Assembly: GCA_030679915.1 (NCBI GenBank)
Contig: JAUXRY010000038.1
Location: 62,001-126,000, forward strand
From: Thiobacillus sp.
GTDB taxonomy: Bacteria; Pseudomonadota; Gammaproteobacteria; Burkholderiales; Thiobacillaceae
Direction of reading: 5' to 3'
DNA: 64,000 bases
Shown here: positions 1 to 64,000 of the stretch, in pieces
Position numbering within the stretch: position 1 is the stretch's first letter
Layout: the number at the start of each line of letters is the position of its first letter
The notes under the pieces: generated by a model
Told to the model about the DNA's origin: nothing
The model's input: only the letters and a program-made list of their open reading frames with translations
Database searches by the model: none
Made by a program: the position numbers and the translations under genes

Positions 1-1334
1 AGCACGTAGGACTGCAACAGCGTGTCGTCCAGTACGCCGCTGTGTTCGATGCCACCCAGGGTGATGCCGTAGTTGGCAAATATGTGGCGGTCGTATTTGA
101 GGTGCTGGCCGATGATCTTGGGCGCGGGGTTTTCCAGCAAGGGCTTGAGTTTGGCCAGCGTGGCGTCGCGGTCCAACTGCTCGGGTGCGCCGGCGTAGTG
201 GTGTGCCAGCGGCACATAGGCGGCGACGCCGGCTTCGGTCGCGAACGAAATGCCGACCAACTCGGCTTGCATGGCGTTGAGGCCGGTGGTTTCGGTATCG
301 AGCGCAAACGCAGGCGTGGCATCCAATTTGGCGATCCAGGCATCGAGCGCGGCTTCGGTCAGAAGGGTTTCGTAGTGCGCGCGATGGTCGCCGCTATTGT
401 CCTGTTCGGGCTCGGCTGGCGCTTCGGTGCCGGCCGCGTCGAGTTCGCGCAGCCAAGCGCGAAACACGTACCGCTCGAACAGCGGGCGCAGGGTGTCCAC
501 GTCGCGCGGTTGCAGCGTCAGGCTGTCGAGTTCGAACGGTAGGTCCACATCGGTCTTGATGGTGATCAAGGCACGCGCTTGCGGCAACCAGTCCAGCGCA
601 TTGCGCAGGTTGTCACCGACCACACCCTTGATCGCGTCGACGTGGGCAACCAGGTTGTCGAGCGAGTCGTATTCGGTGAGCCACTTTACGGCGGTTTTGG
701 GGCCGCACTTGGGCACGCCGGGGACGTTGTCCACGGTGTCGCCGATCAGGGTCAGGTAATCGATGATGCGGTTGGGCGGCACGCCGAATTTGGAGGCCAC
801 ACCCGCTTCGTCGAGCGTTTCATCGCTCATGGTGTTGACCAGCGTGACGTGGTCGTTGACCAGCTGCGCCATGTCCTTGTCGCCGGTGGAGACAATGCTG
901 CAGATGTTCTGTTTGGCGGCTTCCACCACCAGGGTGCCGATGACGTCATCGGCCTCGACGCCATCGACCACGATCAGCGGCCAGCCTTCGGCGCGGATCG
1001 CGGTATGCAAGGGTTCGATCTGGCTGCGTAAATCGTCCGGCATCGGCGGGCGTGTCGCCTTGTATTCAGGGTAGAGATCGTCACGGAAGGTTTTACCCTT
1101 TGCGTCGAAAATGCAGGCGATATAATCGGCTGCATGGTCGCGACGCAGTTTGTGCAGCATGGACAACACGCCCTTGATCGCATTGGTCGGCTCACCCGCC
1201 GGATTGCGCAAATCGGGCAGCGCATGAAACGCGCGGTAAAGATAGGACGAGCCATCCACCAATAGCAGGGTTTTTCTGGACGGGCTTACACTGGCTGGAT
1301 TGACACTGGGCTGATTCAATTTAGAAGCACTCAC
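1..1334 (-). CDS. polA: DNA polymerase I, N-terminal part (cut by window edge)
   Basis: Reading leftward, the frame opens with a short Ser/Pro-rich leader and then KTLLLVDGSSYLYRAFHALP, the start of the polA 5'-3' exonuclease (FEN-like) domain. It continues through VVDGVEADDVIGTL, with acidic metal-binding residues, and runs off the left edge at GVLDDTLLQSYVL in the inactive or proofreading 3'-5' exonuclease region. About 444 of some 900 residues are present; the polymerase domain lies outside. The enzyme removes RNA primers and fills repair gaps. Start is taken as GTG at 1334; another GTG sits 9 bases upstream and a TTG lies downstream, so the exact start is uncertain. It is divergent from the LOG-family gene. 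Confidence 0.93.
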   Translation of the reverse strand, partial: MSASKLNQPSVNPASVSPSRKTLLLVDGSSYLYRAFHALPDLRNPAGEPTNAIKGVLSMLHKLRRDHAADYIACIFDAKGKTFRDDLYPEYKATRPPMPDDLRSQIEPLHTAIRAEGWPLIVVDGVEADDVIGTLVVEAAKQNICSIVSTGDKDMAQLVNDHVTLVNTMSDETLDEAGVASKFGVPPNRIIDYLTLIGDTVDNVPGVPKCGPKTAVKWLTEYDSLDNLVAHVDAIKGVVGDNLRNALDWLPQARALITIKTDVDLPFELDSLTLQPRDVDTLRPLFERYVFRAWLRELDAAGTEAPAEPEQDNSGDHRAHYETLLTEAALDAWIAKLDATPAFALDTETTGLNAMQAELVGISFATEAGVAAYVPLAHHYAGAPEQLDRDATLAKLKPLLENPAPKIIGQHLKYDRHIFANYGITLGGIEHSGVLDDTLLQSYV

Positions 1335-1346
1335 GAGGCGCACAGC

Positions 1347-2075
1347 ATGCACTTGGATAAAATACCGATTTCCGCAGACCCGGCGCGTACCGCCGAAAAT
1401 GACTACTCGGCGCGCGAATCGTGGCGGATGCTGGGGATTATGGCAGAGTTCGTCGAAGCAACCGAGCGGCTGGCGTCCATCCGCCCGGCCGTTTCGATCT
1501 TCGGCAGCGCGCGGACTTCTCCCGACCACGCCTATTACATGCTGACCGAAGAAATCGCACGCAAGCTGTCCGATTCCGGGTTTTCGGTCATTTCCGGCGG
1601 CGGCCCCGGCATCATGGAAGCCGCCAACAAGGGCGCGTATTTTGGCAAGTCGCCGAGCATAGGCCTCAACATCCAGCTGCCCCATGAACAAAGCGGCAAC
1701 CCCTATCAGGACATCAGCCAGACCTTCAAGCATTTCTTTGCGCGCAAGGTCATGTTCGTCAAATTCGCGGCGGCCTATGTGGTCATGCCCGGCGGCTTCG
1801 GCACGCTGGACGAACTGTCCGAAGCGCTGACCCTGATCCAGACCGGAAAAATCCCGCGCATTCCCATCATTCTGGTGGGAGCCAGCTTCTGGAGCGGGCT
1901 GATCGAGTGGTTCAAGGCCACCCTGACCGAAGAGGGCATGATTGCGGCCGAGGATATCGATTTGATGCAGATTATTGATAGCCCTCAGGAAGTGGTCGAC
2001 GCCATCTTCAACCATTATGAAAAACGCGGTTTCATGCCCTCGCTGGCCGAGCGCGAAATCCAGCTCAGCCTGTAA
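1347..2075 (+). CDS. LOG-family (TIGR00730-type) nucleoside-monophosphate phosphoribohydrolase-like protein
   Basis: The 242-residue protein has a Rossmann-like fold with the family's two signatures: GGGPGIMEA (residues 84-92) and PGGFGTLDE (148-156). R133 and the glutamate of the second motif match the catalytic Arg/Glu pair described for LOG enzymes. LOG proteins release the free base from AMP or cytokinin ribotides; the substrate here is not known. Older annotations call such proteins lysine decarboxylases, without support. The gene is divergent from polA with only 12 bp between the start codons, so its promoter must overlap polA regulatory sequence. Confidence 0.85.
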   Translation: MHLDKIPISADPARTAENDYSARESWRMLGIMAEFVEATERLASIRPAVSIFGSARTSPDHAYYMLTEEIARKLSDSGFSVISGGGPGIMEAANKGAYFGKSPSIGLNIQLPHEQSGNPYQDISQTFKHFFARKVMFVKFAAAYVVMPGGFGTLDELSEALTLIQTGKIPRIPIILVGASFWSGLIEWFKATLTEEGMIAAEDIDLMQIIDSPQEVVDAIFNHYEKRGFMPSLAEREIQLSL

Positions 2076-2126
2076 AACATCGACTGTTCGGCTAAACTTC
2101 AAACCATCAGACTACCGGAGTTATTT

Positions 2127-2450
2127 ATGCGTTACCCCATCTTGTTATTGGCCCTTATGTTGAGCAGCCTGGCCGTCGCGGCACCTCCATCCGACCGGCC
2201 ACCGGGTCTCAAGCCTGTGCCTGGCGGCGCGCCAGGACCCGATGACGTACCCGCGGTGACGATCAAGCCGAGCGGCCAGGGGAGCGTGGTTGAGTACCGT
2301 ACCAACGGCAAGCTTTACATGATCAAAGTCATCCCCAAGGTCGGCAAGCCGTATTACCTTATCGACTCGAAAGGCGATGGCCAGTTTGCCCGGCAGGACA
2401 GCCTGGATTCCGGCATGCGGCCGCCGATGTGGGTGGTGAAAGAGTTCTAA
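2127..2450 (+). CDS. DUF2782 small secreted protein
   Basis: A 107-residue protein with a Sec signal peptide (about residues 1-18, ending AVA). The mature part has a Pro-rich start followed by VVEYRTNGKLYMIKVIPKVGKPYYLID, typical of DUF2782, a small periplasmic family often found near polA in betaproteobacteria. Function is unknown. A GGAG-type ribosome site precedes the ATG (ccggagttattt). It follows the LOG gene by 51 bp and may be co-transcribed with it. Confidence 0.8.
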   Translation: MRYPILLLALMLSSLAVAAPPSDRPPGLKPVPGGAPGPDDVPAVTIKPSGQGSVVEYRTNGKLYMIKVIPKVGKPYYLIDSKGDGQFARQDSLDSGMRPPMWVVKEF

Positions 2451-2504
2451 AGCAGACCGTGCCGGAGCGGAAATAAACCGTCCGCGTCGGTTAAAATCCG
2501 CCGC

Positions 2505-3308
2505 ATGACTCCCGCATCCAATCAAGATATCCCGCGCAAAGTTGCGGCCAGCGAAGGTTTTCAGTGGGTTGCCGCTGGCTTTCGCCTGTATCGCAAAACC
2601 CCCTTGTTGTTGTCTGCCGCCTTCGGCGTGCTCTTCGGCACGGTGATGGCGCTCGGCCTGATTCCCGTGGTGGGCGGCTCGCTGTCCGAACTGGCCTCGC
2701 CCCTGATGGTGGCGGGGTTCATGGCTGCTTATCGCGCACTCGATCGCGGCAATGAACTCGAGCTGTCGCAATTCATGGCGGGTCTGCAGGGACCAGCGAT
2801 TCCGTTGATGACCGTGGGCGCGGTGCAATTGCTCGGTTCCTTGCTGATCGGGCAGGCCATGCTTGGCATGGGGTTTGATCCGCAGGCCGTGCTGGATACT
2901 GCCAAGAGCGGCAAGGCCTCCCCGGCAGAAATGCAGGCGGTGATGAGTCAAGCCATGCCGGCGATGTTCACCGGGCTAATTTTGTTTGTTCCGCTGATCA
3001 TGGCGACCTGGTTCGCCCCGGCGTTGATCCTGTTTGGCGGTGCGCGGCCCGTTACTGCATTGGGGGTGAGCCTGCGTGCGGTGGTCAAAAACTGGGCGGC
3101 TTGGTTAGTCAATATTTTTACGCTCGGCCTGCTGCTGTTTTTTGCTGCATTGGCGCCGATGCTGCTTGGTTTGTTGATCGCGATGCCGATCCTGTTTGGC
3201 TCGCTGTACGCTTCGTATCAGGCGATTTTTGCGGTATGGGCCGACGACACTGCACCGACCGACGACAATGTGGTTCCACTGAATCCAGCTGACCATTCAG
3301 ACCACTGA
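2505..3308 (+). CDS. BPSS1780-type integral membrane protein
   Basis: A 267-residue protein with a short soluble N-terminus (VAASEGFQWVAAGFRLYRKTP) followed by about five or six hydrophobic segments, with a charged hydrophilic tail after residue 250. The N-terminal signature and helix pattern match the BPSS1780 family of uncharacterised inner-membrane proteins common in betaproteobacteria. It lies in the same direction as DUF2782. Its last 12 bases overlap the 3' end of convergent uvrD. No enzymatic motif is visible. Confidence 0.75.
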   Translation: MTPASNQDIPRKVAASEGFQWVAAGFRLYRKTPLLLSAAFGVLFGTVMALGLIPVVGGSLSELASPLMVAGFMAAYRALDRGNELELSQFMAGLQGPAIPLMTVGAVQLLGSLLIGQAMLGMGFDPQAVLDTAKSGKASPAEMQAVMSQAMPAMFTGLILFVPLIMATWFAPALILFGGARPVTALGVSLRAVVKNWAAWLVNIFTLGLLLFFAALAPMLLGLLIAMPILFGSLYASYQAIFAVWADDTAPTDDNVVPLNPADHSDH

Positions 3309-5537
3309 CAGGTTGGCGTAAGCCAGCGCCAGCCACTTCGTTCCTTCATTGCGAAACTTCACCTGGACGCGCGCATCCGAGCCACGGCCTTCAAAGTCGA
3401 TGATGATGCCGGTGCCGAACTTGGCATGGGCGACGCTCTGCCCTACGTTGAAGCCGGTGTCGTTGCCGAGTTGCGGGCTGCGCGGCGCGGCGGGTGCGGT
3501 GTAGCCGCCCGACGCTTTATGCCCTTGAGCGGGGTGTGCGCTGCCGGTCGCATAAGCCGGTTCGCGGCGATTGAGGTTGAGTAATACCTGTTCCGGCAAT
3601 TCGCTCAGAAAACGGGATGGCACGTTGTAGCGAACCTGGCCGTGCAACATGCGCGATTGCGTGTGCGAAATATACAAGCGGCGGCGCGCGCGGGTGATCG
3701 CAACGTACATCAACCGACGTTCTTCTTCCAGGCCGTTTTCCTCGCTTGCGCTTTGTTCGTGCGGGAACAGGCCTTCTTCCAGCCCTGTGATGAACACGGC
3801 GTGAAACTCCAGCCCTTTGGCGGCGTGTACCGTCATCAGCTGCAGCGCGTCATTACCGGCGCCAGCCTGGTGTTCTCCTGCTTCCAGCGCGGCGTGGGCC
3901 AGGAATGCGTCGAGCACCGGTAACGTCTCCGTCCCCCCCGGCGCTGCCGCGCCCGGCGTATCGTCGCGCCCTGCACTGGATCCCACGACGTCGTTTTCCT
4001 CCGAGAAGAGCGCCGCTGCGTTGACCAGTTCGTTGAGGTTTTCCAGGCGGTCGGCCCCGTCTTTGTCGGCCCGGTAATAGTCCGCCAGTCCGCTGGCCTC
4101 GATCACGTGGTCGATGGCCTCGGGCAGCGGCAGGTCGCGGGTCACCTGCTTGATCTCCTCGACCAGTTTGGCGAATCCGGCCATCTTGCCACTGCTGGTG
4201 CACGCTGCCTGCCACAGGCTGGCGCCCGAACGTGCGGCATTCTCCGCCAGTTGTTCCAGCGTGCGCGCGCCGATGCCGCGAGTGGGAAAGTTCACCACCC
4301 GCAAAAAAGCGCCGTCGTCTTCCGGGTTGGTCAACAGGCGCAGGTAAGCCAGTGCGTGCTTGATTTCCTGGCGCTCGAAAAAGCGCAGTCCGCCGTACAC
4401 GCGATACGGCACGCTGGCGGAAAAGAGGGCATGTTCCAGCACCCGTGACTGCGCATTGGAGCGATACAACAGCGCCATGTCGGACAGGTTGGTGCCTTCG
4501 CGGTTGAGCGTGCGCACTTCTTCCACCACAAAGCGCGCTTCCTCCTGGTCGGAATAGGCGTCGAACACGCGTACGGGTTCACCTTCGCCTTCCGCCGTCC
4601 ACAGGTTCTTGCCGAGGCGGTGCGCGTTCTGCGCAATCAGGGTGTTGGCCGCGGTGAGAATGTGGCCGTGGCTGCGGTAGTTCTGCTCAAGCTTGATCAC
4701 GTTGCCGTGCGCGTACTCGCGCTCGAACTCGGTCATGTTGGCGGTGTTGGCGCCACGAAAGGCGTAGATCGACTGGTCGTCGTCGCCGACCGCAAACAGC
4801 GCGGCGTGTGGTCCGGCAAACTGCTTCAGCCAGCGGTATTGCAGCGTGTTGGTGTCCTGGAATTCGTCGACCAGGATGTGTTTGAAGCGGTCCTGGTAAT
4901 GCTGCCGCAGCGGTTCGTTGCGGTAGAGCAGTTCGTAGGCGCGCAGCAGCAGTTCGGGAAAATCCGCCACCCCTTCGCGCTGGCATTGCGCGTCGTAGGC
5001 TTCGTACAGTTCGGCCAGCCGCATCGAGTAATCGTCGAACGCCTCGGCGTCGCGCGCGCGCCGGCCCGCTTCCTTGTGGCCGTTGATGAACCGCTGCACC
5101 TTCTTTGGCTCGAATTTCTCGGTGTCGATGTTCATCGACCGCATCAGCCGCTTGATCGCCGACAGCTGATCCTGGCTGTCCAGGATCTGAAACGACTGCG
5201 GCAACCCCGCCTCACGGTAATGCGTGCGCAGCAGCCGGTTGGCGAGGCCATGAAAGGTGCCGACCCACATGCCGCGCGTGTTGATCGGCAGCATCGCCGA
5301 AATGCGCGTCAGCATCTCCTTCGCCGCCTTGTTGGTGAAGGTGACCGCCAGCATCCCCAGCGGCGACACCTGACTGGTCTGGATCAGCCACACCATGCGG
5401 GTGGTCAACACGCGCGTTTTGCCTGAGCCCGCGCCCGCCAGAATCAGCGCGGACTCATGCGGCAGCGTCACCGCGGCGCGCTGTTCGGGGTTCAGGTTTT
5501 CCAGCAGATGGGCGTGCCCTTCGGGGGAGGTCGACAT
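3297..5537 (-). CDS. uvrD: DNA helicase II (UvrD)
   Basis: A superfamily 1A 3'-5' helicase acting in nucleotide-excision and mismatch repair. All motifs are present in order: Walker A GAGSGKT, GTFHGLANRLL, DEFQDTN (motif II), GDDDQSIYAFRGA (III), LEQNYRS (IV), TVHAAKGLEF (V) and VAITRARR (VI). A C-terminal segment (VGQSVAHAKFGTGIIIDFEGRG) resembles the Tudor-like RNA-polymerase-binding end of UvrD/PcrA, which favours UvrD over Rep. I chose ATG 5537 (MSTSPEG...LENLNPEQRAAV) by family N-terminus; an in-frame GTG lies at 5564. A TATAAT lies at about 5568-5573 on this strand, without a good -35. Confidence 0.92.
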   Translation of the reverse strand: MSTSPEGHAHLLENLNPEQRAAVTLPHESALILAGAGSGKTRVLTTRMVWLIQTSQVSPLGMLAVTFTNKAAKEMLTRISAMLPINTRGMWVGTFHGLANRLLRTHYREAGLPQSFQILDSQDQLSAIKRLMRSMNIDTEKFEPKKVQRFINGHKEAGRRARDAEAFDDYSMRLAELYEAYDAQCQREGVADFPELLLRAYELLYRNEPLRQHYQDRFKHILVDEFQDTNTLQYRWLKQFAGPHAALFAVGDDDQSIYAFRGANTANMTEFEREYAHGNVIKLEQNYRSHGHILTAANTLIAQNAHRLGKNLWTAEGEGEPVRVFDAYSDQEEARFVVEEVRTLNREGTNLSDMALLYRSNAQSRVLEHALFSASVPYRVYGGLRFFERQEIKHALAYLRLLTNPEDDGAFLRVVNFPTRGIGARTLEQLAENAARSGASLWQAACTSSGKMAGFAKLVEEIKQVTRDLPLPEAIDHVIEASGLADYYRADKDGADRLENLNELVNAAALFSEENDVVGSSAGRDDTPGAAAPGGTETLPVLDAFLAHAALEAGEHQAGAGNDALQLMTVHAAKGLEFHAVFITGLEEGLFPHEQSASEENGLEEERRLMYVAITRARRRLYISHTQSRMLHGQVRYNVPSRFLSELPEQVLLNLNRREPAYATGSAHPAQGHKASGGYTAPAAPRSPQLGNDTGFNVGQSVAHAKFGTGIIIDFEGRGSDARVQVKFRNEGTKWLALAYANLSVV

Positions 5538-5583
5538 CAAGGGTAAAATCGGACGGTCAATCACGAATTATAAAGGCCTCTCC

Positions 5584-5835
5584 ATGGTGAAGATTTTGTT
5601 TTTCGGCGATCTGGTCGATACCCTGGGCATGGCGGCCGACGAAATCGAGCTGCCGCCCGACGTGACCGATGTCGAGCGCCTGCTGTTCGTATTGTCCCAA
5701 CGCGGCGAGATGTGGAAAAAAATGCTGCTCGGCAATCCCAAACTGAATATCACCTGCAACAAGCAGTTCGTCGAGAAGTCTTCGCCGGTCAAGGACGGCG
5801 ATGAAATCGCGCTGGTGGGTTTTTCGATGGTTTGA
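5584..5835 (+). CDS. MoaD/ThiS-like ubiquitin-fold protein without C-terminal Gly-Gly
   Basis: An 83-residue protein beginning MVKILFFGDLVDTLGM, with the MoaD-type order: N-terminal strand, an acidic helix region (DVTDVERLLFVLSQRG), a KLNITCNKQFV segment, and VKDGDEIALVGFSMV at the C-terminus. In true MoaD and ThiS the chain ends in Gly-Gly, which is adenylated and thiocarboxylated. Here it ends GFSMV, so ordinary sulfur-carrier chemistry should not be possible unless the end is processed. It is divergent from uvrD (46 bp) and precedes a Sel1 gene. No moaE or other molybdopterin gene is nearby. Confidence 0.75.
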   Translation: MVKILFFGDLVDTLGMAADEIELPPDVTDVERLLFVLSQRGEMWKKMLLGNPKLNITCNKQFVEKSSPVKDGDEIALVGFSMV

Positions 5836-5876
5836 TTGCCTGAACCGGGCATGAACGTACAACGGGTTATTACGGG

Positions 5877-6581
5877 ATGAGTGGTGCGTGGCGGGCGGCG
5901 GGATGGGTCGCGGCGCTGGTGTTGTGTGGCGTCGTCGCGTTAGGTGTGACCCGATGGACCGATATCCAGTTCGAGCTTGGCTATGCTTACGAAAAGGGTG
6001 ATTTCCATGGATGGGCGCCCGGCTTCACTCAGGACTACCGCAAGGCGTCCCGTTGGCTAAGCCGTGCGGCGCAGGCGAACCATCCCCGCGCGCAATACAT
6101 GCTCGGCATCCATCATGCCCATGGTTGGGGCGTGGCCGAGGATAAAACGCAGGCTGTCGCCTGGTTCACCCGGTCGGCGCGAAACGGTTACGCGCCCGCT
6201 TGTTATCATCTCGGCTGGATGCTCCACAAGGGCGACGATGTGCCCCGGGACGAGCGCCGGGCCATCCGGTTACTGGAACAGGCGGCTGAACAAGGCATGG
6301 TTGCGGCCCACCTGGCTCTGGGCCGGTTTTATGAACGCGGCGAGGGCGTGCCGGCGGACGCAGTCCAAGCTTACAAGTGGTACACCCTGGCGGTGCATTA
6401 CGCCCGAACCCAGCCTGAATGGTTCGACAACGCAGCCTGTGCCAAGCGGGCGCAAACTGCCCACGATGCGCTGGCCTTGCAGTTGGAGGCGTCGAGTGAA
6501 GCGCAGGGCCGGATGCTTGCGCGCCAGTGGTTGGCTAAACTACCCGCTGAGGCCCATTTCACCGCAACTGGGGCAGCGTGA
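5877..6581 (+). CDS. Sel1-repeat (TPR-like) protein with N-terminal membrane anchor
   Basis: The 234-residue protein starts with one hydrophobic segment (about residues 7-24) that acts as an anchor or uncleaved signal, then three to four Sel1-like repeats. The repeats show the usual A-x-Y-x-LG...G..V..D...A..W...A pattern, for example AQYMLGIHHAHGWGVAEDKTQ and LALGRFYERGEGVPAD. Such repeats form alpha-solenoid scaffolds for protein contacts, probably in the periplasm here. The partner is unknown. It lies 41 bp after the MoaD-like gene on the same strand. Confidence 0.8.
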   Translation: MSGAWRAAGWVAALVLCGVVALGVTRWTDIQFELGYAYEKGDFHGWAPGFTQDYRKASRWLSRAAQANHPRAQYMLGIHHAHGWGVAEDKTQAVAWFTRSARNGYAPACYHLGWMLHKGDDVPRDERRAIRLLEQAAEQGMVAAHLALGRFYERGEGVPADAVQAYKWYTLAVHYARTQPEWFDNAACAKRAQTAHDALALQLEASSEAQGRMLARQWLAKLPAEAHFTATGAA

Positions 6582-6644
6582 CGGTATGGGCGCAATTGCC
6601 TATCGCCGTTGCTAACCTTTTTACATTTCCGTTCGCCATCGTTT

Positions 6645-7049
6645 ATGCACACACACTTCACGCTCTTGCCGGACGAGGTCGAAATCACCGCGATTCGCGC
6701 ACAAGGAGCCGGCGGGCAAAACGTCAACAAGGTGTCCAATGCGGTGCATTTGCGTTTTGACATCGCGGCCTCGTCGCTGCCGGAAGCGATACGCGAGCGG
6801 CTTCTGGCGCTGGGCGATCAGCGCATCAGCAAGGATGGCGTCGTGGTCATCAAGGCGCAGGCATTTCGCAGCCTGGAGAAAAACCGTGCCGAGGCGCTGC
6901 GCCGCCTGCATGACCTGATCGCCAGCGTGGCCGTGCTGCCGAAAAAACGCCGGCCGACCCAGCCGACCCGCTCCTCGGTCAAAAAGCGGCTGGAGGGCAA
7001 GACGCGGCGAGCGACCGTGAAAGCGGGACGGGGAAAAATAGTCGAGTAG
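6645..7049 (+). CDS. arfB: Alternative ribosome-rescue peptidyl-tRNA hydrolase ArfB
   Basis: A 134-residue class-I release-factor-like protein with the catalytic GGQ loop (GAGGQNVNKV, about residues 25-34) that hydrolyses peptidyl-tRNA on stalled ribosomes. A highly basic C-terminal tail (KKRRPTQPTRSSVKKRLEGK...) would enter the empty mRNA channel. It has the length of ArfB/YaeJ and lacks the codon-recognition domains of RF1/RF2. I start at ATG 6645 (MHTHFTLLPDEVEI) because the 12 residues upstream do not fit the family. Confidence 0.9.
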   Translation: MHTHFTLLPDEVEITAIRAQGAGGQNVNKVSNAVHLRFDIAASSLPEAIRERLLALGDQRISKDGVVVIKAQAFRSLEKNRAEALRRLHDLIASVAVLPKKRRPTQPTRSSVKKRLEGKTRRATVKAGRGKIVE

Positions 7050-7108
7050 GGCGGGTCTCAAGAACCAGCGCCGTCGAGTGAGATTAATCGTAATGGATTT
7101 GAGTTGCC

Positions 7109-7366
7109 ATGAAAGAGTCGCAATTAAATAACCCCCTCCATGGCATTACGCTGGAGGGGGTCTTGAATGAGTTGGTGCGTCACTATGGCTGGGATGGCCT
7201 GGGGCAGCAGATCGATATCCGCTGTTTCAACTTCGAACCGAGTATTGCCTCCAGCCTGAAATTTCTGCGGCGCACGCCCTGGGCCCGAACCCGGGTCGAG
7301 ACGCTCTACGTCAACCTGATGAAAGCTCAGGCAAACCACGGTTCAACCCCGGACAAACCCCTATGA
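7109..7366 (+). CDS. VF530-family (DUF2132) small DNA-binding protein
   Basis: An 85-residue protein with the family pattern [21 protein letters not shown] followed by [26 protein letters not shown], as in VF530, a small protein annotated as DNA-binding. The role is not established. It overlaps the next small gene by four bases (ATGA), so the two are likely coupled. Codons 8-18 contain a perfect 10-bp inverted repeat (see the separate entry). Confidence 0.82.
7131..7161 (+). repeat. Perfect 10-bp hairpin inside the VF530-family gene
   Basis: ACCCCCTCCA (7131-7140) and TGGAGGGGGT (7152-7161) are exact reverse complements around an 11-nt loop, beginning 22 nt after the start codon. The stem is GC-rich and would be stable in mRNA. 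It is followed by CTTG rather than a T-run, so it is not a standard terminator. It may only reflect coding for the conserved [11 protein letters not shown] residues. Confidence 0.6.
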
Positions 7367-7560
7367 CCTACGAAGAATTTCTGGACGAAGTCACCACACT
7401 CATCACGGAAAAATACGATTTGGACGATGAGGATGCCATCGAGATGGTAATGCGCGCCCAGGCAGACGACTTTTTTAGCGGGCATGACGACGATCCGTCG
7501 ATCTGCACGCTTGATCGGGCGCACCAGGACGCGAAAACGGTATTCATGACTTACCAGTGA
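7363..7560 (+). CDS. Small acidic conserved hypothetical protein
   Basis: A 65-residue very acidic protein ([33 protein letters not shown]...) whose start overlaps the stop of the VF530-family gene as ATGA, indicating translational coupling. No signal peptide, membrane segment or catalytic motif is visible. The acidic character beside a putative DNA-binding partner might suggest a complex, but this is only inference from the coupling. Confidence 0.6.
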
Positions 7561-7780
7561 GCGGCATCGTACTTGCTACGCCAGTTTGCATGGGATGCGG
7601 GGTGTGCTTAAGTGGCTGAATAGGGGCCTGTTTCGAGTGCTGCGGGTTGAATCCAGCACGCAAGTCGCCCCCTGATGGCCCGTGGCTTGGTATAGTTCTG
7701 CCTTGCGGACAGGAATTACCCCTGCTCCCATGAGATGGACAGCGTTTCATTCGGCCCTAGCGGCTATCAAAGGAGGTCTC

Positions 7781-7975
7781 TTGGCCAAACCCAATTACCA
7801 GTACGAGAAGCGCCAGAGGGATCTGGCCAAGAAGCAGAAACAGGACGAGAAACGTCGGCAAAAGCTTGCGGCCAAGGTGGCCGAAGAAGGGGGCGTAGCC
7901 TCACCCGAGGAGTCTTCTGACGACACAGCAGAGGCGGAAGCGACGCCGAGCAACGAGACGACGCCTGACGCGTAA
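7781..7975 (+). CDS. Small charged hypothetical protein (TTG start)
   Basis: A 64-residue protein beginning (M)AKPNYQYEKRQRDLAKKQKQ, with a lysine/arginine-rich first half that is probably helical and an acidic, Ser/Thr/Ala-rich tail. The TTG start at 7781 is supported by a perfect AGGAGG four bases upstream (7771-7776). The longer frame from 7682 would include residues unlike the rest. Similar short KPNYQ.EKRQ proteins occur widely in proteobacteria without known function. The 220 bp before it hold no clear gene. Confidence 0.65.
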   Translation: MAKPNYQYEKRQRDLAKKQKQDEKRRQKLAAKVAEEGGVASPEESSDDTAEAEATPSNETTPDA

Positions 7976-8046
7976 GCCGATTGCAAGGTGGTGATGGTGC
8001 GGGCGTTCGCTGCTTGAGCGAAGTCTTTCCCGCACCCACAAAAAAT

Positions 8047-8067
8047 GGAGCCCAAGGCTCCGTTTTT
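8047..8067. terminator. Bidirectional rho-independent terminator
   Basis: GGAGCC (8047-8052) and GGCTCC (8056-8061) form a 6-bp stem with a 3-nt loop. It is flanked by GTTTTTG on the plus strand and ATTTTTTGTG on the minus strand. It sits between the rightward small gene ending at 7975 and leftward phosphoribulokinase ending at 8087, and can stop both transcripts. Confidence 0.8.
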
Positions 8068-8086
8068 GATTGGTGCAAACCCTGCT

Positions 8087-8974
8087 CTATTTGTTTTTGT
8101 TCGCGATCATGTCCTGGATGATCGGTGCCAGGATCAGTTCCATGGAAAAGCCCATCTTGGCGCCCGGCACCACGATGGTGTTGCGGCGCGACATGAAGGA
8201 GTTGGGGATCATGTTCAGCAGGTAAGGGAAATCAACGCCCTTGGGCTCGCGGAAGCGGATCACGATAAAGCTTTCATCCGGCGTCGGGATGTCGCGCGAG
8301 ATGAAGGGGTTGGAGGTGTCTACGGTGGACACGCGCTGGAAGTTGATGTCGGTGCGCGAGAACTGCGGGGTGATGTAGTTCACGTAGTCGGGCATCCGGC
8401 GCAGGATGGTGTCGACAATGACATCGGCCGAATAGCCACGCTCGGCACTGTCACGGTGGATTTTCTGGATCCATTCGAGGTTGACGATAGGCACCACGCC
8501 AATGCCGAGGTCAACATGCGCGGAGATGTCGGTCTTGTCGGTTTTCACCAGGCCGTGCAGGCCTTCGTAAAACAGCACATCCGAACCACCAGGCACATCT
8601 TCCCACGGGGTGAACTCACCGGGATTGAGGCTGGTATTCAGGCGCTGGTTGTGTTCGGCGGCTTCTTCGTCGCTGTGAATGTAGAAGCGCTTCTTGCCAG
8701 TGCCGGTTTTACCGTAGGTCTCGAACAGTTCGGCCAGCTTGGCGAAATCGTTGGACTGCGGGCCAAAGTGGCTGAACGACATGTTGCCTTCGGCCTCGGC
8801 CTTTTTGACAGCAGCCTTGAAATCAACCCGCGACAGGCTGTGAAAGCTGTCGCCTTCGATCACGGCAGCGTTGATTTTTTCGCGGAAGAAAATATGCTCA
8901 AACGCGCGCTTGACGGTGGTGGTGCCGGCGCCGGATGAGCCCGTGACCGCAATGACGGGATGCTTCTTGGACAT
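8087..8974 (-). CDS. prk: Phosphoribulokinase (proteobacterial type)
   Basis: This kinase makes ribulose 1,5-bisphosphate from ribulose 5-phosphate and ATP, the step specific to the Calvin cycle. The 295-residue length matches the octameric proteobacterial CbbP form. Visible motifs are the P-loop GSSGAGTTT (residues 12-20), EGDSFH (40-45) and FYEGLHGLV. No RuBisCO or other cbb gene is in the window, so it stands alone here, ending at a bidirectional terminator. Its presence is the main reason to infer autotrophy. Confidence 0.95.
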   Translation of the reverse strand: MSKKHPVIAVTGSSGAGTTTVKRAFEHIFFREKINAAVIEGDSFHSLSRVDFKAAVKKAEAEGNMSFSHFGPQSNDFAKLAELFETYGKTGTGKKRFYIHSDEEAAEHNQRLNTSLNPGEFTPWEDVPGGSDVLFYEGLHGLVKTDKTDISAHVDLGIGVVPIVNLEWIQKIHRDSAERGYSADVIVDTILRRMPDYVNYITPQFSRTDINFQRVSTVDTSNPFISRDIPTPDESFIVIRFREPKGVDFPYLLNMIPNSFMSRRNTIVVPGAKMGFSMELILAPIIQDMIANKNK

Positions 8975-9076
8975 GCTGGGACTCCCTGAAGAGGTAAATG
9001 TAAAAGCGTAACCGCCGCATTTTACCTGTGCAGGCAGGCGCTTGTCACTTGCGGGCCACGGCGCAGGGTTTCGGCT

Positions 9077-9580
9077 TTACTGGGCAAATTCGAGGCGTTC
9101 TTCGAGCTTTTTTAGCGCGGCTGCGGCGCAGGCGGCATCTTTTTCGCCACCGGGTGCCCCGGATGTCCCTATGGCCCCTATCAGGCTGCCGGCTGCACGA
9201 ATGGGCAGCGCGCCGTCCATCACGATCAATCCGGACATGTGGTTGAGTTCGGGACGGATGTCGCCGCGCGAGGCTCGGAAGGCACCTGAATCGATCCCCG
9301 ACATGATGGTCATGCCGGCCTTGCGCTCGGCGATTTCCAGCGTGTGGCGGGCTGCAAGCGTATCGCGCAATGCGACCTGAACGTTGCCAGCGCGGTCGAG
9401 CACGACAGCAGACACGTTGTAGCCCTCCTTGCGGCAGGTCTCGACCGAGGCCATGGCGATGTCGCGTGCCAGGTCGAGGCCAATTTGTTTGACCGGAATA
9501 ATGTCAACAGCTGCAATGGCTGGGTGGGCCAGGGTGAGTGACAGTACGATCAGGTGGGCGGTTTTTGAAAAGCGATTCAT
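9077..9580 (-). CDS. Secreted GlcG/HbpS-family (DUF336) heme-binding-like protein
   Basis: A 167-residue protein with a clear Sec signal peptide (about residues 1-23, ending AIAA). The mature domain carries the GlcG/HbpS pattern: A...C...GYNVSAVVLDRAGNVQVALRD, an alpha/beta core, and PIRAAGSLIGAIGTSGAPGGEKDAACAAAAL. Relatives bind heme or act as small periplasmic accessory proteins; the ligand here is unknown. It is a single leftward gene with an AAGGAG-like site before ATG. Confidence 0.82.
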   Translation of the reverse strand: MNRFSKTAHLIVLSLTLAHPAIAAVDIIPVKQIGLDLARDIAMASVETCRKEGYNVSAVVLDRAGNVQVALRDTLAARHTLEIAERKAGMTIMSGIDSGAFRASRGDIRPELNHMSGLIVMDGALPIRAAGSLIGAIGTSGAPGGEKDAACAAAALKKLEERLEFAQ

Positions 9581-9687
9581 GAAGTCTCCTTTTTATGTGG
9601 GTCGCAATAAGTCGGTCTGGCTGAAGTGACTGATAGCCATTTTATCATAGTGGTTTTCTCGGCCGGGGGTGTGGGACAAGACAGCAC

Positions 9688-9720
9688 GTAGCCCTGTTGC
9701 GGGAATCACAACAGGGCTAC
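9688..9720. terminator. 12-bp perfect stem-loop, likely terminator
   Basis: GTAGCCCTGTTG (9688-9699) and CAACAGGGCTAC (9709-9720) are exact complements with a 9-nt loop. It lies about 50 bp past the leftward 707-residue gene and upstream of the GlcG-like gene. Neither side has a long T-run, so termination would be weak or rho-assisted. Confidence 0.5.
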
Positions 9721-9733
9721 GGTTGAGGGAATT

Positions 9734-9753
9734 CCTCAAGGAAAACCTTGAGG
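9734..9753. terminator. Second stem-loop beside 9688-9720
   Basis: CCTCAAGG (9734-9741) and CCTTGAGG (9746-9753) pair around an AAAA loop. The left arm also overlaps a smaller palindrome (GAGGGAATTCCTC), so two alternative folds are possible. It sits 19 bp past the stop codon of the leftward gene that ends at 9772. Confidence 0.5.
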
Positions 9754-9771
9754 TTTCAACTTACATGCCGT

Positions 9772-11895
9772 TCAGGGTGAACACTTCTCGATGGCGATCG
9801 CGATCGTCCTGGTGACATGGTTGATGGCGCCAAATCCGTTTCTCACCAGCGGCCAGGCATTCAGGGTGAGCGCGAAGGAACAGGTACCGGTCAGTCCTGC
9901 TGTCATGGGTGTGGCCGGGATAGACGCCGCAACAGGCAGCGGCACGATACCGCTGTTCTGGGTATTCCCGCCCAGATTCCCCGACCCGCCGGTGATGCCT
10001 TTGACATAGGACAGCCCCCAGCTATGCAGCCGGCCGTGAGGCTGGTTGACTTGAATGTCGACACTTAACCCCGGTATGGCGCTGAATGGAACGACGCCAC
10101 ACGTACCGCTGGCACCCGGCACGGTCAGGCCAAGCGTTGGCGCTTTGTTGTCAACCAGGACCACGAGGTCGCATCGGTTGACCATGGGTGGAAGCGGTCC
10201 CGGGGGCGCATCGGTCCCGTCGCGGTAGTCCACCGCAGCAGATGTCAGCTTGGTCCCCGTTTCGTCAAACACCTCAAGCCGCACGGTATACAACCCATCG
10301 GCCAGTCCAAGCGCCTCCGTTGTCAGCCAGCCCAACTGGTCGCGTTTGTACCAGTAGTAATTCGCTGTATTGCGGATTTCATACAAGCCGGATACACCGT
10401 TGACGGGCGGTTGAGGGCCGATGGTCACCACTTCGGAATCAAAGGTGATTTTGTTGACCCGGGTATCCGTGAGGGGGTAGTCGATCGGGATAAAACCGGT
10501 ATTGTCATTCGGGTCGGCATTCGCTAGGCCACTTTTATACGACAGCCGGTAATAGCGTTTGGGTGCGCCGCTGGTCAGGGCGTCACCAAATACCCCGCTG
10601 ACCAGCAGGCTGCCGCCATACGCCCAGTTGTTGAATGTGCCGCCAAACGCGAGATTGCCAAACTTGCCACTGGTCTGGTTGATTTTGTAAACCTCGTCCA
10701 ATCCAACCAGTGTAAGAAAGGTTGCCGCCCCTTCTGGCTGGGGATTGCAGTGGCTGCCGCAGCGCACGGTTTCGTTGTCGAGAAACAGATCGATATGCGC
10801 GTGGGAGGTGTTCCAGCGGGTGCTGGTATAGGGGTCCAGATAAATGACGGTGGGCACGCCGTTGATGATCTGGGTGAGCTTGACGATGATGTCCGGGCGG
10901 CCATCGAAGCGCAGGCGGCCGTGCCGGAAGTGGAATGGATACCAATTGAAGCAGCAATTGAAATAGCCGCTGCAGTCGGTGGTGGTTTCGCACACTTCGG
11001 CCTTGCTGTAAAAACAATGCGGAAAAACCAGCCACGGTGGGATCTTCGAGCTGAGGGTCAGTTTGTCCAAACGGGTGGCGATTGCATTGTCCATCAAGCG
11101 CGATTCGCCCACTCTGGACACGTCAAACGCCGAAATGGCTCGAAGCGGTGGATCGGGTTGCGGGTTGAATGAAACCTCAGACCCCACTCGACTCATGCCC
11201 GCCATTCGAGGGGGTAGGGGCTGTGGGTTCAGACTGACCCGATCCAGGTTTGATGTGGCTGCTACGGCATTCAGATCCAGGTCGGGTGCCGGATCGGGCC
11301 CGGGGAAGGGTCGTGGGGGAAAGCGCGGCTCCTCCAGGAGTTCCGGGATGCGGATGACCGGGCGGTCCAGCAACTCGGGCCAGCGTTTACGCAATATTGG
11401 CCACAAACAGAATTCGCGATCGACATCGAAAATTTCGACCTTGACGAAAGGGACCGGGCAAATTTCCGTGTGGCCGTCGTGGTGACTGACTTTGCGGACA
11501 TGGCCGCTGATACAGATACGCTGCGGCCACCAGGGTCGCAATATGGCCAAGGGCAAGTTTGCGTCGTATCGAAGCTGATATTGCGACCCTTGCCCTTTCC
11601 AGGATTCAGCGGGCAATGTCGACTTGTGGGCGCTTGAGTGACGAATCTGCTGCGGGTCGCCGGACGGCCCAACCAGTACAACCACGTCGGTGGGCTGGGT
11701 CAGGCGGACTTGCATGCGGTAATTGCCTTTTTCATCGAGAGGCGCACTGCCGAGCGAAGTGCCGGCCTGGTCGAAGGCAAAGACTGATAGCGCCATGCTG
11801 TCGGGTTCAAGCTCGGCCTGCTCGCGCTGAATGCGACCTTCCAGGATGAAACTGCTGTCATTACGATTGCCGGGCGGTGTTTTGGATTGAGCCAT
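9772..11895 (-). CDS. Large unrecognised protein with carboxypeptidase-regulatory-like N-domain and NPQP motifs
   Basis: I do not recognise this 707-residue protein. It starts at ATG 11895 behind AAGGAG with 6-nt spacing and has no signal peptide. The first 90 residues (ILEGRIQREQAELEPDSMAL...LDEKGNYRMQVRLTQPTDVVVLVG) look like a carboxypeptidase-regulatory or transthyretin-like beta-sandwich. A Pro-rich linker carries SLNPQPLPP and SFNPQPDPP, with a later CNPQPEG. A central Cys-rich stretch (CFYSKAEVCETTTDCSGYFNCCFNWYPFHF) and C-terminal beta-rich regions follow. It lies 40 bp after the 435-residue-class gene and is probably co-transcribed with it under the adjacent LuxR-type regulator. Confidence 0.65.
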   Translation of the reverse strand: MAQSKTPPGNRNDSSFILEGRIQREQAELEPDSMALSVFAFDQAGTSLGSAPLDEKGNYRMQVRLTQPTDVVVLVGPSGDPQQIRHSSAHKSTLPAESWKGQGSQYQLRYDANLPLAILRPWWPQRICISGHVRKVSHHDGHTEICPVPFVKVEIFDVDREFCLWPILRKRWPELLDRPVIRIPELLEEPRFPPRPFPGPDPAPDLDLNAVAATSNLDRVSLNPQPLPPRMAGMSRVGSEVSFNPQPDPPLRAISAFDVSRVGESRLMDNAIATRLDKLTLSSKIPPWLVFPHCFYSKAEVCETTTDCSGYFNCCFNWYPFHFRHGRLRFDGRPDIIVKLTQIINGVPTVIYLDPYTSTRWNTSHAHIDLFLDNETVRCGSHCNPQPEGAATFLTLVGLDEVYKINQTSGKFGNLAFGGTFNNWAYGGSLLVSGVFGDALTSGAPKRYYRLSYKSGLANADPNDNTGFIPIDYPLTDTRVNKITFDSEVVTIGPQPPVNGVSGLYEIRNTANYYWYKRDQLGWLTTEALGLADGLYTVRLEVFDETGTKLTSAAVDYRDGTDAPPGPLPPMVNRCDLVVLVDNKAPTLGLTVPGASGTCGVVPFSAIPGLSVDIQVNQPHGRLHSWGLSYVKGITGGSGNLGGNTQNSGIVPLPVAASIPATPMTAGLTGTCSFALTLNAWPLVRNGFGAINHVTRTIAIAIEKCSP

Positions 11896-11934
11896 GAAAA
11901 ACTCCTTGGTGATGAGTGGATTCAATAAAGGGGA

Positions 11935-13230
11935 TTACTCGACGTCTGCGCCCGCGGGGCAGCAGCGGTAGTCCTGATGCTTGTCTAGCAGCTCGATTTG
12001 CTTTTTCAGCAGCGCGTGTTGCAACCGCTGGTTTTCAAGCTCGAGCGCGATGGCTTCATCCAGTGCGGGTTCGCACACATCGCATTCGTCCAGGCAGGAC
12101 CGCACGTACATGCCGGCTGTGGGTAAAGAGGAGGTGCGCTCAAACTCGAGTTCGACAATGCGTTTTTCGTTGACCTCGCCGTTTTCCTGCAAATAGCCTT
12201 CTTTGGTCAATTCCGCGTTCGCACTTTTCAGTGCTTTGTCCCGAATCGCCTCAGGGATGGGTTCAGGGTCGGCAGCTGCAGCAAATTGCGCGCTGGCGAT
12301 GTTGATGCGTCCTGCGGCCACGGTCGCCGCATCCAGTTTGGATGCGACTGCGACGCGCTGGATTTCGGGTCGTTTGGGGTCGGTGGCGAGGACACCATTG
12401 GGGATGACGTCGATGCTGCCATCGTTGAGAAATGCATTGGGCCGCACGGTGGAATTGGCGGCAGGATCGATGACGCGTCGATAGATGCCCACAATCTTGA
12501 AGCGGATGGTTTGGGTTTTGTTGATCTGATAAAAGTAGAAAGTGATGGCCCGGCAGCGATTGGGATTCTTGAATTCCCGCGAGGACGATTCAAAGTGGTC
12601 TTCCGTCGTCCCCTCGGCATGCGACCGGGTTGAAACCTCACCGATGGAAATCGAATTGGCTGTGCGTGTGGCCATTTCAGAACGGCGATCCGAGGCTTGG
12701 GCATGCGTCGACAGTTCGCGTAGAAAACTGCTGGTTGAACTGCTGTCCCAGGAGCCACTGACATCGACCGAAGGGCCGGTTAAAAAACTTTCAATTGCGC
12801 CACTGGTTTCACCGTGTCCGCGCGCTGAGCCTTTGCTACTGCTGTTGGCATTTTGGCTGTCGCGGACCGTAATGTCCGTCATGGAATCGTGAACGCTGGA
12901 TGCGTAGAAGCGTTCTTCCGAGGTTTGCTGGTTGCGGTAGGACAGCTGACTGCTGCTGTCGAACGTGAACCGGGAGCGCCGGTCAGAGGTGAACAGCTTG
13001 ACCTTTTCGCCAGGGAACAAAGTAGTCGAGTACACCAGGTCGCCCAATGCCAGCGGCCCGGGACAGCGCTCGAAGCGTGCGTGGATGATGACTTCCACAT
13101 ACACCTTGCGGTCGCGATGACTGACCTGGGTGGGATATTTCAGCCGGTAGTTGAAATCGAGTACGTCGCACGTAGGGTCGGCGGGAAACTCGGGACAGCA
13201 GGGCACTTGCAATGCATTTTCGGTAGACAT
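11935..13230 (-). CDS. Unrecognised Cys-capped, Ser-rich protein with C-terminal coiled coil
   Basis: A 431-residue protein not recognised. Start ATG 13230 has GGAG about 7 nt upstream. The N-terminus has a cysteine group (CCPEFPADPTC). A beta-rich domain follows (VYVEVIIHARFERCPGPLAL), then a Ser/Thr-rich stretch of about 150 residues and a second folded part (TFYFYQINKTQTIRFKIVGIYRRVIDP). The C-terminus has CLDECDVCEP, a coiled-coil helix (LELENQRLQHALLKKQIELLDKHQ) and a final CC pair. No signal peptide or enzymatic motif is seen. It is the first of two leftward genes whose products both carry Cys clusters; they may act together. Confidence 0.65.
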   Translation of the reverse strand: MSTENALQVPCCPEFPADPTCDVLDFNYRLKYPTQVSHRDRKVYVEVIIHARFERCPGPLALGDLVYSTTLFPGEKVKLFTSDRRSRFTFDSSSQLSYRNQQTSEERFYASSVHDSMTDITVRDSQNANSSSKGSARGHGETSGAIESFLTGPSVDVSGSWDSSSTSSFLRELSTHAQASDRRSEMATRTANSISIGEVSTRSHAEGTTEDHFESSSREFKNPNRCRAITFYFYQINKTQTIRFKIVGIYRRVIDPAANSTVRPNAFLNDGSIDVIPNGVLATDPKRPEIQRVAVASKLDAATVAAGRINIASAQFAAAADPEPIPEAIRDKALKSANAELTKEGYLQENGEVNEKRIVELEFERTSSLPTAGMYVRSCLDECDVCEPALDEAIALELENQRLQHALLKKQIELLDKHQDYRCCPAGADVE

Positions 13231-13330
13231 GTGGACACTCCAAAACAAAGGTTGAACAGGGTTGTCGTTCTCCGCCCCTGTATTTCAACGAAAGTCTGGT
13301 GCTGCCGCATCCCTCAATTGGGGTATTGGG

Positions 13331-14374
13331 TCAGCGTGTCCTGAAAATGCTGAGGAGTGTGATCAGTTCGGTCTGGCGATGCGTTTCGGTTTTGGCGAGG
13401 ATGGATTTTAGTTGGCTGCGCAAGGTGTCGTAGGAGCGTCCCCAGTTTTGCGCGCAACGCTTGAGGCTGGTACCTCCGACGAGGGCTTCGCACAGCTTGA
13501 GTTCGGCAGGCGTGAGCTGGAAATGCTGCGCGACGCAGTCGGGTAGTCGGGTGGCAGATTGCGCACCCTTCAGGATGAGTGTCAGCGGTTTTGCGGGTGC
13601 GAACCCGGACGGTATGTCCGGATAGGTGGGGCGCAGGATGAGGGCTAGGGGTGAAGGTCCGGGAATCAGTAATGTAGTGGATTGTCCATTTAGTGCCGCT
13701 GCGTTGGCCAGCGCGGTATCAAATCTGGATTGCAAGCTGCGGCTTGGCATCAGCAGGCGGTCTTGATCGTGTTTGATGTGGGCCTGTTCAAGCAATGCGT
13801 AGGCCAGTTGGTTGCCATGCAATGGCACGCCCTGCGGGCTGATCAGTAGCAGACCATAATCCGATTCTTCCAGCATGGCGTGCGCGTAGGCTTCCTGATG
13901 ACGTGCGCGTTCGAGCTCGAATGCCAGGGCAATGGCGGTATTGAGATGGGGCAGCAAAAAAGCGAGTTGACGCCGTTCGCCAGGCTTGAAAATGGGTCGT
14001 GTGGGACTCCGCAGGAGTGCGATACCCGAGCGCGGGGCGTTGCGTCGTCCGGCTGTTCCAATCGATAGGGTGTATTGATCCATCCACTCGGGCGAAGCGA
14101 CCAAACCAGATGGGCTGGGATCGCGCTGAACCCGGGTTTCCCGCGTGATGACAAAGGGTGGGTGGGTGGCGTCGGACAGGAACTCAGCCCCGGCCGCCTG
14201 CTTGATGAAATAGTCGCGTCGATAACCTGTGCCCTGATCGATTCCAAGCTGGATCGCATCTGCCTGCACGCTTTGGGCGATCAAGCCCAGCAGATCGGAC
14301 AAGGACTGGCAACCAGGTTCCTGTCTGTCCATGGCTCGTGCGATCTCGGTCGCCGTCCACACAGGGCGAATCAT
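13331..14374 (-). CDS. LuxR-type transcriptional regulator
   Basis: A 347-residue protein with a C-terminal LuxR/FixJ-type helix-turn-helix (about residues 285-345: LTPAELKLCEALVGGTSLKRCAQNWGRSYDTLRSQLKSILAKT). The approximately 280-residue N-terminal part is alpha/beta and PAS/GAF-like in feel, but I cannot assign it. There is no receiver domain. It lies upstream of, and in the same direction as, the two unrecognised genes, so it probably controls them. A second possible start (MDRQEPG) is 14 codons downstream. Confidence 0.75.
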   Translation of the reverse strand: MIRPVWTATEIARAMDRQEPGCQSLSDLLGLIAQSVQADAIQLGIDQGTGYRRDYFIKQAAGAEFLSDATHPPFVITRETRVQRDPSPSGLVASPEWMDQYTLSIGTAGRRNAPRSGIALLRSPTRPIFKPGERRQLAFLLPHLNTAIALAFELERARHQEAYAHAMLEESDYGLLLISPQGVPLHGNQLAYALLEQAHIKHDQDRLLMPSRSLQSRFDTALANAAALNGQSTTLLIPGPSPLALILRPTYPDIPSGFAPAKPLTLILKGAQSATRLPDCVAQHFQLTPAELKLCEALVGGTSLKRCAQNWGRSYDTLRSQLKSILAKTETHRQTELITLLSIFRTR

Positions 14375-14617
14375 CGCGCTGCATTCATGATGATGCCGGT
14401 CAAACGTTTAACACTGCATAAGCCCATATCCTGCTCCGTAGAGTGGAATGTGCTCCGCTAGTTAGTATGAGGCGCTTGAAAAGTCAGATTGAGAGGTGCG
14501 CGCCCAAACAGCAACCTGGCATCCTTCTCATGCTGTTTCACATTCAATATCTATGAGTGTCGTACACCGTATGGTACGTGGACAGGACTGAGCAGGAAAG
14601 GTTTCGGCCATTTGCCT

Positions 14618-15622
14618 TTACCTGGATGCCTGAGGTGAGCCCTTATAGAGATTGACCACGCGGTAGCCTTTCTTCTTGAACAATTCGGGCAAGCCGTCTT
14701 TCCCCACGAGGTGCATCGCTCCAACCGCAACAAACGGTGTGTGGCCCTGGGCGAGCCGTTGTTCAATCGTGTGGGCCATACTCAGGTTGCGTTCGGTAAT
14801 GAGTTTTTGCTTGACCCATTTACCGAATCGCGGTGTGTCACGTAATGATTTTAGACTGATCCGATGCAGTGCGTCCGCATCGCCACTCAGCCAGGCCGAG
14901 ATGATGGACTGGATGTCGGTGGGCATCTGTCCTTGTTCGAGATAGCGCAGGGTTTCATCCAGAAAAATCAGCTGATCCTTAGGCGCAATGCTGTCGAATA
15001 GCTGGAGCTGGTAGTCAATCCCTTCCAGTTCGGTGATGGGCTTGTTGAAGCCTTGTGCCAGCGCAGTGAGGTGGAGATCGCTGGCGTATTCAAATCCGTA
15101 TCCGGATTGCTGGTAGGCCACCATGGTGAGTGATAACGCGGCCATCCAGGGTTTGTTGCCTTGAACGGCAGCTTGAGGGATGCCCAGCGCATCGAGCTGG
15201 GTGTGCAAGCGCTTGGCCAGCGCAGGCGGGAGCAAGGCGTCGAGGGTTTGGGGTGGAGGCAACGTGGCGTAACGTTGAGCAGCGGCCATGATTTTGGCGG
15301 TCTGGGTCGTGTCCAGTTCAACCGCCAGTTCGCTCGATTCGGCTAATGCCTGCGTGGTCGCCCTATCCAGCGGAAAGAAGTCGGGCTTGCCAACGTGCAG
15401 GGTACCGAAGAGATACGCCTTTTGCCCCTTGTTGCTGATCTGATAGAACAGTCCGCGCGCCGGGGCGGACTGCATCTCGTTGAGCATGGCTTCCGGGCTG
15501 GTATCAGCGGGGGCCACTGGCGACACGGCCTGTTGTGGGGTGACGGGTGCGGATTCAGCCCAGGAAACCTGCCAGCCTGACAGAAGCAGGACGGGCAGCA
15601 AACGAAGCAATGTAAGGATCAT
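14618..15622 (-). CDS. TraB/GumN-family secreted protein
   Basis: A 334-residue protein with a signal peptide (about residues 1-22, ending SWA). It has the TraB/GumN (PF01963) signatures YLFGTLHVGKPDFFPL near the N-terminus and FVAVGAMHLVGKDGLPELFKKKGYRV at the C-terminus, including the paired GxxH motifs. Members are predicted metal-dependent hydrolases of the erythromycin esterase/Tiki-like superfamily; the bacterial substrate is unknown. It is divergent from leuS, with start codons 97 bp apart. Confidence 0.85.
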   Translation of the reverse strand: MILTLLRLLPVLLLSGWQVSWAESAPVTPQQAVSPVAPADTSPEAMLNEMQSAPARGLFYQISNKGQKAYLFGTLHVGKPDFFPLDRATTQALAESSELAVELDTTQTAKIMAAAQRYATLPPPQTLDALLPPALAKRLHTQLDALGIPQAAVQGNKPWMAALSLTMVAYQQSGYGFEYASDLHLTALAQGFNKPITELEGIDYQLQLFDSIAPKDQLIFLDETLRYLEQGQMPTDIQSIISAWLSGDADALHRISLKSLRDTPRFGKWVKQKLITERNLSMAHTIEQRLAQGHTPFVAVGAMHLVGKDGLPELFKKKGYRVVNLYKGSPQASR

Positions 15623-15710
15623 GATGGGGGTCGGCCCTGAGGTGGAAGGGGAATCGGCGGATTGTCCGGTGCCGCTGAGTATAATTGCGGCCCAGCGTCC
15701 CCTCTATTGA

Positions 15711-18783
<3,073 letters not shown>

Positions 18784-18787
<4 letters not shown>

Positions 18788-19821
18788 ACATTCCGGCTGA
18801 GCGTCTGCCCGATCAGCTTGAACGTGGACTGGCTGCGTTGTATGTGGTGGTGGGTGACGAGCCGCTGGCCGCACAAGAAGCGAGCGATGCCATCCGCGCG
18901 GCAGCGCGAAAGGCGGGACACAGTGAACGCAATGTCTACACCGTATTGGGCCGGTACAACTGGCAGGGGATCTTCGCCAGCGGCGACAATCTTTCGTTGT
19001 TTGGTGAACGTCGGCTGACGGAAATCCGCATTCCCTCCGGCAAACCCGGCATCGATGGCGCCAAGGCGCTTGAGGCCTATTCGGCCAAATTGCCTGCTGA
19101 TACGCTCACCCTGATCAATTTGCCGGGCCTGGACTGGAAAACCATGCAGACGCGCTGGTTTTCTGCGCTTGCTAAAACAGGTGTGGTGGTTGAGGCGCGT
19201 CCCATCGACCGCGCGGCGTTGCCCGCCTGGATCGATCGCAGACTGTCCAAACAGGGCTTGAAAGCTGACCGTGCTGCGCTGGACTTTCTGGCCGACCAGG
19301 TCGAAGGCAATCTGCTCGCGGCACAGCAGGAAATCGACAAGCTGGCTTTGCTGCTTCCGCCCGGAACCGTGACACGGGCTGATGTTGAACATGCAGTGGT
19401 CGACGTGAGCCGGCTGGAAGCCGACGCGCTACAGGATGCGTTGTATGCAGGCGATGGCGCGCGTTTTGCGCAAATTGTGACCGACCTCAAGGATGCGGGC
19501 GAGGCCGTGCCGGCCATCCTGTGGCAGGTGTCATCCGCGGTGCGTTTGCTGCTCAGGTTAAAATACGCAGTTGCACAGGGTGATAGCCTGTCCAGCCTCA
19601 TGCGGACGTTATGGGGGCGCGACAAACAGCGCGCACCCCAGATCGAGCGTGCGGTGAAACGACTGGATCTGGCTCGGGTCGAAATGGCGCTGGCCGATCT
19701 GGCCTTGATCGATCGCCAGGCCAAAGGGCTGGAACGGGTCGGCGATCCTTGGGATACCTTGCTACGCATGGGTGTCTCGCTGGCCGCTCCTAAAAGTATT
19801 GGAAAAGATGATGGACGTTAA
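18784..19821 (+). CDS. holA: DNA polymerase III delta subunit
   Basis: The clamp-loader delta subunit, which opens the beta clamp. The 345-residue protein begins with TTG at 18784, overlapping the lptE stop by four bases. Family features are [20 protein letters not shown] near the N-terminus, the [16 protein letters not shown] clamp-binding region, and the [17 protein letters not shown] lid segment. No ATG start fits. The 3' end overlaps the start of proA. Confidence 0.93.
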
Positions 19822-21088
19822 AAACTACATGCAAACGCTGGGCAAACAGGCGCGCGACGCCTCGCGTGATATTGCCCGCGCCGACACCAACCAGAAAAAC
19901 CACGCGCTGGTAGCGATTGCGGCGGCGATCCGTCGTGACGCGGTCAAATTGCTCGAAGCCAATGCGCGCGACATGGAACATGCACGCGCCAATGGCCTCG
20001 ATTCGGCACTGCTGGATCGTCTTGAAATCAACGAAAACACCGTAACGAGCATGGCCGAAGGCCTGGAGCAGATAGCTGCGCTGCCCGATCCGGTCGGCGA
20101 AATCACCGATCTCAAATACCGTCCTTCAGGCATCCAGGTGGGCAAGATGCGGGTACCGCTCGGCGTGATTGGCATCATTTACGAAGCGCGCCCCAACGTC
20201 ACGGCGGACGCGGCCGGGTTATGTCTGAAATCGGGTAATGCGGCGATCCTGCGCGGCGGATCCGAAGCCCTGCACTCCAATCAGGCGGTTGCTGCCTGCG
20301 TGCGCGAAGGGCTGGAAGTCGCCGGCCTCCCCGCCACCGTGGTGCAGGTTGTAGAAACCACCGACCGTGCCGCCGTGGGCGAACTCATCATCATGAAGGA
20401 TTATGTCGATGTCATTGTGCCGCGTGGTGGCAAGGGGCTGATCGAACGCATTACCCGCGAGGCGCGGATCCCCGTGATCAAGCATCTGCACGGCAACTGC
20501 CATGTGTATGTGGATGATCGGGCGGATCAGGCCAAAGCGGTCAACATCGTCGACAACGCCAAGACCCAGCGCTACGGCACCTGCAACACCACCGAGTCGC
20601 TGCTGGTCGCACGCAACGTGGCCGATGCCGTATTGCCCGAGATCGGCCGGGTGTTGGCAGGCAAGGGCGTGGAAATGCGGGGCTGTCCGGAAACCCTGCG
20701 CATTCTGCAGGGCGCCGCAATTGACGCAGACAAGCTGAAAGCAGCGGTGGAAGCCGACTGGGAAGAGGAATATCTGGGCCCGATTATCGCGGTCAAGGTG
20801 GTTGACGATATCGACGCTGCGATGGTGCACATCAACACCCATGGCTCCCATCACACCGATGCCATTGTTACCGAAGACTACGGCCGCGCGCGGCGCTTTC
20901 TGCGCGAGGTGGATTCGGCCAGCGTGGTGGTCAATGCGTCCACCCGCTTTGCTGACGGGTTTGAATACGGCCTTGGCGCGGAAATCGGTATTTCCACCGA
21001 CAAGATCCATGCGCGTGGTCCGGTCGGGCTGGAAGGCTTGACCAGCCAGAAGTGGGTGGTGCTGGGAGATGGCCACATCCGTGGCTGA
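19811..21088 (+). CDS. proA: Gamma-glutamyl phosphate reductase
   Basis: Reduces gamma-glutamyl phosphate to glutamate semialdehyde in proline synthesis. The 425-residue product has the aldehyde-dehydrogenase fold and the catalytic cysteine at about residue 258 in [12 protein letters not shown]. The NADPH region includes [12 protein letters not shown]. Start is ATG 19811 or the adjacent ATG 19808, with GGAAAAG just upstream; both lie inside the end of holA. proB is not in this window. Confidence 0.96.
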
Positions 21089-21739
21089 GTGATGCCGCCG
21101 ATCGGTATTTTCGGCGGCACCTTTGATCCGATACACTTCGGGCATTTGCGGCTGGCCGAAGAAATGGCGGCGGCGCTGGGGCTAAGCCGGGTGCTGTTTA
21201 TGCCTGCCGGGCAACCGCCGCACCGAGAGGCGCCACGTATTGCCGCGGCGCATCGTCTGGAGATGGTGCGCCGTGCCATTGCGGAGAATCCTTTATTCGC
21301 GGTGGATGCGCGGGAAGTGCAGCGTGCGCAACCGAGTTACACGGTGGAATCGCTCACTGCGCTGCGCGACGAGTTGGGGCCGGATCAACCCCTGTGGCTG
21401 TTGTTGGGGGCGGATGCCTTTCTCGGGTTGGCAAGCTGGCATCACTGGCAGCGTCTGTTCGGGTTGGCCAATATTGCGGTGGTTACGCGCCCCGGCGCGC
21501 AGTTACTGCAGCCCGACGCCATGCAGGAACCGCTGAAAAGCGAAGTTTTAAACCGCCAGGTGGCCGATCATACGGCGGCCGGGCCCGCAGGATCGGTATG
21601 GTTCCAGCACATGACACCGCTGGAAATTTCGGCTACTGCCATCCGCGACATCTTGGGCCAGCAAGGCAGCGTGCGGTATCTGCTGCCCGATACTGTGCTT
21701 AACTACATTTACGAACACCAACTTTATCTACAAACATGA
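21089..21739 (+). CDS. nadD: Nicotinate-nucleotide adenylyltransferase
   Basis: Converts nicotinate mononucleotide and ATP to deamido-NAD. The 216-residue protein opens with the nucleotidyltransferase signature GIFGGTFDPIHFGHLRLAEE. It also has the C-terminal ISATAIRDIL (ISSTxIR) motif and the WLLLGADAFLGLASWHHW substrate region. GTG 21089 follows directly on the proA stop; ATG 21092 is equally possible. The last four bases overlap rsfS as ATGA. Confidence 0.95.
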   Translation: MMPPIGIFGGTFDPIHFGHLRLAEEMAAALGLSRVLFMPAGQPPHREAPRIAAAHRLEMVRRAIAENPLFAVDAREVQRAQPSYTVESLTALRDELGPDQPLWLLLGADAFLGLASWHHWQRLFGLANIAVVTRPGAQLLQPDAMQEPLKSEVLNRQVADHTAAGPAGSVWFQHMTPLEISATAIRDILGQQGSVRYLLPDTVLNYIYEHQLYLQT

Positions 21740-22095
21740 ACATTGAAGCCAAAATCAAATTAGTCGTCGACGCGCTCGAGGACATCAAGGGCCGCGACAT
21801 CAGCGTGCTCGATACCAGCAAACTGACCTCGCTGTTCGAGCGCATGGTGATCGCGACGGGCGACTCCAATCGCCAGACCCGTGCACTGGTCAACAATGTG
21901 CGCGAAAAAGTGAAAGAGGCCGGTGAACACGTCGGCGGCATGGAAGGCGAGGAAACCGGCGATTGGGTGCTGCTCGACCTCGGCGACGTGATCGTGCACG
22001 TGATGCTGGCGGCAACCCGCGCGCATTACAACCTGGAAGAACTGTGGGGAGCCGGCGAAGCTGCACGCGCCCGGCATATCCAAGCCGACCACTAA
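21736..22095 (+). CDS. rsfS: Ribosome silencing factor RsfS
   Basis: A 119-residue RsfS/Iojap protein that binds uL14 and blocks subunit joining in poor growth conditions. The family core is visible: VIATGDSNRQTRALVNNVREKVKEAG, EGEETGDWVLLDLGDVIVHVML, and the C-terminal YNLEELWG. It is coupled to nadD by an ATGA overlap and followed at once by rlmH, the conserved nadD-rsfS-rlmH arrangement. Confidence 0.96.
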   Translation: MNIEAKIKLVVDALEDIKGRDISVLDTSKLTSLFERMVIATGDSNRQTRALVNNVREKVKEAGEHVGGMEGEETGDWVLLDLGDVIVHVMLAATRAHYNLEELWGAGEAARARHIQADH

Positions 22096-22566
22096 GTGAA
22101 GCTGCATCTGATCGCTGTCGGCCACAAAATGCCCGGCTGGATCAATGCGGGTTACGATGATTATGCGCGGCGGATGACATCCGATTTGCCGCTGCTGCTG
22201 ACCGAAATCAAGCCGGGCCATCGGGTGGCCGGCGAGGATGGTGCCCGGGCGCGGCAACTCGAAGCCGAGCGCATCCTCGCGGCAATGCCTACGGGTTGTG
22301 TGCCGGTTGTGCTCGACGAACGTGGCACGCAAGTGACCACACGGGAACTGGCCACCTGGATGCAGGACTGGATGGCAGAAGGGATTTCGCCGGCATTCAT
22401 TATTGGCGGCGCAGATGGGCTGGATGACAGCATCAAGGCACGCGCCGGCAAGTTGATGGGACTCTCGAAACTGACGCTGCCACACGCTTTGGCGAGGGTT
22501 ATGCTGACCGAGCAGTTATATCGCGCAGTATGCATAATCAAGGGACACCCTTATCATCGGGATTGA
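22096..22566 (+). CDS. rlmH: 23S rRNA pseudouridine-1915 N3-methyltransferase
   Basis: A 156-residue SPOUT methyltransferase modifying pseudouridine 1915 in helix 69 of 23S rRNA. The GTG start at 22096 directly follows the rsfS stop. Motifs are VVLDERG, the knot sequence FIIGGADGLDD, and the invariant C-terminal LSKLTLPHALARVMLTEQLYRAVCIIKGHPYHRD. The length and ending match E. coli RlmH. Confidence 0.97.
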   Translation: MKLHLIAVGHKMPGWINAGYDDYARRMTSDLPLLLTEIKPGHRVAGEDGARARQLEAERILAAMPTGCVPVVLDERGTQVTTRELATWMQDWMAEGISPAFIIGGADGLDDSIKARAGKLMGLSKLTLPHALARVMLTEQLYRAVCIIKGHPYHRD

Positions 22567-22584
22567 TAGGGGAGATAACGAACA

Positions 22585-23196
22585 ATGCTGGTTGATAAAC
22601 GAATATATCTGGCGTCACAATCGCCGCGACGGCGCGAACTGCTGAAGCAAATCGGCGTGGCTTTTGATGTGCTGCCTTTGCGAGCGGTGATGGGTCGCAT
22701 GGATGTGATCGAAATACCGCTTGCCGATGAATCCGCCCCCGATTTCGTCCAGCGCATGGCAACCGAAAAAGCCAGCTGTGGCTGGAACGCAGTGGAAACA
22801 CGCCACCTGCTTCGATTCCCTGTAATGGGGGCGGACACCGTGATCGAGCTGGATGATGTCATTCTCGGCAAGCCCGCCGGCCGAGCCGAGGCCGAAGCCA
22901 TGTTAACGCAGCTATCCGGGCGCCAGCACATCGTCCACACCGCTGTGGCGATAAAACATGAAGGACGACAGGAGGGGTGTGTGTCGACCAGTCAGGTCAC
23001 GTTTGCCACACTCGATGCGGCGACCATCGCACGCTATCTGGAAACGGGCGAATATTTAGGCAAGGCCGGTGGCTATGGCATTCAGGGCCGCGGGGGCATA
23101 TTTGTCGAACGTATCGAGGGTAGCTACAGTGGCGTCATGGGATTGCCGTTATATGACACGGCTGTTCTTCTCAGAGCTTTTGGCCTGACGGTTTAA
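22585..23196 (+). CDS. Maf-family nucleoside triphosphate pyrophosphatase
   Basis: A 203-residue Maf/ITPase-fold enzyme, probably of the dTTP/UTP pyrophosphatase (YhdE) subgroup, that hydrolyses non-canonical or excess nucleotides. Visible motifs are [12 protein letters not shown], the catalytic GADTVI, ILGKP, and [31 protein letters not shown]. The last stretch resembles YhdE more than YceF. It follows rlmH by 18 bp and precedes rng, as in many proteobacteria. Confidence 0.92.
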
Positions 23197-23201
23197 TGCT
23201 T

Positions 23202-23269
23202 TTTCTAAATCAAAGCTGATTGAGTCGTTTATTTAGCGGCTTATTTTCGAGTCATTTTCGATTTAGAAA
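23202..23269 (+). promoter_or_regulatory. 10-bp inverted repeat spanning the rng leader
   Basis: TTTCTAAATC (23202-23211) and GATTTAGAAA (23260-23269) are exact reverse complements separated by 48 bases in the AT-rich 90-bp gap before rng. The transcript could fold into one long hairpin ending 17 nt before the start codon. RNase E in E. coli controls its own mRNA through a 5' leader; similar control of rng here is only inference. Confidence 0.4.
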
Positions 23270-23286
23270 TGGAATAAGCTTTTGCC

Positions 23287-24738
23287 ATGAGCGAAGAAAT
23301 TCTCGTCAACGTCACGCCGCAGGAAACTCGCGTCGCTGTCCTTCTGTTGGGTTCGGTGCAGGAATTGCACATCGAACGTGCTCAGTGCCGGGGCCTGGTC
23401 AGCAATATTTACATGGGGCGTGTGGTGCGTGTGCTGCCCGGGATGCAGTCGGCGTTTATCGACGTAGGCCTGGAACGTGCTGCCTTCCTTCATGTTGCCG
23501 ACATCTGGGAAGAACGCCATAACGGTGATCCTGAGCGCCCCATCGAGCAGATTCTGCACGAAGGCCAAAGCCTGATGGTTCAGGTGATCAAAGACCCGAT
23601 CGGCACCAAAGGCGCGCGTCTTTCCACCCAGATCAGTTTTGCCGGACGCTATCTGGTGTATCTGCCGCAGGAAACCCATATCGGCATTTCGCAGAAAATC
23701 GAAGGCGAGGAAGAACGCGAATTGCTGCGCCAAAAACTGCACCAGTTGATGCCGCCCGACTCGACGGGCGGCTTCATCGTTCGCACCATGGCCGAAACCG
23801 CAGAAGACACCGAAATGCGCGCCGATATTGAATATCTGCGGCGCTTGTGGAGCAGCATCCAGTCACGTGGCAACTGTGTCGTGCCGTGTCTGTTGTATCA
23901 AGACCTCGATCTGGCGCTGCGTGTGCTGCGTGATTTCGTCAACCGTGACACCACGCGCATCCTGATCGATTCACGCGAAACCTTTCTGCGCATGACCGAG
24001 TTCGCGCAGAACTACACGCATGCCGTGCTCGACAAATTGCAGCACTTCGACGCCGATCGTCCGCTATTCGACCTGCATTCAATCGAGGACGAGATCGCCA
24101 AGGCACTGGGGCGGCGAGTCGATTTGAAATCGGGTGGCTACCTCATCATCGACCAGACCGAGGCGCTGACCACGGTCGACGTCAACACCGGCGGTTTCGT
24201 CGGTGCGCGCAATTTCGACGACACCATCTTCAAGACCAACCTCGAAGCCGCGCAGGCCATCGCGCGGCAATTGCGCCTGCGTAACCTCGGCGGCATCATC
24301 ATCATCGATTTCATCGACATGGATAACGCCGAGCATCAGGAAGCGGTGTTGACCGAACTGAAAAAAACCCTGGCGCGTGATCCGACGCGCACTACTGTCA
24401 GCGGGTTTTCAGCACTGGGTCTGGTCGAAATGACGCGCAAGCGCACTCGGGAGTCGCTGGCACACATCCTGTGTGAGCCATGTCCCACCTGCACCGGGCG
24501 CGGTGAAATCAAAACGGCACAGACCGTGTGCTACGACGTACTGCGTGAAATTCTGCGTGAGGCGCGTCAGTTTGAAGCGCGTGAATATCGCATCACCGCT
24601 TCGCAAAGCGTGATCGACCAGTTCCTCGACGAAGAATCCGGCAGCCTCGCCCAGCTCATCGATTTTATCGGCAAGCCCGTATCGCTGCAGGTCGAGACCA
24701 GCTACCCGCAGGAGCAGTACGACATCATCCTGCTGTGA
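23287..24738 (+). CDS. rng: Ribonuclease G
   Basis: A 483-residue RNase E/G-family endoribonuclease for 16S rRNA 5' maturation and mRNA decay. It begins MSEEILVNVTPQETRVAVL and contains the S1 domain (about 39-130). Catalytic acidic residues lie in TVDVNTGGFVGARNFDDTI and IIIIDFIDMD. The zinc-link cysteines CEPCPTC are near residue 396. It lacks the long C-terminal scaffold of RNase E. Its last four bases overlap the GTG of the glycosylase gene. Confidence 0.95.
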   Translation: MSEEILVNVTPQETRVAVLLLGSVQELHIERAQCRGLVSNIYMGRVVRVLPGMQSAFIDVGLERAAFLHVADIWEERHNGDPERPIEQILHEGQSLMVQVIKDPIGTKGARLSTQISFAGRYLVYLPQETHIGISQKIEGEEERELLRQKLHQLMPPDSTGGFIVRTMAETAEDTEMRADIEYLRRLWSSIQSRGNCVVPCLLYQDLDLALRVLRDFVNRDTTRILIDSRETFLRMTEFAQNYTHAVLDKLQHFDADRPLFDLHSIEDEIAKALGRRVDLKSGGYLIIDQTEALTTVDVNTGGFVGARNFDDTIFKTNLEAAQAIARQLRLRNLGGIIIIDFIDMDNAEHQEAVLTELKKTLARDPTRTTVSGFSALGLVEMTRKRTRESLAHILCEPCPTCTGRGEIKTAQTVCYDVLREILREARQFEAREYRITASQSVIDQFLDEESGSLAQLIDFIGKPVSLQVETSYPQEQYDIILL

Positions 24739-25364
24739 AAACCCTGGCGCCACCGGAATATTGGCAACAGGCCTGCGACGAACTCGCTGCAGCCGACCCG
24801 GTGATGGCCGCACTCATCGCGCGCTATCCCGATGCCGTGCTGGCCAATCGCGGCGACCCGTTTCAAACCCTCGCCCGTGCCATCGTCGGCCAGCAGATTT
24901 CAGTCAAGGCAGCAGATACCGTGTGGAGGCGCTTCGCTGAGTATGCGCAACACGTGTCCCCCGAACATATTGTCACTCTGGAACAAACAGCACTCGCTGC
25001 CTGTGGCTTGTCGCGCCGCAAGGCCGAATACCTGCATGACCTGGCGGGGCACTTTGTCGATGGCCGAATCAAGCCAGCGCGTTGGCTCAAAATGGATGAC
25101 GAAGCCGTAATCGACGAGCTGAGCGACGTCCGTGGAATCGGCCGTTGGACCGCCGAGATGTTCCTGATATTTAGCCTGCGCCGCCCCGACGTATGGCCTG
25201 TAGACGACATCGGTCTGCAGAAAGCCGTTGCCCTGCATTACCTGAACAGCGAGCGACCCACTCCAAAAATTTTACGCCAGCATGGCGAACGACACGCCCC
25301 ATGGCGCACCGTCGCCACCTGGTATTTGTGGCGCAGCCTGGATCCAGCGGTGGTGCAGTACTGA
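24735..25364 (+). CDS. AlkA-type DNA-3-methyladenine glycosylase
   Basis: A 209-residue HhH-GPD base-excision enzyme that removes alkylated purines. The helix-hairpin-helix LSDVRGIGRWTAEMFLIFSL is followed by WPVDDIGLQ, with the catalytic Asp in the usual place. No iron-sulfur cysteine loop is present, which separates it from MutY and Nth. The GTG start overlaps the rng stop. It is short compared with E. coli AlkA (282 residues) because the N-terminal TBP-like domain is missing. Confidence 0.9.
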   Translation: MKTLAPPEYWQQACDELAAADPVMAALIARYPDAVLANRGDPFQTLARAIVGQQISVKAADTVWRRFAEYAQHVSPEHIVTLEQTALAACGLSRRKAEYLHDLAGHFVDGRIKPARWLKMDDEAVIDELSDVRGIGRWTAEMFLIFSLRRPDVWPVDDIGLQKAVALHYLNSERPTPKILRQHGERHAPWRTVATWYLWRSLDPAVVQY

Positions 25365-25396
25365 AGACCATTATCGGCCATGAGCACTCCTTCGCT

Positions 25397-25436
25397 GTGC
25401 TTTATTCGGAAGTCCGGTAGCCGAACCTTAACAGTA
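25397..25436. repeat. 40-bp dispersed repeat next to cassette 1 (copy 1)
   Basis: This 40-bp block matches 54380-54419 at 32 of 40 positions without gaps. Both copies lie immediately outside the 3' boundary of an integron-type cassette, in the same orientation. It therefore belongs to the flanking target or to a neighbouring cassette remnant rather than to the attC itself. Copy 1 ends 33 bp from the stop of the glycosylase gene. Confidence 0.7.
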
Positions 25437-25491
25437 GCTCAACGTTTGAAATCACCGGGCTGCGCGGCTCCGGTGGATTGATGGGTTGAGC
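25437..25491 (-). repeat. attC-type recombination site of cassette 1
   Basis: On the minus strand the 55-bp site reads R'' GCTCAAC, 5-nt spacer, L'' AATC-C-ACCGG, an 11-nt variable loop, L' CCGGTGATT, 6-nt spacer, R' GTTGAGC. R''/R' pair 7 of 7 and L''/L' pair 9 of 9, with one extra C in L'' (an extrahelical G on the folded bottom strand). This matches the known attC architecture. R'' begins one base after the TGA stop of the lipoprotein gene. Confidence 0.85.
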
Positions 25492-26133
25492 ATCATTTCA
25501 AGCTCGGGACTTCCTTTTCAACGTAGCCTATATGCGCCGTCCACTCGTCAAGGCAAAGGGCAAAGCCACCGCCCTCACAGTCTTCACTGCCTTGCCTCTT
25601 TAGGGCGAATATCCGCCCTTGTGGTATCCCGGCACTCATATATGCCAAGAAGTCAGTCGAAGAATCACCATATGCATATGAAAGGTGCCAGTTCGCCTTG
25701 GTGTAGGTACGAAGAATCTCGGCTTTGAAAGTGGCGGGCATCTTCCGTTCTTGATCATTTTGCGCGATGTGAACAGGTCCAGAAGGGAAGTTGTACTTTT
25801 TAAGCCATTTCTCTAGCCCGGACTGAAAGGCGGGGACGCGTGTTGTCACATAAACTATCTTGTACCCCTTACGCACATAGGCTGCGACAACTTTATCTGC
25901 GTCTGGTCGAGCTTCAAACACGGATAGGTTATGGGGTGTCAGCGTTCCGTCAATATCTAGGACAACCACCTGTCCAACCGGAGGGTCGGGAATCGGGACT
26001 GGCGGCAGTTGTACGCACCCGGCTGCGAAGACGCTAACGATTATGGGAAAAGCAGTGAAGGTGCGCATGGTGCTTTCCGCATGAGATATAGATTTAGTGA
26101 ACGAACGCAGGGAGGGGATTCGGTGATGCCCAA
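25443..26133 (-). mobile_element. Solitary integron-type gene cassette 1 (about 691 bp)
   Basis: The cassette is bounded by G/TTRRRY crossover points: GTTGGGC at 26134-26128 upstream and GTTGAGC at 25443-25437 in its attC, both read leftward. It holds one gene (25493-26068) with a 65-bp leader and a stop codon abutting the attC, as in integron cassettes. Base composition looks more AT-rich than the neighbours. No integron integrase is present in the window. Confidence 0.75.
25493..26068 (-). CDS. LNS2/lipin-like HAD phosphatase lipoprotein
   Basis: A 191-residue protein with a lipoprotein signal (MRTFTAFPIIVSVFAAGC, Cys 18). The mature domain is HAD-fold: motif I VVLDIDGTLTPHN with the DxD pair, motif II YVTTR, and motif III/IV AYGDSSTDFLAYMSAGIP. 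The order and spacing (GYKIVYVTTRVPAF...L..W......GPVHI...FKAEILR...AYGDSSTDFLAY..AGIP..RIF) resemble the LNS2 domain of lipins and PITP-type proteins. It is a likely Mg-dependent phosphatase anchored in an envelope membrane; the substrate is unknown. The frame extends upstream into the IS element only by chance; ATG 26068 gives the signal peptide. Confidence 0.75.
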   Translation of the reverse strand: MRTFTAFPIIVSVFAAGCVQLPPVPIPDPPVGQVVVLDIDGTLTPHNLSVFEARPDADKVVAAYVRKGYKIVYVTTRVPAFQSGLEKWLKKYNFPSGPVHIAQNDQERKMPATFKAEILRTYTKANWHLSYAYGDSSTDFLAYMSAGIPQGRIFALKRQGSEDCEGGGFALCLDEWTAHIGYVEKEVPSLK

Positions 26134-26142
26134 CAGTTAATA
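26128..26142 (-). repeat. 15-bp 5' boundary repeat of cassette 1
   Basis: TATTAACTGTTGGGC (read leftward) is identical to the sequence at 55248-55234. The last seven bases are a GTTRRRY core site marking the start of the cassette. The preceding bases are similar in the two places for a few more positions (18 of 22 overall). Confidence 0.75.
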
Positions 26143-26173
26143 TGCGGACGCCAGCATCATATAACATGGCGGA

Positions 26174-27248
26174 TTCAACCCTGAAGCGCAACGACATTTT
26201 GCTGCGATTGTAACTGCGCCATAAACACCTCGTGTGGTGTTCTGAAGCCAAGGCATTTTCTGGGTCGATGGTTGAGTTTATCGACAGCAAATGTGATCTC
26301 TTCCGGGGTGATGGAATCGAAAGACATCTTCTTCGGAAAGAACTGCCGAATGAGGCCGTTCATGTTCTCGTTGGCGCCGCGCTCCCACGAGGCGTAAGGA
26401 TGGGCAAAGAAGAAGTCGGCTCCAAGTTCGCTGGCGATACGCTCATGCTGTGCGAACTCTTTGCCGTTGTCTGTCGTCAGCATGTGAACACAGGCGGCAT
26501 AGGGCGTCAGCAAGGAAACCATGACATCCGATACTGCCTGCGCGGTCTTCTTCGGCACGTGTCCGATCAGCGCGTAACGGGACTTGCGCTCGTTGATTGT
26601 GACGAGCGCCTGTTGATGACCCGCACCAATGACCAGATCGGCCTCCCAGTCGCCAAACCGTTCGCGTGTTCCAACCATGGCCGGGCGTTGCTCGATTGAT
26701 ACCTGGTTGGGGATGGTGCCGCGCCGTTCGCGACCGCCATAGCGTTTCCGCCGCGCCTTCTGGTAACGTAGCGCGCGATGCAGGATGCCGCCGTTGCGTT
26801 TGTCAGCGTAGATGCGATGGTAGATCGCCTCATGACTGACTGAGGGCAAGCCGCGCTCGTCGAGTCGGCCGGTGATCTGCTCGGGGCTCCACAGTTCACC
26901 AAGCCAAACATCCACGACCGCCCATGTCTCGTCAGGAATTCGAGGACCGTTCTCACACGCCCGCATGCGCGCTTCTGATAACACTTGCGCTTGCTTCGGT
27001 CGATAGCCGCGCTGCCCCCGGTTACGGCGCAGCTCACGGCTGATCGTGGAAGGATGGCGATTCATGTGCCGGGCAATGTCAGTCTGCTTATGTCCGGCCT
27101 TGAGCAGAATGGCAATTTGGTATCGTTCGTCTCGGGTGAGATGGGTGTAGTTCATTCTTGGCAACTTTGACTTGGCGGTCGAGGGGCTCAGATGCTATTC
27201 CATCTCGCCCACCCAACCTGTTACTCAAAATTGCACTTCGGATTTGAA
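26174..27248 (-). mobile_element. IS30-family insertion sequence (about 1.07 kb)
   Basis: Imperfect terminal inverted repeats TTCAACCCTGAAGCGCAA (26174-26191) and TTGCACTTCGGATTTGAA (27231-27248) match at 14 of 18 positions when reverse-complemented. They enclose a single intact IS30-type transposase, whose stop codon lies inside the right-hand repeat, as often in this family. The outer limits and target duplication (normally 2-3 bp) cannot be fixed by eye. It is inserted about 40 bp outside the 5' edge of cassette 1. Confidence 0.8.
26175..27164 (-). CDS. IS30-family transposase
   Basis: The 329-residue protein has the IS30 order. An N-terminal HTH (YTHLTRDERYQIAILLKAGHKQTDIARHM...STISRELRRN) is followed by an integrase-like catalytic core. 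The DDE residues are in FGDWEADLVIG, LTTDNGKEFAQHE and YASWERGANENMNGLIRQFFPK. No frameshift or stop is visible, so the element may be active. ATG 27164 is used; MNYTHLTRDER, three codons in, is an equally plausible start. Confidence 0.93.
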   Translation of the reverse strand: MPRMNYTHLTRDERYQIAILLKAGHKQTDIARHMNRHPSTISRELRRNRGQRGYRPKQAQVLSEARMRACENGPRIPDETWAVVDVWLGELWSPEQITGRLDERGLPSVSHEAIYHRIYADKRNGGILHRALRYQKARRKRYGGRERRGTIPNQVSIEQRPAMVGTRERFGDWEADLVIGAGHQQALVTINERKSRYALIGHVPKKTAQAVSDVMVSLLTPYAACVHMLTTDNGKEFAQHERIASELGADFFFAHPYASWERGANENMNGLIRQFFPKKMSFDSITPEEITFAVDKLNHRPRKCLGFRTPHEVFMAQLQSQQNVVALQG

Positions 27249-27421
27249 CTCGCGCATTATTATTTAGGGCGTCCATTATGGTCATGTAACCACATGATTC
27301 ACAATAGTTTTCATTTTTCTGCGTCTCTATAACAATCCCCAATGATATTGCCGGCTTGGCAAGACCACTGGGCGTTTCCTATGGCCGCTATAGGTCGTCG
27401 CTAGTCGCCACTGAAGGTGCG

Positions 27422-28228
27422 CTAACGTGCTGGAAAATCCAGTTTTTGGCTTTCTCGGGCGACCAAACTGATTTCCGCCACAACCGGCGCGTGATCCGAC
27501 GGTCGTTCCAGCTTACGCATGTCTCGATCCACGGTACTGGAGGTGCAGGCGGCAGCCAGGGGTTCGGTGAGAAGTATGTGGTCGATGCGCAGGCCGTGAT
27601 TGCGGCGGAAACCCATCATCCGGTAATCCCACCAACTGAAGACTTTTTCGGGTTGCTCAAACAAGCGGAAGCTGTCTTTCAGGCCGAGTGCGAGCAAGGT
27701 CTGAAAACGCTCGCGTTCGGGGGGAGAGACCAAAATGCCATCTTTCCAGAGTTCGGGGTCGTGAACATCGCGATCATCGGGTGCGATGTTGTAATCACCC
27801 AAAAGCGCCAGTTGGGAGTGGCGTGTGAGTTCGTCTTTGAGCCAAAGCGTGAGCGCGTCGAACCAGGCCAGTTTGTAGGGGTATTTGTCGGAGTCGAGTG
27901 CCTGACCATTGGGGCAGTAAACGCAGACAACGCGAATGCCATTAACGGTGGCGGCAATCATTCGTTTCTGTTCATCTTCAAAACCAGGGATCCCAAGCTG
28001 AATCTCAGTCAGTTCGCTGCGGCTGACAATGGCCACGCCGTTGTAAGTCTTCTGCCCGACGAATGCCACGCGATACCCGGCCGCTTCAATATCTGCGGTA
28101 GGGAATTTGTCATCGGTGAGTTTGGTTTCCTGCAGGCACACCACGTCGGGCTGGCGGGTGGCAAGAAAGTCCATTAGCTGAGGCAGGCGGACTTTGAGGG
28201 AGTTGACGTTCCAGGCTACAAGTTTCAT
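27422..28228 (-). CDS. xthA: Exodeoxyribonuclease III
   Basis: A 268-residue AP endonuclease and 3'-5' exonuclease of base-excision repair. Catalytic motifs of the EEP fold are clear: WNVNSLKVR, QETKL (metal-binding Glu 34), GDYNIAPDDRDV, LRIDHIL and RPSDHAPVVAEI. The length matches E. coli XthA. The 173 bp between this gene's end and the IS element contain no gene. On the other side lie hairpins that end the DUF4124 gene. Confidence 0.95.
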   Translation of the reverse strand: MKLVAWNVNSLKVRLPQLMDFLATRQPDVVCLQETKLTDDKFPTADIEAAGYRVAFVGQKTYNGVAIVSRSELTEIQLGIPGFEDEQKRMIAATVNGIRVVCVYCPNGQALDSDKYPYKLAWFDALTLWLKDELTRHSQLALLGDYNIAPDDRDVHDPELWKDGILVSPPERERFQTLLALGLKDSFRLFEQPEKVFSWWDYRMMGFRRNHGLRIDHILLTEPLAAACTSSTVDRDMRKLERPSDHAPVVAEISLVARESQKLDFPAR

Positions 28229-28253
28229 GCCGCCGAGTGTAGCGCATACGATT

Positions 28254-28279
28254 CCACATGGGCTTTAGCCCATAGTGGA
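28254..28279. terminator. Stem-loop between xthA and the DUF4124 gene
   Basis: CCACATGGGCT and AGCCCATAGTGG pair with one mismatch around a TT turn, about 30 bp upstream of the xthA start. With the larger hairpin at 28317-28357 it probably ends transcription from the leftward DUF4124 gene. There is no strong T-run. Confidence 0.4.
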
Positions 28280-28316
28280 TCGGAGTCCTTTAGGGCAGCA
28301 GGGACAGTCACGACGG

Positions 28317-28357
28317 CATCCCGCAGTGCGGGTGGTGTCCCAATGGGCACCGCACTG
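28317..28357 (-). terminator. GC-rich hairpin after the DUF4124/glutaredoxin gene
   Basis: CCCGCAGTGCGG and CCGCACTGCGGG-type arms enclose a loop just past the stop at 28369. The arms are nearly perfect complements, so this is a strong structure placed as expected for a terminator of the leftward gene. No clean T-run follows. Confidence 0.45.
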
Positions 28358-28368
28358 CGGGTGGAAAA

Positions 28369-28920
28369 TTATCGGGGGCTTGCCGGGGCGGGCGGTTTCG
28401 CCGTTGGGGAAGCCGGAGCCGGGTTGGCCTCTGGCGCCGGCTTGCCACTGGGTAAAACGGATTTTGGATAACCGGCGCGGTCAAGCGCAGCGTGCCACTG
28501 ATCTGATTCGAAACCGTCGATCTTGTCGCTGCCGACAATGAGAACGGGCACACGTGATTGACCGGTGAGTTTTTTGAGTTCGGCCTGGGCTTCGGGACTG
28601 GCTTGCGGGTCTTTGTTGCTGAAGGGGACGCCGCGATCGGAGAGCAGCTTCCGCGCCTGGTCACAGAAAGGGCCGCACGCGCTGGCGTACAGGGTGACCG
28701 GATGGTTTTCACGCGCGGTTTTGCTGGAATAGGATTCGCCGCCTTCGATGACGCTGCCCTTGAACGCCTTTTGCTGGGCGTTCCGGACGCTGGGCGGCGG
28801 TGCCTGATCGCTGTATACCGTACGACCCTGTGCATCCTTCCACTGATATAACTGGGCAGCGGAAAGCGGCGCGCTTGCCACTGCCAGCCAGAACGCCGCC
28901 ATGATGTAGCCTGCTTTCAT
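28369..28920 (-). CDS. Secreted DUF4124 + glutaredoxin-fold protein
   Basis: A 183-residue protein with a signal peptide (about 1-21, ending SAA). A DUF4124 segment follows (QLYQWKDAQGRTVYSDQAPPP), then a glutaredoxin-like domain (HPVTLYASACGPFCDQARKLLSDRGVPF...VPVLIVGSDKIDGF). A Pro/Ala-rich tail completes it. The redox site reads CGPFC, that is C-x3-C rather than the usual CPYC. The cis-Pro of thioredoxin folds is present (SRVPVL). It probably acts in periplasmic thiol chemistry. Confidence 0.8.
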   Translation of the reverse strand: MKAGYIMAAFWLAVASAPLSAAQLYQWKDAQGRTVYSDQAPPPSVRNAQQKAFKGSVIEGGESYSSKTARENHPVTLYASACGPFCDQARKLLSDRGVPFSNKDPQASPEAQAELKKLTGQSRVPVLIVGSDKIDGFESDQWHAALDRAGYPKSVLPSGKPAPEANPAPASPTAKPPAPASPR

Positions 28921-29057
28921 CTAAAACTCCCGATAAACATATTCAACAGGCATAACGGCCAGATCGGGGCGAAGCTTTACCCGTAAATGCCATAAAGGGT
29001 AGACCGTGCTCGTAAAGCCTGTAAGTTGGCGCAGTCACTCACTAAAGCCACTGAAGC

Positions 29058-31094
29058 TTATGCCATGCCGTTATGTCGCAGCAACGCGTCAATGGTCGGT
29101 TCGCGGCCGCGGAAGGCCTTGAACGATTCGAGTGCCGGGCGGGCGCCACCCTGCGCGAGAATTTCGCTCCAGAAACGGTGGCCCACTTCGGGGTTGAGTA
29201 CGCCGCCATAGCCTTCGGCTTCGTCCTCAAACAGTGCGTAGGCGTCGGCTGACAGCACTTCCGCCCACTTGTAGCTGTAATACCCCGCCGCGTAGCCGCC
29301 CGCAAAAATATGCGAGAAGTTGTTGGGGAAGCGGTTGTAGGCTGGCGGGATCAGGACCGCGACCTGTTGGCGGATGTCGTTGATCAGGTCGAGCGCGGTG
29401 CGGTCGCCGCTGGGGTCGAAATCATCGTGCAGGTGCATGTCGAAGCTGGCGAACTCGATCTGGCGCAGCGTTTGCAGGCCGGACTGGAAGTTTTTGGCGG
29501 CGAGCATCTTGTCGAACAGTGCACGCGGCAAGGGTTCGCCGCTGTCGATATGGGCCGTCATGTGCTTTAGCACATCCCATTCCCAGCAGAAATTTTCCAT
29601 GAACTGGCTTGGCAGCTCGACGGCGTCCCATTCGACGCCGTTGATGCCGGAGACGCCCATTTCTTCTATTTGCGTGAGCAGGTGATGCAGGCCGTGGCCG
29701 GTTTCGTGGAACAGGGTGATGACTTCATCGTGGGTGAACAATGCGGGTTTATTGCCCACCGGGCCGGAGAAGTTGCAGTTCAGATAAGCCACCGGGGTCT
29801 GGATCCCGTCCGCCTTTTTACGGCGAGTGATGACGTCGTCCATCCACGCACCGCCGCGTTTGGAGGCGCGGGCATAGAGGTCAAGGTAGAACTGCCCGAC
29901 ACGTTGACCGTTGTGGTCGGTGAGGCTGTAGAACTTGACGTCGGGATGCCACACCGGGGCGCTGTCTTCTCGGATGTGCAGGCCGTAAAGTGTTTCGACC
30001 AGCTTGAACAGGCCGGCCAGCACGCGCGGCTCGGGGAAATAGGCCTTCACTTCCTGATCCGAAAAGCTGTAGCGTGTCACGCGCAGCTTTTCGGAAACAA
30101 AGGTGGTGTCCCAGGATTGCAGATCGCCGATGCCGAGGTCGCGGGCGAAGGCCTGCAATTCAAGGAAGTCCTTTTCGGCGTAGGGGCGGGCGCGCACGCC
30201 CAGTTCGTCGAGAAACTTCAGCACCTCGACCGGGGTGTCGGCCATCTTGGCGGCCAGGGAGACTTCGGCGTAGCTGTTGAATCCCAGTAGCACGGCTGCT
30301 TCGTGTCGTAGCTTGAGAATGCCGGAAATCAGCGCGGTGTTGTCGAATTCGGGCTTACCGAGTTCAGACGCGCGGGTGACATAGGCGCGATACAGCTGCT
30401 CGCGCAGCGCGCGGTTGTCAGCGTATTGCATCACCGGCAGATAGGACGGCATGTGCAGGGTGATCTTCCAGCCGGGCTTGCCATCGGCTTCGGCCGCCGC
30501 CTTCATGGCTTCCAGTGCGTCGGCCGGTATGCCCGCCAGTTGGGTGGCCTCGTCGATGAACAGCGCAAAGTCGTTGGTTGCATCGAGCAGGTTTTCCTCA
30601 AACTTGGCCGACAGTTGCGCCAGTTCTTCCTGCACCTGCATGAAGCGGGCCTTTTTGTCGGCTGGGAGTTCGGCTCCGCCGAGGCGGAAGTCGCGCAGTT
30701 CGTTCTCGACGATTTTTTTGCGTGGGTCAGACAACGTCGCGTAATCGGAGCGAGCTTTCAGCGCTTTGAACTTGTCGAACAAGGCTTCGTTCTGCCCCAT
30801 TTCGGCATAAAAGATGGTGATTTTGGGCAGGCAGGCGTTGTAGACCTCACGCAACTCGGGCGAATCCATCACCGAATGCAGGTGTGAGACCTGGCCCCAG
30901 GCACGGCCCAGTTTCTCGTTTGCGTCATCCAGCGGCGCCACAAAGGCTTCCCATTCGGCGGGGGTGTCGGCGGACTCGGCCTGCTTGACCGCGGCGCGGC
31001 AATCGGCCAGTAACTGGTCGATTGCGGGGGTGACGAATTCGGGCTTGAACTCGGAAAAACGGGGCAAACCGGAAAAGTCGAGCAAAGGGTTCAT
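29058..31094 (-). CDS. prlC: Oligopeptidase A (M3 family)
   Basis: A 678-residue cytosolic zinc metallopeptidase that degrades oligopeptides such as cleaved signal peptides. The zinc motif HETGH is in ITLFHETGHGLHHLL, with the downstream glutamate in the following helix. The length matches E. coli PrlC (680). I start at ATG 31094 (MNPLLDFSGLPRF) rather than the upstream extension, because family members begin this way. It is divergent from the gamma-carbonic anhydrase gene. Confidence 0.95.
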   Translation of the reverse strand: MNPLLDFSGLPRFSEFKPEFVTPAIDQLLADCRAAVKQAESADTPAEWEAFVAPLDDANEKLGRAWGQVSHLHSVMDSPELREVYNACLPKITIFYAEMGQNEALFDKFKALKARSDYATLSDPRKKIVENELRDFRLGGAELPADKKARFMQVQEELAQLSAKFEENLLDATNDFALFIDEATQLAGIPADALEAMKAAAEADGKPGWKITLHMPSYLPVMQYADNRALREQLYRAYVTRASELGKPEFDNTALISGILKLRHEAAVLLGFNSYAEVSLAAKMADTPVEVLKFLDELGVRARPYAEKDFLELQAFARDLGIGDLQSWDTTFVSEKLRVTRYSFSDQEVKAYFPEPRVLAGLFKLVETLYGLHIREDSAPVWHPDVKFYSLTDHNGQRVGQFYLDLYARASKRGGAWMDDVITRRKKADGIQTPVAYLNCNFSGPVGNKPALFTHDEVITLFHETGHGLHHLLTQIEEMGVSGINGVEWDAVELPSQFMENFCWEWDVLKHMTAHIDSGEPLPRALFDKMLAAKNFQSGLQTLRQIEFASFDMHLHDDFDPSGDRTALDLINDIRQQVAVLIPPAYNRFPNNFSHIFAGGYAAGYYSYKWAEVLSADAYALFEDEAEGYGGVLNPEVGHRFWSEILAQGGARPALESFKAFRGREPTIDALLRHNGMA

Positions 31095-31161
31095 GGCAGG
31101 ATGACGGGTTGAGGGCAGAGGGGAATTATACTTTCGGGCCGGAAGCGGAAATTTCAACCCC

Positions 31162-31713
31162 ATGACAGACAAGGTTAACGCTCAATTTATCGCGCCGCAT
31201 CACGGTGTCACCCCCAAGCTGGCGGCAGGCGCTTGGGTCCATCCACGCGCCACAGTGATCGGCGAAGTCAGCCTGGACTGTGACGTCTCGGTATGGCCCG
31301 GTGCGGTGATTCGCGGCGACGTCAACAGCATCGCCATCGGAGAGGCCAGCAATATTCAGGATGGAAGCGTACTTCACGTGTCGCATAAAACGCCGGATAA
31401 TCCGACGGGCGGGCCGCTGATCGTGGGCGCCCGCGTGACGGTTGGGCATACGGTCATCCTGCATGCCTGTACCATCGAGGACGAATGCCTGATCGGGATG
31501 GGAAGTATCATCCTCGATCGCGCGGTGATCCGAAAACACGTGTTGCTGGGCGCGGGTTCGCTGGTGCCGGAAGGCCGTGTTCTTGAATCCGGGTTTCTGT
31601 ACCTGGGGCGCCCGGCCAAGCCGGTGCGTGAGCTGACGGCAGACGAAATGGCCTATTTCAATTATTCCGCGCAGCACTATGTGCAACTTGCGCGGTCGTA
31701 TCAAAACGTTTAA
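31162..31713 (+). CDS. Gamma-class carbonic anhydrase-like protein
   Basis: A 183-residue left-handed beta-helix (hexapeptide repeat) protein of the YrdA/Cam type. The three zinc histidines are seen in SVLHVSH and TVGHTVILHACTI. The C-terminal helix (AYFNYSAQHYVQLARSY) is typical. Members may hydrate CO2 or act as ferripyochelin-like binding proteins; activity is unproven for the short YrdA group. In a CO2-fixing cell a carbonic anhydrase role is plausible but inferred. Confidence 0.9.
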   Translation: MTDKVNAQFIAPHHGVTPKLAAGAWVHPRATVIGEVSLDCDVSVWPGAVIRGDVNSIAIGEASNIQDGSVLHVSHKTPDNPTGGPLIVGARVTVGHTVILHACTIEDECLIGMGSIILDRAVIRKHVLLGAGSLVPEGRVLESGFLYLGRPAKPVRELTADEMAYFNYSAQHYVQLARSYQNV

Positions 31714-31728
31714 CCCCATGGACATCGA

Positions 31729-32223
31729 ATGAAATTCGCCAAACCGCTTCTTATTGCTGCCGCAGTGCTCGTTGTGGCGGGTGCACTGTTTTATGCGCTG
31801 ATGGAAAAACCCAGCGCGCCTGCTTCCACCTTCACCACGTTGGAGGGCAAACAGATTACGCTCAAGGACTTGCGCGGCCAGATTGTGCTGGTCAATTTCT
31901 GGGCAACGTCCTGCCCCGGCTGCATCAAGAAAATGCCCGACATGATCGAGACCTATAACCAGTACAAGGGCCGCGGCTTTGAAGTCATTGCCGTCGCCAT
32001 GAGCTACGATCCGCCCAATTACGTTGCCAGCTTCGTCAAAACGCGGCAGTTGCCATTTCCGGTGGCGCTCGACGTCAATGGCGAACACGCGCGTGCGTTC
32101 GGCAATGTGCAGGTTACGCCCACTACTTTTGTCATCGGCAAGGACGGCAGCATCCTCGAGCAAAAACTGGGCGATTTTGACTTCGTCAAATTGAAGGCCA
32201 TGCTGGACAAGGAGCTGATTTGA
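31729..32223 (+). CDS. Membrane-anchored TlpA-like thioredoxin
   Basis: A 164-residue protein with an N-terminal membrane anchor (about residues 5-25) and a periplasmic thioredoxin-fold domain. The active site is CPGC in NFWATSCPGCIKKMPDM, and the cis-Pro lies in VTPTTFVIGKDG. It is the TlpA/ResA type, which reduces disulfides in c-type cytochrome or other envelope proteins. It lies 15 bp after the carbonic anhydrase gene and overlaps the next lipoprotein gene by four bases. Confidence 0.88.
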   Translation: MKFAKPLLIAAAVLVVAGALFYALMEKPSAPASTFTTLEGKQITLKDLRGQIVLVNFWATSCPGCIKKMPDMIETYNQYKGRGFEVIAVAMSYDPPNYVASFVKTRQLPFPVALDVNGEHARAFGNVQVTPTTFVIGKDGSILEQKLGDFDFVKLKAMLDKELI

Positions 32224-32471
32224 TCAAGGTCCTGGCTGCAGCCGCCCTGGCAATCACGCTGGCCGCGTGCAGCGCACCCGATACGCCGAAGCCGGTCCGT
32301 TCATCTGGCGGCAAAGTGGCCTTGCCGCCAGCACCGCCACCGCCTTTGGTGGCCGATGATCGCATCATGTGTACGGCTGACGTCAAGGCCTGTTCCGACG
32401 GCAGTTTTGTTAGCCGCAACTCCAACAAGGGCTGCGCGTTTGCGCGTTGTCCGGGCGAAACCCAACCTTAA
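32220..32471 (+). CDS. Small Cys-rich lipoprotein
   Basis: An 83-residue protein starting with TTG that overlaps the TGA of the TlpA-like gene. The lipobox ITLAAC (Cys 17) is clear. The mature part is a Pro-rich linker followed by a Cys-containing C-terminal module (CTADVKACSDGSFVSRNSNKGCAFARCPG) with four cysteines, probably two disulfides. The module looks like short Kazal-like or thyroglobulin-type segments seen in bacterial lipoproteins. Function is unknown; coupling to a thiol reductase gene may be meaningful. Confidence 0.7.
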   Translation: MIKVLAAAALAITLAACSAPDTPKPVRSSGGKVALPPAPPPPLVADDRIMCTADVKACSDGSFVSRNSNKGCAFARCPGETQP

Positions 32472-32491
32472 CTTTTCTGGATTCTTGATTC

Positions 32492-34156
<1,665 letters not shown>

Positions 34157-34163
34157 ACGAAGA

Positions 34164-34610
34164 ATGATCCTAGATACCTTGAGTGCGTCTGATCGTTACC
34201 TCGGGTTGCACCCGTTGTTTGCGCGGGCCTTCGCATTTTTGCGCGACACGGATCTGATGGCGCGCGAACCTGGCGTGCATGCGGTGCAAGGCGAGCAGAT
34301 CTTCGCCATCGCCGAGGCATGTGCCGGGCGCACGCGGATGGACGCGAAACTGGAATGTCATCGTCGTTATATCGATATCCAGCTGGTGCTCGAAGGGATC
34401 GACGAAATGGGCTGGAAGCCGCTGGCCGAGTGCGTCGAACCGGCAACGGAATACGATGCCGAACGCGACATCCGGTTTTTCAACGATGCGCCCGCAAGCT
34501 GGATTGCCACGCCCCCGGGGTCGTTCTGTCTTTTTTTTCCGGATGATGCGCACGCCCCCCTGGTGAGTACAGGCCTGATTCACAAGGTGGTGGTCAAGAT
34601 CGCGCTGTAA
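34164..34610 (+). CDS. YhcH/YjgK/YiaL (DUF386) family protein
   Basis: A 148-residue protein with the DUF386 cupin-like pattern: KLECHRRYIDIQLVLEGIDEMGW, YDAERDIRFF, and a C-terminal FFPDDAHAP...KVVVKI. The conserved His and Asp residues likely bind a metal. Relatives (TabA, YiaL, NanQ) act in biofilm or sialic-acid anomer metabolism, but no sugar genes are near. Start is ATG 34164, seven bases after ettA; the longer frame begins inside ettA. Confidence 0.85.
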   Translation: MILDTLSASDRYLGLHPLFARAFAFLRDTDLMAREPGVHAVQGEQIFAIAEACAGRTRMDAKLECHRRYIDIQLVLEGIDEMGWKPLAECVEPATEYDAERDIRFFNDAPASWIATPPGSFCLFFPDDAHAPLVSTGLIHKVVVKIAL

Positions 34611-34635
34611 GACGAAAGCGGAATACCGGTCGACC

Positions 34636-34672
34636 GGTCCCGTTAGTTTCTTCAGGAATCGATAACGGGGCC
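34636..34672 (+). terminator. Probable terminator after the YhcH-like gene
   Basis: GGTCCCGTTA (34636-34645) and TAACGGGGCC (34663-34672) form a 10-bp stem with one mismatch, followed by GATTCTTCTTGT. It lies 26 bp after the stop codon and upstream of the GGDEF-EAL gene, so it likely separates the two units. Confidence 0.5.
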
Positions 34673-34706
34673 GATTCTTCTTGTATCTGTTGACGATGTC
34701 TCGATC

Positions 34707-37577
34707 ATGCGCGTTACCTTATTGCTTCTTTTGACTGTTTTGTGGACGGGTGCCCAGGCATCCGTCCCTGTCTCTATTTTCGTCCTGCATTCTTACAGTC
34801 AGGAATACCCCTGGACCCGCGGACAGCATCAGGGCTTTGTTCAGGCGCTGGAGAATGATCCAGCGCGAGCGTATTCCCTGAATGTGGAATACCTGGATAC
34901 CAAGCGGGCCAGCTACAACGCCGCCTATGCCGACCTGATGGGCACCCATCTGCGGGAAAAGTACCGGGGTTACCAGCCTGAGGCCGTTTATGTCACAGAT
35001 GACAACGCCCTGTCGTTTGCACTGTCCCATCTGGACAAGGTGTTCCCGGGGGTGCCGGTGTTTTTTTCTGGCGTTAACAATTACGACATCAGGTCGAAAC
35101 TTGATCGGGCGCGGGTAACTGGGGTGTTCGAAAAGAAGGAAATAGCGCCAAATTTGCGTCTGATGCGTCAGATATCGCCGGACATCAAGGAAATTGCCAT
35201 CGTCGGCGACGCGACTGAAACCTATCGTGCGATTGAAGGTGATATCCGTCAGGAATTAAGCGCCCACCCCGATATTCATGCCACCTTCCTGGCAAGCAAC
35301 CGGATCGATGATTTGATCGGACAGTTGCGGAAACGGCAGGAGCACTTTGTGTTTCTGACCACGCTGGGTGCCATGACCGACACAGCGGGCCGCACGCTCA
35401 CGCTTCCCGAAACGATGGACGCCATCGTGCATGCCGGACAGTTCGTCGTGTTCAGCATGGAAGATGCCTATCTCTACCCGGGGGTGTTGGGCGGCTATGT
35501 CACCAGCGGCCCGCGTCAGGGCGGCATGGCTGCACAGTTGCTGGCCCGCTATTTGAACGGCACGCCCGTGTCCGCTCTTCAGCCGGTCGTGGCCAGCCCC
35601 AATGAATACATTCTGGACGAAACCGAGTTAATCAAGGCCGGACTGTCACTGCCGAAAGACGTGGCAGACGTGGTCATGCTGAATCATCGTCCCCCTTCCT
35701 TTTATGAGACTAATCGGTCGGTCATTCTGGGAACGCTATACGGCCTGGCCGGTTTGCTGCTGCTCGGCCTGATTCTGGCCCTGCTGCTGTTTGTCAGAAA
35801 GAATCGCCAGATTGCCTATGCCTCCAGGCTGCTCGGGGAAACCAAGGACAGCCTCGAGCGGGCGCAACGTATCGCCCAAATGGGCAATTGGGATTGGCAT
35901 ATTTCAGAGAACATATTGTTCTGGTCGGAAGAGGTCTACCGCCTGTTCGGGATCAGCTCGGCTAAATTTAGTATCAGCTATGAGGCTTTCATTGCCAGGG
36001 TTCATCCGGATGATCAGGGGTTGGTGGACGAAGCCGTCAGAAACACGCTGGAAACAGGCGCCGTCTACGACATCCACCACCGGATCGAGCGCGCGGATGG
36101 TGAAATTCGATTTGTGCATGAAAGTGCCGAAGTCCTGCGGGACGGCCATGGCAAACCTGTCCGCATGATCGGCACCATTCAGGACATCACCGAACAAAGA
36201 CGGGTGGAGCAGACCCTGCGCGACAAGGATGCCAATCTGGCATACATGGCCTATCACGATGCGCTGACAGGCTTGCCGAACCGGATTTTGCTGATGGACC
36301 GGCTTGAGCACGCGACCAGTCGGGCAGAACGGTCAGGCAACCGCCTGGCCTTGCTGTTTATCGATTTGGACCGGTTCAAGACAATCAATGACAGCCTCGG
36401 GCACAGCGTCGGGGACGCCTTGCTGCAGGCGGTCGCCGGCCGCATGCAATCCCTGGTGCGGGATGAAGACACGCTGGCCCGTTTGGGTGGCGACGAGTTC
36501 GTCGTGTTTCTGGAAGACGTTGAGGATGGCCTGGATGCAGCGAATGTGGCGAAAAAAATCATACATGCCCTGGAGAAGGTCTTGCTCATTGGGGATTATC
36601 CGCTGCATGTTTCAGCCAGCATTGGCGTCAGCCTGTATCCCGAGGATGGCACGGATGCCGAAACACTGATGAAGCACGCCGATGCGGCCATGTACAAGGC
36701 CAAGGAGGGCGGGCGCAACGCCTTTCATTTCTATGAGCACGGGATTACCAAACGTGCGATGCGGCGCATCCAGCTGGAATCCAGGCTGCGAGCTGCCTTT
36801 GAGCAGGGCGCCCTGGAGGTGTTCTATCAGCCGTTAGTCACCCTGGAAGATGGGCGCATATGTGGCGCAGAGGCCCTGTTGAGATGGATTGATCCGCAGG
36901 AAGGCGCTATTTCCCCCGATCTTTTCATTCCAATTGCCGAAGCCACTGGCCTGATCATCCCCATGGGGGAGTGGGTGATTCGTGAAGTCTGCCTGGCACT
37001 GAAAAGATGGGATGCGCAGGGCATCCCGCTTGAAAACTTTGCCATGCATATCAATCTGTCGGGCAAGCAATTGCTGCAGAAAGATCTGCCGCAGCGCCTG
37101 TCAGCCATGTTTCTCGAGCTCGGGGTATCGCCAGATCGGATCACGCTGGAGCTGACCGAAAGCAGCATTATGGAAAGCGAAACACTGGGCCTGGATATAT
37201 TGACGGAGCTGAGAAAAATTGGCGTCAGCCTTGCCATTGACGATTTTGGCACCGGCCATTCTTCGTTGAGTCGCCTGAAACTGTTGCCGATCAGCGAGAT
37301 CAAGATCGATCGCAGTTTCATTCGGGATATTGCCGAAGACAATAACGACGCGGCGATTGTTCAGGCCATTCTGGCGATGGCGACCAGTCTGGGTTTGGAG
37401 GTCATCGCAGAAGGTGTCGAGAATGCAGAGCAGGAAGCCTTTCTGCTGCAACACGGCTGTCTGCTGGCGCAGGGGTATTACTATGCCCGCCCCATGCCGG
37501 AGCACGACATGCTACCGCTGCTGATGCCTGACCGCCCCTATGAAGTAGTCCAGGTGCGGACTCACGTCAACGGTTAA
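34707..37577 (+). CDS. Periplasmic-sensor PAS-GGDEF-EAL c-di-GMP enzyme
   Basis: A 956-residue membrane signalling protein. A signal peptide (about 1-19) precedes a periplasmic ABC-type substrate-binding-like domain (FVLHSYSQEYPWTRGQHQGF...). One membrane helix follows (about 342-365), then a PAS domain (about 395-500), a GGDEF domain (motif at 594-598) and an EAL domain (EALL from about 722). An intact inhibitory RxxD site stands five residues before GGDEF. EAL catalytic motifs are present (LELTES, DDFGTGHSS, EGVENAEQ). Both cyclase and phosphodiesterase could be active, switched by a periplasmic ligand. Confidence 0.92.
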   Translation: MRVTLLLLLTVLWTGAQASVPVSIFVLHSYSQEYPWTRGQHQGFVQALENDPARAYSLNVEYLDTKRASYNAAYADLMGTHLREKYRGYQPEAVYVTDDNALSFALSHLDKVFPGVPVFFSGVNNYDIRSKLDRARVTGVFEKKEIAPNLRLMRQISPDIKEIAIVGDATETYRAIEGDIRQELSAHPDIHATFLASNRIDDLIGQLRKRQEHFVFLTTLGAMTDTAGRTLTLPETMDAIVHAGQFVVFSMEDAYLYPGVLGGYVTSGPRQGGMAAQLLARYLNGTPVSALQPVVASPNEYILDETELIKAGLSLPKDVADVVMLNHRPPSFYETNRSVILGTLYGLAGLLLLGLILALLLFVRKNRQIAYASRLLGETKDSLERAQRIAQMGNWDWHISENILFWSEEVYRLFGISSAKFSISYEAFIARVHPDDQGLVDEAVRNTLETGAVYDIHHRIERADGEIRFVHESAEVLRDGHGKPVRMIGTIQDITEQRRVEQTLRDKDANLAYMAYHDALTGLPNRILLMDRLEHATSRAERSGNRLALLFIDLDRFKTINDSLGHSVGDALLQAVAGRMQSLVRDEDTLARLGGDEFVVFLEDVEDGLDAANVAKKIIHALEKVLLIGDYPLHVSASIGVSLYPEDGTDAETLMKHADAAMYKAKEGGRNAFHFYEHGITKRAMRRIQLESRLRAAFEQGALEVFYQPLVTLEDGRICGAEALLRWIDPQEGAISPDLFIPIAEATGLIIPMGEWVIREVCLALKRWDAQGIPLENFAMHINLSGKQLLQKDLPQRLSAMFLELGVSPDRITLELTESSIMESETLGLDILTELRKIGVSLAIDDFGTGHSSLSRLKLLPISEIKIDRSFIRDIAEDNNDAAIVQAILAMATSLGLEVIAEGVENAEQEAFLLQHGCLLAQGYYYARPMPEHDMLPLLMPDRPYEVVQVRTHVNG

Positions 37578-37616
37578 CTGGATGCGGGCTGTTGCAATGG
37601 GCGGATCGATTTGGCC

Positions 37617-37820
37617 TTAATAATGCGGCGGGAGCTCGTCGCGCAGGGCGCGCGATTCGGCTGGCAGCGCGTTCTGCAGTTGTTGGTTCAGGAGTCGGAG
37701 TTGCTGCTGCATCAGGTCGAGTTGTCCCTGTTGGCGAATGACCGTCTCATTCAGCGTGTCGATCAGGTCTTCGGCAAAGGTCAGCTTGGATTCGAGCTCA
37801 TTCAGGCGTGCTTCCATCAT
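37617..37820 (-). CDS. slyX: SlyX-family small coiled-coil protein
   Basis: A 67-residue protein that is almost entirely heptad-patterned helix (LNELESKLTFAEDLIDTLNETVIRQQGQLDLMQQQLRLLNQQL), ending in the typical DELPPHY. This is the SlyX family, of unknown function. Its ATG overlaps the stop of the TlpA-like gene (ATGA). It is convergent with the GGDEF-EAL gene, leaving 39 bp between the stops. Confidence 0.9.
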   Translation of the reverse strand: MMEARLNELESKLTFAEDLIDTLNETVIRQQGQLDLMQQQLRLLNQQLQNALPAESRALRDELPPHY

Positions 37821-38362
37821 GGGGTTCCCGGGTGTGTGGATGGGCTTAAAAGCGGTTTAACCAGTTTTTCCAGCCGGGGATAGTGCAACTGGCCCGCGAC
37901 CTTGTGGCGAATATGCCCATCGATGTCGATGATGAAGGAAGTGGGCACGCTAGTGACGTTGCCGAACACAGCTGCTACCGAGGCGTTGGTCGGCGCGGCC
38001 ATGAACGTGTAGCCCTTGTCATTCATCCACGCGGCGATTTTTTCCGGCGAGTCATCTATGCTGATCGAAATGACTTCAAAGCCACGGGTACGATAGTTCT
38101 GCCAGAATGAATCGATGACCGGCTTCTCCTTGCGGCAATAGGGGCACCAGGTCGCCCAGAAGTTCACCAGTACGACCTTCCCCTTGAGGGCTTCGCTGCT
38201 GAGTATCCGGCCATCGGTCAGCGTCACCTGCCAGGGCGGTGCGGCACGATCCTCATCGCTGACATCGGCCGGTGGACGAAACCACAGGTACGCGATCAAA
38301 CCCAGTAAAATCAGGGTCAGCGGACTCGGCGTCCATTTTTTAACAAAGGCTTTTCTATCCAT
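37817..38362 (-). CDS. Membrane-anchored TlpA-family thiol-disulfide reductase
   Basis: A 181-residue protein with an N-terminal anchor (about 13-30) and a thioredoxin-like domain. The active site is CPYC in NFWATWCPYCRKEKPVIDSF and the cis-Pro is in SVPTSFIIDIDG. It probably reduces envelope disulfides. Its start codon lies head to head with hemJ: the ATGs share bases in CATG at 38360-38363. It couples downstream to slyX. Confidence 0.85.
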   Translation of the reverse strand: MDRKAFVKKWTPSPLTLILLGLIAYLWFRPPADVSDEDRAAPPWQVTLTDGRILSSEALKGKVVLVNFWATWCPYCRKEKPVIDSFWQNYRTRGFEVISISIDDSPEKIAAWMNDKGYTFMAAPTNASVAAVFGNVTSVPTSFIIDIDGHIRHKVAGQLHYPRLEKLVKPLLSPSTHPGTP

Positions 38363-38774
38363 GCTGTGGCTGAAATCGTTTCATATCGTGATGGTGGTGA
38401 GCTGGTTCGCCGGGTTGTTCTATCTGCCGCGTCTGTTTGTCAATCTGGCGATGGAAGAGAACGCCGCCGCCTACAACCGCCTGTTGCTGATGGCGAACAA
38501 ATTGTATCGCTTCGTCTCGCCGATTATGTGGCTGACGCTGATTACCGGCATCTGGCTATGGCTGGCGTATTTTCCGCTCAGCATGAACTGGATGTGGATG
38601 AAGTTGATTCTGGTAGTCGGACTGGTCGGTTATCACCACGTGTGCAAGCGTTTGCTGCGTGGTTTCGAAGCCAGACAGAACACGAAATCGCATGTTTGGT
38701 TCCGTTGGTTCAATGAAATCCCCGTCATTGTGTTGGTGATGGTTGTCCTGCTCGTTGTTCTGAAGCCATTTTAA
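38361..38774 (+). CDS. hemJ: Protoporphyrinogen IX oxidase HemJ (CopD/UPF0093 family)
   Basis: A 137-residue integral membrane protein with four hydrophobic segments. It has the HemJ N-terminus MLWLKSFHIVMVVSWFAGLFYLPRLFV, including the conserved His, and KLILVVGLVGYHHVCKRLL with the second His/Lys region. HemJ oxidises protoporphyrinogen IX in heme synthesis in many proteobacteria lacking HemG/HemY. Start ATG 38361 fits the family exactly, although it overlaps the divergent TlpA-like start. Confidence 0.85.
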   Translation: MLWLKSFHIVMVVSWFAGLFYLPRLFVNLAMEENAAAYNRLLLMANKLYRFVSPIMWLTLITGIWLWLAYFPLSMNWMWMKLILVVGLVGYHHVCKRLLRGFEARQNTKSHVWFRWFNEIPVIVLVMVVLLVVLKPF

Positions 38775-38792
38775 GTTCTGAGAAAGCCCCGT

Positions 38793-40037
38793 TTGAATTC
38801 CAAGACCCCCAAATCCCGGCCACGCCCCACCAAAACGTTGCATCCCGTTCGCCCTGAACGCGAGGCGCTGCCATCGGCCAGCCATTTCGCCACCTGCCCG
38901 CGTGGGCTGGAGGCATTGCTCGAGGCCGAGCTCACCGTGGCCGGCGGGGAGGTGGTGCGTCAGGTGCCCGCCGGCGTGCTGTTCATGGCTGATGCTGCCG
39001 CCGAGATGCGCATCAATCTGACTTCGCGTATTGCGACCCGCATTCTGCGCAAGGTTGGCTTCACCCGTTATCGCAAGGAAGAACACATCTACCGTGCCGC
39101 GCTTGAATTGCCGTGGCCCGAGTGGTTCGACGTCAAGAAAACGATTGCGGTAAAAGTCGGCGCGCAAAACGCGCCGCTGAAAAGCCTCAATTTCATCACG
39201 CTCAAGATCAAGGACGCGATCTGCGACCGCTTCCGCGAAGAGACGCGTGAGCGCCCGAGTGTGAATACCGATACCCCCGATGTGCCAATCTATGTTTTCT
39301 TCACGGCTGACGCGGCAACTTTTTATCTGGACACCAGTGGTGAGCCGCTGTTCAAACGCGGCTTTAAGCGTGAGGCAAGCGCGGCATCGATCAAGGAAAA
39401 CCTGGCTGCCGGGCTGTTGATGCTGTCGGGCTGGAACCCCAACACACCGCTGTTCGATCCGATGTGCGGCGCCGGCACCATCCTGCTCGAAGCCGCGGAC
39501 ATGGCGCTGAATCGCGCACCCGGCCGCGGTCGGCATTTTGCGTTCGAGCATTACCGTGATTTCGATGCCAAGCTGTGGAAACGGATCAAGGCCGAAGCGC
39601 AGGCGCAGGAGAAACCGCTGGCGAAGTTGCCGATTTTTGGTGTTGACCAGGATCGCTGGGTGCTCGACAAGGCACGCAACAATCTTGACGCGGCGGGCTA
39701 TGCTGAGGCGATTGATTTGGAGGTCTCTGATGCGCTGGAACTGAAAGCGCCGGCACCGACGGGCACCATCGTCACCAACCCACCCTATGGCGAACGGATC
39801 GGCGAGGCCGAGGAGCTGGCCGCGTGGTATCCGCAACTGGGCGATTGGCTGAAGAAGAATTTCAGCGGTTGGGAGGCGTGGATCATTTCGGGCGATCCGC
39901 TGCTGCCCAAATTGTTCGGTCTCAAGGCCAGTCGCCGGATTCCCTTGTTCAATGGACCAATCGAAACCCGCTTTTTACAATACAAGATCGTTGCGGGATC
40001 AATGCGCCCCGTCAAGCCCGCCAATCCCCCAACCTGA
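38793..40037 (+). CDS. THUMP-domain class I SAM-dependent RNA methyltransferase
   Basis: A 414-residue protein starting TTG 38793. After a basic Pro-rich leader come an N-terminal ferredoxin-like/THUMP region (about 28-170) and a methyltransferase domain. The latter has FDPMCGAGTILLEAADMALN (SAM site) and TNPPYGERIGE (N6-adenine or N2-guanine type NPPY). It corresponds to the N-terminal half of RlmL (m2G2445 of 23S rRNA) without the RlmK half. The exact target is not certain. Confidence 0.85.
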   Translation: MNSKTPKSRPRPTKTLHPVRPEREALPSASHFATCPRGLEALLEAELTVAGGEVVRQVPAGVLFMADAAAEMRINLTSRIATRILRKVGFTRYRKEEHIYRAALELPWPEWFDVKKTIAVKVGAQNAPLKSLNFITLKIKDAICDRFREETRERPSVNTDTPDVPIYVFFTADAATFYLDTSGEPLFKRGFKREASAASIKENLAAGLLMLSGWNPNTPLFDPMCGAGTILLEAADMALNRAPGRGRHFAFEHYRDFDAKLWKRIKAEAQAQEKPLAKLPIFGVDQDRWVLDKARNNLDAAGYAEAIDLEVSDALELKAPAPTGTIVTNPPYGERIGEAEELAAWYPQLGDWLKKNFSGWEAWIISGDPLLPKLFGLKASRRIPLFNGPIETRFLQYKIVAGSMRPVKPANPPT

Positions 40038-40047
40038 GGAACCTCTC

Positions 40048-40317
40048 ATGATTACAGCATCCATGCGCCTGACAGGCACCCTAGACGATGGCGCCGAGGT
40101 CTATCGCAGCTATTATTTGGTCGCCGATTTCGGCTCGTCTGGCAGCGGCAAGTCTTCGGTGATTCCCATGTCGATCGGCGCACCCATGCCGGACGAGGAT
40201 CATCTGACGGTAAAATATGGCGGCGAGGAAGCCGCGCTGAAGGCCGCAGCCGAAGCCATCAAGGCCTTGCCAGGCAATCAGGGTCTGGAAGTGCGGGTCG
40301 TCATCAATCCCGAGTAG
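40048..40317 (+). CDS. Small hypothetical protein
   Basis: An 89-residue protein starting at ATG 40048 behind GAGGA (40036-40040), ten bases after the methyltransferase stop. I do not recognise it. It has a beta-strand-like opening (MITASMRLTGTLDDGAEVYRSYYLVADF), a Gly/Ser patch (GSSGSGKSS) that looks like a P-loop but lacks the surrounding fold, and an Ala-rich helix near the end. No signal or membrane segment is seen. It is convergent with pilU, with 9 bp between the stops. Confidence 0.6.
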   Translation: MITASMRLTGTLDDGAEVYRSYYLVADFGSSGSGKSSVIPMSIGAPMPDEDHLTVKYGGEEAALKAAAEAIKALPGNQGLEVRVVINPE

Positions 40318-40326
40318 GTGAAAACC

Positions 40327-41454
40327 TTAAACGATATCCAGGTGATCCAGTCCGGCCATCATGTCGCGGCCCTTGGACTCGTTGCCGTGCAGTTTGATCT
40401 GCAGGCGCAGGTCGTTGAGGCTGTCGGCGTTCCTGAGCGCATCTTCGTACGTCACCATGCCCGCTTCGTACAGATCGAACAGTGCCTGGTCAAAGGTCTG
40501 CATCCCGAGTTCGCGCGACTTCGACATGATTTCCTTGATTTCGTGGACGTTGCCCTTGAAGATCAAATCCGAAATCAGCGGTGAGTTGAGCAGAATTTCG
40601 ATAGCGGCGACGCGGCCGGTTGTACCCTTGCGCGGCAGCAGGCGCTGCGAGATGAAAGACTTGAGGTTCAGCGACAAGTCCATCAGCAACTGGGCGCGCT
40701 TTTCGTCCGGGAAGAAGTTGATGATGCGGTCGAGCGCCTGGTTGGCACTGTTGGCGTGAAGGGTCGACAGGCACAGGTGACCGGTTTCGGCAAAGGCGAT
40801 GGCGTATTCCATGGTCTCGCGGTCACGAATCTCACCAATCAGAATGACGTCAGGTGCTTGACGCAGCGTGTTTTTAAGCGCTGAGAACCAGTTATCGGTG
40901 TCGATGCCGACCTCACGCTGGGTGATGATCGATTTGCGGTGCTCGTGCACATATTCGATCGGATCTTCCACCGTGATGATGTGATCGCATGCATTCTGGT
41001 TACGGTAACCCACCATCGCCGCCAGCGAGGTCGACTTACCCGTGCCGGTACCGCCAACGAAGATCACCAGGCCGCGTTTGATCATGGCCACGTCTTTCAG
41101 GACCGGTGGCAGGTTCAGGTCTTCCATCTTGGGAATGACCGTATTGATTGTCCGCATCACGATGCCGATGCGCCCCTGCTGCACGAAGACGTTGACCCGG
41201 AAACGACCAATTTCAGGCGGGCTGATCGCGAAGTTGGATTCGTTGGTTGCTTCAAAATCCTTCCACTGCCGATCGTTCATGATTGAACGCGCCAATTCAC
41301 TGGTGTGCGCCGGGGTCAGTGTCTGGTTCGACACGGGCGTGATCTTGCCGTCGACCTTGATAGCGGGCGGGAAGCCGGCGGTGAGGAACAGGTCGGAGGC
41401 ATTTTTTGCCAGCATCAGGCGCAGCAGGTCGTGGACGGTTTTTTCAGTATTCAT
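40327..41454 (-). CDS. pilU: Type IV pilus retraction ATPase PilU
   Basis: A 375-residue hexameric ATPase accessory to PilT in pilus retraction. Motifs are Walker A GGTGTGKST, the Asp box (ITVEDPIEYVH), Walker B (VILIGEIRDRETM) and the His box (ETGHLCLSTLHANSA). The C-terminal ending after the AIRNLI-equivalent region is longer than in PilT, as in PilU. It lies 10 bp behind pilT on the same strand. Confidence 0.92.
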   Translation of the reverse strand: MNTEKTVHDLLRLMLAKNASDLFLTAGFPPAIKVDGKITPVSNQTLTPAHTSELARSIMNDRQWKDFEATNESNFAISPPEIGRFRVNVFVQQGRIGIVMRTINTVIPKMEDLNLPPVLKDVAMIKRGLVIFVGGTGTGKSTSLAAMVGYRNQNACDHIITVEDPIEYVHEHRKSIITQREVGIDTDNWFSALKNTLRQAPDVILIGEIRDRETMEYAIAFAETGHLCLSTLHANSANQALDRIINFFPDEKRAQLLMDLSLNLKSFISQRLLPRKGTTGRVAAIEILLNSPLISDLIFKGNVHEIKEIMSKSRELGMQTFDQALFDLYEAGMVTYEDALRNADSLNDLRLQIKLHGNESKGRDMMAGLDHLDIV

Positions 41455-41464
41455 GGTGTAGTCC

Positions 41465-42508
41465 TCAACCCAGGAATGAATCTTTGTTTTGTGCTGCGTT
41501 GCGGGCTACACCGGAAGCAATAATGTTGCGTTTCACCAGATCCTGCAGGCACTGGTCGAGGGTTTGCATCCCAATATTGCCGCCGGTCTGGATCGACGAA
41601 TACATCTGTGCGACCTTGCCTTCACGGATCAGGTTGCGGATAGCTGGAGTGCCAATCATGATTTCGTGTGCGGCGACGCGGCCGTTTCCGTCCTTGGTTT
41701 TGAGCAAGGTTTGCGAGATCACTGCGCGCAAGGATTCGGACAGCATCGAGCGCACCATTTCCTTTTCGGCCGCCGGAAACACGTCGACGATACGGTCGAT
41801 GGTTTTTGCTGCAGACGAGGTGTGCAGCGTGCCGAAAACGAGGTGGCCGGTTTCAGCCGCAGTCAGGGCGAGCCGGATGGTTTCCAGGTCGCGCAATTCG
41901 CCAACCAGAATGACGTCCGGATCTTCACGTAGTGCCGAACGCAGGGCATTGTTGAACGACAAAGTGTGCGGGCCGACTTCACGCTGGTTGATCAGACATT
42001 TTTTGCTCTGGTGCACAAATTCAATCGGGTCTTCGACGGTGAGAATATGCGCGTATTCATTCTCGTTGACGAAGTCCATCATCGCTGCCAAGGTGGTCGA
42101 CTTGCCTGAGCCGGTTGGCCCGGTGACGAGCACAATACCGCGGGGCTGATTGGCAATTTCCTTGAAAATGGGGGGGCAGTTCAGTTCTTCCAGCGAGAGG
42201 ACTTTCGACGGAATTGTACGGAACACCGCCCCTGCGCCATTCTGCTGATTGAAAGCGTTGACGCGGAAACGTGCCAGCGAGGGGATTTCAAATGAGAAGT
42301 CGAGTTCCAGCGTTTCTTCGTACACTTTGCGCTGGCTGTCGTTCATGATGTCATACACCATGCGATGGACATCTTTGTGATCCATCGGTGGCAGATTGAT
42401 GCGGCGGATATCGCCGTTGACCCGGATCATGGGCGGCAGACTGGCCGAAAGGTGTAAGTCAGAAGCTTTGTTCTTGACTGCAAAAGCCAGCAATTCAGAA
42501 ATATCCAC
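41465..42508 (-). CDS. pilT: Type IV pilus retraction ATPase PilT
   Basis: The twitching-motility motor, 347 residues from GTG 42508 (VDISELLAFAVKNKASDLHLSAS), the usual PilT N-terminus. Walker A is GPTGSGKST, the Asp box LTVEDPIEFVH, Walker B VILVGELRDLETI, and the His box ETGHLVFGTLHTSSA. The AIRNLIREGK motif needed for retraction is present. The frame runs open further upstream into yggS sequence, which I reject. It is divergent from yggS, with 88 bp between starts. Confidence 0.95.
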   Translation of the reverse strand: MDISELLAFAVKNKASDLHLSASLPPMIRVNGDIRRINLPPMDHKDVHRMVYDIMNDSQRKVYEETLELDFSFEIPSLARFRVNAFNQQNGAGAVFRTIPSKVLSLEELNCPPIFKEIANQPRGIVLVTGPTGSGKSTTLAAMMDFVNENEYAHILTVEDPIEFVHQSKKCLINQREVGPHTLSFNNALRSALREDPDVILVGELRDLETIRLALTAAETGHLVFGTLHTSSAAKTIDRIVDVFPAAEKEMVRSMLSESLRAVISQTLLKTKDGNGRVAAHEIMIGTPAIRNLIREGKVAQMYSSIQTGGNIGMQTLDQCLQDLVKRNIIASGVARNAAQNKDSFLG

Positions 42509-42596
42509 GCATGCCTCGCTCAGTATTGGATGGGGTTTTAACAGGTAAATATCGCAATAGATAACGGCCTGTAAACGTGCAAACTTGAGCCTTATA

Positions 42597-43295
42597 ATGA
42601 CACTTCCATATTTGACCCCGGAAAGTCGATTGCATGCTGTGCAGATGCGGATCGCACGCGCAACACAGGAGATTGGACCTGAGGGTAAACCGGTCAGCTT
42701 GCTGGCTGTCAGCAAAACCTTCAATGCGGCAGCGGTGCGCGACCTGGCTGCTTGCGGCCAGCGGGAATTTGGTGAAAATTATGTGCAGGAAGCGTTGGAC
42801 AAGCAGGCGCAATTGGTTGATTTGCCCTTGGTATGGCATTTTATCGGGCCCATTCAAAGTAACAAGACACGGGCAATTGCCGAACATTTCAGTTGGGTGC
42901 ATGGTGTTGATCGGCTGAAAATCGCTGAACGTTTATCCAACCAGCGGCCGCCGGACTTGCCGCCTCTGCAGGTCTGCATCGAGGTCAACGTCAGTGGTGA
43001 AACCAGTAAGGGCGGTGTCGCGGTTTCAGCGTTGCCTGAACTGGCCAAAGCGATGGTCGCACTGCCGCGTTTACAGCTGCGCGGCTTGATGGCAATTCCA
43101 GCGCCCATGGCGGACAGGGATGCGCAACGTGCTGCGTTTCGGCAAATTCGCCTGGCATTCGATGCCCTGAATTCGCATGGACACACCCTCGACACCCTGT
43201 CAATGGGGATGTCAGCTGACCTGGAAGCGGCCATACTGGAGGGGGCGACGATTGTGCGCATCGGAACAGCATTATTTGGCGAGAGGATTAAGTAG
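42597..43295 (+). CDS. yggS: YggS-family PLP homeostasis protein
   Basis: A 232-residue alanine-racemase-like TIM-barrel protein that binds pyridoxal phosphate without catalysis and balances cellular PLP. Features are VSLLAVSKTFNA (PLP lysine), FGENYVQEALDK, WHFIGPIQSNK, VNVSGETSKGG and LSMGMSADLEAAI with IVRIGTALFG. Start ATG 42597 gives the normal length; a TTG lies 12 bases upstream. It heads the yggS-proC-yggT-DUF167 run next to pilT, a classic arrangement. Confidence 0.93.
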   Translation: MTLPYLTPESRLHAVQMRIARATQEIGPEGKPVSLLAVSKTFNAAAVRDLAACGQREFGENYVQEALDKQAQLVDLPLVWHFIGPIQSNKTRAIAEHFSWVHGVDRLKIAERLSNQRPPDLPPLQVCIEVNVSGETSKGGVAVSALPELAKAMVALPRLQLRGLMAIPAPMADRDAQRAAFRQIRLAFDALNSHGHTLDTLSMGMSADLEAAILEGATIVRIGTALFGERIK

Positions 43296-43296
43296 C

Positions 43297-44112
43297 ATGC
43301 ATAAAATCAGTTTTATCGGCGGCGGCAACATGGCTGCCGCCATCATTGGCGGCCTGGTTGCCAGTGGCACCCAGCCCACTGACATCGAAGTGGTGGAGAT
43401 CAATGCCGATGCGCGAGCACAGCTGGCCGCGCGTTTTGGCGTGGTCACTCACTCGGATGTGTCGCAGGCGCGGTTACATGCCCTGATCGTACTTGCCGTG
43501 AAGCCTCAATCCCTGCCTCAGGTGGCAGCCATGCTGGCATCCCGGTTAGCCGGCCAGTTGGTGGTCTCAATCGCAGCAGGGGTCCGGGTAGCGGATCTTT
43601 CCCGCTGGCTGGGTGGGCATGAGCGCATCGTCCGCGCCATGCCCAATACGCCCGCGCTGGTGCAGGCCGGGATGACAGGTCTGTTTGCACCTGCTGCAGT
43701 CAGCCTTGATGCCCGGTCGCAAGCCGAAGCGGTGTTGCGTGCTGTAGGGGGCGTGGTGTGGGTAGAGGCGGAGCCGCAACTGGATGCGGTGACGGCGGTT
43801 TCCGGGAGCGGCCCGGCCTATGTGTTTTATTGCATCGAAGCGCTGGAAGCCGCTGCGGTTGCACAGGGCCTGCCCGCGGCCACCGCGCGTCAACTGGCAC
43901 TGCGTACGTTTTTTGGCGCGGCCAAACTGGCATTGGAGTCGGGTGAAGAACCGGGCGTGCTGCGCGCACGCGTCACGTCCAAAGGCGGCACCACCGAACG
44001 TGGCGTTGAAGCGCTGGAAGCGGCAGCGGTCAATCTCGCCATCGGTCAGGCGGTGGAAGCCGCAAGCCGTCGTAGCGCTGAGTTGGGTGATGAACTGGGT
44101 CGACTCGCATGA
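43297..44112 (+). CDS. proC: Pyrroline-5-carboxylate reductase
   Basis: The last step of proline synthesis, 271 residues. The NAD(P)-binding start is ISFIGGGNMAAAIIGGL, the mid motif RAMPNTPALVQAGMTG, and the C-terminal signature TAVSGSGPAYVFYCIEALEAAAVAQGL...RVTSKGGTTERGVE. ATG 43297 lies one base past the yggS stop. Its stop overlaps the yggT ATG (ATGA). With proA in the window, two of the three proline genes are here, in separate operons. Confidence 0.96.
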   Translation: MHKISFIGGGNMAAAIIGGLVASGTQPTDIEVVEINADARAQLAARFGVVTHSDVSQARLHALIVLAVKPQSLPQVAAMLASRLAGQLVVSIAAGVRVADLSRWLGGHERIVRAMPNTPALVQAGMTGLFAPAAVSLDARSQAEAVLRAVGGVVWVEAEPQLDAVTAVSGSGPAYVFYCIEALEAAAVAQGLPAATARQLALRTFFGAAKLALESGEEPGVLRARVTSKGGTTERGVEALEAAAVNLAIGQAVEAASRRSAELGDELGRLA

Positions 44113-44684
44113 TTTCAGGTGCACTGGCCTTCCTGCTGCAAACATTGGGCAATCTGTTTGTGATTGCCGTGCTGCTGCGTTTCATGATGCAGCTGTTCAG
44201 GGTGCCATTTCGCAATCCCTTTGCTGAATTCATCGTGGTGATCACCGACTTTGCGGTGAAGCCGCTACGCCGTTTGGTGCCGGGTCTGTTTGGTCTGGAC
44301 TGGGCCTGTATTCTCCTTGCACTACTGGTTGAGACTGCGGTGGTGGTCGCCATCTACTGGCTCAACGGTTACCCGTTCGCGTTGGCAGGTAGCGCTGTGT
44401 GGTCGGTTATGCTCGGTTTGGGGGTGGTGCGGTTGTTAAGCCTCACGGTGTATCTGATTATCGGTCTTACTCTGGTTCGGGCGGTATTGTCCTGGGTGAA
44501 CGCCAATACACCGCTGGTTCCCGTGGTGTATGCCTTGTCTGAGCCTTTTCTACAGCCGTTACGGCGCATTATTCCGATGATTTCCAATGTCGACCTGACG
44601 CCGCTGGTTTTGTTTATTCTGTGTCAGCTGGTTCTGATGGTACCGATTCTGGCAATGGAACGGGCGCTGCTTGCTGCCCTCTGA
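44109..44684 (+). CDS. YggT-family membrane protein
   Basis: A 191-residue inner-membrane protein with two copies of the YggT module. Each module has hydrophobic helices and the pattern VLLRFMMQLFRVPFRNPF...PLRRLVPG (first copy) and VRAVLSWVNANTPLV..V..LSEPFLQPLRRIIP (second copy). YggT proteins are linked to osmotic or cell-division tolerance in some bacteria. It is coupled to proC by an ATGA overlap. Confidence 0.9.
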   Translation: MISGALAFLLQTLGNLFVIAVLLRFMMQLFRVPFRNPFAEFIVVITDFAVKPLRRLVPGLFGLDWACILLALLVETAVVVAIYWLNGYPFALAGSAVWSVMLGLGVVRLLSLTVYLIIGLTLVRAVLSWVNANTPLVPVVYALSEPFLQPLRRIIPMISNVDLTPLVLFILCQLVLMVPILAMERALLAAL

Positions 44685-44691
44685 CTATAGC

Positions 44692-44982
44692 GTGAACAGG
44701 CCCCCGGTTTGGGCGCGGCGCCACAGCGGGGAATGGCGGCTGGACCTGCATGTGCAGCCGGCGGCCAGGGTGACCGCTGTGGTCGGCGAACACGGTGGGC
44801 GGCTGAAACTAAAGATTGCCGCACCCGCTGTCGATAATAAAGCGAATGCGCATCTGTTGGCCTGGTTGGCTGCGCAATGGAGAGTGCCCCAGTCAGGGGT
44901 GCGTCTGGTAAGCGGAGAGACTTCCCGGCAGAAAACCGTGGTGGTATGCGGTGTCGACATACCTTGGCGGGTGCTCGTTTAA
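44692..44982 (+). CDS. DUF167 (YggU) family protein
   Basis: A 96-residue protein with the family core: LDLHVQPAARVTAVVGEHGGRLKLKIAAPAVDNKANAHLLAWLAAQWRVP and LVSGETSRQKTVVV. The fold is small alpha/beta with a conserved basic surface, and the function is unknown. I start at GTG 44692, 8 bases after yggT; the longer frame begins inside yggT. It closes the yggS-proC-yggT set. Confidence 0.85.
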   Translation: MNRPPVWARRHSGEWRLDLHVQPAARVTAVVGEHGGRLKLKIAAPAVDNKANAHLLAWLAAQWRVPQSGVRLVSGETSRQKTVVVCGVDIPWRVLV

Positions 44983-45007
44983 TGGCTATCGAAAAAATCA
45001 ATAAAAC

Positions 45008-46912
45008 ATGAGTATTCATCTGGAACAAGAAGTTGCCGACTACAGCGAACGGCGGATGAAGCTGGCGACGGCGATTACGGACTATGCCGACTGGCTGGAC
45101 CGTCAGCATGGTATTGATGCCGAACGGACCCTGCGGCTGGCCGATACAGCTTCAAGCCTGCGGCAAGACAAACTGGTGGTCGCCTTTGTTGCCGAATTTT
45201 CGCGCGGCAAGACCGAACTGATTAACGCCCTGTTTTTTGCTGACCACGGGCAGCGTTTGCTTCCCTCCGATGCCGGGCGCACCACCATGTGCCCGACCGA
45301 GTTGTATTCCAATAGGGATGAGCCTCCCTGCCTGAGCCTGCTTCCAATCGAGACACGCCGCCGCAGTGAGTCCCTGGCCCACCTCAAGCGCATGCCGATC
45401 GAATGGTGTCGGGTGAGCCTGGACCCAGAGGACCCGCGTCAGCTGCAGGAAAGTCTGAAAAAGTTAACCGAAACCAGGCCGATGGCCGCGGTTGACGCCA
45501 TCGAAATGGGGCTGTGGAACGGTGACGATCCCAGTGAGCGTCACCTGTTGCGCGCTGACGGCACGGTGGAGGTCCCGGCCTGGCGCTACGCCACCGTCAA
45601 CTATCCCCACCCCTTGCTGCAGGCGGGCTTGTCCATTCTGGATACGCCCGGGCTCAACGCCCTGGGTGCCGAGCCGGAGCTCACGCTATCGGTGATCCCC
45701 AATGCGCATGCGGTGATGTACCTGCTGGCGATGGATACCGGGGTGACGCGTTCGGACCTGGAAATCTGGCAAAAGCACGTTCATCGCCACGCCAATTACC
45801 ACGTCGCCGTACTGAACAAGGTCGACATGCTGTGGGATGAATTAAAGAGTGATTCCGAGGTGCAGGCCACCATTGAGCGGCAGATGGAAGAAACGGCTCG
45901 CGTGCTGAAACTGCCACGCAGCCGGGTGTTTGCCGTGTCAGCGCAAAAAGCACTGGTTGCAAAAGTACGCGGTGATGCAGAGTTGCGTGTGCGTTCAGGG
46001 ATTGAATCGCTGGAGTATCTGTTGGCACACCAGGTGATCCCGGCACGGCGAGACATGTTGTATCACGCGGTGAATCACGAGGTGAACGTCCTGCTCGATG
46101 GGAGCCGTGTAGACATGGTGGCCCGCATCAAACGCAGCAGCGACGATTTGATTCAGCTGACTCAGCTTTCCGGCAAGAACCGTGAGCTGGTCGAGCAGGC
46201 CCGTGTCACATTGCAGCTCGAGAAAGACAGCTACGACGCCACCGCCAGTCAGTTCAGAGCCACGCGAAAAATGCTGAAAGCGCAAGGCGAGCATTTATTG
46301 AGGCATCTCTCGGACGATACCTTGAGCGTCATTTGTAAATCGGGCCGTGCGGCCATGGAAGCCAGCCTGACCACCCGTGGCCTGACTGGGGGTATCCGCC
46401 AATTGAGTGAACAAATGAGTGGACGCCTGGAACAGGCGAAACTCCAGGCGGACAATATGCTGGATGCGTTGGACCAGGCTTATTCGCGCTTCCACAGCAA
46501 GCATAATCTTCCCAAGATGCAGGTCCCAAGGCTGGATTTAGGGGCTTATCGCAATCGACTACAGGGATTGATGCGTGAAACCGAAGCTTTTTGCAAAGAC
46601 CCCGCCAACCTGATGCTGGAAAAGCGTTTCATGATCCGGCGCTTTTATGCGGGTCTGGCCGTCGAAGCGCGCAAGGCATTCAATCTCGCACGGCTCGAAG
46701 CCGAACGCTGGTTGCGGATTGCGCTTGATCCCGTCATGACCCGTATACGTGAACATAAACAGTATCTCGATACGCGCCTGGACAACTTGAAGCGGATTCT
46801 GGAGAACATGGGTACGCTGAAAAACCGTATGGCGCGGGTCAAGGATGAAATCGGTGCATTACGCAACGAAAAAGCCGAATTGACACGCATCGTCGCGCAA
46901 TTCTCCGCCTGA
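45008..46912 (+). CDS. Bacterial dynamin-like GTPase
   Basis: A 634-residue large GTPase. G1 reads AEFSRGKT (residues 62-69), with Ala at the first position where GEFSRGKS/T is usual. G2 lies in the TTMCPTEL region, G3 is DTPG (212-215) and G4 NKVD (270-273). The C-terminal half is long helices and coiled coil with no obvious transmembrane paddle. Relatives remodel membranes or act in stress responses; the partner here is unknown. It follows the DUF167 gene by 25 bp and faces ptsI. Confidence 0.8.
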   Translation: MSIHLEQEVADYSERRMKLATAITDYADWLDRQHGIDAERTLRLADTASSLRQDKLVVAFVAEFSRGKTELINALFFADHGQRLLPSDAGRTTMCPTELYSNRDEPPCLSLLPIETRRRSESLAHLKRMPIEWCRVSLDPEDPRQLQESLKKLTETRPMAAVDAIEMGLWNGDDPSERHLLRADGTVEVPAWRYATVNYPHPLLQAGLSILDTPGLNALGAEPELTLSVIPNAHAVMYLLAMDTGVTRSDLEIWQKHVHRHANYHVAVLNKVDMLWDELKSDSEVQATIERQMEETARVLKLPRSRVFAVSAQKALVAKVRGDAELRVRSGIESLEYLLAHQVIPARRDMLYHAVNHEVNVLLDGSRVDMVARIKRSSDDLIQLTQLSGKNRELVEQARVTLQLEKDSYDATASQFRATRKMLKAQGEHLLRHLSDDTLSVICKSGRAAMEASLTTRGLTGGIRQLSEQMSGRLEQAKLQADNMLDALDQAYSRFHSKHNLPKMQVPRLDLGAYRNRLQGLMRETEAFCKDPANLMLEKRFMIRRFYAGLAVEARKAFNLARLEAERWLRIALDPVMTRIREHKQYLDTRLDNLKRILENMGTLKNRMARVKDEIGALRNEKAELTRIVAQFSA

Positions 46913-46925
46913 CGCAGGCCCCGTG

Positions 46926-46948
46926 ACCTGACTCGCTAGGGGTCAGGT
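46926..46948. terminator. Small hairpin between convergent dynamin-like gene and ptsI
   Basis: ACCTGAC (46926-46932) and GTCAGGT (46942-46948) pair in the 30-bp gap and overlap the ptsI stop codon. It may act as a weak bidirectional terminator; no T-run is present. Confidence 0.35.
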
Positions 46949-48667
46949 GTTGAGACGATTCAACAACCCCGCTGTTTTATCCGGATCGGTGTTTTTCAGC
47001 AGGCGCAGGATGGTTGGCGACAACTCTTCCAGATGCGACTTCAGGATCTGCTGCTTCACCTGCAGCAGGCTGGCGGGCTGCATAGAAAAAGACCTTAAAC
47101 CCAGTGCCAGCAAGAGTCGCGTCAGCGATGGGTCGCCTGCCATCTCGCCGCAAACAGACACCGGCTTGCCGAGTTTTGCACCGGCCCGAATGGTGTGCTG
47201 AATCAGCTGGAGCACCGCTGGATGCAGCGGATCGTAAAGGTGTGCAACGCTGTCGTCCGCACGGTCGATCGCAAGCGTGTACTGGATCAGGTCATTGGTG
47301 CCGATCGATAGAAAATCCAGATGCTCGGCAAAGTACCCAGCCGAGAGTGCGGCTGCAGGCACTTCAATCATGCCGCCGACAGGAATATTCTCGTCAAACT
47401 TCAGCCCGTCCTTTCGCAATGAAACCCGCGCTTCTTCAATGCGCATCAGGGTTTGCCGGAGCTCGCTAAAACTGACCAGCATCGGGATCAGCATACGGAT
47501 CTGACCATGTTGTGATGCCCGTAAAATCGCGCGTAGCTGCGTGTGAAACAACCCGGGTTCGGCCAGGCACAAGCGGATTGCGCGCAGGCCCAGTGCTGGA
47601 TTGTCGGCTACGGTGTGACCCCAGGGCGCCTGTTTGTCCGCACCCAGGTCCAGCGTCCGGATGGTGACCGGTTTGCCATTCAGGGCTTCGGCCACGGCTT
47701 TGTAGGATTCGTATTGTTCATCTTCGCTGGGTAAATCGTCGCGGTTCAGAAACAAAAACTCGCTGCGGAACAAACCCACGCCGTGGGCCCCGGCTGTTTT
47801 CACGGCATCCACGTCCTGCAGCAATTCAATGTTCGCCATCAGCTCGATGGGGGTGCCATCGAGCGTGGCAGATTTGCTGGTTTTCAGGCGCTTCAGCTTG
47901 TCGGTGTCGATGCGCCACTGGTTTTGTTTCAACCGGTATTCGGTCAAAACAGACTCGTCCGGATTGACGATCACAACGCCATCGCGGCCATCGACAATCA
48001 GCAGGTCGTGATCGCGAATCAAACCCCGCGCATTGTGTAGCGCCATGACTGACGGCATGGCCATGCCGCGCGCCAGAATCGCTGTGTGTGAGGTGGAGCC
48101 ACCCAGGTCGGTAATGAAAGCAGCAAAGTGCACGTTTTTGAACAACACCATGTCGGCAGGCGACAATTCGTGTGCGACCAGAATGCGCTCGACATCAAAA
48201 TCGATATCCAGCGGCAAGTGGCTGGGGTGGCCCGTCAATACTTTGAGTACACGCTGTACCACTTGCACGACATCTTCCTGGCGGCTGCGCAAATAGGCGT
48301 CGTCGATTTCCTCGAAGCGCGCCACCAGTGCATCCATTTGTTGCGCCAGCGCCCATTCGGCGTTGCATTGCGTTTCGCGGATCAGGCGCTTGGGTTCTTC
48401 GGCGATCATCGAATCGCCAAGGAACATCAGGTGCATATCCAGAAAAACCGAAAGCTCTGCCGGTGCGTTGGGCGGAATATGGCTGCGCAAGATCTCGAGT
48501 TCGGCACGCGTGGTCTGGATCGCGTCTTCAAAACGCGCGAGTTCTTCCTTGATGTATTTGCGCTCGAGCATGTATTGCGGCACTTCGACGCGCGCGCTGG
48601 ATGCCAGATGCGCATAGCCGATAGCGATACCCCCCGAAACGCCAATTCCATGCAGGGAAAAACTCAC
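46943..48667 (-). CDS. ptsI: Phosphoenolpyruvate-protein phosphotransferase (EI)
   Basis: Enzyme I of the PTS, 574 residues. It transfers phosphate from PEP to HPr. The active-site His 194 lies in DLGGSTSHTAILARGMAMPSV; the PEP-binding region includes GVGLFRSEFLFLNRDDLPSEDEQY and LSIGTNDLIQYTLAIDR. It is coupled to ptsH (ATGA overlap) and follows an EIIA gene. No sugar permease (EIIB/C) is nearby, so the phosphorelay is probably regulatory. Confidence 0.95.
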   Translation of the reverse strand: MSFSLHGIGVSGGIAIGYAHLASSARVEVPQYMLERKYIKEELARFEDAIQTTRAELEILRSHIPPNAPAELSVFLDMHLMFLGDSMIAEEPKRLIRETQCNAEWALAQQMDALVARFEEIDDAYLRSRQEDVVQVVQRVLKVLTGHPSHLPLDIDFDVERILVAHELSPADMVLFKNVHFAAFITDLGGSTSHTAILARGMAMPSVMALHNARGLIRDHDLLIVDGRDGVVIVNPDESVLTEYRLKQNQWRIDTDKLKRLKTSKSATLDGTPIELMANIELLQDVDAVKTAGAHGVGLFRSEFLFLNRDDLPSEDEQYESYKAVAEALNGKPVTIRTLDLGADKQAPWGHTVADNPALGLRAIRLCLAEPGLFHTQLRAILRASQHGQIRMLIPMLVSFSELRQTLMRIEEARVSLRKDGLKFDENIPVGGMIEVPAAALSAGYFAEHLDFLSIGTNDLIQYTLAIDRADDSVAHLYDPLHPAVLQLIQHTIRAGAKLGKPVSVCGEMAGDPSLTRLLLALGLRSFSMQPASLLQVKQQILKSHLEELSPTILRLLKNTDPDKTAGLLNRLNT

Positions 48668-48933
48668 AATTCCTCCCCGAATCCGCTGGTAATCAGCGCG
48701 GCCAATGCGTCGATCGCTTCCTGCTCGTCTTCGCCGCTGGTTTCCAGCGTCACAGTGCTGCCTTTGGCTGCAGCCAGCATCATCACGCCCATGATGCTCT
48801 TGGCATTGATGCGACGACCATTGCGGGCCATGAATACGTCGCTTTTGTATTGGGATGCTAATTGGGTCAACTTGGCCGAGGGGCGCGCATGCAGCCCCAG
48901 TTTGTTCATGATTTCAACGTCCCGTTGCTGCAT
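48664..48933 (-). CDS. ptsH: HPr phosphocarrier protein
   Basis: An 89-residue HPr with His 15 in GLHARPSA and Ser 46 in INAKSIMGVMML. The serine corresponds to the HPr kinase site, though no hprK is seen here. Start ATG 48933 (MQQRDVEIMNK) lies inside the end of the EIIA gene, overlapping it by 20 bp, which suggests coupled translation. Confidence 0.95.
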   Translation of the reverse strand: MQQRDVEIMNKLGLHARPSAKLTQLASQYKSDVFMARNGRRINAKSIMGVMMLAAAKGSTVTLETSGEDEQEAIDALAALITSGFGEEL

Positions 48934-49330
48934 GGCACATGGTCTCGGAAATATGGTTAATGCTGTTACGCCCACCTTCGACAATTTTTACTATCAGTTG
49001 GGGCAGTGGCAGGGAATCGCGATAGTTCAAGGCCTTGATCAGCATTGGCAGATTGACACCGGAAATACCTTCAATGTGAGCCGGTTCAAGTAGCCGGCAC
49101 AAGGTGTTGCTGGGGGTGGCGCCGTACACATCGGTCAGCACCAGGATGCCGTCGCCTTCATCCAGTTCGGCCAGGCGAGATTGCAAGGCCTTCTGGCGCT
49201 CGTCTGGATCGGCATGGCCGATGAAATCCAGCGTGGCGAGCTTTTCTGGACGCTGGCCCAACACGTGCGCAGCGCAGTCGACCAGACTGTCGGCGAGCGA
49301 ACCGTGAGCGACGATGAGGATGCCTATCAT
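48914..49330 (-). CDS. PTS EIIA component, mannose/sorbose type
   Basis: A 138-residue EIIA-Man-like protein with phosphorylation site His 9 in ILIVAHGSLADSLV and the core GILVLTDVYGATPSNTL. It receives phosphate from HPr. In betaproteobacteria such an EIIA-HPr-EI trio without a permease usually has a regulatory role. It stands first in the leftward unit EIIA-ptsH-ptsI and is 29 bp from the apbE-type gene's end. Confidence 0.9.
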   Translation of the reverse strand: MIGILIVAHGSLADSLVDCAAHVLGQRPEKLATLDFIGHADPDERQKALQSRLAELDEGDGILVLTDVYGATPSNTLCRLLEPAHIEGISGVNLPMLIKALNYRDSLPLPQLIVKIVEGGRNSINHISETMCHAATGR

Positions 49331-49359
49331 TAGATAAAGGTCAGACTAAAAGCAGCATT

Positions 49360-50376
49360 CTAGCGAAGACGGGCCGTCATCGCAGGAGAGGCATGAATTT
49401 GACCGTTGGCATCGACTGCGAGATAGTCGGCGACGCCCAAGCGCTGGGCGTGTCCTGCCAGGTGCACGGCGCCGTCGATGAACAGGGGTTTTGACCACGC
49501 GTCCGAGCGCGTGCCGGCGCGTTTCCCCCCCACCAGAACCGTGACTGACTGCATGCCTGTTGCAGGCCAGCCCGTGCGCGGGTCGATCAAATGGCTGTAG
49601 CGACGTCCGGCCACTTCAAAATAGCGCTGGTAATCGCCCGACGTACCGATCGCCTCGCCATCGAGTAAATCCAGCGTAGCCAGCGTACCCGGTTTGCGCG
49701 GATGCTGAATGCCCACCCGCCAGGGACGGTCGCCGTGGGTGCCCAGTGCGATCACATTGCCACCGATGTTGACCAGCGCGTTATGGATGCCCTGCGCTTT
49801 GAGTATGCGCACCGCTTCATCGAGGGCGGCTCCCTTGGCGTAGCCGCCGAGGTCCAGTTGCACAGTCAGGTTGTCGCTCCAGACAGTGTTTTGTTCGATA
49901 TGCAGATCACGCATGCGTGGCACATCTTTCACCCAGTGTGCAATGGTGGCAGCATCCGGCACGCGTGGCTGAGGCGTATCGGTATGAAACCCCCACAGCG
50001 CGATCAGGCCGCCTATGGCCGGATTGAACAAATCGCCCGATTGGACGGACAGGGCTTGCGCATCGCGCAGCATCGAAGCCAGTTCAGGTGAAACGGGGGC
50101 TCGTTGTCCGTGAGCCAGGGCCGTGTTGAGACGAGACAGATCGCTCGGTTGCCATGCGTGCAGGGTGCGGTGCAAAGTATCGAAGCGGGCCATTACCGCA
50201 GTCAGTGCCCGTTGAGCCTGCGCCTCGGGCGCCCCGTAGACACTGACTTCCACCAAGGTGCCAAACACATAGGCTTGCTGCTGCACCAGTGGGGGCGGAC
50301 TGCAACCAGCCAGTCCCCAAAGGAGAATCAGACCCAGGCCGTACTGCGCTTGATTGATCAGGGCGCCCAGCTTCAA
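49360..50376 (-). CDS. apbE: FAD:protein FMN transferase lipoprotein
   Basis: An ApbE-family protein of 338 residues that flavinylates periplasmic or membrane proteins such as NqrC/RnfG. Signatures are GTLVEVSVYG, AIGGLIALWG, LDLGGYAKGAALD, ALVNIGGNVIALG, and SDAWSKPLFI. I start at TTG 50376, which overlaps the gshB stop as TTGA and gives a 24-residue lipoprotein signal ending LAGC. A TTG at 50397 is the alternative. The target flavoprotein is not in the window. Confidence 0.9.
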   Translation of the reverse strand: MKLGALINQAQYGLGLILLWGLAGCSPPPLVQQQAYVFGTLVEVSVYGAPEAQAQRALTAVMARFDTLHRTLHAWQPSDLSRLNTALAHGQRAPVSPELASMLRDAQALSVQSGDLFNPAIGGLIALWGFHTDTPQPRVPDAATIAHWVKDVPRMRDLHIEQNTVWSDNLTVQLDLGGYAKGAALDEAVRILKAQGIHNALVNIGGNVIALGTHGDRPWRVGIQHPRKPGTLATLDLLDGEAIGTSGDYQRYFEVAGRRYSHLIDPRTGWPATGMQSVTVLVGGKRAGTRSDAWSKPLFIDGAVHLAGHAQRLGVADYLAVDANGQIHASPAMTARLR

Positions 50377-51326
50377 ATGTGAATACTGTTTGAACAATTG
50401 CGCTCGATGGCCGCGATGAATTGCGCGGCCACATCGTGGCCACTTTGTGCGGTGATTTCCTGGAAGCCGGTTGGGCTGGTGACATTGATTTCGGTCAGGT
50501 GGTTGCCAATCACATCGAGCCCGGCGAGGAAAATACCCTGTTCGCGGGCCCAGGGTGCGATGGTTTCGGCGATGACCAGATCCCGCGCGGACAAAGCTTG
50601 TACGCGTGCGGTGCCTCCTGCAGCGAGGTTGCCGCGTGTTTCACCTGCCTTGGGAATGCGCGCCAGCGCCCACGGTACCACCGAGCCATTGATCAGCAGG
50701 ATGCGCTTGTCGCCTTCACTGATCGCGGGCAAATAGCGCTGTGCCATGATGGCGCGGCGCCCGTGTTGGGTAAGCGTTTCCAGAATCGCATTGCGGTTGG
50801 GATCGGCCAGGGTCAGACGGAAAATGCCGCTGCCGCCCATTTCAGTCAATGGCTTGACGATGATATCGAGATGTTCTTCAAGAAACGTGTTGATGAGCGC
50901 CGCATCAGCACTGGCCAGAGTTGGCGTGATAAAGCGTGGAAAATTGAGAATCGCCAGTTTTTCGTTGAAGTCGCGTAAACACGATGGACGATTCAATACC
51001 CGCGCCCCATTTGCTTCTGCAACACTCAGCAAATGCGTGGCAAGCAAATAGTCGGTATCCACCGGTGGATCAGTACGCATCACCACGGCGTTGAAGTCTT
51101 TCAACGTGAGAGTGTCAGTGTGGAGGATGGAATACCAGTCGTCGTCGTTGCGTACTTCAAGCATGGCACAGGCAGCGCGTGCGTAGCCATCCTGGATAAA
51201 CAGCTGGCGTGCTTCGGTGGTGCAGACGGTATGACCCCGTGCTGCTGCCGTACGCATCATCGCGACCGAACTGTCCTTGTAGGCTTTGAGACCTGCCAGG
51301 GGGTCGATTACAAACAGCAGTTTCAT
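50373..51326 (-). CDS. gshB: Glutathione synthetase
   Basis: An ATP-grasp ligase (317 residues) joining gamma-glutamylcysteine and glycine. Recognisable parts are MKLLFVIDPLAGLKAYKDSSVAMMR, RTDPPVDTDYLLATHLL, VKPLTEMGGSGIFR and VTSPTGFQEI. Its ATG overlaps the gshA stop as ATGA, and its own stop overlaps the apbE start, so gshA-gshB-apbE form one coupled unit. Confidence 0.96.
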   Translation of the reverse strand: MKLLFVIDPLAGLKAYKDSSVAMMRTAAARGHTVCTTEARQLFIQDGYARAACAMLEVRNDDDWYSILHTDTLTLKDFNAVVMRTDPPVDTDYLLATHLLSVAEANGARVLNRPSCLRDFNEKLAILNFPRFITPTLASADAALINTFLEEHLDIIVKPLTEMGGSGIFRLTLADPNRNAILETLTQHGRRAIMAQRYLPAISEGDKRILLINGSVVPWALARIPKAGETRGNLAAGGTARVQALSARDLVIAETIAPWAREQGIFLAGLDVIGNHLTEINVTSPTGFQEITAQSGHDVAAQFIAAIERNCSNSIHI

Positions 51327-52603
51327 GCGGCTTCGTTCAAGGCGTCGTCAAGTTCGATGCTGGCCGCCAGCATCGCCAGTCGTGCGATCACGCCATAGGC
51401 GTAAAAGCGGTTGGGGCTGGCATCGGGGTTGGCGCTGCGATCTGGCATCACGCAGGTGTCGTCAAAAGCCAGCGGCACGAAGTGCATGCCGGGGCTGTTG
51501 AGATTTTCGTCCGATCCACGGCCCGTGTGAACGCGGTAAAAGCCGCCGACCACAAAGTGATCGAGCATGTAGACCACCGGCTCGGCCACGGCTTCATTAA
51601 TGCTCTCAAAGGTGTAAACCCCTTCCTGGATCAGCACTTCGCTGACTTCGACGCCTTCCTTGCCGACCGCCATCTTGTTGCGCTGCTTGCGGTTGAGTTC
51701 GCGCACGTCATCCGGCGACTTCACCGTCATGATGCCCATGCCATAAGTCCCGGCGTCGGCCTTGACGATAACGAAGGGCGGCTGGTCGATGCCGTATTCA
51801 TCGTATTTGATGCGAATTTTGTCCAGCATGTCGCCGACCTTTTCGGCCAGGCAGTCTTCACCTTGCCGTGCCTGAAAATCGATCTTGCCGCAATGATTGA
51901 AGTAGGGATCGATCAGCCAGGGATCGATGTCCACCAGTCGCGCAAACTCGCTGGCCACATGCTGATACGCGGCAAAGTGACGCGACTTTCGGCGCGTGGC
52001 CCAGCCGGCGTGTAGCGGCGGCATGATGGTCTGCTCAATCCCCTTGAGGATGTCCGGCACGCCGGCCGACAAATCATTGTTGAGCAGGACTGCACAGGGG
52101 TCGAACCCTTCCAGCCCGACACGATCGCCGATTCGCACCAGGGGCTCCAGCGTGAGGCGCCCGCCAGCAGGAAGTTCCAGCGTGGTGGGTTCAGTGATTT
52201 CAGGTATCAGCGTGCCGATGCGAACGATCAGCCCGGTCTGCCGAAGAATGTGAGCGAGCACCGCGACGTTCTGCAGATAGAACGTGTTGCGCGTGTGATT
52301 CTCGGGTATCAGCAACAACCGCTGTGCATCGGGGCATATTTTTTCCACTGCGCCCATGGCTGCATGAATCGACAGCGACATGAAAGAGGGGTTGAGGTTG
52401 TTGAATCCGCCGGGGAACAGATTGGTGTCGACAGGTGCGAGCTTGAAGCCCGCATTGCGGATGTCCACTGACGTGTAAAACGGCGCGGCTTGTTCTTTCC
52501 ATTGCTGGCGGAACCAGTGCTCGATGGTCGGTTGCGAGTCGAGCAAGCGTTTTTCCAGTGCCAGTAACGGGCCAGTGAGTGCAGTAGTGAGGTAAGGGAC
52601 CAT
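51323..52603 (-). CDS. gshA: Glutamate-cysteine ligase (TIGR02049-type GshA)
   Basis: The first enzyme of glutathione synthesis, of the proteobacterial type first noted in acidithiobacilli rather than the E. coli type. Length is 426 residues from ATG 52603 (MVPYLTTALTGPLLALEKRL). Typical blocks are VDIRNAGFKLAPVDTNLFPGGFNNLN, IDPYFNHCGKIDFQARQGEDCLA and FVIVKADAGTYGMGIMTV. The frame is open far upstream, but this antisense extension into trmL is rejected. It is divergent from trmL, with start codons 45 bp apart. Confidence 0.92.
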   Translation of the reverse strand: MVPYLTTALTGPLLALEKRLLDSQPTIEHWFRQQWKEQAAPFYTSVDIRNAGFKLAPVDTNLFPGGFNNLNPSFMSLSIHAAMGAVEKICPDAQRLLLIPENHTRNTFYLQNVAVLAHILRQTGLIVRIGTLIPEITEPTTLELPAGGRLTLEPLVRIGDRVGLEGFDPCAVLLNNDLSAGVPDILKGIEQTIMPPLHAGWATRRKSRHFAAYQHVASEFARLVDIDPWLIDPYFNHCGKIDFQARQGEDCLAEKVGDMLDKIRIKYDEYGIDQPPFVIVKADAGTYGMGIMTVKSPDDVRELNRKQRNKMAVGKEGVEVSEVLIQEGVYTFESINEAVAEPVVYMLDHFVVGGFYRVHTGRGSDENLNSPGMHFVPLAFDDTCVMPDRSANPDASPNRFYAYGVIARLAMLAASIELDDALNEAA

Positions 52604-52648
52604 AGAATAGTGGGCTTCCAAGAGTTTTCTCATTTTAGGCCAAGCCAG

Positions 52649-53113
52649 ATGTTTGACATCGTTTTGTTTCAACCCGAAATTCCGCCCAACACCGGCAACC
52701 TCATCCGATTGGCCGCCAATACCGGTTGCCGCTTGCATTTGATTGAGCCCATGGGTTTTGACCTCAGCGACAAACAGGTCGCGCGCGCCGGGCTGGATTA
52801 TCACGACATGGCGTCGGTGCACGTGCATGCAGACTGGGATGCAGCGAGGCGGACTTTGCCAGACCGGCGCTGGTTTGCACTGACCACCAAAGGCAGCACA
52901 CGCTATGCGGATATCGAATTCCAGGCGGGTGACGTATTGCTGTTCGGACCCGAGTCGCGCGGATTGCCACCTGAAATTCTTGCGCAATTCGACGCAGAGC
53001 ACCGCCTGCGATTGCCGATGTTGCCGGGTTCGCGCAGCATGAATCTGTCCAACGCCGTCAGCGTTGTTGTGTTTGAGGCTTGGCGGCAAATTGGGTTTTC
53101 GGGTGGGGCTTAA
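52649..53113 (+). CDS. trmL: tRNA (cytidine/uridine-2'-O)-methyltransferase TrmL
   Basis: A 154-residue SPOUT enzyme that methylates the ribose at wobble position 34 of tRNA-Leu isoacceptors. Motifs are MFDIVLFQPEIPPNTGNLIRL, LLFGPESRGLP (knot) and LPMLPGSRSMNLSNAVSVVVFEAWRQ. Start ATG 52649 matches the family; the 13 upstream residues do not. A very strong hairpin follows 47 bp after the stop. Confidence 0.95.
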   Translation: MFDIVLFQPEIPPNTGNLIRLAANTGCRLHLIEPMGFDLSDKQVARAGLDYHDMASVHVHADWDAARRTLPDRRWFALTTKGSTRYADIEFQAGDVLLFGPESRGLPPEILAQFDAEHRLRLPMLPGSRSMNLSNAVSVVVFEAWRQIGFSGGA

Positions 53114-53160
53114 ATCGAATATTGACTGGAGTTATTTTGATCAAGCGGGATCGGTTGTAA

Positions 53161-53202
53161 CAGCGCCCTCTGTCTCGGCATCTGCCGAGACAGAGGGCGC
53201 TG
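53161..53202. terminator. 20-bp perfect inverted repeat, bidirectional terminator-like
   Basis: CAGCGCCCTCTGTCTCGGCA (53161-53180) and its exact complement (53183-53202) are separated by 2 bases, an unusually long and GC-rich stem. It lies between trmL (ending 53113) and the leftward spondin gene (ending 53291). No T-run follows on either strand. It has no GTTRRRY core boxes, so it is not an attC. Confidence 0.6.
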
Positions 53203-53290
53203 GTTGAGGACTGACCCTACTCAAGAAAATTCTCGATGAAGCACCCCGCGATCAAGCGGAGGCGTCATCAGCTCAGCCGCATCCGGAAGA

Positions 53291-53959
53291 TTATTTTTCG
53301 ATCTGACGAACGGTGATAAGTGCCACCGGATTGCGCCAGTCATATTCGGAGGGTTCCAGGCTGCCGATACCGTGTATGCCGGCGTGGATATGTACAAAGC
53401 CTTCGCCGCCTGCGTCAGGTGAAACACCTTGACCCCCACATTGCGGCCCCGGGATGTTGTCGCACAGCTCATCGTTGGGCTCGCTGCCCGCGTCATGACC
53501 ATTGGACAGATAGGTCAACACCTGCTTTTTCTTGGGCAGGGGGACGTCGGTTATGCCAATGAAACCGTCGTTAGTGGGGAGCATCATGGCGGCGAGGCTC
53601 AAGTGATTTGAACTTCCCAGCGACGCAACATTGATAGTGACCGTCTGCCCTGCCGCAAGTGCCCCGGGGCTGGAAGCAGTGCTTGCCTTGGGAGTTGCAT
53701 TGATCATGGTGGCCAAAGGTCCCGTATTGCCACCCTCGGCCATGATTGAGAGGGCGGCGCTGGCGGGTTGCCCCAGATTGTAAATGCGATGGCCTGGCTG
53801 ATGGGTCGCGACCATGATGGGCGTAAAGAGGATTCCGCGCGTCAGGTTGGTGATGCTGACGGCGTAAATACGCGCGTCATCGTCTGCAACAGCAGAAAAC
53901 ACGGGGGCAGCAGCCAACAAGCCAACGACCAGTCTGCTGATAAGCGTGGTGCGATTCAT
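53291..53959 (-). CDS. Secreted spondin-domain protein
   Basis: A 222-residue protein with a Sec signal peptide (about 1-25, ending AVADDD). The mature part matches the bacterial spondin_N type: IYAVSITNLTRGILFTPIMVATH, LSLAAMMLPTNDGFIGI, AGSEPNDELCDNIPGP and GFVHIHAGIHGIG. Such proteins are extracellular or periplasmic beta-sandwiches with unknown ligands. AAGGAGA precedes the ATG. A 10-bp hairpin lies in its leader at 53988-54010. Confidence 0.85.
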   Translation of the reverse strand: MNRTTLISRLVVGLLAAAPVFSAVADDDARIYAVSITNLTRGILFTPIMVATHQPGHRIYNLGQPASAALSIMAEGGNTGPLATMINATPKASTASSPGALAAGQTVTINVASLGSSNHLSLAAMMLPTNDGFIGITDVPLPKKKQVLTYLSNGHDAGSEPNDELCDNIPGPQCGGQGVSPDAGGEGFVHIHAGIHGIGSLEPSEYDWRNPVALITVRQIEK

Positions 53960-54379
53960 AACAATCTCCTTCTCTTTGGATTGAATGCAGAACGGAGCGT
54001 CTCCGTTCTGGCGGGCGAGACCGCGCCGCTCACTGGAAGCTGCCAGCAGCGCCTGCGTTGGGTCTGCGGCTTAGTCGAGAAGGTTTGAGAAACTTTACAT
54101 TTATTTTGTATTTCAGTATCAGGCCTTGGTGTGGGCTCTGTTTGAATGGGTTTCGTAAGAATTAAGTGGGCATGCGATGGGGAGCGAGGTGAACAGGGGC
54201 TGTTTCTTTACACGCGCTTAATCGCCTCGCGCATCGAAATTGAATAACCCTGTCATTTGATTGCGACACCCGTAAATAATGCGTTCAGGATGCGTATTCC
54301 GGGAAAAACAGCCACTTATTCCGATTGAAAGTCGCTACTGAAGCGACCGTCTCAGTTCGGCCAGAAGCGGGCATTCTCA
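53960..54379. other. Intergenic region upstream of the spondin gene
   Basis: No gene is seen. It holds a perfect 10-bp hairpin (CAGAACGGAG / CTCCGTTCTG, 53988-54010) in the spondin leader. It also has a smaller stem, GTCGCTACTGAAGCGAC (54328-54343), in a stretch resembling dispersed intergenic repeats, next to cassette 2. A degenerate cassette remnant is possible but not shown. Confidence 0.4.
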
Positions 54380-54419
54380 GTGCTTTCTGGGGAAGTCTGG
54401 TAGCAGGACCTTAGCAGTC
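54380..54419. repeat. 40-bp dispersed repeat next to cassette 2 (copy 2)
   Basis: This is the partner of 25397-25436 (32 of 40 identities). It directly abuts the outer edge of the attC of cassette 2, in the same relative orientation as copy 1. The shared position suggests both cassettes entered copies of one repeated target. Confidence 0.7.
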
Positions 54420-54477
54420 GCTCAACGTGGGAATTCAGCGGCTGCCGTAGGCGGTCCGCTGGAATGAAAAGTTGGGC
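54420..54477 (-). repeat. attC-type recombination site of cassette 2
   Basis: Read leftward, the 58-bp site is R'' GCCCAAC, 5-nt spacer, L'' ATTC-C-AGCGG, a 14-nt variable loop containing a GCC/GGC stem, L' CCGCTGAAT, 6-nt spacer, R' GTTGAGC. L''/L' pair 9 of 9 with one extra C at position 17, the same position as in the site at 25437-25491. Spacer lengths are also identical. R'' begins 7 bases after the TGA of the membrane-protein gene. Confidence 0.85.
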
Positions 54478-55239
54478 CGCTCAGTCATAAAACCTCCGAT
54501 AAGGTTTTGGCCGCTAGAACCAACACGGCTGATAATGCTGAGAAATAGGTGAATGGATCGTTTTTGGGGTCACTCGATGCCTCCGAAATATGCAGTCCAA
54601 GCCACCGAAGAAGGAGTGTGAGATATTTCAGAACGACAATCAATAAGAATACAAGTAGCAACACGGAGATTGGCGCGCACGCAATAACATAGGTGGCTAC
54701 GGCAGATAGGGCGAAGTAGAACCCAACCAAATTTGGGATATTATTTGAAACTATGCCGATGATTTCTAAACCAAAATATAAGAACAGCGGTGCCATGATT
54801 AAAATGACAAGACTGGTTGATCCGTCGCTTAGATGAGTGGCGCAGACCCGCAATGTTGTAAATATCAAAAAGAGAACTACTAAGCCTATTGAGATGATTA
54901 AAAGGGACCAATCCCAAGGGATCATCACATTCCCCCAAAGAAAGGCTATTCCGGCGAGACCTATCCATACAAGCGCCGTCATCAATACCAGTCCCACATA
55001 GAACACGTATCGAATCTTTAGAACGATTCTGATTGCCGGCTTTGCAATCTGCGATGGTTTTACATCGCTCAGGAAAAAATACAAACGTACAAGTAGGTCC
55101 CTTGCCAAAGCAGTTGCCTTCTGTGCGAAGCCAGACCTATTGTGGTATGTGTCAATAAATTTCCCAACCGCAAGTAAAAGTGCAGCAATGGAGAGAGTCA
55201 CGCTCCAAGTCATTGCGTCCCCTTCTCTAAGAGGCCCAA
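54426..55239 (-). mobile_element. Solitary integron-type gene cassette 2 (about 814 bp)
   Basis: Bounded by crossover points in GTTGGGC (55240-55234) and GTTGAGC (54426-54420), read leftward. It contains one gene (54485-55213), with a 26-bp leader carrying AGAAGGGG and a stop codon close to the attC. It is clearly AT-richer than the flanking genes. No integrase gene is in the window. Confidence 0.75.
54485..55213 (-). CDS. Polytopic membrane protein of unknown function (cassette 2)
   Basis: A 242-residue protein with about six hydrophobic segments: near 1-20, 70-95, 98-118, 130-150, 158-178 and 182-205. The C-terminus is more polar. The second predicted loop is short and basic. I recognise no family and no catalytic motif. 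Low GC, a single-gene cassette setting and a nearby attC indicate horizontal gain. It is preceded by AGAAGGGG with suitable spacing to ATG 55213. Confidence 0.7.
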   Translation of the reverse strand: MTWSVTLSIAALLLAVGKFIDTYHNRSGFAQKATALARDLLVRLYFFLSDVKPSQIAKPAIRIVLKIRYVFYVGLVLMTALVWIGLAGIAFLWGNVMIPWDWSLLIISIGLVVLFLIFTTLRVCATHLSDGSTSLVILIMAPLFLYFGLEIIGIVSNNIPNLVGFYFALSAVATYVIACAPISVLLLVFLLIVVLKYLTLLLRWLGLHISEASSDPKNDPFTYFSALSAVLVLAAKTLSEVL

Positions 55240-55248
55240 CAGTTAATA
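55234..55248 (-). repeat. 15-bp 5' boundary repeat of cassette 2
   Basis: TATTAACTGTTGGGC read leftward is identical to the sequence at the 5' edge of cassette 1 (26142-26128). It contains the GTTGGGC core site where the cassette would have joined. Confidence 0.75.
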
Positions 55249-55717
55249 GAGAGACCCATGGGTCCGGACGTTTTTTAATAAAGAGACAGGCATTTTCACT
55301 TTCTATCGTCTTGATTCTTATATAGATGTTGAGCCGGCTGTCTCTTTATTACTTTATGCAAAAGGTGACGGAGCGCTTCCGGATTATGCACCTGTTCAGG
55401 GCGCTCAACTATCTGCGTGACGCCGGGGGAGGGATTCTGAAATAGGCCGCCTTCGGCACATCAACGGACATTCCGAGAGCACGCCTCGACCGTCTCTTCA
55501 GGGTCGAGCTGAGACAGTGATAGTCAGCTGATATTTGAATGCATGGCGGGTTTCAGCCGGAATGAGTGGCTGGTTTGAGTGGAATACGCACAGGACGACG
55601 CGTTGAGAACCAAGGCGTTTTCCGTGCAGTGATGAAGAGTATGAGCGGGGGGGTCGCCATTGAATGCGAAGCGGTTGTCTGGCTGCGGTTATTAGTAACC
55701 CACTCCGAAACCTGACT
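55240..55717. other. Intergenic region between cassette 2 and gpsA
   Basis: No convincing gene is seen in these 478 bp. Near the cassette edge lie a GACCCATGGGTC palindrome and a 13-bp inverted repeat (55277-55289 / 55338-55350). A third related motif (AATAGAGAGAC) lies beside the crossover site. A 29-codon rightward frame (55367-55456) encodes MHLFRALNYLRDAGGG-like sequence, possibly a fragment of a lost gene. Confidence 0.4.
55277..55350. repeat. 13-bp inverted repeat upstream of cassette 2
   Basis: AATAAAGAGACAG (55277-55289) and CTGTCTCTTTATT (55338-55350) are exact reverse complements separated by 48 bp. The interval contains a further GTTGAGC (55328-55334). It could be a miniature element, a terminator-like structure or the remains of an older attC. 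Confidence 0.6.
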
Positions 55718-56719
55718 TTAAAACTCGGCTTTGATTTCCCGGTTGAGCAGGGCGTCGACGGCTTGTGCTGCCGGCATGCCTTCAAACAGGGTTTGGCAAA
55801 CGGCGCGGGTGATCGGCATGTCGACCCCCAGCTCATTGGCGAGTGCGGCCACTTCGGGGGCGGTGGTGACGCCTTCCGCGACGTGTCCGAGTTCAGACAG
55901 AATGGTTTCCAGCGATTGGCCTCGCGCGATACGCAGGCCTACCTGACGGTTCCGTGAGAGGTCACCCGTGGTGGTGAGGATGAGGTCACCGAGGCCGGAC
56001 AAGCCCATGAAGGTCTCAAAGCGGCCACCCAGCCGGGTGCCCAGCCGGGTCATTTCAGTCAGGCCACGGGTGATGAGTGCGGCCCGCGCGTTATGGCCCA
56101 GTTTCAGGCCGTCACAAATCCCGGCGGCAATCGCCATGACGTTTTTCAGCGCACCGCCGACTTCGACTCCAACGACGTCGTCATGGGCATAGATGCGCAG
56201 CCGGTGGCCGGACAGGGCGCCGGCCAGCTGTTGTGCCAGTGCGGTGTCATGCGAGGCTAGCGTGAGTGCCGTGGGATAGCCTTGCGCCACTTCCTGGGCA
56301 AAGCTGGGGCCGGATAACACCCCGATGGCGGAGTGTGCCGGTAACAGTTCGGCAACCAATTGATGGGGCAATTTGCGGCTGCCGGGCTCGAAACCTTTGC
56401 ACACCCAAATCAGCGGCGGCAGTTCGGGACGCGCAGCCAATGCTGTCAGGGTGGCACGCAGGCCACCGGTGGGGACCGCGATCACGAGAAGCTCGGCATC
56501 TGCGACAGCGCTGTCGAAATCGGCATTGAAGCGCAGCGCGTCGGGCAACGTGCAAGTGGGCAGGTAGGCGGTGTTGATCCGGTTTTCGCGCATGGCGTCG
56601 AGGTCAGCAGCGTTGCGCCCCCACAGTGTGACGTCATGATGTGACGCCCAACTGGCGGCCAAGGCGGTGCCCCAGGCACCTGCACCCAATATCGAAAGTT
56701 TCATTGGTGCTGCATTCAT
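55718..56719 (-). CDS. gpsA: NAD(P)-dependent glycerol-3-phosphate dehydrogenase
   Basis: Makes sn-glycerol 3-phosphate for phospholipids. The product is about 333 residues with ILGAGAWGTALAASWASHHDVTLWGRN (dinucleotide site), VCKGFEPGSRKLPHQLV, GVLSGPSFAQEVAQGYPTALT, VGGALKNVMAIAAGICDGLKLG and GLSGLGDLILTTTGDLSRN. ATG 56719 overlaps the SH3-gene stop as ATGA; ATG 56704 (MKLSILG) is equally possible. It ends the long leftward run that begins with the RND system. Confidence 0.95.
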   Translation of the reverse strand: MNAAPMKLSILGAGAWGTALAASWASHHDVTLWGRNAADLDAMRENRINTAYLPTCTLPDALRFNADFDSAVADAELLVIAVPTGGLRATLTALAARPELPPLIWVCKGFEPGSRKLPHQLVAELLPAHSAIGVLSGPSFAQEVAQGYPTALTLASHDTALAQQLAGALSGHRLRIYAHDDVVGVEVGGALKNVMAIAAGICDGLKLGHNARAALITRGLTEMTRLGTRLGGRFETFMGLSGLGDLILTTTGDLSRNRQVGLRIARGQSLETILSELGHVAEGVTTAPEVAALANELGVDMPITRAVCQTLFEGMPAAQAVDALLNREIKAEF

Positions 56720-57168
56720 TTGCCCCAGGCCTCGTGTGCAGGCAACCAGCCGGTCAGGCCATCGGCATGTTTGACTGGCAACCAGCCAAAAGCATTGGGG
56801 TCGCCGGTGGCTTCGAGCAGCACACCGCGCGCGGCGCGAAATACGATGTCGGCGTCGGGATGCGGTTGCTGACGAATGGCGCTGGATTCGACTTTGATCA
56901 TGACACTGCGGGGCCCGCCGAGCGCTGCATTCTCGACCCATGCCAGCCGTCCGCTGTGGTCCCGCACCTTGACCCAGGCTTGGGTGTCAACCACCACTTC
57001 GAGGGGCAGTCCGCTCCCCGCAATGGCGACCTTGGTTGCTGCGGTCGAGGGTGCATCGTAGAGTAGCACCGCACGGCTGGTGGTGCGGTATTCGAGTGCG
57101 CTGGCCGGGAGGGCAAGCGCAAGCGAAAAACCGGCGAGGAGTAAGCGTAATGTCAACGGTAGCGTCAA
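56716..57168 (-). CDS. Secreted bacterial SH3-domain protein
   Basis: A 150-residue protein with a signal peptide (about 1-24, ending ASA) and two SH3_3-like modules: YRTTSRAVLLYDAPSTAATKVAIAGSGLPLEVVVDTQAWVKVRDHSGRLAWVEN and IRQQPHPDADIVFRAARGVLLEATGDPNAFGWLPVKHADGLTGWLP. Such domains bind peptidoglycan or peptides in the periplasm. The start appears to be TTG 57168, or TTG 57156; no ATG fits. It lies 10 bp after secB. Confidence 0.8.
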   Translation of the reverse strand: MTLPLTLRLLLAGFSLALALPASALEYRTTSRAVLLYDAPSTAATKVAIAGSGLPLEVVVDTQAWVKVRDHSGRLAWVENAALGGPRSVMIKVESSAIRQQPHPDADIVFRAARGVLLEATGDPNAFGWLPVKHADGLTGWLPAHEAWGK

Positions 57169-57178
57169 CGAACCGGCT

Positions 57179-57634
57179 TCAATGCGTTTGTTCGGGTATG
57201 GCCTCTTTCTGCTGGGCCTGATGCTGCAGGAACAGCGCTTCGAAATTGACCGGGTTCAGGATCAGTGGCGGGAAGCCGGCACGCGTAATCACGTCCGACA
57301 CGGTTTCGCGCAGATAGGGGAAAACGATATTGGGACAGCCGATGCCCAACACCATGGGCAATTGATCCTGCGGCACGTTCTGGATGCGGAAGATGCCAGC
57401 CTGGGTGCATTCAACCAGGAACATCACCTTGTCGGCGGCTTTGGCCGTGACCGTGACCGTGATGCTGCAGTGGTACATGTCTTCGTTGAGCGCGTGGCTC
57501 TCGCTCGACATGTTCACATCCATCTGCGGCGCTTCGCGTTCCAGATAAATTGCGGGTGCGTTGGGCACTTCGACCGACAGATCCTTGACGTAGAGTTTTT
57601 CGATCGTAAATACGGGTTGCTGTTCTTCTGCCAT
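57179..57634 (-). CDS. secB: Protein-export chaperone SecB
   Basis: A 151-residue tetrameric chaperone that keeps preproteins unfolded and delivers them to SecA. Typical sequence is PVFTIEKLYVKDLSVEVPNAPAIYLE, VFLVECTQAGIFRIQNV-like text and LGIGCPNIVFPYLRETVSDVITRAGFPPLILNPVNFEALF. The trxC-secB-gpsA neighbourhood matches the common proteobacterial grxC-secB-gpsA order. A terminator upstream separates it from trxC. Confidence 0.96.
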   Translation of the reverse strand: MAEEQQPVFTIEKLYVKDLSVEVPNAPAIYLEREAPQMDVNMSSESHALNEDMYHCSITVTVTAKAADKVMFLVECTQAGIFRIQNVPQDQLPMVLGIGCPNIVFPYLRETVSDVITRAGFPPLILNPVNFEALFLQHQAQQKEAIPEQTH

Positions 57635-57645
57635 GGTGTCTCCTG

Positions 57646-57673
57646 AATAAGAAAACCGGAGCCTGCGCTCCGG
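57646..57673 (-). terminator. Rho-independent terminator after trxC
   Basis: CCGGAGC (57656-57662) and GCTCCGG (57667-57673) pair around a 4-nt loop. Reading leftward the stem is followed by TTTTCTTATT. It lies 25 bp after the trxC stop and before secB, so secB probably has its own promoter or partial read-through. Confidence 0.75.
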
Positions 57674-57697
57674 GAATAATGGGCATTTTACACGTGC

Positions 57698-58126
57698 TTA
57701 TTGAATCCCTTGTGATGCCAGCCAACGTTTGAGCGCATGGGCTTCCATTGCACCCGAAGTGCGCGCCGCTTCAGTGCCATTTTTGAACAGGATCAAACTG
57801 GGAATCCCTTTGATGTGATGGCGCATCGAAACCTGCGAGTGCGATTCGGTATCAACCTTGGCAAAACGCACGCGTGAGTTCATTTCGGCGGCCACTTGCT
57901 GGAATATCGGCCCCATCATTTTGCAGGGGCCACACCACTCCGCCCAGAAATCGACCAGTACCGGCAGGCCGGCGCGGGCGATAAAGCGGTCAAAGTTTTC
58001 GGCGGTCAGGTCTATCGGTTTTCCGGGCAGCAGCGGCGCGCTGCATTTGCCGCATTTGGGGTCATTTCCAAGGCGATCATCCGGTACGCGGTTGATGGCG
58101 AGGCAGTGAGGGCAGGCGAGTTCCAT
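57698..58126 (-). CDS. trxC: Thioredoxin 2 (TrxC)
   Basis: A 142-residue cytosolic thioredoxin with an N-terminal zinc ribbon (Cys 5/8 in CPHC and Cys 25/28 in CGKC) and the active site WCGPCK (Cys 64/67). The cis-Pro is in KGIPSLILFKNG. It reduces protein disulfides and helps in oxidative stress. It lies between grxC and secB in a leftward run of thiol-related genes. Confidence 0.95.
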   Translation of the reverse strand: MELACPHCLAINRVPDDRLGNDPKCGKCSAPLLPGKPIDLTAENFDRFIARAGLPVLVDFWAEWCGPCKMMGPIFQQVAAEMNSRVRFAKVDTESHSQVSMRHHIKGIPSLILFKNGTEAARTSGAMEAHALKRWLASQGIQ

Positions 58127-58204
58127 GGGGTGTCCTGAAGTGTTGTATTGCTACTTCAGCTGAGGGCGGTGCACGAGAAAATCAAGCGCTAGCCCCTTGT
58201 CTGA

Positions 58205-58465
58205 TCAGGCCGCCAGCAAAGGCATCAATTTGCCGGCAGCATCAAGCGCCGAGGTGTCGTCGAAGCCTCCTACATGCGTGTCGCCAATGAATACTTGCGG
58301 TACGGAACGGGCACCGCCCGATCGCGCGATCATTTCAGCCTGCTTGGCTGGATCGAGATCGATGCGAATTTTTTCGATTTCGGTGACGCCGCGACTTTTA
58401 AGCAAACGCTCGGCAGCGGTGCAATAAGGGCAGACAGCAGTGCAATACATTACAACTTTGGCCAT
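58205..58465 (-). CDS. grxC: Glutaredoxin 3
   Basis: An 86-residue glutaredoxin with CPYC (Cys 12/15) in VVMYCTAVCPYCTAAERLL. The glutathione-binding TVP-like SVPQVFIGDTHVGGFDD is also present. It passes electrons from glutathione to disulfide substrates. Its partner genes gshA and gshB are elsewhere in the window. It lies 19 bp after the rhodanese gene. Confidence 0.95.
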   Translation of the reverse strand: MAKVVMYCTAVCPYCTAAERLLKSRGVTEIEKIRIDLDPAKQAEMIARSGGARSVPQVFIGDTHVGGFDDTSALDAAGKLMPLLAA

Positions 58466-58484
58466 GACGGGTTCCTTGTGTTGA

Positions 58485-58898
58485 TTACTTGTCGACGGGC
58501 AGGTTGGCGCGTTCCCACGCGATGATGCCGCCCGATTGGTTGAATACGGTTTCGAAGCCGGCTTTTTTCAGGATGCCGCAGGCGCGCCCCGAGCGCTGCC
58601 CGCTGCGGCAGGTGACCAGGATCGGTTTGTTTTTATGCTTGTCGAGTTCCTTGATTCGGCTGTTGAGCTGGCCAAGGGGGATGTGCTTGGCCTTGGGGAT
58701 GTGCCCGGCCGCGTATTCTTTATCTTCCCGCACATCAAGAATCAGCGCGTCGTCGTTATAAAGGCGCGTGGCCTTGAGCGTGTCGGCCTGTTCAATGCCC
58801 GACAGCCTGCTGCCGAGAAACGACCAGGCCAGCATGCCGCCTGAAACGACGGACAGCGCGACCAGCATCCAGTTGTCCTGCAGAAATTGGGTGTCCAT
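58485..58898 (-). CDS. Membrane-anchored rhodanese-like sulfurtransferase
   Basis: A 137-residue protein with an N-terminal membrane helix (about 10-28) and one rhodanese domain: ALILDVREDKEYAAGHIPKAKHIPLGQL and the active loop CRSGQRS (Cys 97). The six-residue loop suggests sulfane sulfur rather than arsenate or phosphate chemistry. Its position between the DUF2892 protein and grxC, downstream of an ArsR/RND set, fits sulfur transfer or detoxification at the membrane. Confidence 0.9.
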   Translation of the reverse strand: MDTQFLQDNWMLVALSVVSGGMLAWSFLGSRLSGIEQADTLKATRLYNDDALILDVREDKEYAAGHIPKAKHIPLGQLNSRIKELDKHKNKPILVTCRSGQRSGRACGILKKAGFETVFNQSGGIIAWERANLPVDK

Positions 58899-58911
58899 GT
58901 GACTTCTCCTC

Positions 58912-59130
58912 TTACAGGCCGCAGCCCGATTTGACGCCGGCTTTCTTCAGCATGATATCCATCGGGCAGAAGCGGGTGAGGCCGGACTGGAACAGGTTAA
59001 AGCCAACAAAGGCGGTGAACCACGCCCAGGAGATCTGGGTCATGTCGATGCTTCCTGAAAAATGCGCCAGTGTGAGTGACAGCATGATGAAAAAACCAGC
59101 AATGATGCGGACGATACGTTCTACGGTCAT
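58912..59130 (-). CDS. DUF2892 (YgaP-like) small membrane protein
   Basis: A 72-residue protein with two hydrophobic helices and the DUF2892 pattern MTVERIVRIIAGFFIMLSL...FVGFNLFQSGLTRFCPMDIML...GCGL. It corresponds to the membrane part of YgaP, whose other part is a rhodanese. Here the rhodanese is the next gene, so the two probably form a split YgaP-like unit. Its ATG overlaps the RND stop (ATGA). Confidence 0.88.
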   Translation of the reverse strand: MTVERIVRIIAGFFIMLSLTLAHFSGSIDMTQISWAWFTAFVGFNLFQSGLTRFCPMDIMLKKAGVKSGCGL

Positions 59131-62100
59131 GAAGCGCTTCCAGATTGTTGAGGAGAATACTGTCGGTAATTGGCGGCGTAGTACAGCACCGGGATGACAA
59201 CCAGTGTAAGCAAGGTGGAGACGAAGATGCCGAAAATCAAGGACACGGCAAGGCCCGAGAAGATCGGGTCATCGAGAATGAAAAAGGCGCCCATCATCGC
59301 GGCCAGTCCTGTCAACACGATAGGCTTGGCGCGGGTGGCACCGGCCTGGATCACTGCTTCCTGGAATTCCATGCCATCGCGCACCTGCATGTTGATGAAG
59401 TCGACCAGCAGGATGGAGTTACGCACGATGATGCCGGCCAGCGCGATCATGCCTATCATTGAGGTGGCGGAGAACTGCACACCCAGCAGCGCATGACCTG
59501 GCATCACGCCAATAATGGTGAGCGGGATCGGCGCCATGATGATGAGTGGCGTGAGATAGCTCTTGAACTGCGCCACCACCAGGACATAAATCAGCAGCAG
59601 CCCGAACGCATAGGCCAGCCCCATGTCGCGAAAGGTTTCATACGTGACTTGCCATTCGCCATCCCACTTGAGGCTGAATCCGGTGTAGGGATCCCCCGGC
59701 TGGCTGATGAAATATTCTGACAAGGTGCCACCTTGTGCCAGCGGCTTGTCTTTCAGACTGCTGCGCATTTCAAACAGCCCATACAAGGGTGAATCCAGCT
59801 TGCCGCCGGTGTCGCCGACTACAAATACGACAGGCAGCAGATCCTTGTGGTAAATGGTTTTTTCACGGGTGCCGGGCATGACTTCGACCAGCTCGGACAG
59901 CGGCACCAGATTGCCGTTTCTGCCGCGTACGGTGAGCTTGAGCAATTCGCCAATGGCGGACTGTCGTTCCGGCGGCAGGGTGATCCGAACCGGGATTTCA
60001 TACTTGGCGCCGCTGCCGTGGATGGGCGTTACGTTTTCACCGGACAAGCCCATTGCCATGGTTGAGACAATGTCTTTTTGTGCCACGCCTGCAACGGCTG
60101 CCTTGTTCTGTAACACACGCAGCACAAAGCGCTGGGCGTCGTCTTCGACCGTGTCGTCGATGGCGACGATGCCTTCGGATTGTTCGAAAACCTGGCGCAC
60201 CTGCTTGGCGACCTGGATCTGCGCATCGTAATCGGGGCCGTAGATTTCAGCGACGATGGGCGACATCACCGGCGGCCCCGGCGGCACTTCCACCACTTTG
60301 ACGTCGGCGCCGTGTTTCTTGGCAATGGCCTCGATCGCCGGGCGGATGGATTGCGCGATTTCGTGGCTCTTGCGATTGCGGTCGTGCTTGTCGATGAGGT
60401 TGACCTGCAAATCGCCAACCTCGGGTCCGGCGCGCAGGTAATATTGCCGCACCAGGCCGTTGAAATTGATTGGCGCCGCAGTGCCGGTGTAGGCCTGATA
60501 GTCGGTGACTTCAGGCACATTGGCTACGACCGTGCCCATTTCGCTCAACACTTGCGCGGTTTTTTCCAGCGGGGTGCCGACCGGCATGTCGACGATGATC
60601 TGGAATTCGGATTTGTTGTCGAACGGCAGCATTTTCAGGATGACCAGCTGGACGGCCGGTAACGCGACCGAGATCAGGATGGCCGCGCCAATGCCGAGCC
60701 AGAGCATGCGACGCGCACCTTGCCCGTCATTGCCACGGAGGAATGGCGTGAGGCGGGTGCGGAACAGCTTGGTCAGTCGGCTGTCGCCCGCAGTCGATTC
60801 GTGTGTCGTCTGCTTGATCAACTTCAGCGCCAGCCAGGGCGTCACGACGAACGCAATCACCAGTGAGATCACCATGCCGATGGAAGCATTGATCGGAATC
60901 GGGCTCATGTAGGGCCCCATCAGACCGGAAACGAAAGCCATCGGCAGCAGGGCGGCAATCACGGTCAGGGTGGCGAGGATGGTGGGGCCGCCAACTTCGT
61001 CGACCGCGCGCGGAATGATCGCTTCGAGTCCGTCGTGGTCCAGTCCCATCCGACGATGTATGTTTTCGACCACCACGATGGCATCGTCGACCAGGATGCC
61101 AATCGAGAAGATCAGGGCAAACAGTGACACCCGGTTGAGCGTGAAACCCCACGCCCACGAGGCAAACAACGTGGCCGCCAGCGTCAGCAGAACGGCCGCA
61201 CCGACGATCAGCGCCTCACGCTTGCCGATCGCAAACAACACCAGCAACACCACCGAGGCGGTGGCGAAAATCAGTTTTTGAATCAGTTTTTTGGCCTTGT
61301 CGTCGGCCGTGGCGCCATAGTTGCGGGTGACGCTGGCTTCGATTCCCTCGGGCAGCACGCTGTTGTGCAGCGCATGGACGCGCGCTATGACTTTTTCCGC
61401 CACTTCAACCGCATTCTCGCCGGGTTTTTTGGAGATGGCGAGCGTGACGGCCGGGAAGGTCAGGCCGCTGTCAGCCGCCCGCGCGCCGCCCGCGCCGGGT
61501 CCGTGCCAAACGTAGCGTGCAGCTTGGTCCGGCCCGGAAACCACACTGGCGATATCGCTCATGTAGACCGGACGGCCTTGCGCGACGCCAACAACCAGTT
61601 TTCTGACATCTTCAGCGCCGGTCAGGTAAGTACCGGTTTGCACCAGGATTTCCTGGTTGTTCGACACCAGGGTGCCGGATGGCTGGGCGGCGTTGGAGAG
61701 CTGAAGCGCATCGCGGATGTCCTTGGCCGTGATGTCGAAGGCTGCCATCCGGTCCGGATCCATCATCACCCGTACGGCGCTGCCGGGGCCGCCCACGGTG
61801 GTGACTTCGCGCGTGCCGGCGATTCGCTTCAGCTCAATTTCCGCCGCGTGTGCTGCCTGTTCCAACGCATGCGCGCCACGCGTAGCATCACGCGTCCAAA
61901 GCGTGACGGTGACAATGGGCACATCGTCGATGCCGAGGGGCTTGATAATCGGTTCGCCGACACCGAGTTCGGGCGAGACCCAGTCGCGGTTGGCCTGGAT
62001 CGTGTCGTACAGCCGCACCAGCGCTTGGGTCCGATCTTCGCCGACCAGGTATTGCACGGTCAGCACCGCCATGCCGGGCTTGGACACCGAATAAATGTGC

Positions 62101-62342
62101 TCAATGCCTGCAATCTGCGACAGAACCTGCTCGGCCGGCGTGGCGACCAGCGCTTCCACTTCCTTCGCCGATGCACCGGGAAAGGGGATGAACACGTTGG
62201 CCATGGTCACGTTGATTTGTGGCTCTTCCTCGCGCGGTGTAACGAGGATGGCAAACAGACCCATCAAGGCCGCGATCAATGCGATCAGCGGCGTGAGTTG
62301 GGAGGTCAGGAAGAAACGGGCAATGCGGCCGGAGAGTCCCAT
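59127..62342 (-). CDS. RND-family efflux pump inner-membrane permease
   Basis: A 1071-residue RND permease with twelve predicted membrane helices and two large periplasmic loops. The proton-relay acids are in helix 4 (SIGILVDDAIVVVENIHRRMG), the DD form typical of HAE1 drug pumps rather than the DG form of heavy-metal CusA pumps. The opening is FLTSQLTPLIALIAALMGLFAILVTPREEEPQINV. It is preceded by its adaptor gene with 12 bp between. No outer-membrane factor gene is in the window. The substrate is unknown. Confidence 0.93.
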   Translation of the reverse strand: MGLSGRIARFFLTSQLTPLIALIAALMGLFAILVTPREEEPQINVTMANVFIPFPGASAKEVEALVATPAEQVLSQIAGIEHIYSVSKPGMAVLTVQYLVGEDRTQALVRLYDTIQANRDWVSPELGVGEPIIKPLGIDDVPIVTVTLWTRDATRGAHALEQAAHAAEIELKRIAGTREVTTVGGPGSAVRVMMDPDRMAAFDITAKDIRDALQLSNAAQPSGTLVSNNQEILVQTGTYLTGAEDVRKLVVGVAQGRPVYMSDIASVVSGPDQAARYVWHGPGAGGARAADSGLTFPAVTLAISKKPGENAVEVAEKVIARVHALHNSVLPEGIEASVTRNYGATADDKAKKLIQKLIFATASVVLLVLFAIGKREALIVGAAVLLTLAATLFASWAWGFTLNRVSLFALIFSIGILVDDAIVVVENIHRRMGLDHDGLEAIIPRAVDEVGGPTILATLTVIAALLPMAFVSGLMGPYMSPIPINASIGMVISLVIAFVVTPWLALKLIKQTTHESTAGDSRLTKLFRTRLTPFLRGNDGQGARRMLWLGIGAAILISVALPAVQLVILKMLPFDNKSEFQIIVDMPVGTPLEKTAQVLSEMGTVVANVPEVTDYQAYTGTAAPINFNGLVRQYYLRAGPEVGDLQVNLIDKHDRNRKSHEIAQSIRPAIEAIAKKHGADVKVVEVPPGPPVMSPIVAEIYGPDYDAQIQVAKQVRQVFEQSEGIVAIDDTVEDDAQRFVLRVLQNKAAVAGVAQKDIVSTMAMGLSGENVTPIHGSGAKYEIPVRITLPPERQSAIGELLKLTVRGRNGNLVPLSELVEVMPGTREKTIYHKDLLPVVFVVGDTGGKLDSPLYGLFEMRSSLKDKPLAQGGTLSEYFISQPGDPYTGFSLKWDGEWQVTYETFRDMGLAYAFGLLLIYVLVVAQFKSYLTPLIIMAPIPLTIIGVMPGHALLGVQFSATSMIGMIALAGIIVRNSILLVDFINMQVRDGMEFQEAVIQAGATRAKPIVLTGLAAMMGAFFILDDPIFSGLAVSLIFGIFVSTLLTLVVIPVLYYAANYRQYSPQQSGSAS

Positions 62343-62354
62343 GTGGTCTTCCGC

Positions 62355-63401
62355 TTACTTGACAGCCGGGTTGGCGGCGCTTTTAGCGTAAATCCCCGCC
62401 TTGATGGGTTCGAGCGCAATGATGTCACCTGCATCAAGCCCAGCCAGCACTTCGACCTGCCCACGCGCATTGGCAACGCCAAGACGGATCTGGCGCAGAC
62501 TCACCTTGTTCGGGTACACCACGTAGACCGCGGTGACTTCGGAACGGCGTACCACTGCACGGGTTGGAATGGTGAGCTTGCGCGCAGTGCCTACGGAGAA
62601 ATGCGCGCGAGCAAACATGCCGGGGATCACGCCTTCCAGATTGGCGGGGAGATCGATGCGAACCTTGATCGAATGGGTGGCGGTATCAGCAGAGGGCAGA
62701 ACGGTGATGCCGGTGGCATCGATCCATTTGTTCAGGGAAGGGATTTCGACCGCGACGCGCGGGGCGTTCTTTACCTCGGCCAGCTTGTACTGTGGAATAT
62801 TGGCAATGACCCGCATGTCCTTGGGATCAAATCCCGTCATCAGCGGTTTTCCGGGCGAGACGGATTCCCCCATTTCCACGTGGCGGGCAGAAACAACACC
62901 AGAGAACGGTGCGGTAATGACGGTATAGCTGCTGATCGCGGACGATTGCCCGGCACCGGCGCGCGCGGCGCGCGCGCCGGCTTCGGCGGCGCGATATTCA
63001 GCGGTGGCGCGGTCGAGCGCGGCCTGGCTGATGAACTTTTGCTGGAACAGCTGTTTTTGGCGCTCGTAGTTGGCGCGGGCATTGGCAAGTGTTGCGGCGG
63101 CTTGCGCCACCTGTGCCTGGCTGCCGGCAACCGCGGACGATAATTCCTGTGCGGAAAGTCGAACGATGACTGTACCCGCCTTGACGTAATCGCCGGCGTC
63201 AAAATTGACCGCCGAGACGCGCCCCGACACCTGAGCAGAGACCGTTGATTGTTTGACGGCCTCAACAGAGGCTTCGGTGGAATAACCCGTATCAGAAACC
63301 TGATACTTCACGGTTTCAACTGCAAAAGGCAAAGCCGCCCACGCAGTTGGGGCGGCCAGAATCATGCAGGCGAGCAGTCGGGCGAAGTTCAGCACGGGCA
63401 C
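62355..63401 (-). CDS. RND efflux periplasmic adaptor (MFP)
   Basis: A 348-residue membrane-fusion protein with a signal peptide ending AWA. The lipoyl-like halves are VSAQVSGRVSAVNFDAGDYVKAGTVIVRLS and ITAPFSGVVSARHVEMGESVSPGKPL, with a helical hairpin between them (AQVAQAAATLANARANYERQKQLF). The beta-barrel and membrane-proximal domains follow. GTG 63401 is used; GTG 63395 has better spacing to GGAG. It leads the pump operon under a promoter overlapped by an inverted repeat. Confidence 0.92.
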   Translation of the reverse strand: MPVLNFARLLACMILAAPTAWAALPFAVETVKYQVSDTGYSTEASVEAVKQSTVSAQVSGRVSAVNFDAGDYVKAGTVIVRLSAQELSSAVAGSQAQVAQAAATLANARANYERQKQLFQQKFISQAALDRATAEYRAAEAGARAARAGAGQSSAISSYTVITAPFSGVVSARHVEMGESVSPGKPLMTGFDPKDMRVIANIPQYKLAEVKNAPRVAVEIPSLNKWIDATGITVLPSADTATHSIKVRIDLPANLEGVIPGMFARAHFSVGTARKLTIPTRAVVRRSEVTAVYVVYPNKVSLRQIRLGVANARGQVEVLAGLDAGDIIALEPIKAGIYAKSAANPAVK

Positions 63402-63419
63402 ATCTCCGAAAAATTGTTC

Positions 63420-63456
63420 ATTAGAATAATCTAATTAACTATTGAATTCAAGTATT
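63420..63456 (-). promoter_or_regulatory. Predicted promoter and overlapping operator for the efflux operon
   Basis: Read leftward, TTGAAT, a 17-nt spacer and TATTCT form a weak sigma-70 promoter upstream of the adaptor gene. The inverted repeat ATTAGA-N4-TCTAAT (63420-63435) covers the -10 box, a usual place for an ArsR-family operator. The regulator encoded at 63617-63946 is the obvious candidate to bind it. Confidence 0.5.
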
Positions 63457-63562
63457 TGGCTTCTGTTTTTGGTGTTCGAGACAGCTAGAATGCGCCAAGC
63501 CAGCTGCCTTGTTGCATTCTGGTTTGACGTATTTTAGAGGCATAGCTGTAACTGCAACAGCT

Positions 63563-63599
63563 AAAACAAAGGCCCGGCTCGCTTGCGCGTTGCCGGGCC
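63563..63599 (-). terminator. Rho-independent terminator of the arsR-type gene
   Basis: GGCCCGGC (63571-63578) and GCCGGGCC (63592-63599) form an 8-bp GC stem with a 13-nt loop, followed leftward by TTTGTTTT. It lies 18 bp past the regulator's stop, so the regulator and the pump operon are separate transcripts. Confidence 0.85.
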
Positions 63600-63616
63600 T
63601 TGATCGTAGGGGCAGT

Positions 63617-63946
63617 TTACTTGGAAAAGCCGCAGAACACGTCGCGCATCATGCTCAGCAATTTGAGCGTACGGGTGTCGCCGACCCGATAAAACACACG
63701 GTTGGCATCCTTGCGGGTACGCAGTACGCCCTTGTCTCTAAGAATGGCCAGGTGCTGTGAAATATTGCTCTGTGAGGTGCCGACATGATCGACGATGTCC
63801 TGCACGCTGACTTCCTTGTCACCCAACACGCAGAGGATTTTCAGGCGTAGCGGGTGCGACATGGCTTTCATTGCACGCGAGGCCTGCTCGATGTGCTCGT
63901 CTTTGTCCATCAGGTCCACGTCGTCCCATTCAGATGCCATATTCAT
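63617..63946 (-). CDS. ArsR/SmtB-family regulator, possible persulfide sensor
   Basis: A 109-residue winged-helix repressor: AMSHPLRLKILCVLGDKEVSVQDIVDHVGTSQSNISQHLAILRDKGVLRTRKDANRVFYRV. It has exactly two cysteines, Cys 39 in helix 2 (KILC) and Cys 105 near the C-terminus (VFCGF), 66 residues apart. From memory, the persulfide sensors SqrR (Cys 41/107) and BigR (Cys 42/108) have the same spacing. No ArsR-type CxC metal motif is present. The neighbourhood (DUF2892, rhodanese, glutaredoxin) resembles sulfide-response loci, so a sulfane-sulfur sensor is plausible. A start at MASEW (63940) is also possible. Confidence 0.85.
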   Translation of the reverse strand: MNMASEWDDVDLMDKDEHIEQASRAMKAMSHPLRLKILCVLGDKEVSVQDIVDHVGTSQSNISQHLAILRDKGVLRTRKDANRVFYRVGDTRTLKLLSMMRDVFCGFSK

Positions 63947-64000
63947 TACCTCATTCCTGTTGGTGGTGTACCCTTACGCGTCGCAAATTTATGTATGGGT

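Follow-up and report, generated by a model that had tools for sequence, protein, structure and literature searches.

A Thiobacillus gene cassette in a candidate integrase-less integron platform

The usual picture of an integron is one integrase, one attI and one array. Integron parts that lack autonomy and are bounded by repeats are also known, as integron mobilisation units and MITE-flanked integron pieces, and the insertion of cassettes at attG sites was reportedly described by Loot et al. in 2024. Integrase-less attC clusters are likewise well known, and the accessible part of one account lists three proposed routes to them, namely off-target insertion, loss of the integrase gene intI and rearrangement (PMC8618304). 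According to the available text of a second paper, CALIN cassettes can be mobilised in trans, and CALINs occupy seven chromosomal loci in Xanthomonas (PMC12444791). By default, as far as the available description of the program goes, IntegronFinder 2 calls a CALIN from two attC upward (PMC9024848). Here we analysed a 64,000-nt stretch of a Thiobacillus genome, G000 (the window), in which a preliminary description had placed a solitary, mobile single-gene cassette in a betaproteobacterial chromosome, far from any integrase.

The attC of this cassette had been located at 25437-25491, and both its coordinates and its fold were borne out. We ran the covariance-model check that had been proposed with R2, a leave-out model trained on 10 attCs from relatives and none from G000, which gave the site 50.8 bits (E 9.4e-10 on a rough calibration) and found only two attCs within the 64 kb at E up to 1, the other lying at 54420-54477. 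Read on the minus strand from 25491 to 25437, the site consists of R'' (GCTCAAC), a 5-nt spacer, L'' with one extrahelical base, the loop, L', a 6-nt spacer and R' (GTTGAGC), and so has the core boxes, L boxes, unpaired spacers and extrahelical base of an attC. None of 200 shuffles of the 55-mer folded as well, whichever strand was taken; when 7 nt of flanking sequence was added at each end, 4/200 and 1/200 shuffles did so on the two strands. A hand-written attC scanner returned 0 sites on one 208-kb Markov-shuffled set, and an Rfam scan of the window gave no match. By fold and covariance model, 25437-25491 is a real attC. Compared with an attC of another species (L095, 9290-9356), its loop differs by a 12-nt indel and its arms are kept.

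The anatomy of the cassette was also as first described. The stop codon of its gene (TGA, 25493-25495) lies one base from R'', and its 5' edge is a GTTRRRY core, G|TTGGGC, at 26134/26133, so that the cassette proper, between two G|TT points, measures 691 bp. The gene starts with the ATG at 26068, and its 191-aa product carries an LNS2/HAD-type phosphatase domain (Pfam PF24694, 5.5e-28) and, by eye, a lipoprotein-like signal.

We compared the cassette and its flanks with 56 genomes of the genus. Matches were obtained in 15 of them, and a single full-length relative, G045, holds the same cassette (95% identical) in the same gap between alkA and xth. There were also many partial matches, which end at the cassette edges. 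The matches make up three blocks, of which one is the attC, one spans ~65 nt next to it and one lies at the other cassette edge. This last, left block is an attI, identified by the homologous modules that adjoin intI elsewhere. Modules of its type, A, lie 91-92 nt from an intI in divergent orientation, which is full length in G285:C14, broken in G012:C22 and reduced to a 68-aa remnant in G001:C41. Modules of a second type, B, which is unlike type A, lie 91-119 nt from intI in G053:C5, G032:C24, G001:C13, G012:C5, G008:C3 and G028:C209, with intI in two pieces in the last two; one more module next to intI, at a contig end in G045:C67, was excluded from the counts. On the attC side stands a right-end module of 68 nt, 17 of which were found in the fetched loci, 10 of them directly adjoining a model-detected attC. 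Both borders of the cassette are integron parts, an attI module on one side and a right-end module on the other, and the order of the unit between alkA and xth is attI, cassette, attC and right end, with no intI beside the attI (Table 1).

Table 1. Coordinates of the two intI-less units, numbered from the first letter of the window
Feature	Position	Strand	Basis or remark
Right-end module	25375..25442	-	85% identity to module in L096; R' half TTGAGC of attC belongs to module
attC	25437..25491	-	Fold, shuffles, scanner, R2
Cassette	25443..26133	-	G|TT points; same cassette at same locus in G045
Cassette gene, 191 aa	25493..26068	-	PF24694
attI type A, proximal part including crossover point	26134..26167	-	86% to type-A attI, query 89-123
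IS30-like insertion sequence splitting attI	26168..27254	-	CAT duplication; HTH_38 and rve; missing from G045 attI
attI type A, distal part	27255..27346	-	80% to type-A attI, query 1-91
Second unit, right-end module	54358..54425	-	Right-module scan
Second unit, attC	54420..54477	-	R2 51.2 bits, E 7.6e-10
Second unit, cassette gene, 242 aa	54485..55213	-	Membrane-protein-like by eye; no Pfam match
Second unit, attI type B	55240..55361	-	Used as type-B query B3; 71% over 272 nt to G000:C19 left module
Second unit, left end	55362..55506	-	Common to 16 other loci

The attI of this unit, recognised by its homology to modules beside intI, is split by an insertion sequence, beyond which, on the outer side, lies xth. 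Members of the IS30 family combine a helix-turn-helix and an rve transposase with a short target duplication. The element shows these features, with HTH_38 at 59 bits, rve at 31.3 bits (slightly below the cut-off of 32.6) and a 3-bp CAT duplication at 26165-26167 and 27255-27257. With its attI interrupted 33 nt upstream of the crossover, the unit is probably frozen or weakly active.

Of the preliminary description, the genuine single-gene cassette in a betaproteobacterial chromosome stands, while its solitary position at a plain site gives way to the attI and right-end module that border it. The same borders bear on whether IntI put a solitary cassette into a secondary, attG-like chromosomal site, as one cassette, no adjoining intI and an intact intI in the same genome would allow. 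An attG is neither attI nor attC, whereas the cassette here is bordered by an attI module on its left and by a module common to other units on its right, which makes such an insertion very improbable. The distance from any integrase holds inside the window; on the same contig, the proposed search for intI elsewhere found an intact integron integrase ~39 kb away (G000:C39:47738-48682), which scored 476 bits over TIGR02249 against a cut-off of 265. This intI belongs to an integron with an attC (L009, 6800-9400), and on the other side of intI lie a second copy of the attI-like upstream stretch and the start of a truncated intI.

An empty site joining 26134 to 25442 had been predicted in relatives; as both borders are integron parts, it would amount to an empty platform. 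None was found: 0/17 right modules abut an attI, and a joined attI-B/right query, which matched one part or the other in 35 of the 56 genomes and in up to nine places in one genome, gave no match that extended more than ~15 nt to both sides of the joint. Nor was a clean empty alkA-xth site seen, alkA and xth adjoining in G002 and the gap holding another gene in G028.

A second intI-less single-cassette unit lies in the window before gpsA (54358-55506). At the corresponding locus of G045, the same short inverted repeats enclose an unrelated gene that by eye looks PEP-CTERM-like. Altogether G000 has six orphan attIs, two of them inside the window. Its third complete unit (L140, G000:C19, 10814-11603) carries a gene for a 128-aa product without Pfam match, and the same locus has a truncated attI-B at 7037-7101; at 6881-7487 of L093 (G000:C25), another orphan attI of type A is accompanied by an attC and a cassette of the glyoxalase family.

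To count such platforms in the genus, we fetched 60 regions and searched them, together with the loci already obtained, for four elements: attI, intI, attC and the right module. The rows of this census are attI matches that stop no more than 12 nt short of G|TT, from loci chosen by matching, with orthologous sites entered separately; a left match in G033:C68 and partial type-A matches in L151 and L152 were left out. The attC counts come from model R1 at E up to 0.05, the 14 training sites of which match by construction. Type-B attIs had intI within 1.7 kb in 6 of 64 cases and were orphans in the other 58. At least 1.2 kb of outer sequence was available for 53 of these orphans, and 39 of the 53, from 30 genomes, had a correctly oriented attC no more than 3.5 kb away. 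For type A, intI or its remains accompanied 3 of 13 attIs, and 5 of the 10 orphans had an attC. No attC was seen in the sequence examined at 14/53 type-B and 5/10 type-A orphans, 6 and 2 of which had less than 1 kb. The census genomes are drafts, and draft assemblies inflate counts of intI-less arrays, according to the available text of PMC9024848. Each of the two units in the window has one attC, and other units have 2-4. Neither attI-B nor the right module had a match among 72,556 plasmid records; in 399 sampled genomes of the wider order, the right module was matched in three (one a 22-nt match) and attI-A in eight (two being 21- and 42-nt matches).

The units have defined ends. In 17 type-B loci a common left end has the same start point (CGACCCTGAAGAG), and nearly all 17 copies of the right module stop at the same place (CTGGCCG). 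The sequence outside is mostly unrelated, similar outer flanks being confined to a single left-end pair and two right-end pairs; such sharp ends at unrelated sites are what is expected of a non-autonomous transposon-like unit. The left and right ends form imperfect inverted repeats, CGACCCTGAAGAGACGGTC and CGGCCAGAAGCAGTC. If these were terminal inverted repeats used by some transposase, the integron part would be cargo of a transposon-like unit, a reading that the sharp edges and the repeats make conceivable and that we nevertheless consider doubtful, since no clear target duplication was visible by eye, the type-A unit described here lacks a well-defined left end, copies of the end motif are present outside integrons too, and G045 carries a different gene between the same repeats at the locus of the second unit. 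These last two observations weaken terminal inverted repeats as a defining feature and leave spread by transposition as a possibility, not a result; that the platforms spread as units in some manner is what we infer. A dispersed intergenic motif (GACCGTCTC..TTCGGCCA.AAGCGG) was noted in the genus at L113, L125, L171 and other loci, beside integron and non-integron inserts.

We identified orthologous orphan attIs by an all-against-all comparison of flanks, and at some of them, all without intI, the cassettes of related species are unrelated. One such site is common to four species (G034, G050, G024 and G052), with identities of 79-89% for the left flanks and 87-91% for the right. A single gene lies between the flanks and is a different one in each species; the four products are a 184-aa protein without Pfam match, AbiTii, an Mrr-type nuclease and a KAP NTPase. 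Over its last 50 nt, the attI is 92-96% identical to that of the first species, compared with 46-68% for the preceding 50 nt and 34-42% for the 50 nt after G|TT; in G052, the attI match at this site is incomplete and no attC match was found. At a site shared by G001 and G031, flanks 95-96% identical enclose arrays with 3 and 4 model-detected attCs that have no similarity by blastn. In G017 and G022, the outer flank is 87% identical (left comparison alone) and the first cassettes differ. At all three divergent sites, identity stops at G|TT to within the 50-nt window. Elsewhere the cassettes agree: the unit at 25375-27346 has the same cassette in both species compared (G000 and G045), the first cassettes of G012 and G001 are homologous (66%, with a shared outer flank that begins only ~1 kb away), and those of G003 and G019 are near-identical, with too little outer sequence for a comparison of flanks.

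AbiTii, Mrr-type and KAP NTPase proteins, which are encoded by the cassettes of L267, L268 and L272 at the four-species site, are types known from phage defence. The right flank of L247, L267, L268 and L272 places the orphan attI between a chromosomal gene and the apparent terminator of that gene (AAAACCGGGGC...GCCCCGGTTTT), and the cassettes might therefore be read through from that gene.

Plain decay would make each orphan attI the remnant of a complete integron that lost intI, its cassettes frozen relics and the differences between species older than the loss. Such loss is among the recognised routes to integrase-less clusters in the accessible text of PMC8618304. It agrees with the broken intI genes of G008:C3, G028:C209 and G012:C22, with the remnant beside the attI of G001:C41, and with the shared cassette of G000 and G045. 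Independent losses, however, would not leave 17 loci with the same left end, devoid of intI and bounded by the same outer edge. Species with flanks 95-96% identical and no cassette in common at one orphan site also speak against decay, as does the four-species site, where conservation is higher in the attI core than around it. We judge decay unlikely as the general account. We give the same low probability to array replacement by homologous recombination, in which the orphan platforms would be passive and the homology of their flanks would let imported DNA swap a whole array. Both flanks are indeed near-identical around swapped arrays, but recombination tracts are expected to end at various points, whereas identity ended at G|TT in 3/3 cases, and IntI would still be needed to build the donor arrays.

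We favour, as the probable explanation, that the cassette occupies one of a class of integrase-less integron platforms dispersed over Thiobacillus chromosomes, whose cassettes are exchanged through IntI made elsewhere. The platform consists of an attI, here with one cassette and its attC, and a conserved right-end module, between alkA and xth. Most platform copies would have lost intI, and cassettes would come or go at attI by attI x attC recombination, catalysed by IntI made elsewhere in the cell or in the population and thus acting in trans. Full-length integrases beside type-A or type-B attIs score ~390-397 bits against TIGR02249, compared with ~450-500 bits for the commoner integrase lineage of the genus, and we propose that the attI modules of the platforms are those of integrons of this second IntI lineage. 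The only intact integrase found in G000, the assembly of which is ~80% complete, belongs to the commoner lineage and may not recognise type-A attI, which we count against platforms served in trans. We also count against them the intI remnants beside some attIs, a sign that plain decay happens too, the potential origin of whole-array swaps in homologous recombination with donor DNA, the orphans at which no attC was seen, the incomplete attI match and missing attC match of G052 at the four-species site, the inflation of intI-less counts by draft assemblies, the lack of any empty platform among those seen, and the cassette unchanged between G000 and G045. Two genomes rated 99-100% complete, G031 and G052, have orphan platforms and no intI match at E 1e-45, so that service in trans would there be past or come from outside. 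A broader proposal is that Thiobacillus has a distributed integron, with many chromosomal attI platforms, mostly without intI. These would spread as non-autonomous units whose ends are defined, and one or two integrases acting in trans across the genome would load them with cassettes, defence-like genes included; we advance this proposal tentatively, at somewhat less than an even chance.

If orphan attI platforms are loaded in trans, one enzyme could place new genes at many chromosomal addresses, each with its own local expression context, and a survey limited to intI, or to attC clusters, would miss such placement. Trans loading would also offer a concrete, testable mechanism by which solitary attC sites lacking intI come about and remain in use.

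In the literature searched, mainly non-subscription, we found no account of the Thiobacillus platforms, nor of dispersed intI-less platforms that have their own conserved attI and cassettes differing between species; we rate them as a variant of the known integrase-less attC clusters. The attC-bearing cassettes without adjoining intI are what they share with CALIN. The Thiobacillus units differ in keeping a recognisable attI, in some cases with a common right end, and in occupying several loci per genome, and the single attC of each window unit falls short of the two-attC default given in the available description of IntegronFinder 2. The Xanthomonas CALINs come close, being described in the available text as arrays without intI that are scattered over conserved positions, separate from the main integron; that text mentions no attI at the arrays, whereas the Thiobacillus units have one. 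Insertion at attG sites likewise leaves cassettes away from intI; the site here differs in being an attI module. Integron mobilisation units and MITE-flanked pieces resemble the present units as non-autonomous integron parts bounded by repeats, and differ in that the Thiobacillus units show no clear target duplication and have an end motif that is not specific to integrons. With sedentary chromosomal integrons, the platforms have in common attI, cassettes and attC in the chromosome, but they are without intI at the platform and several occur per genome.
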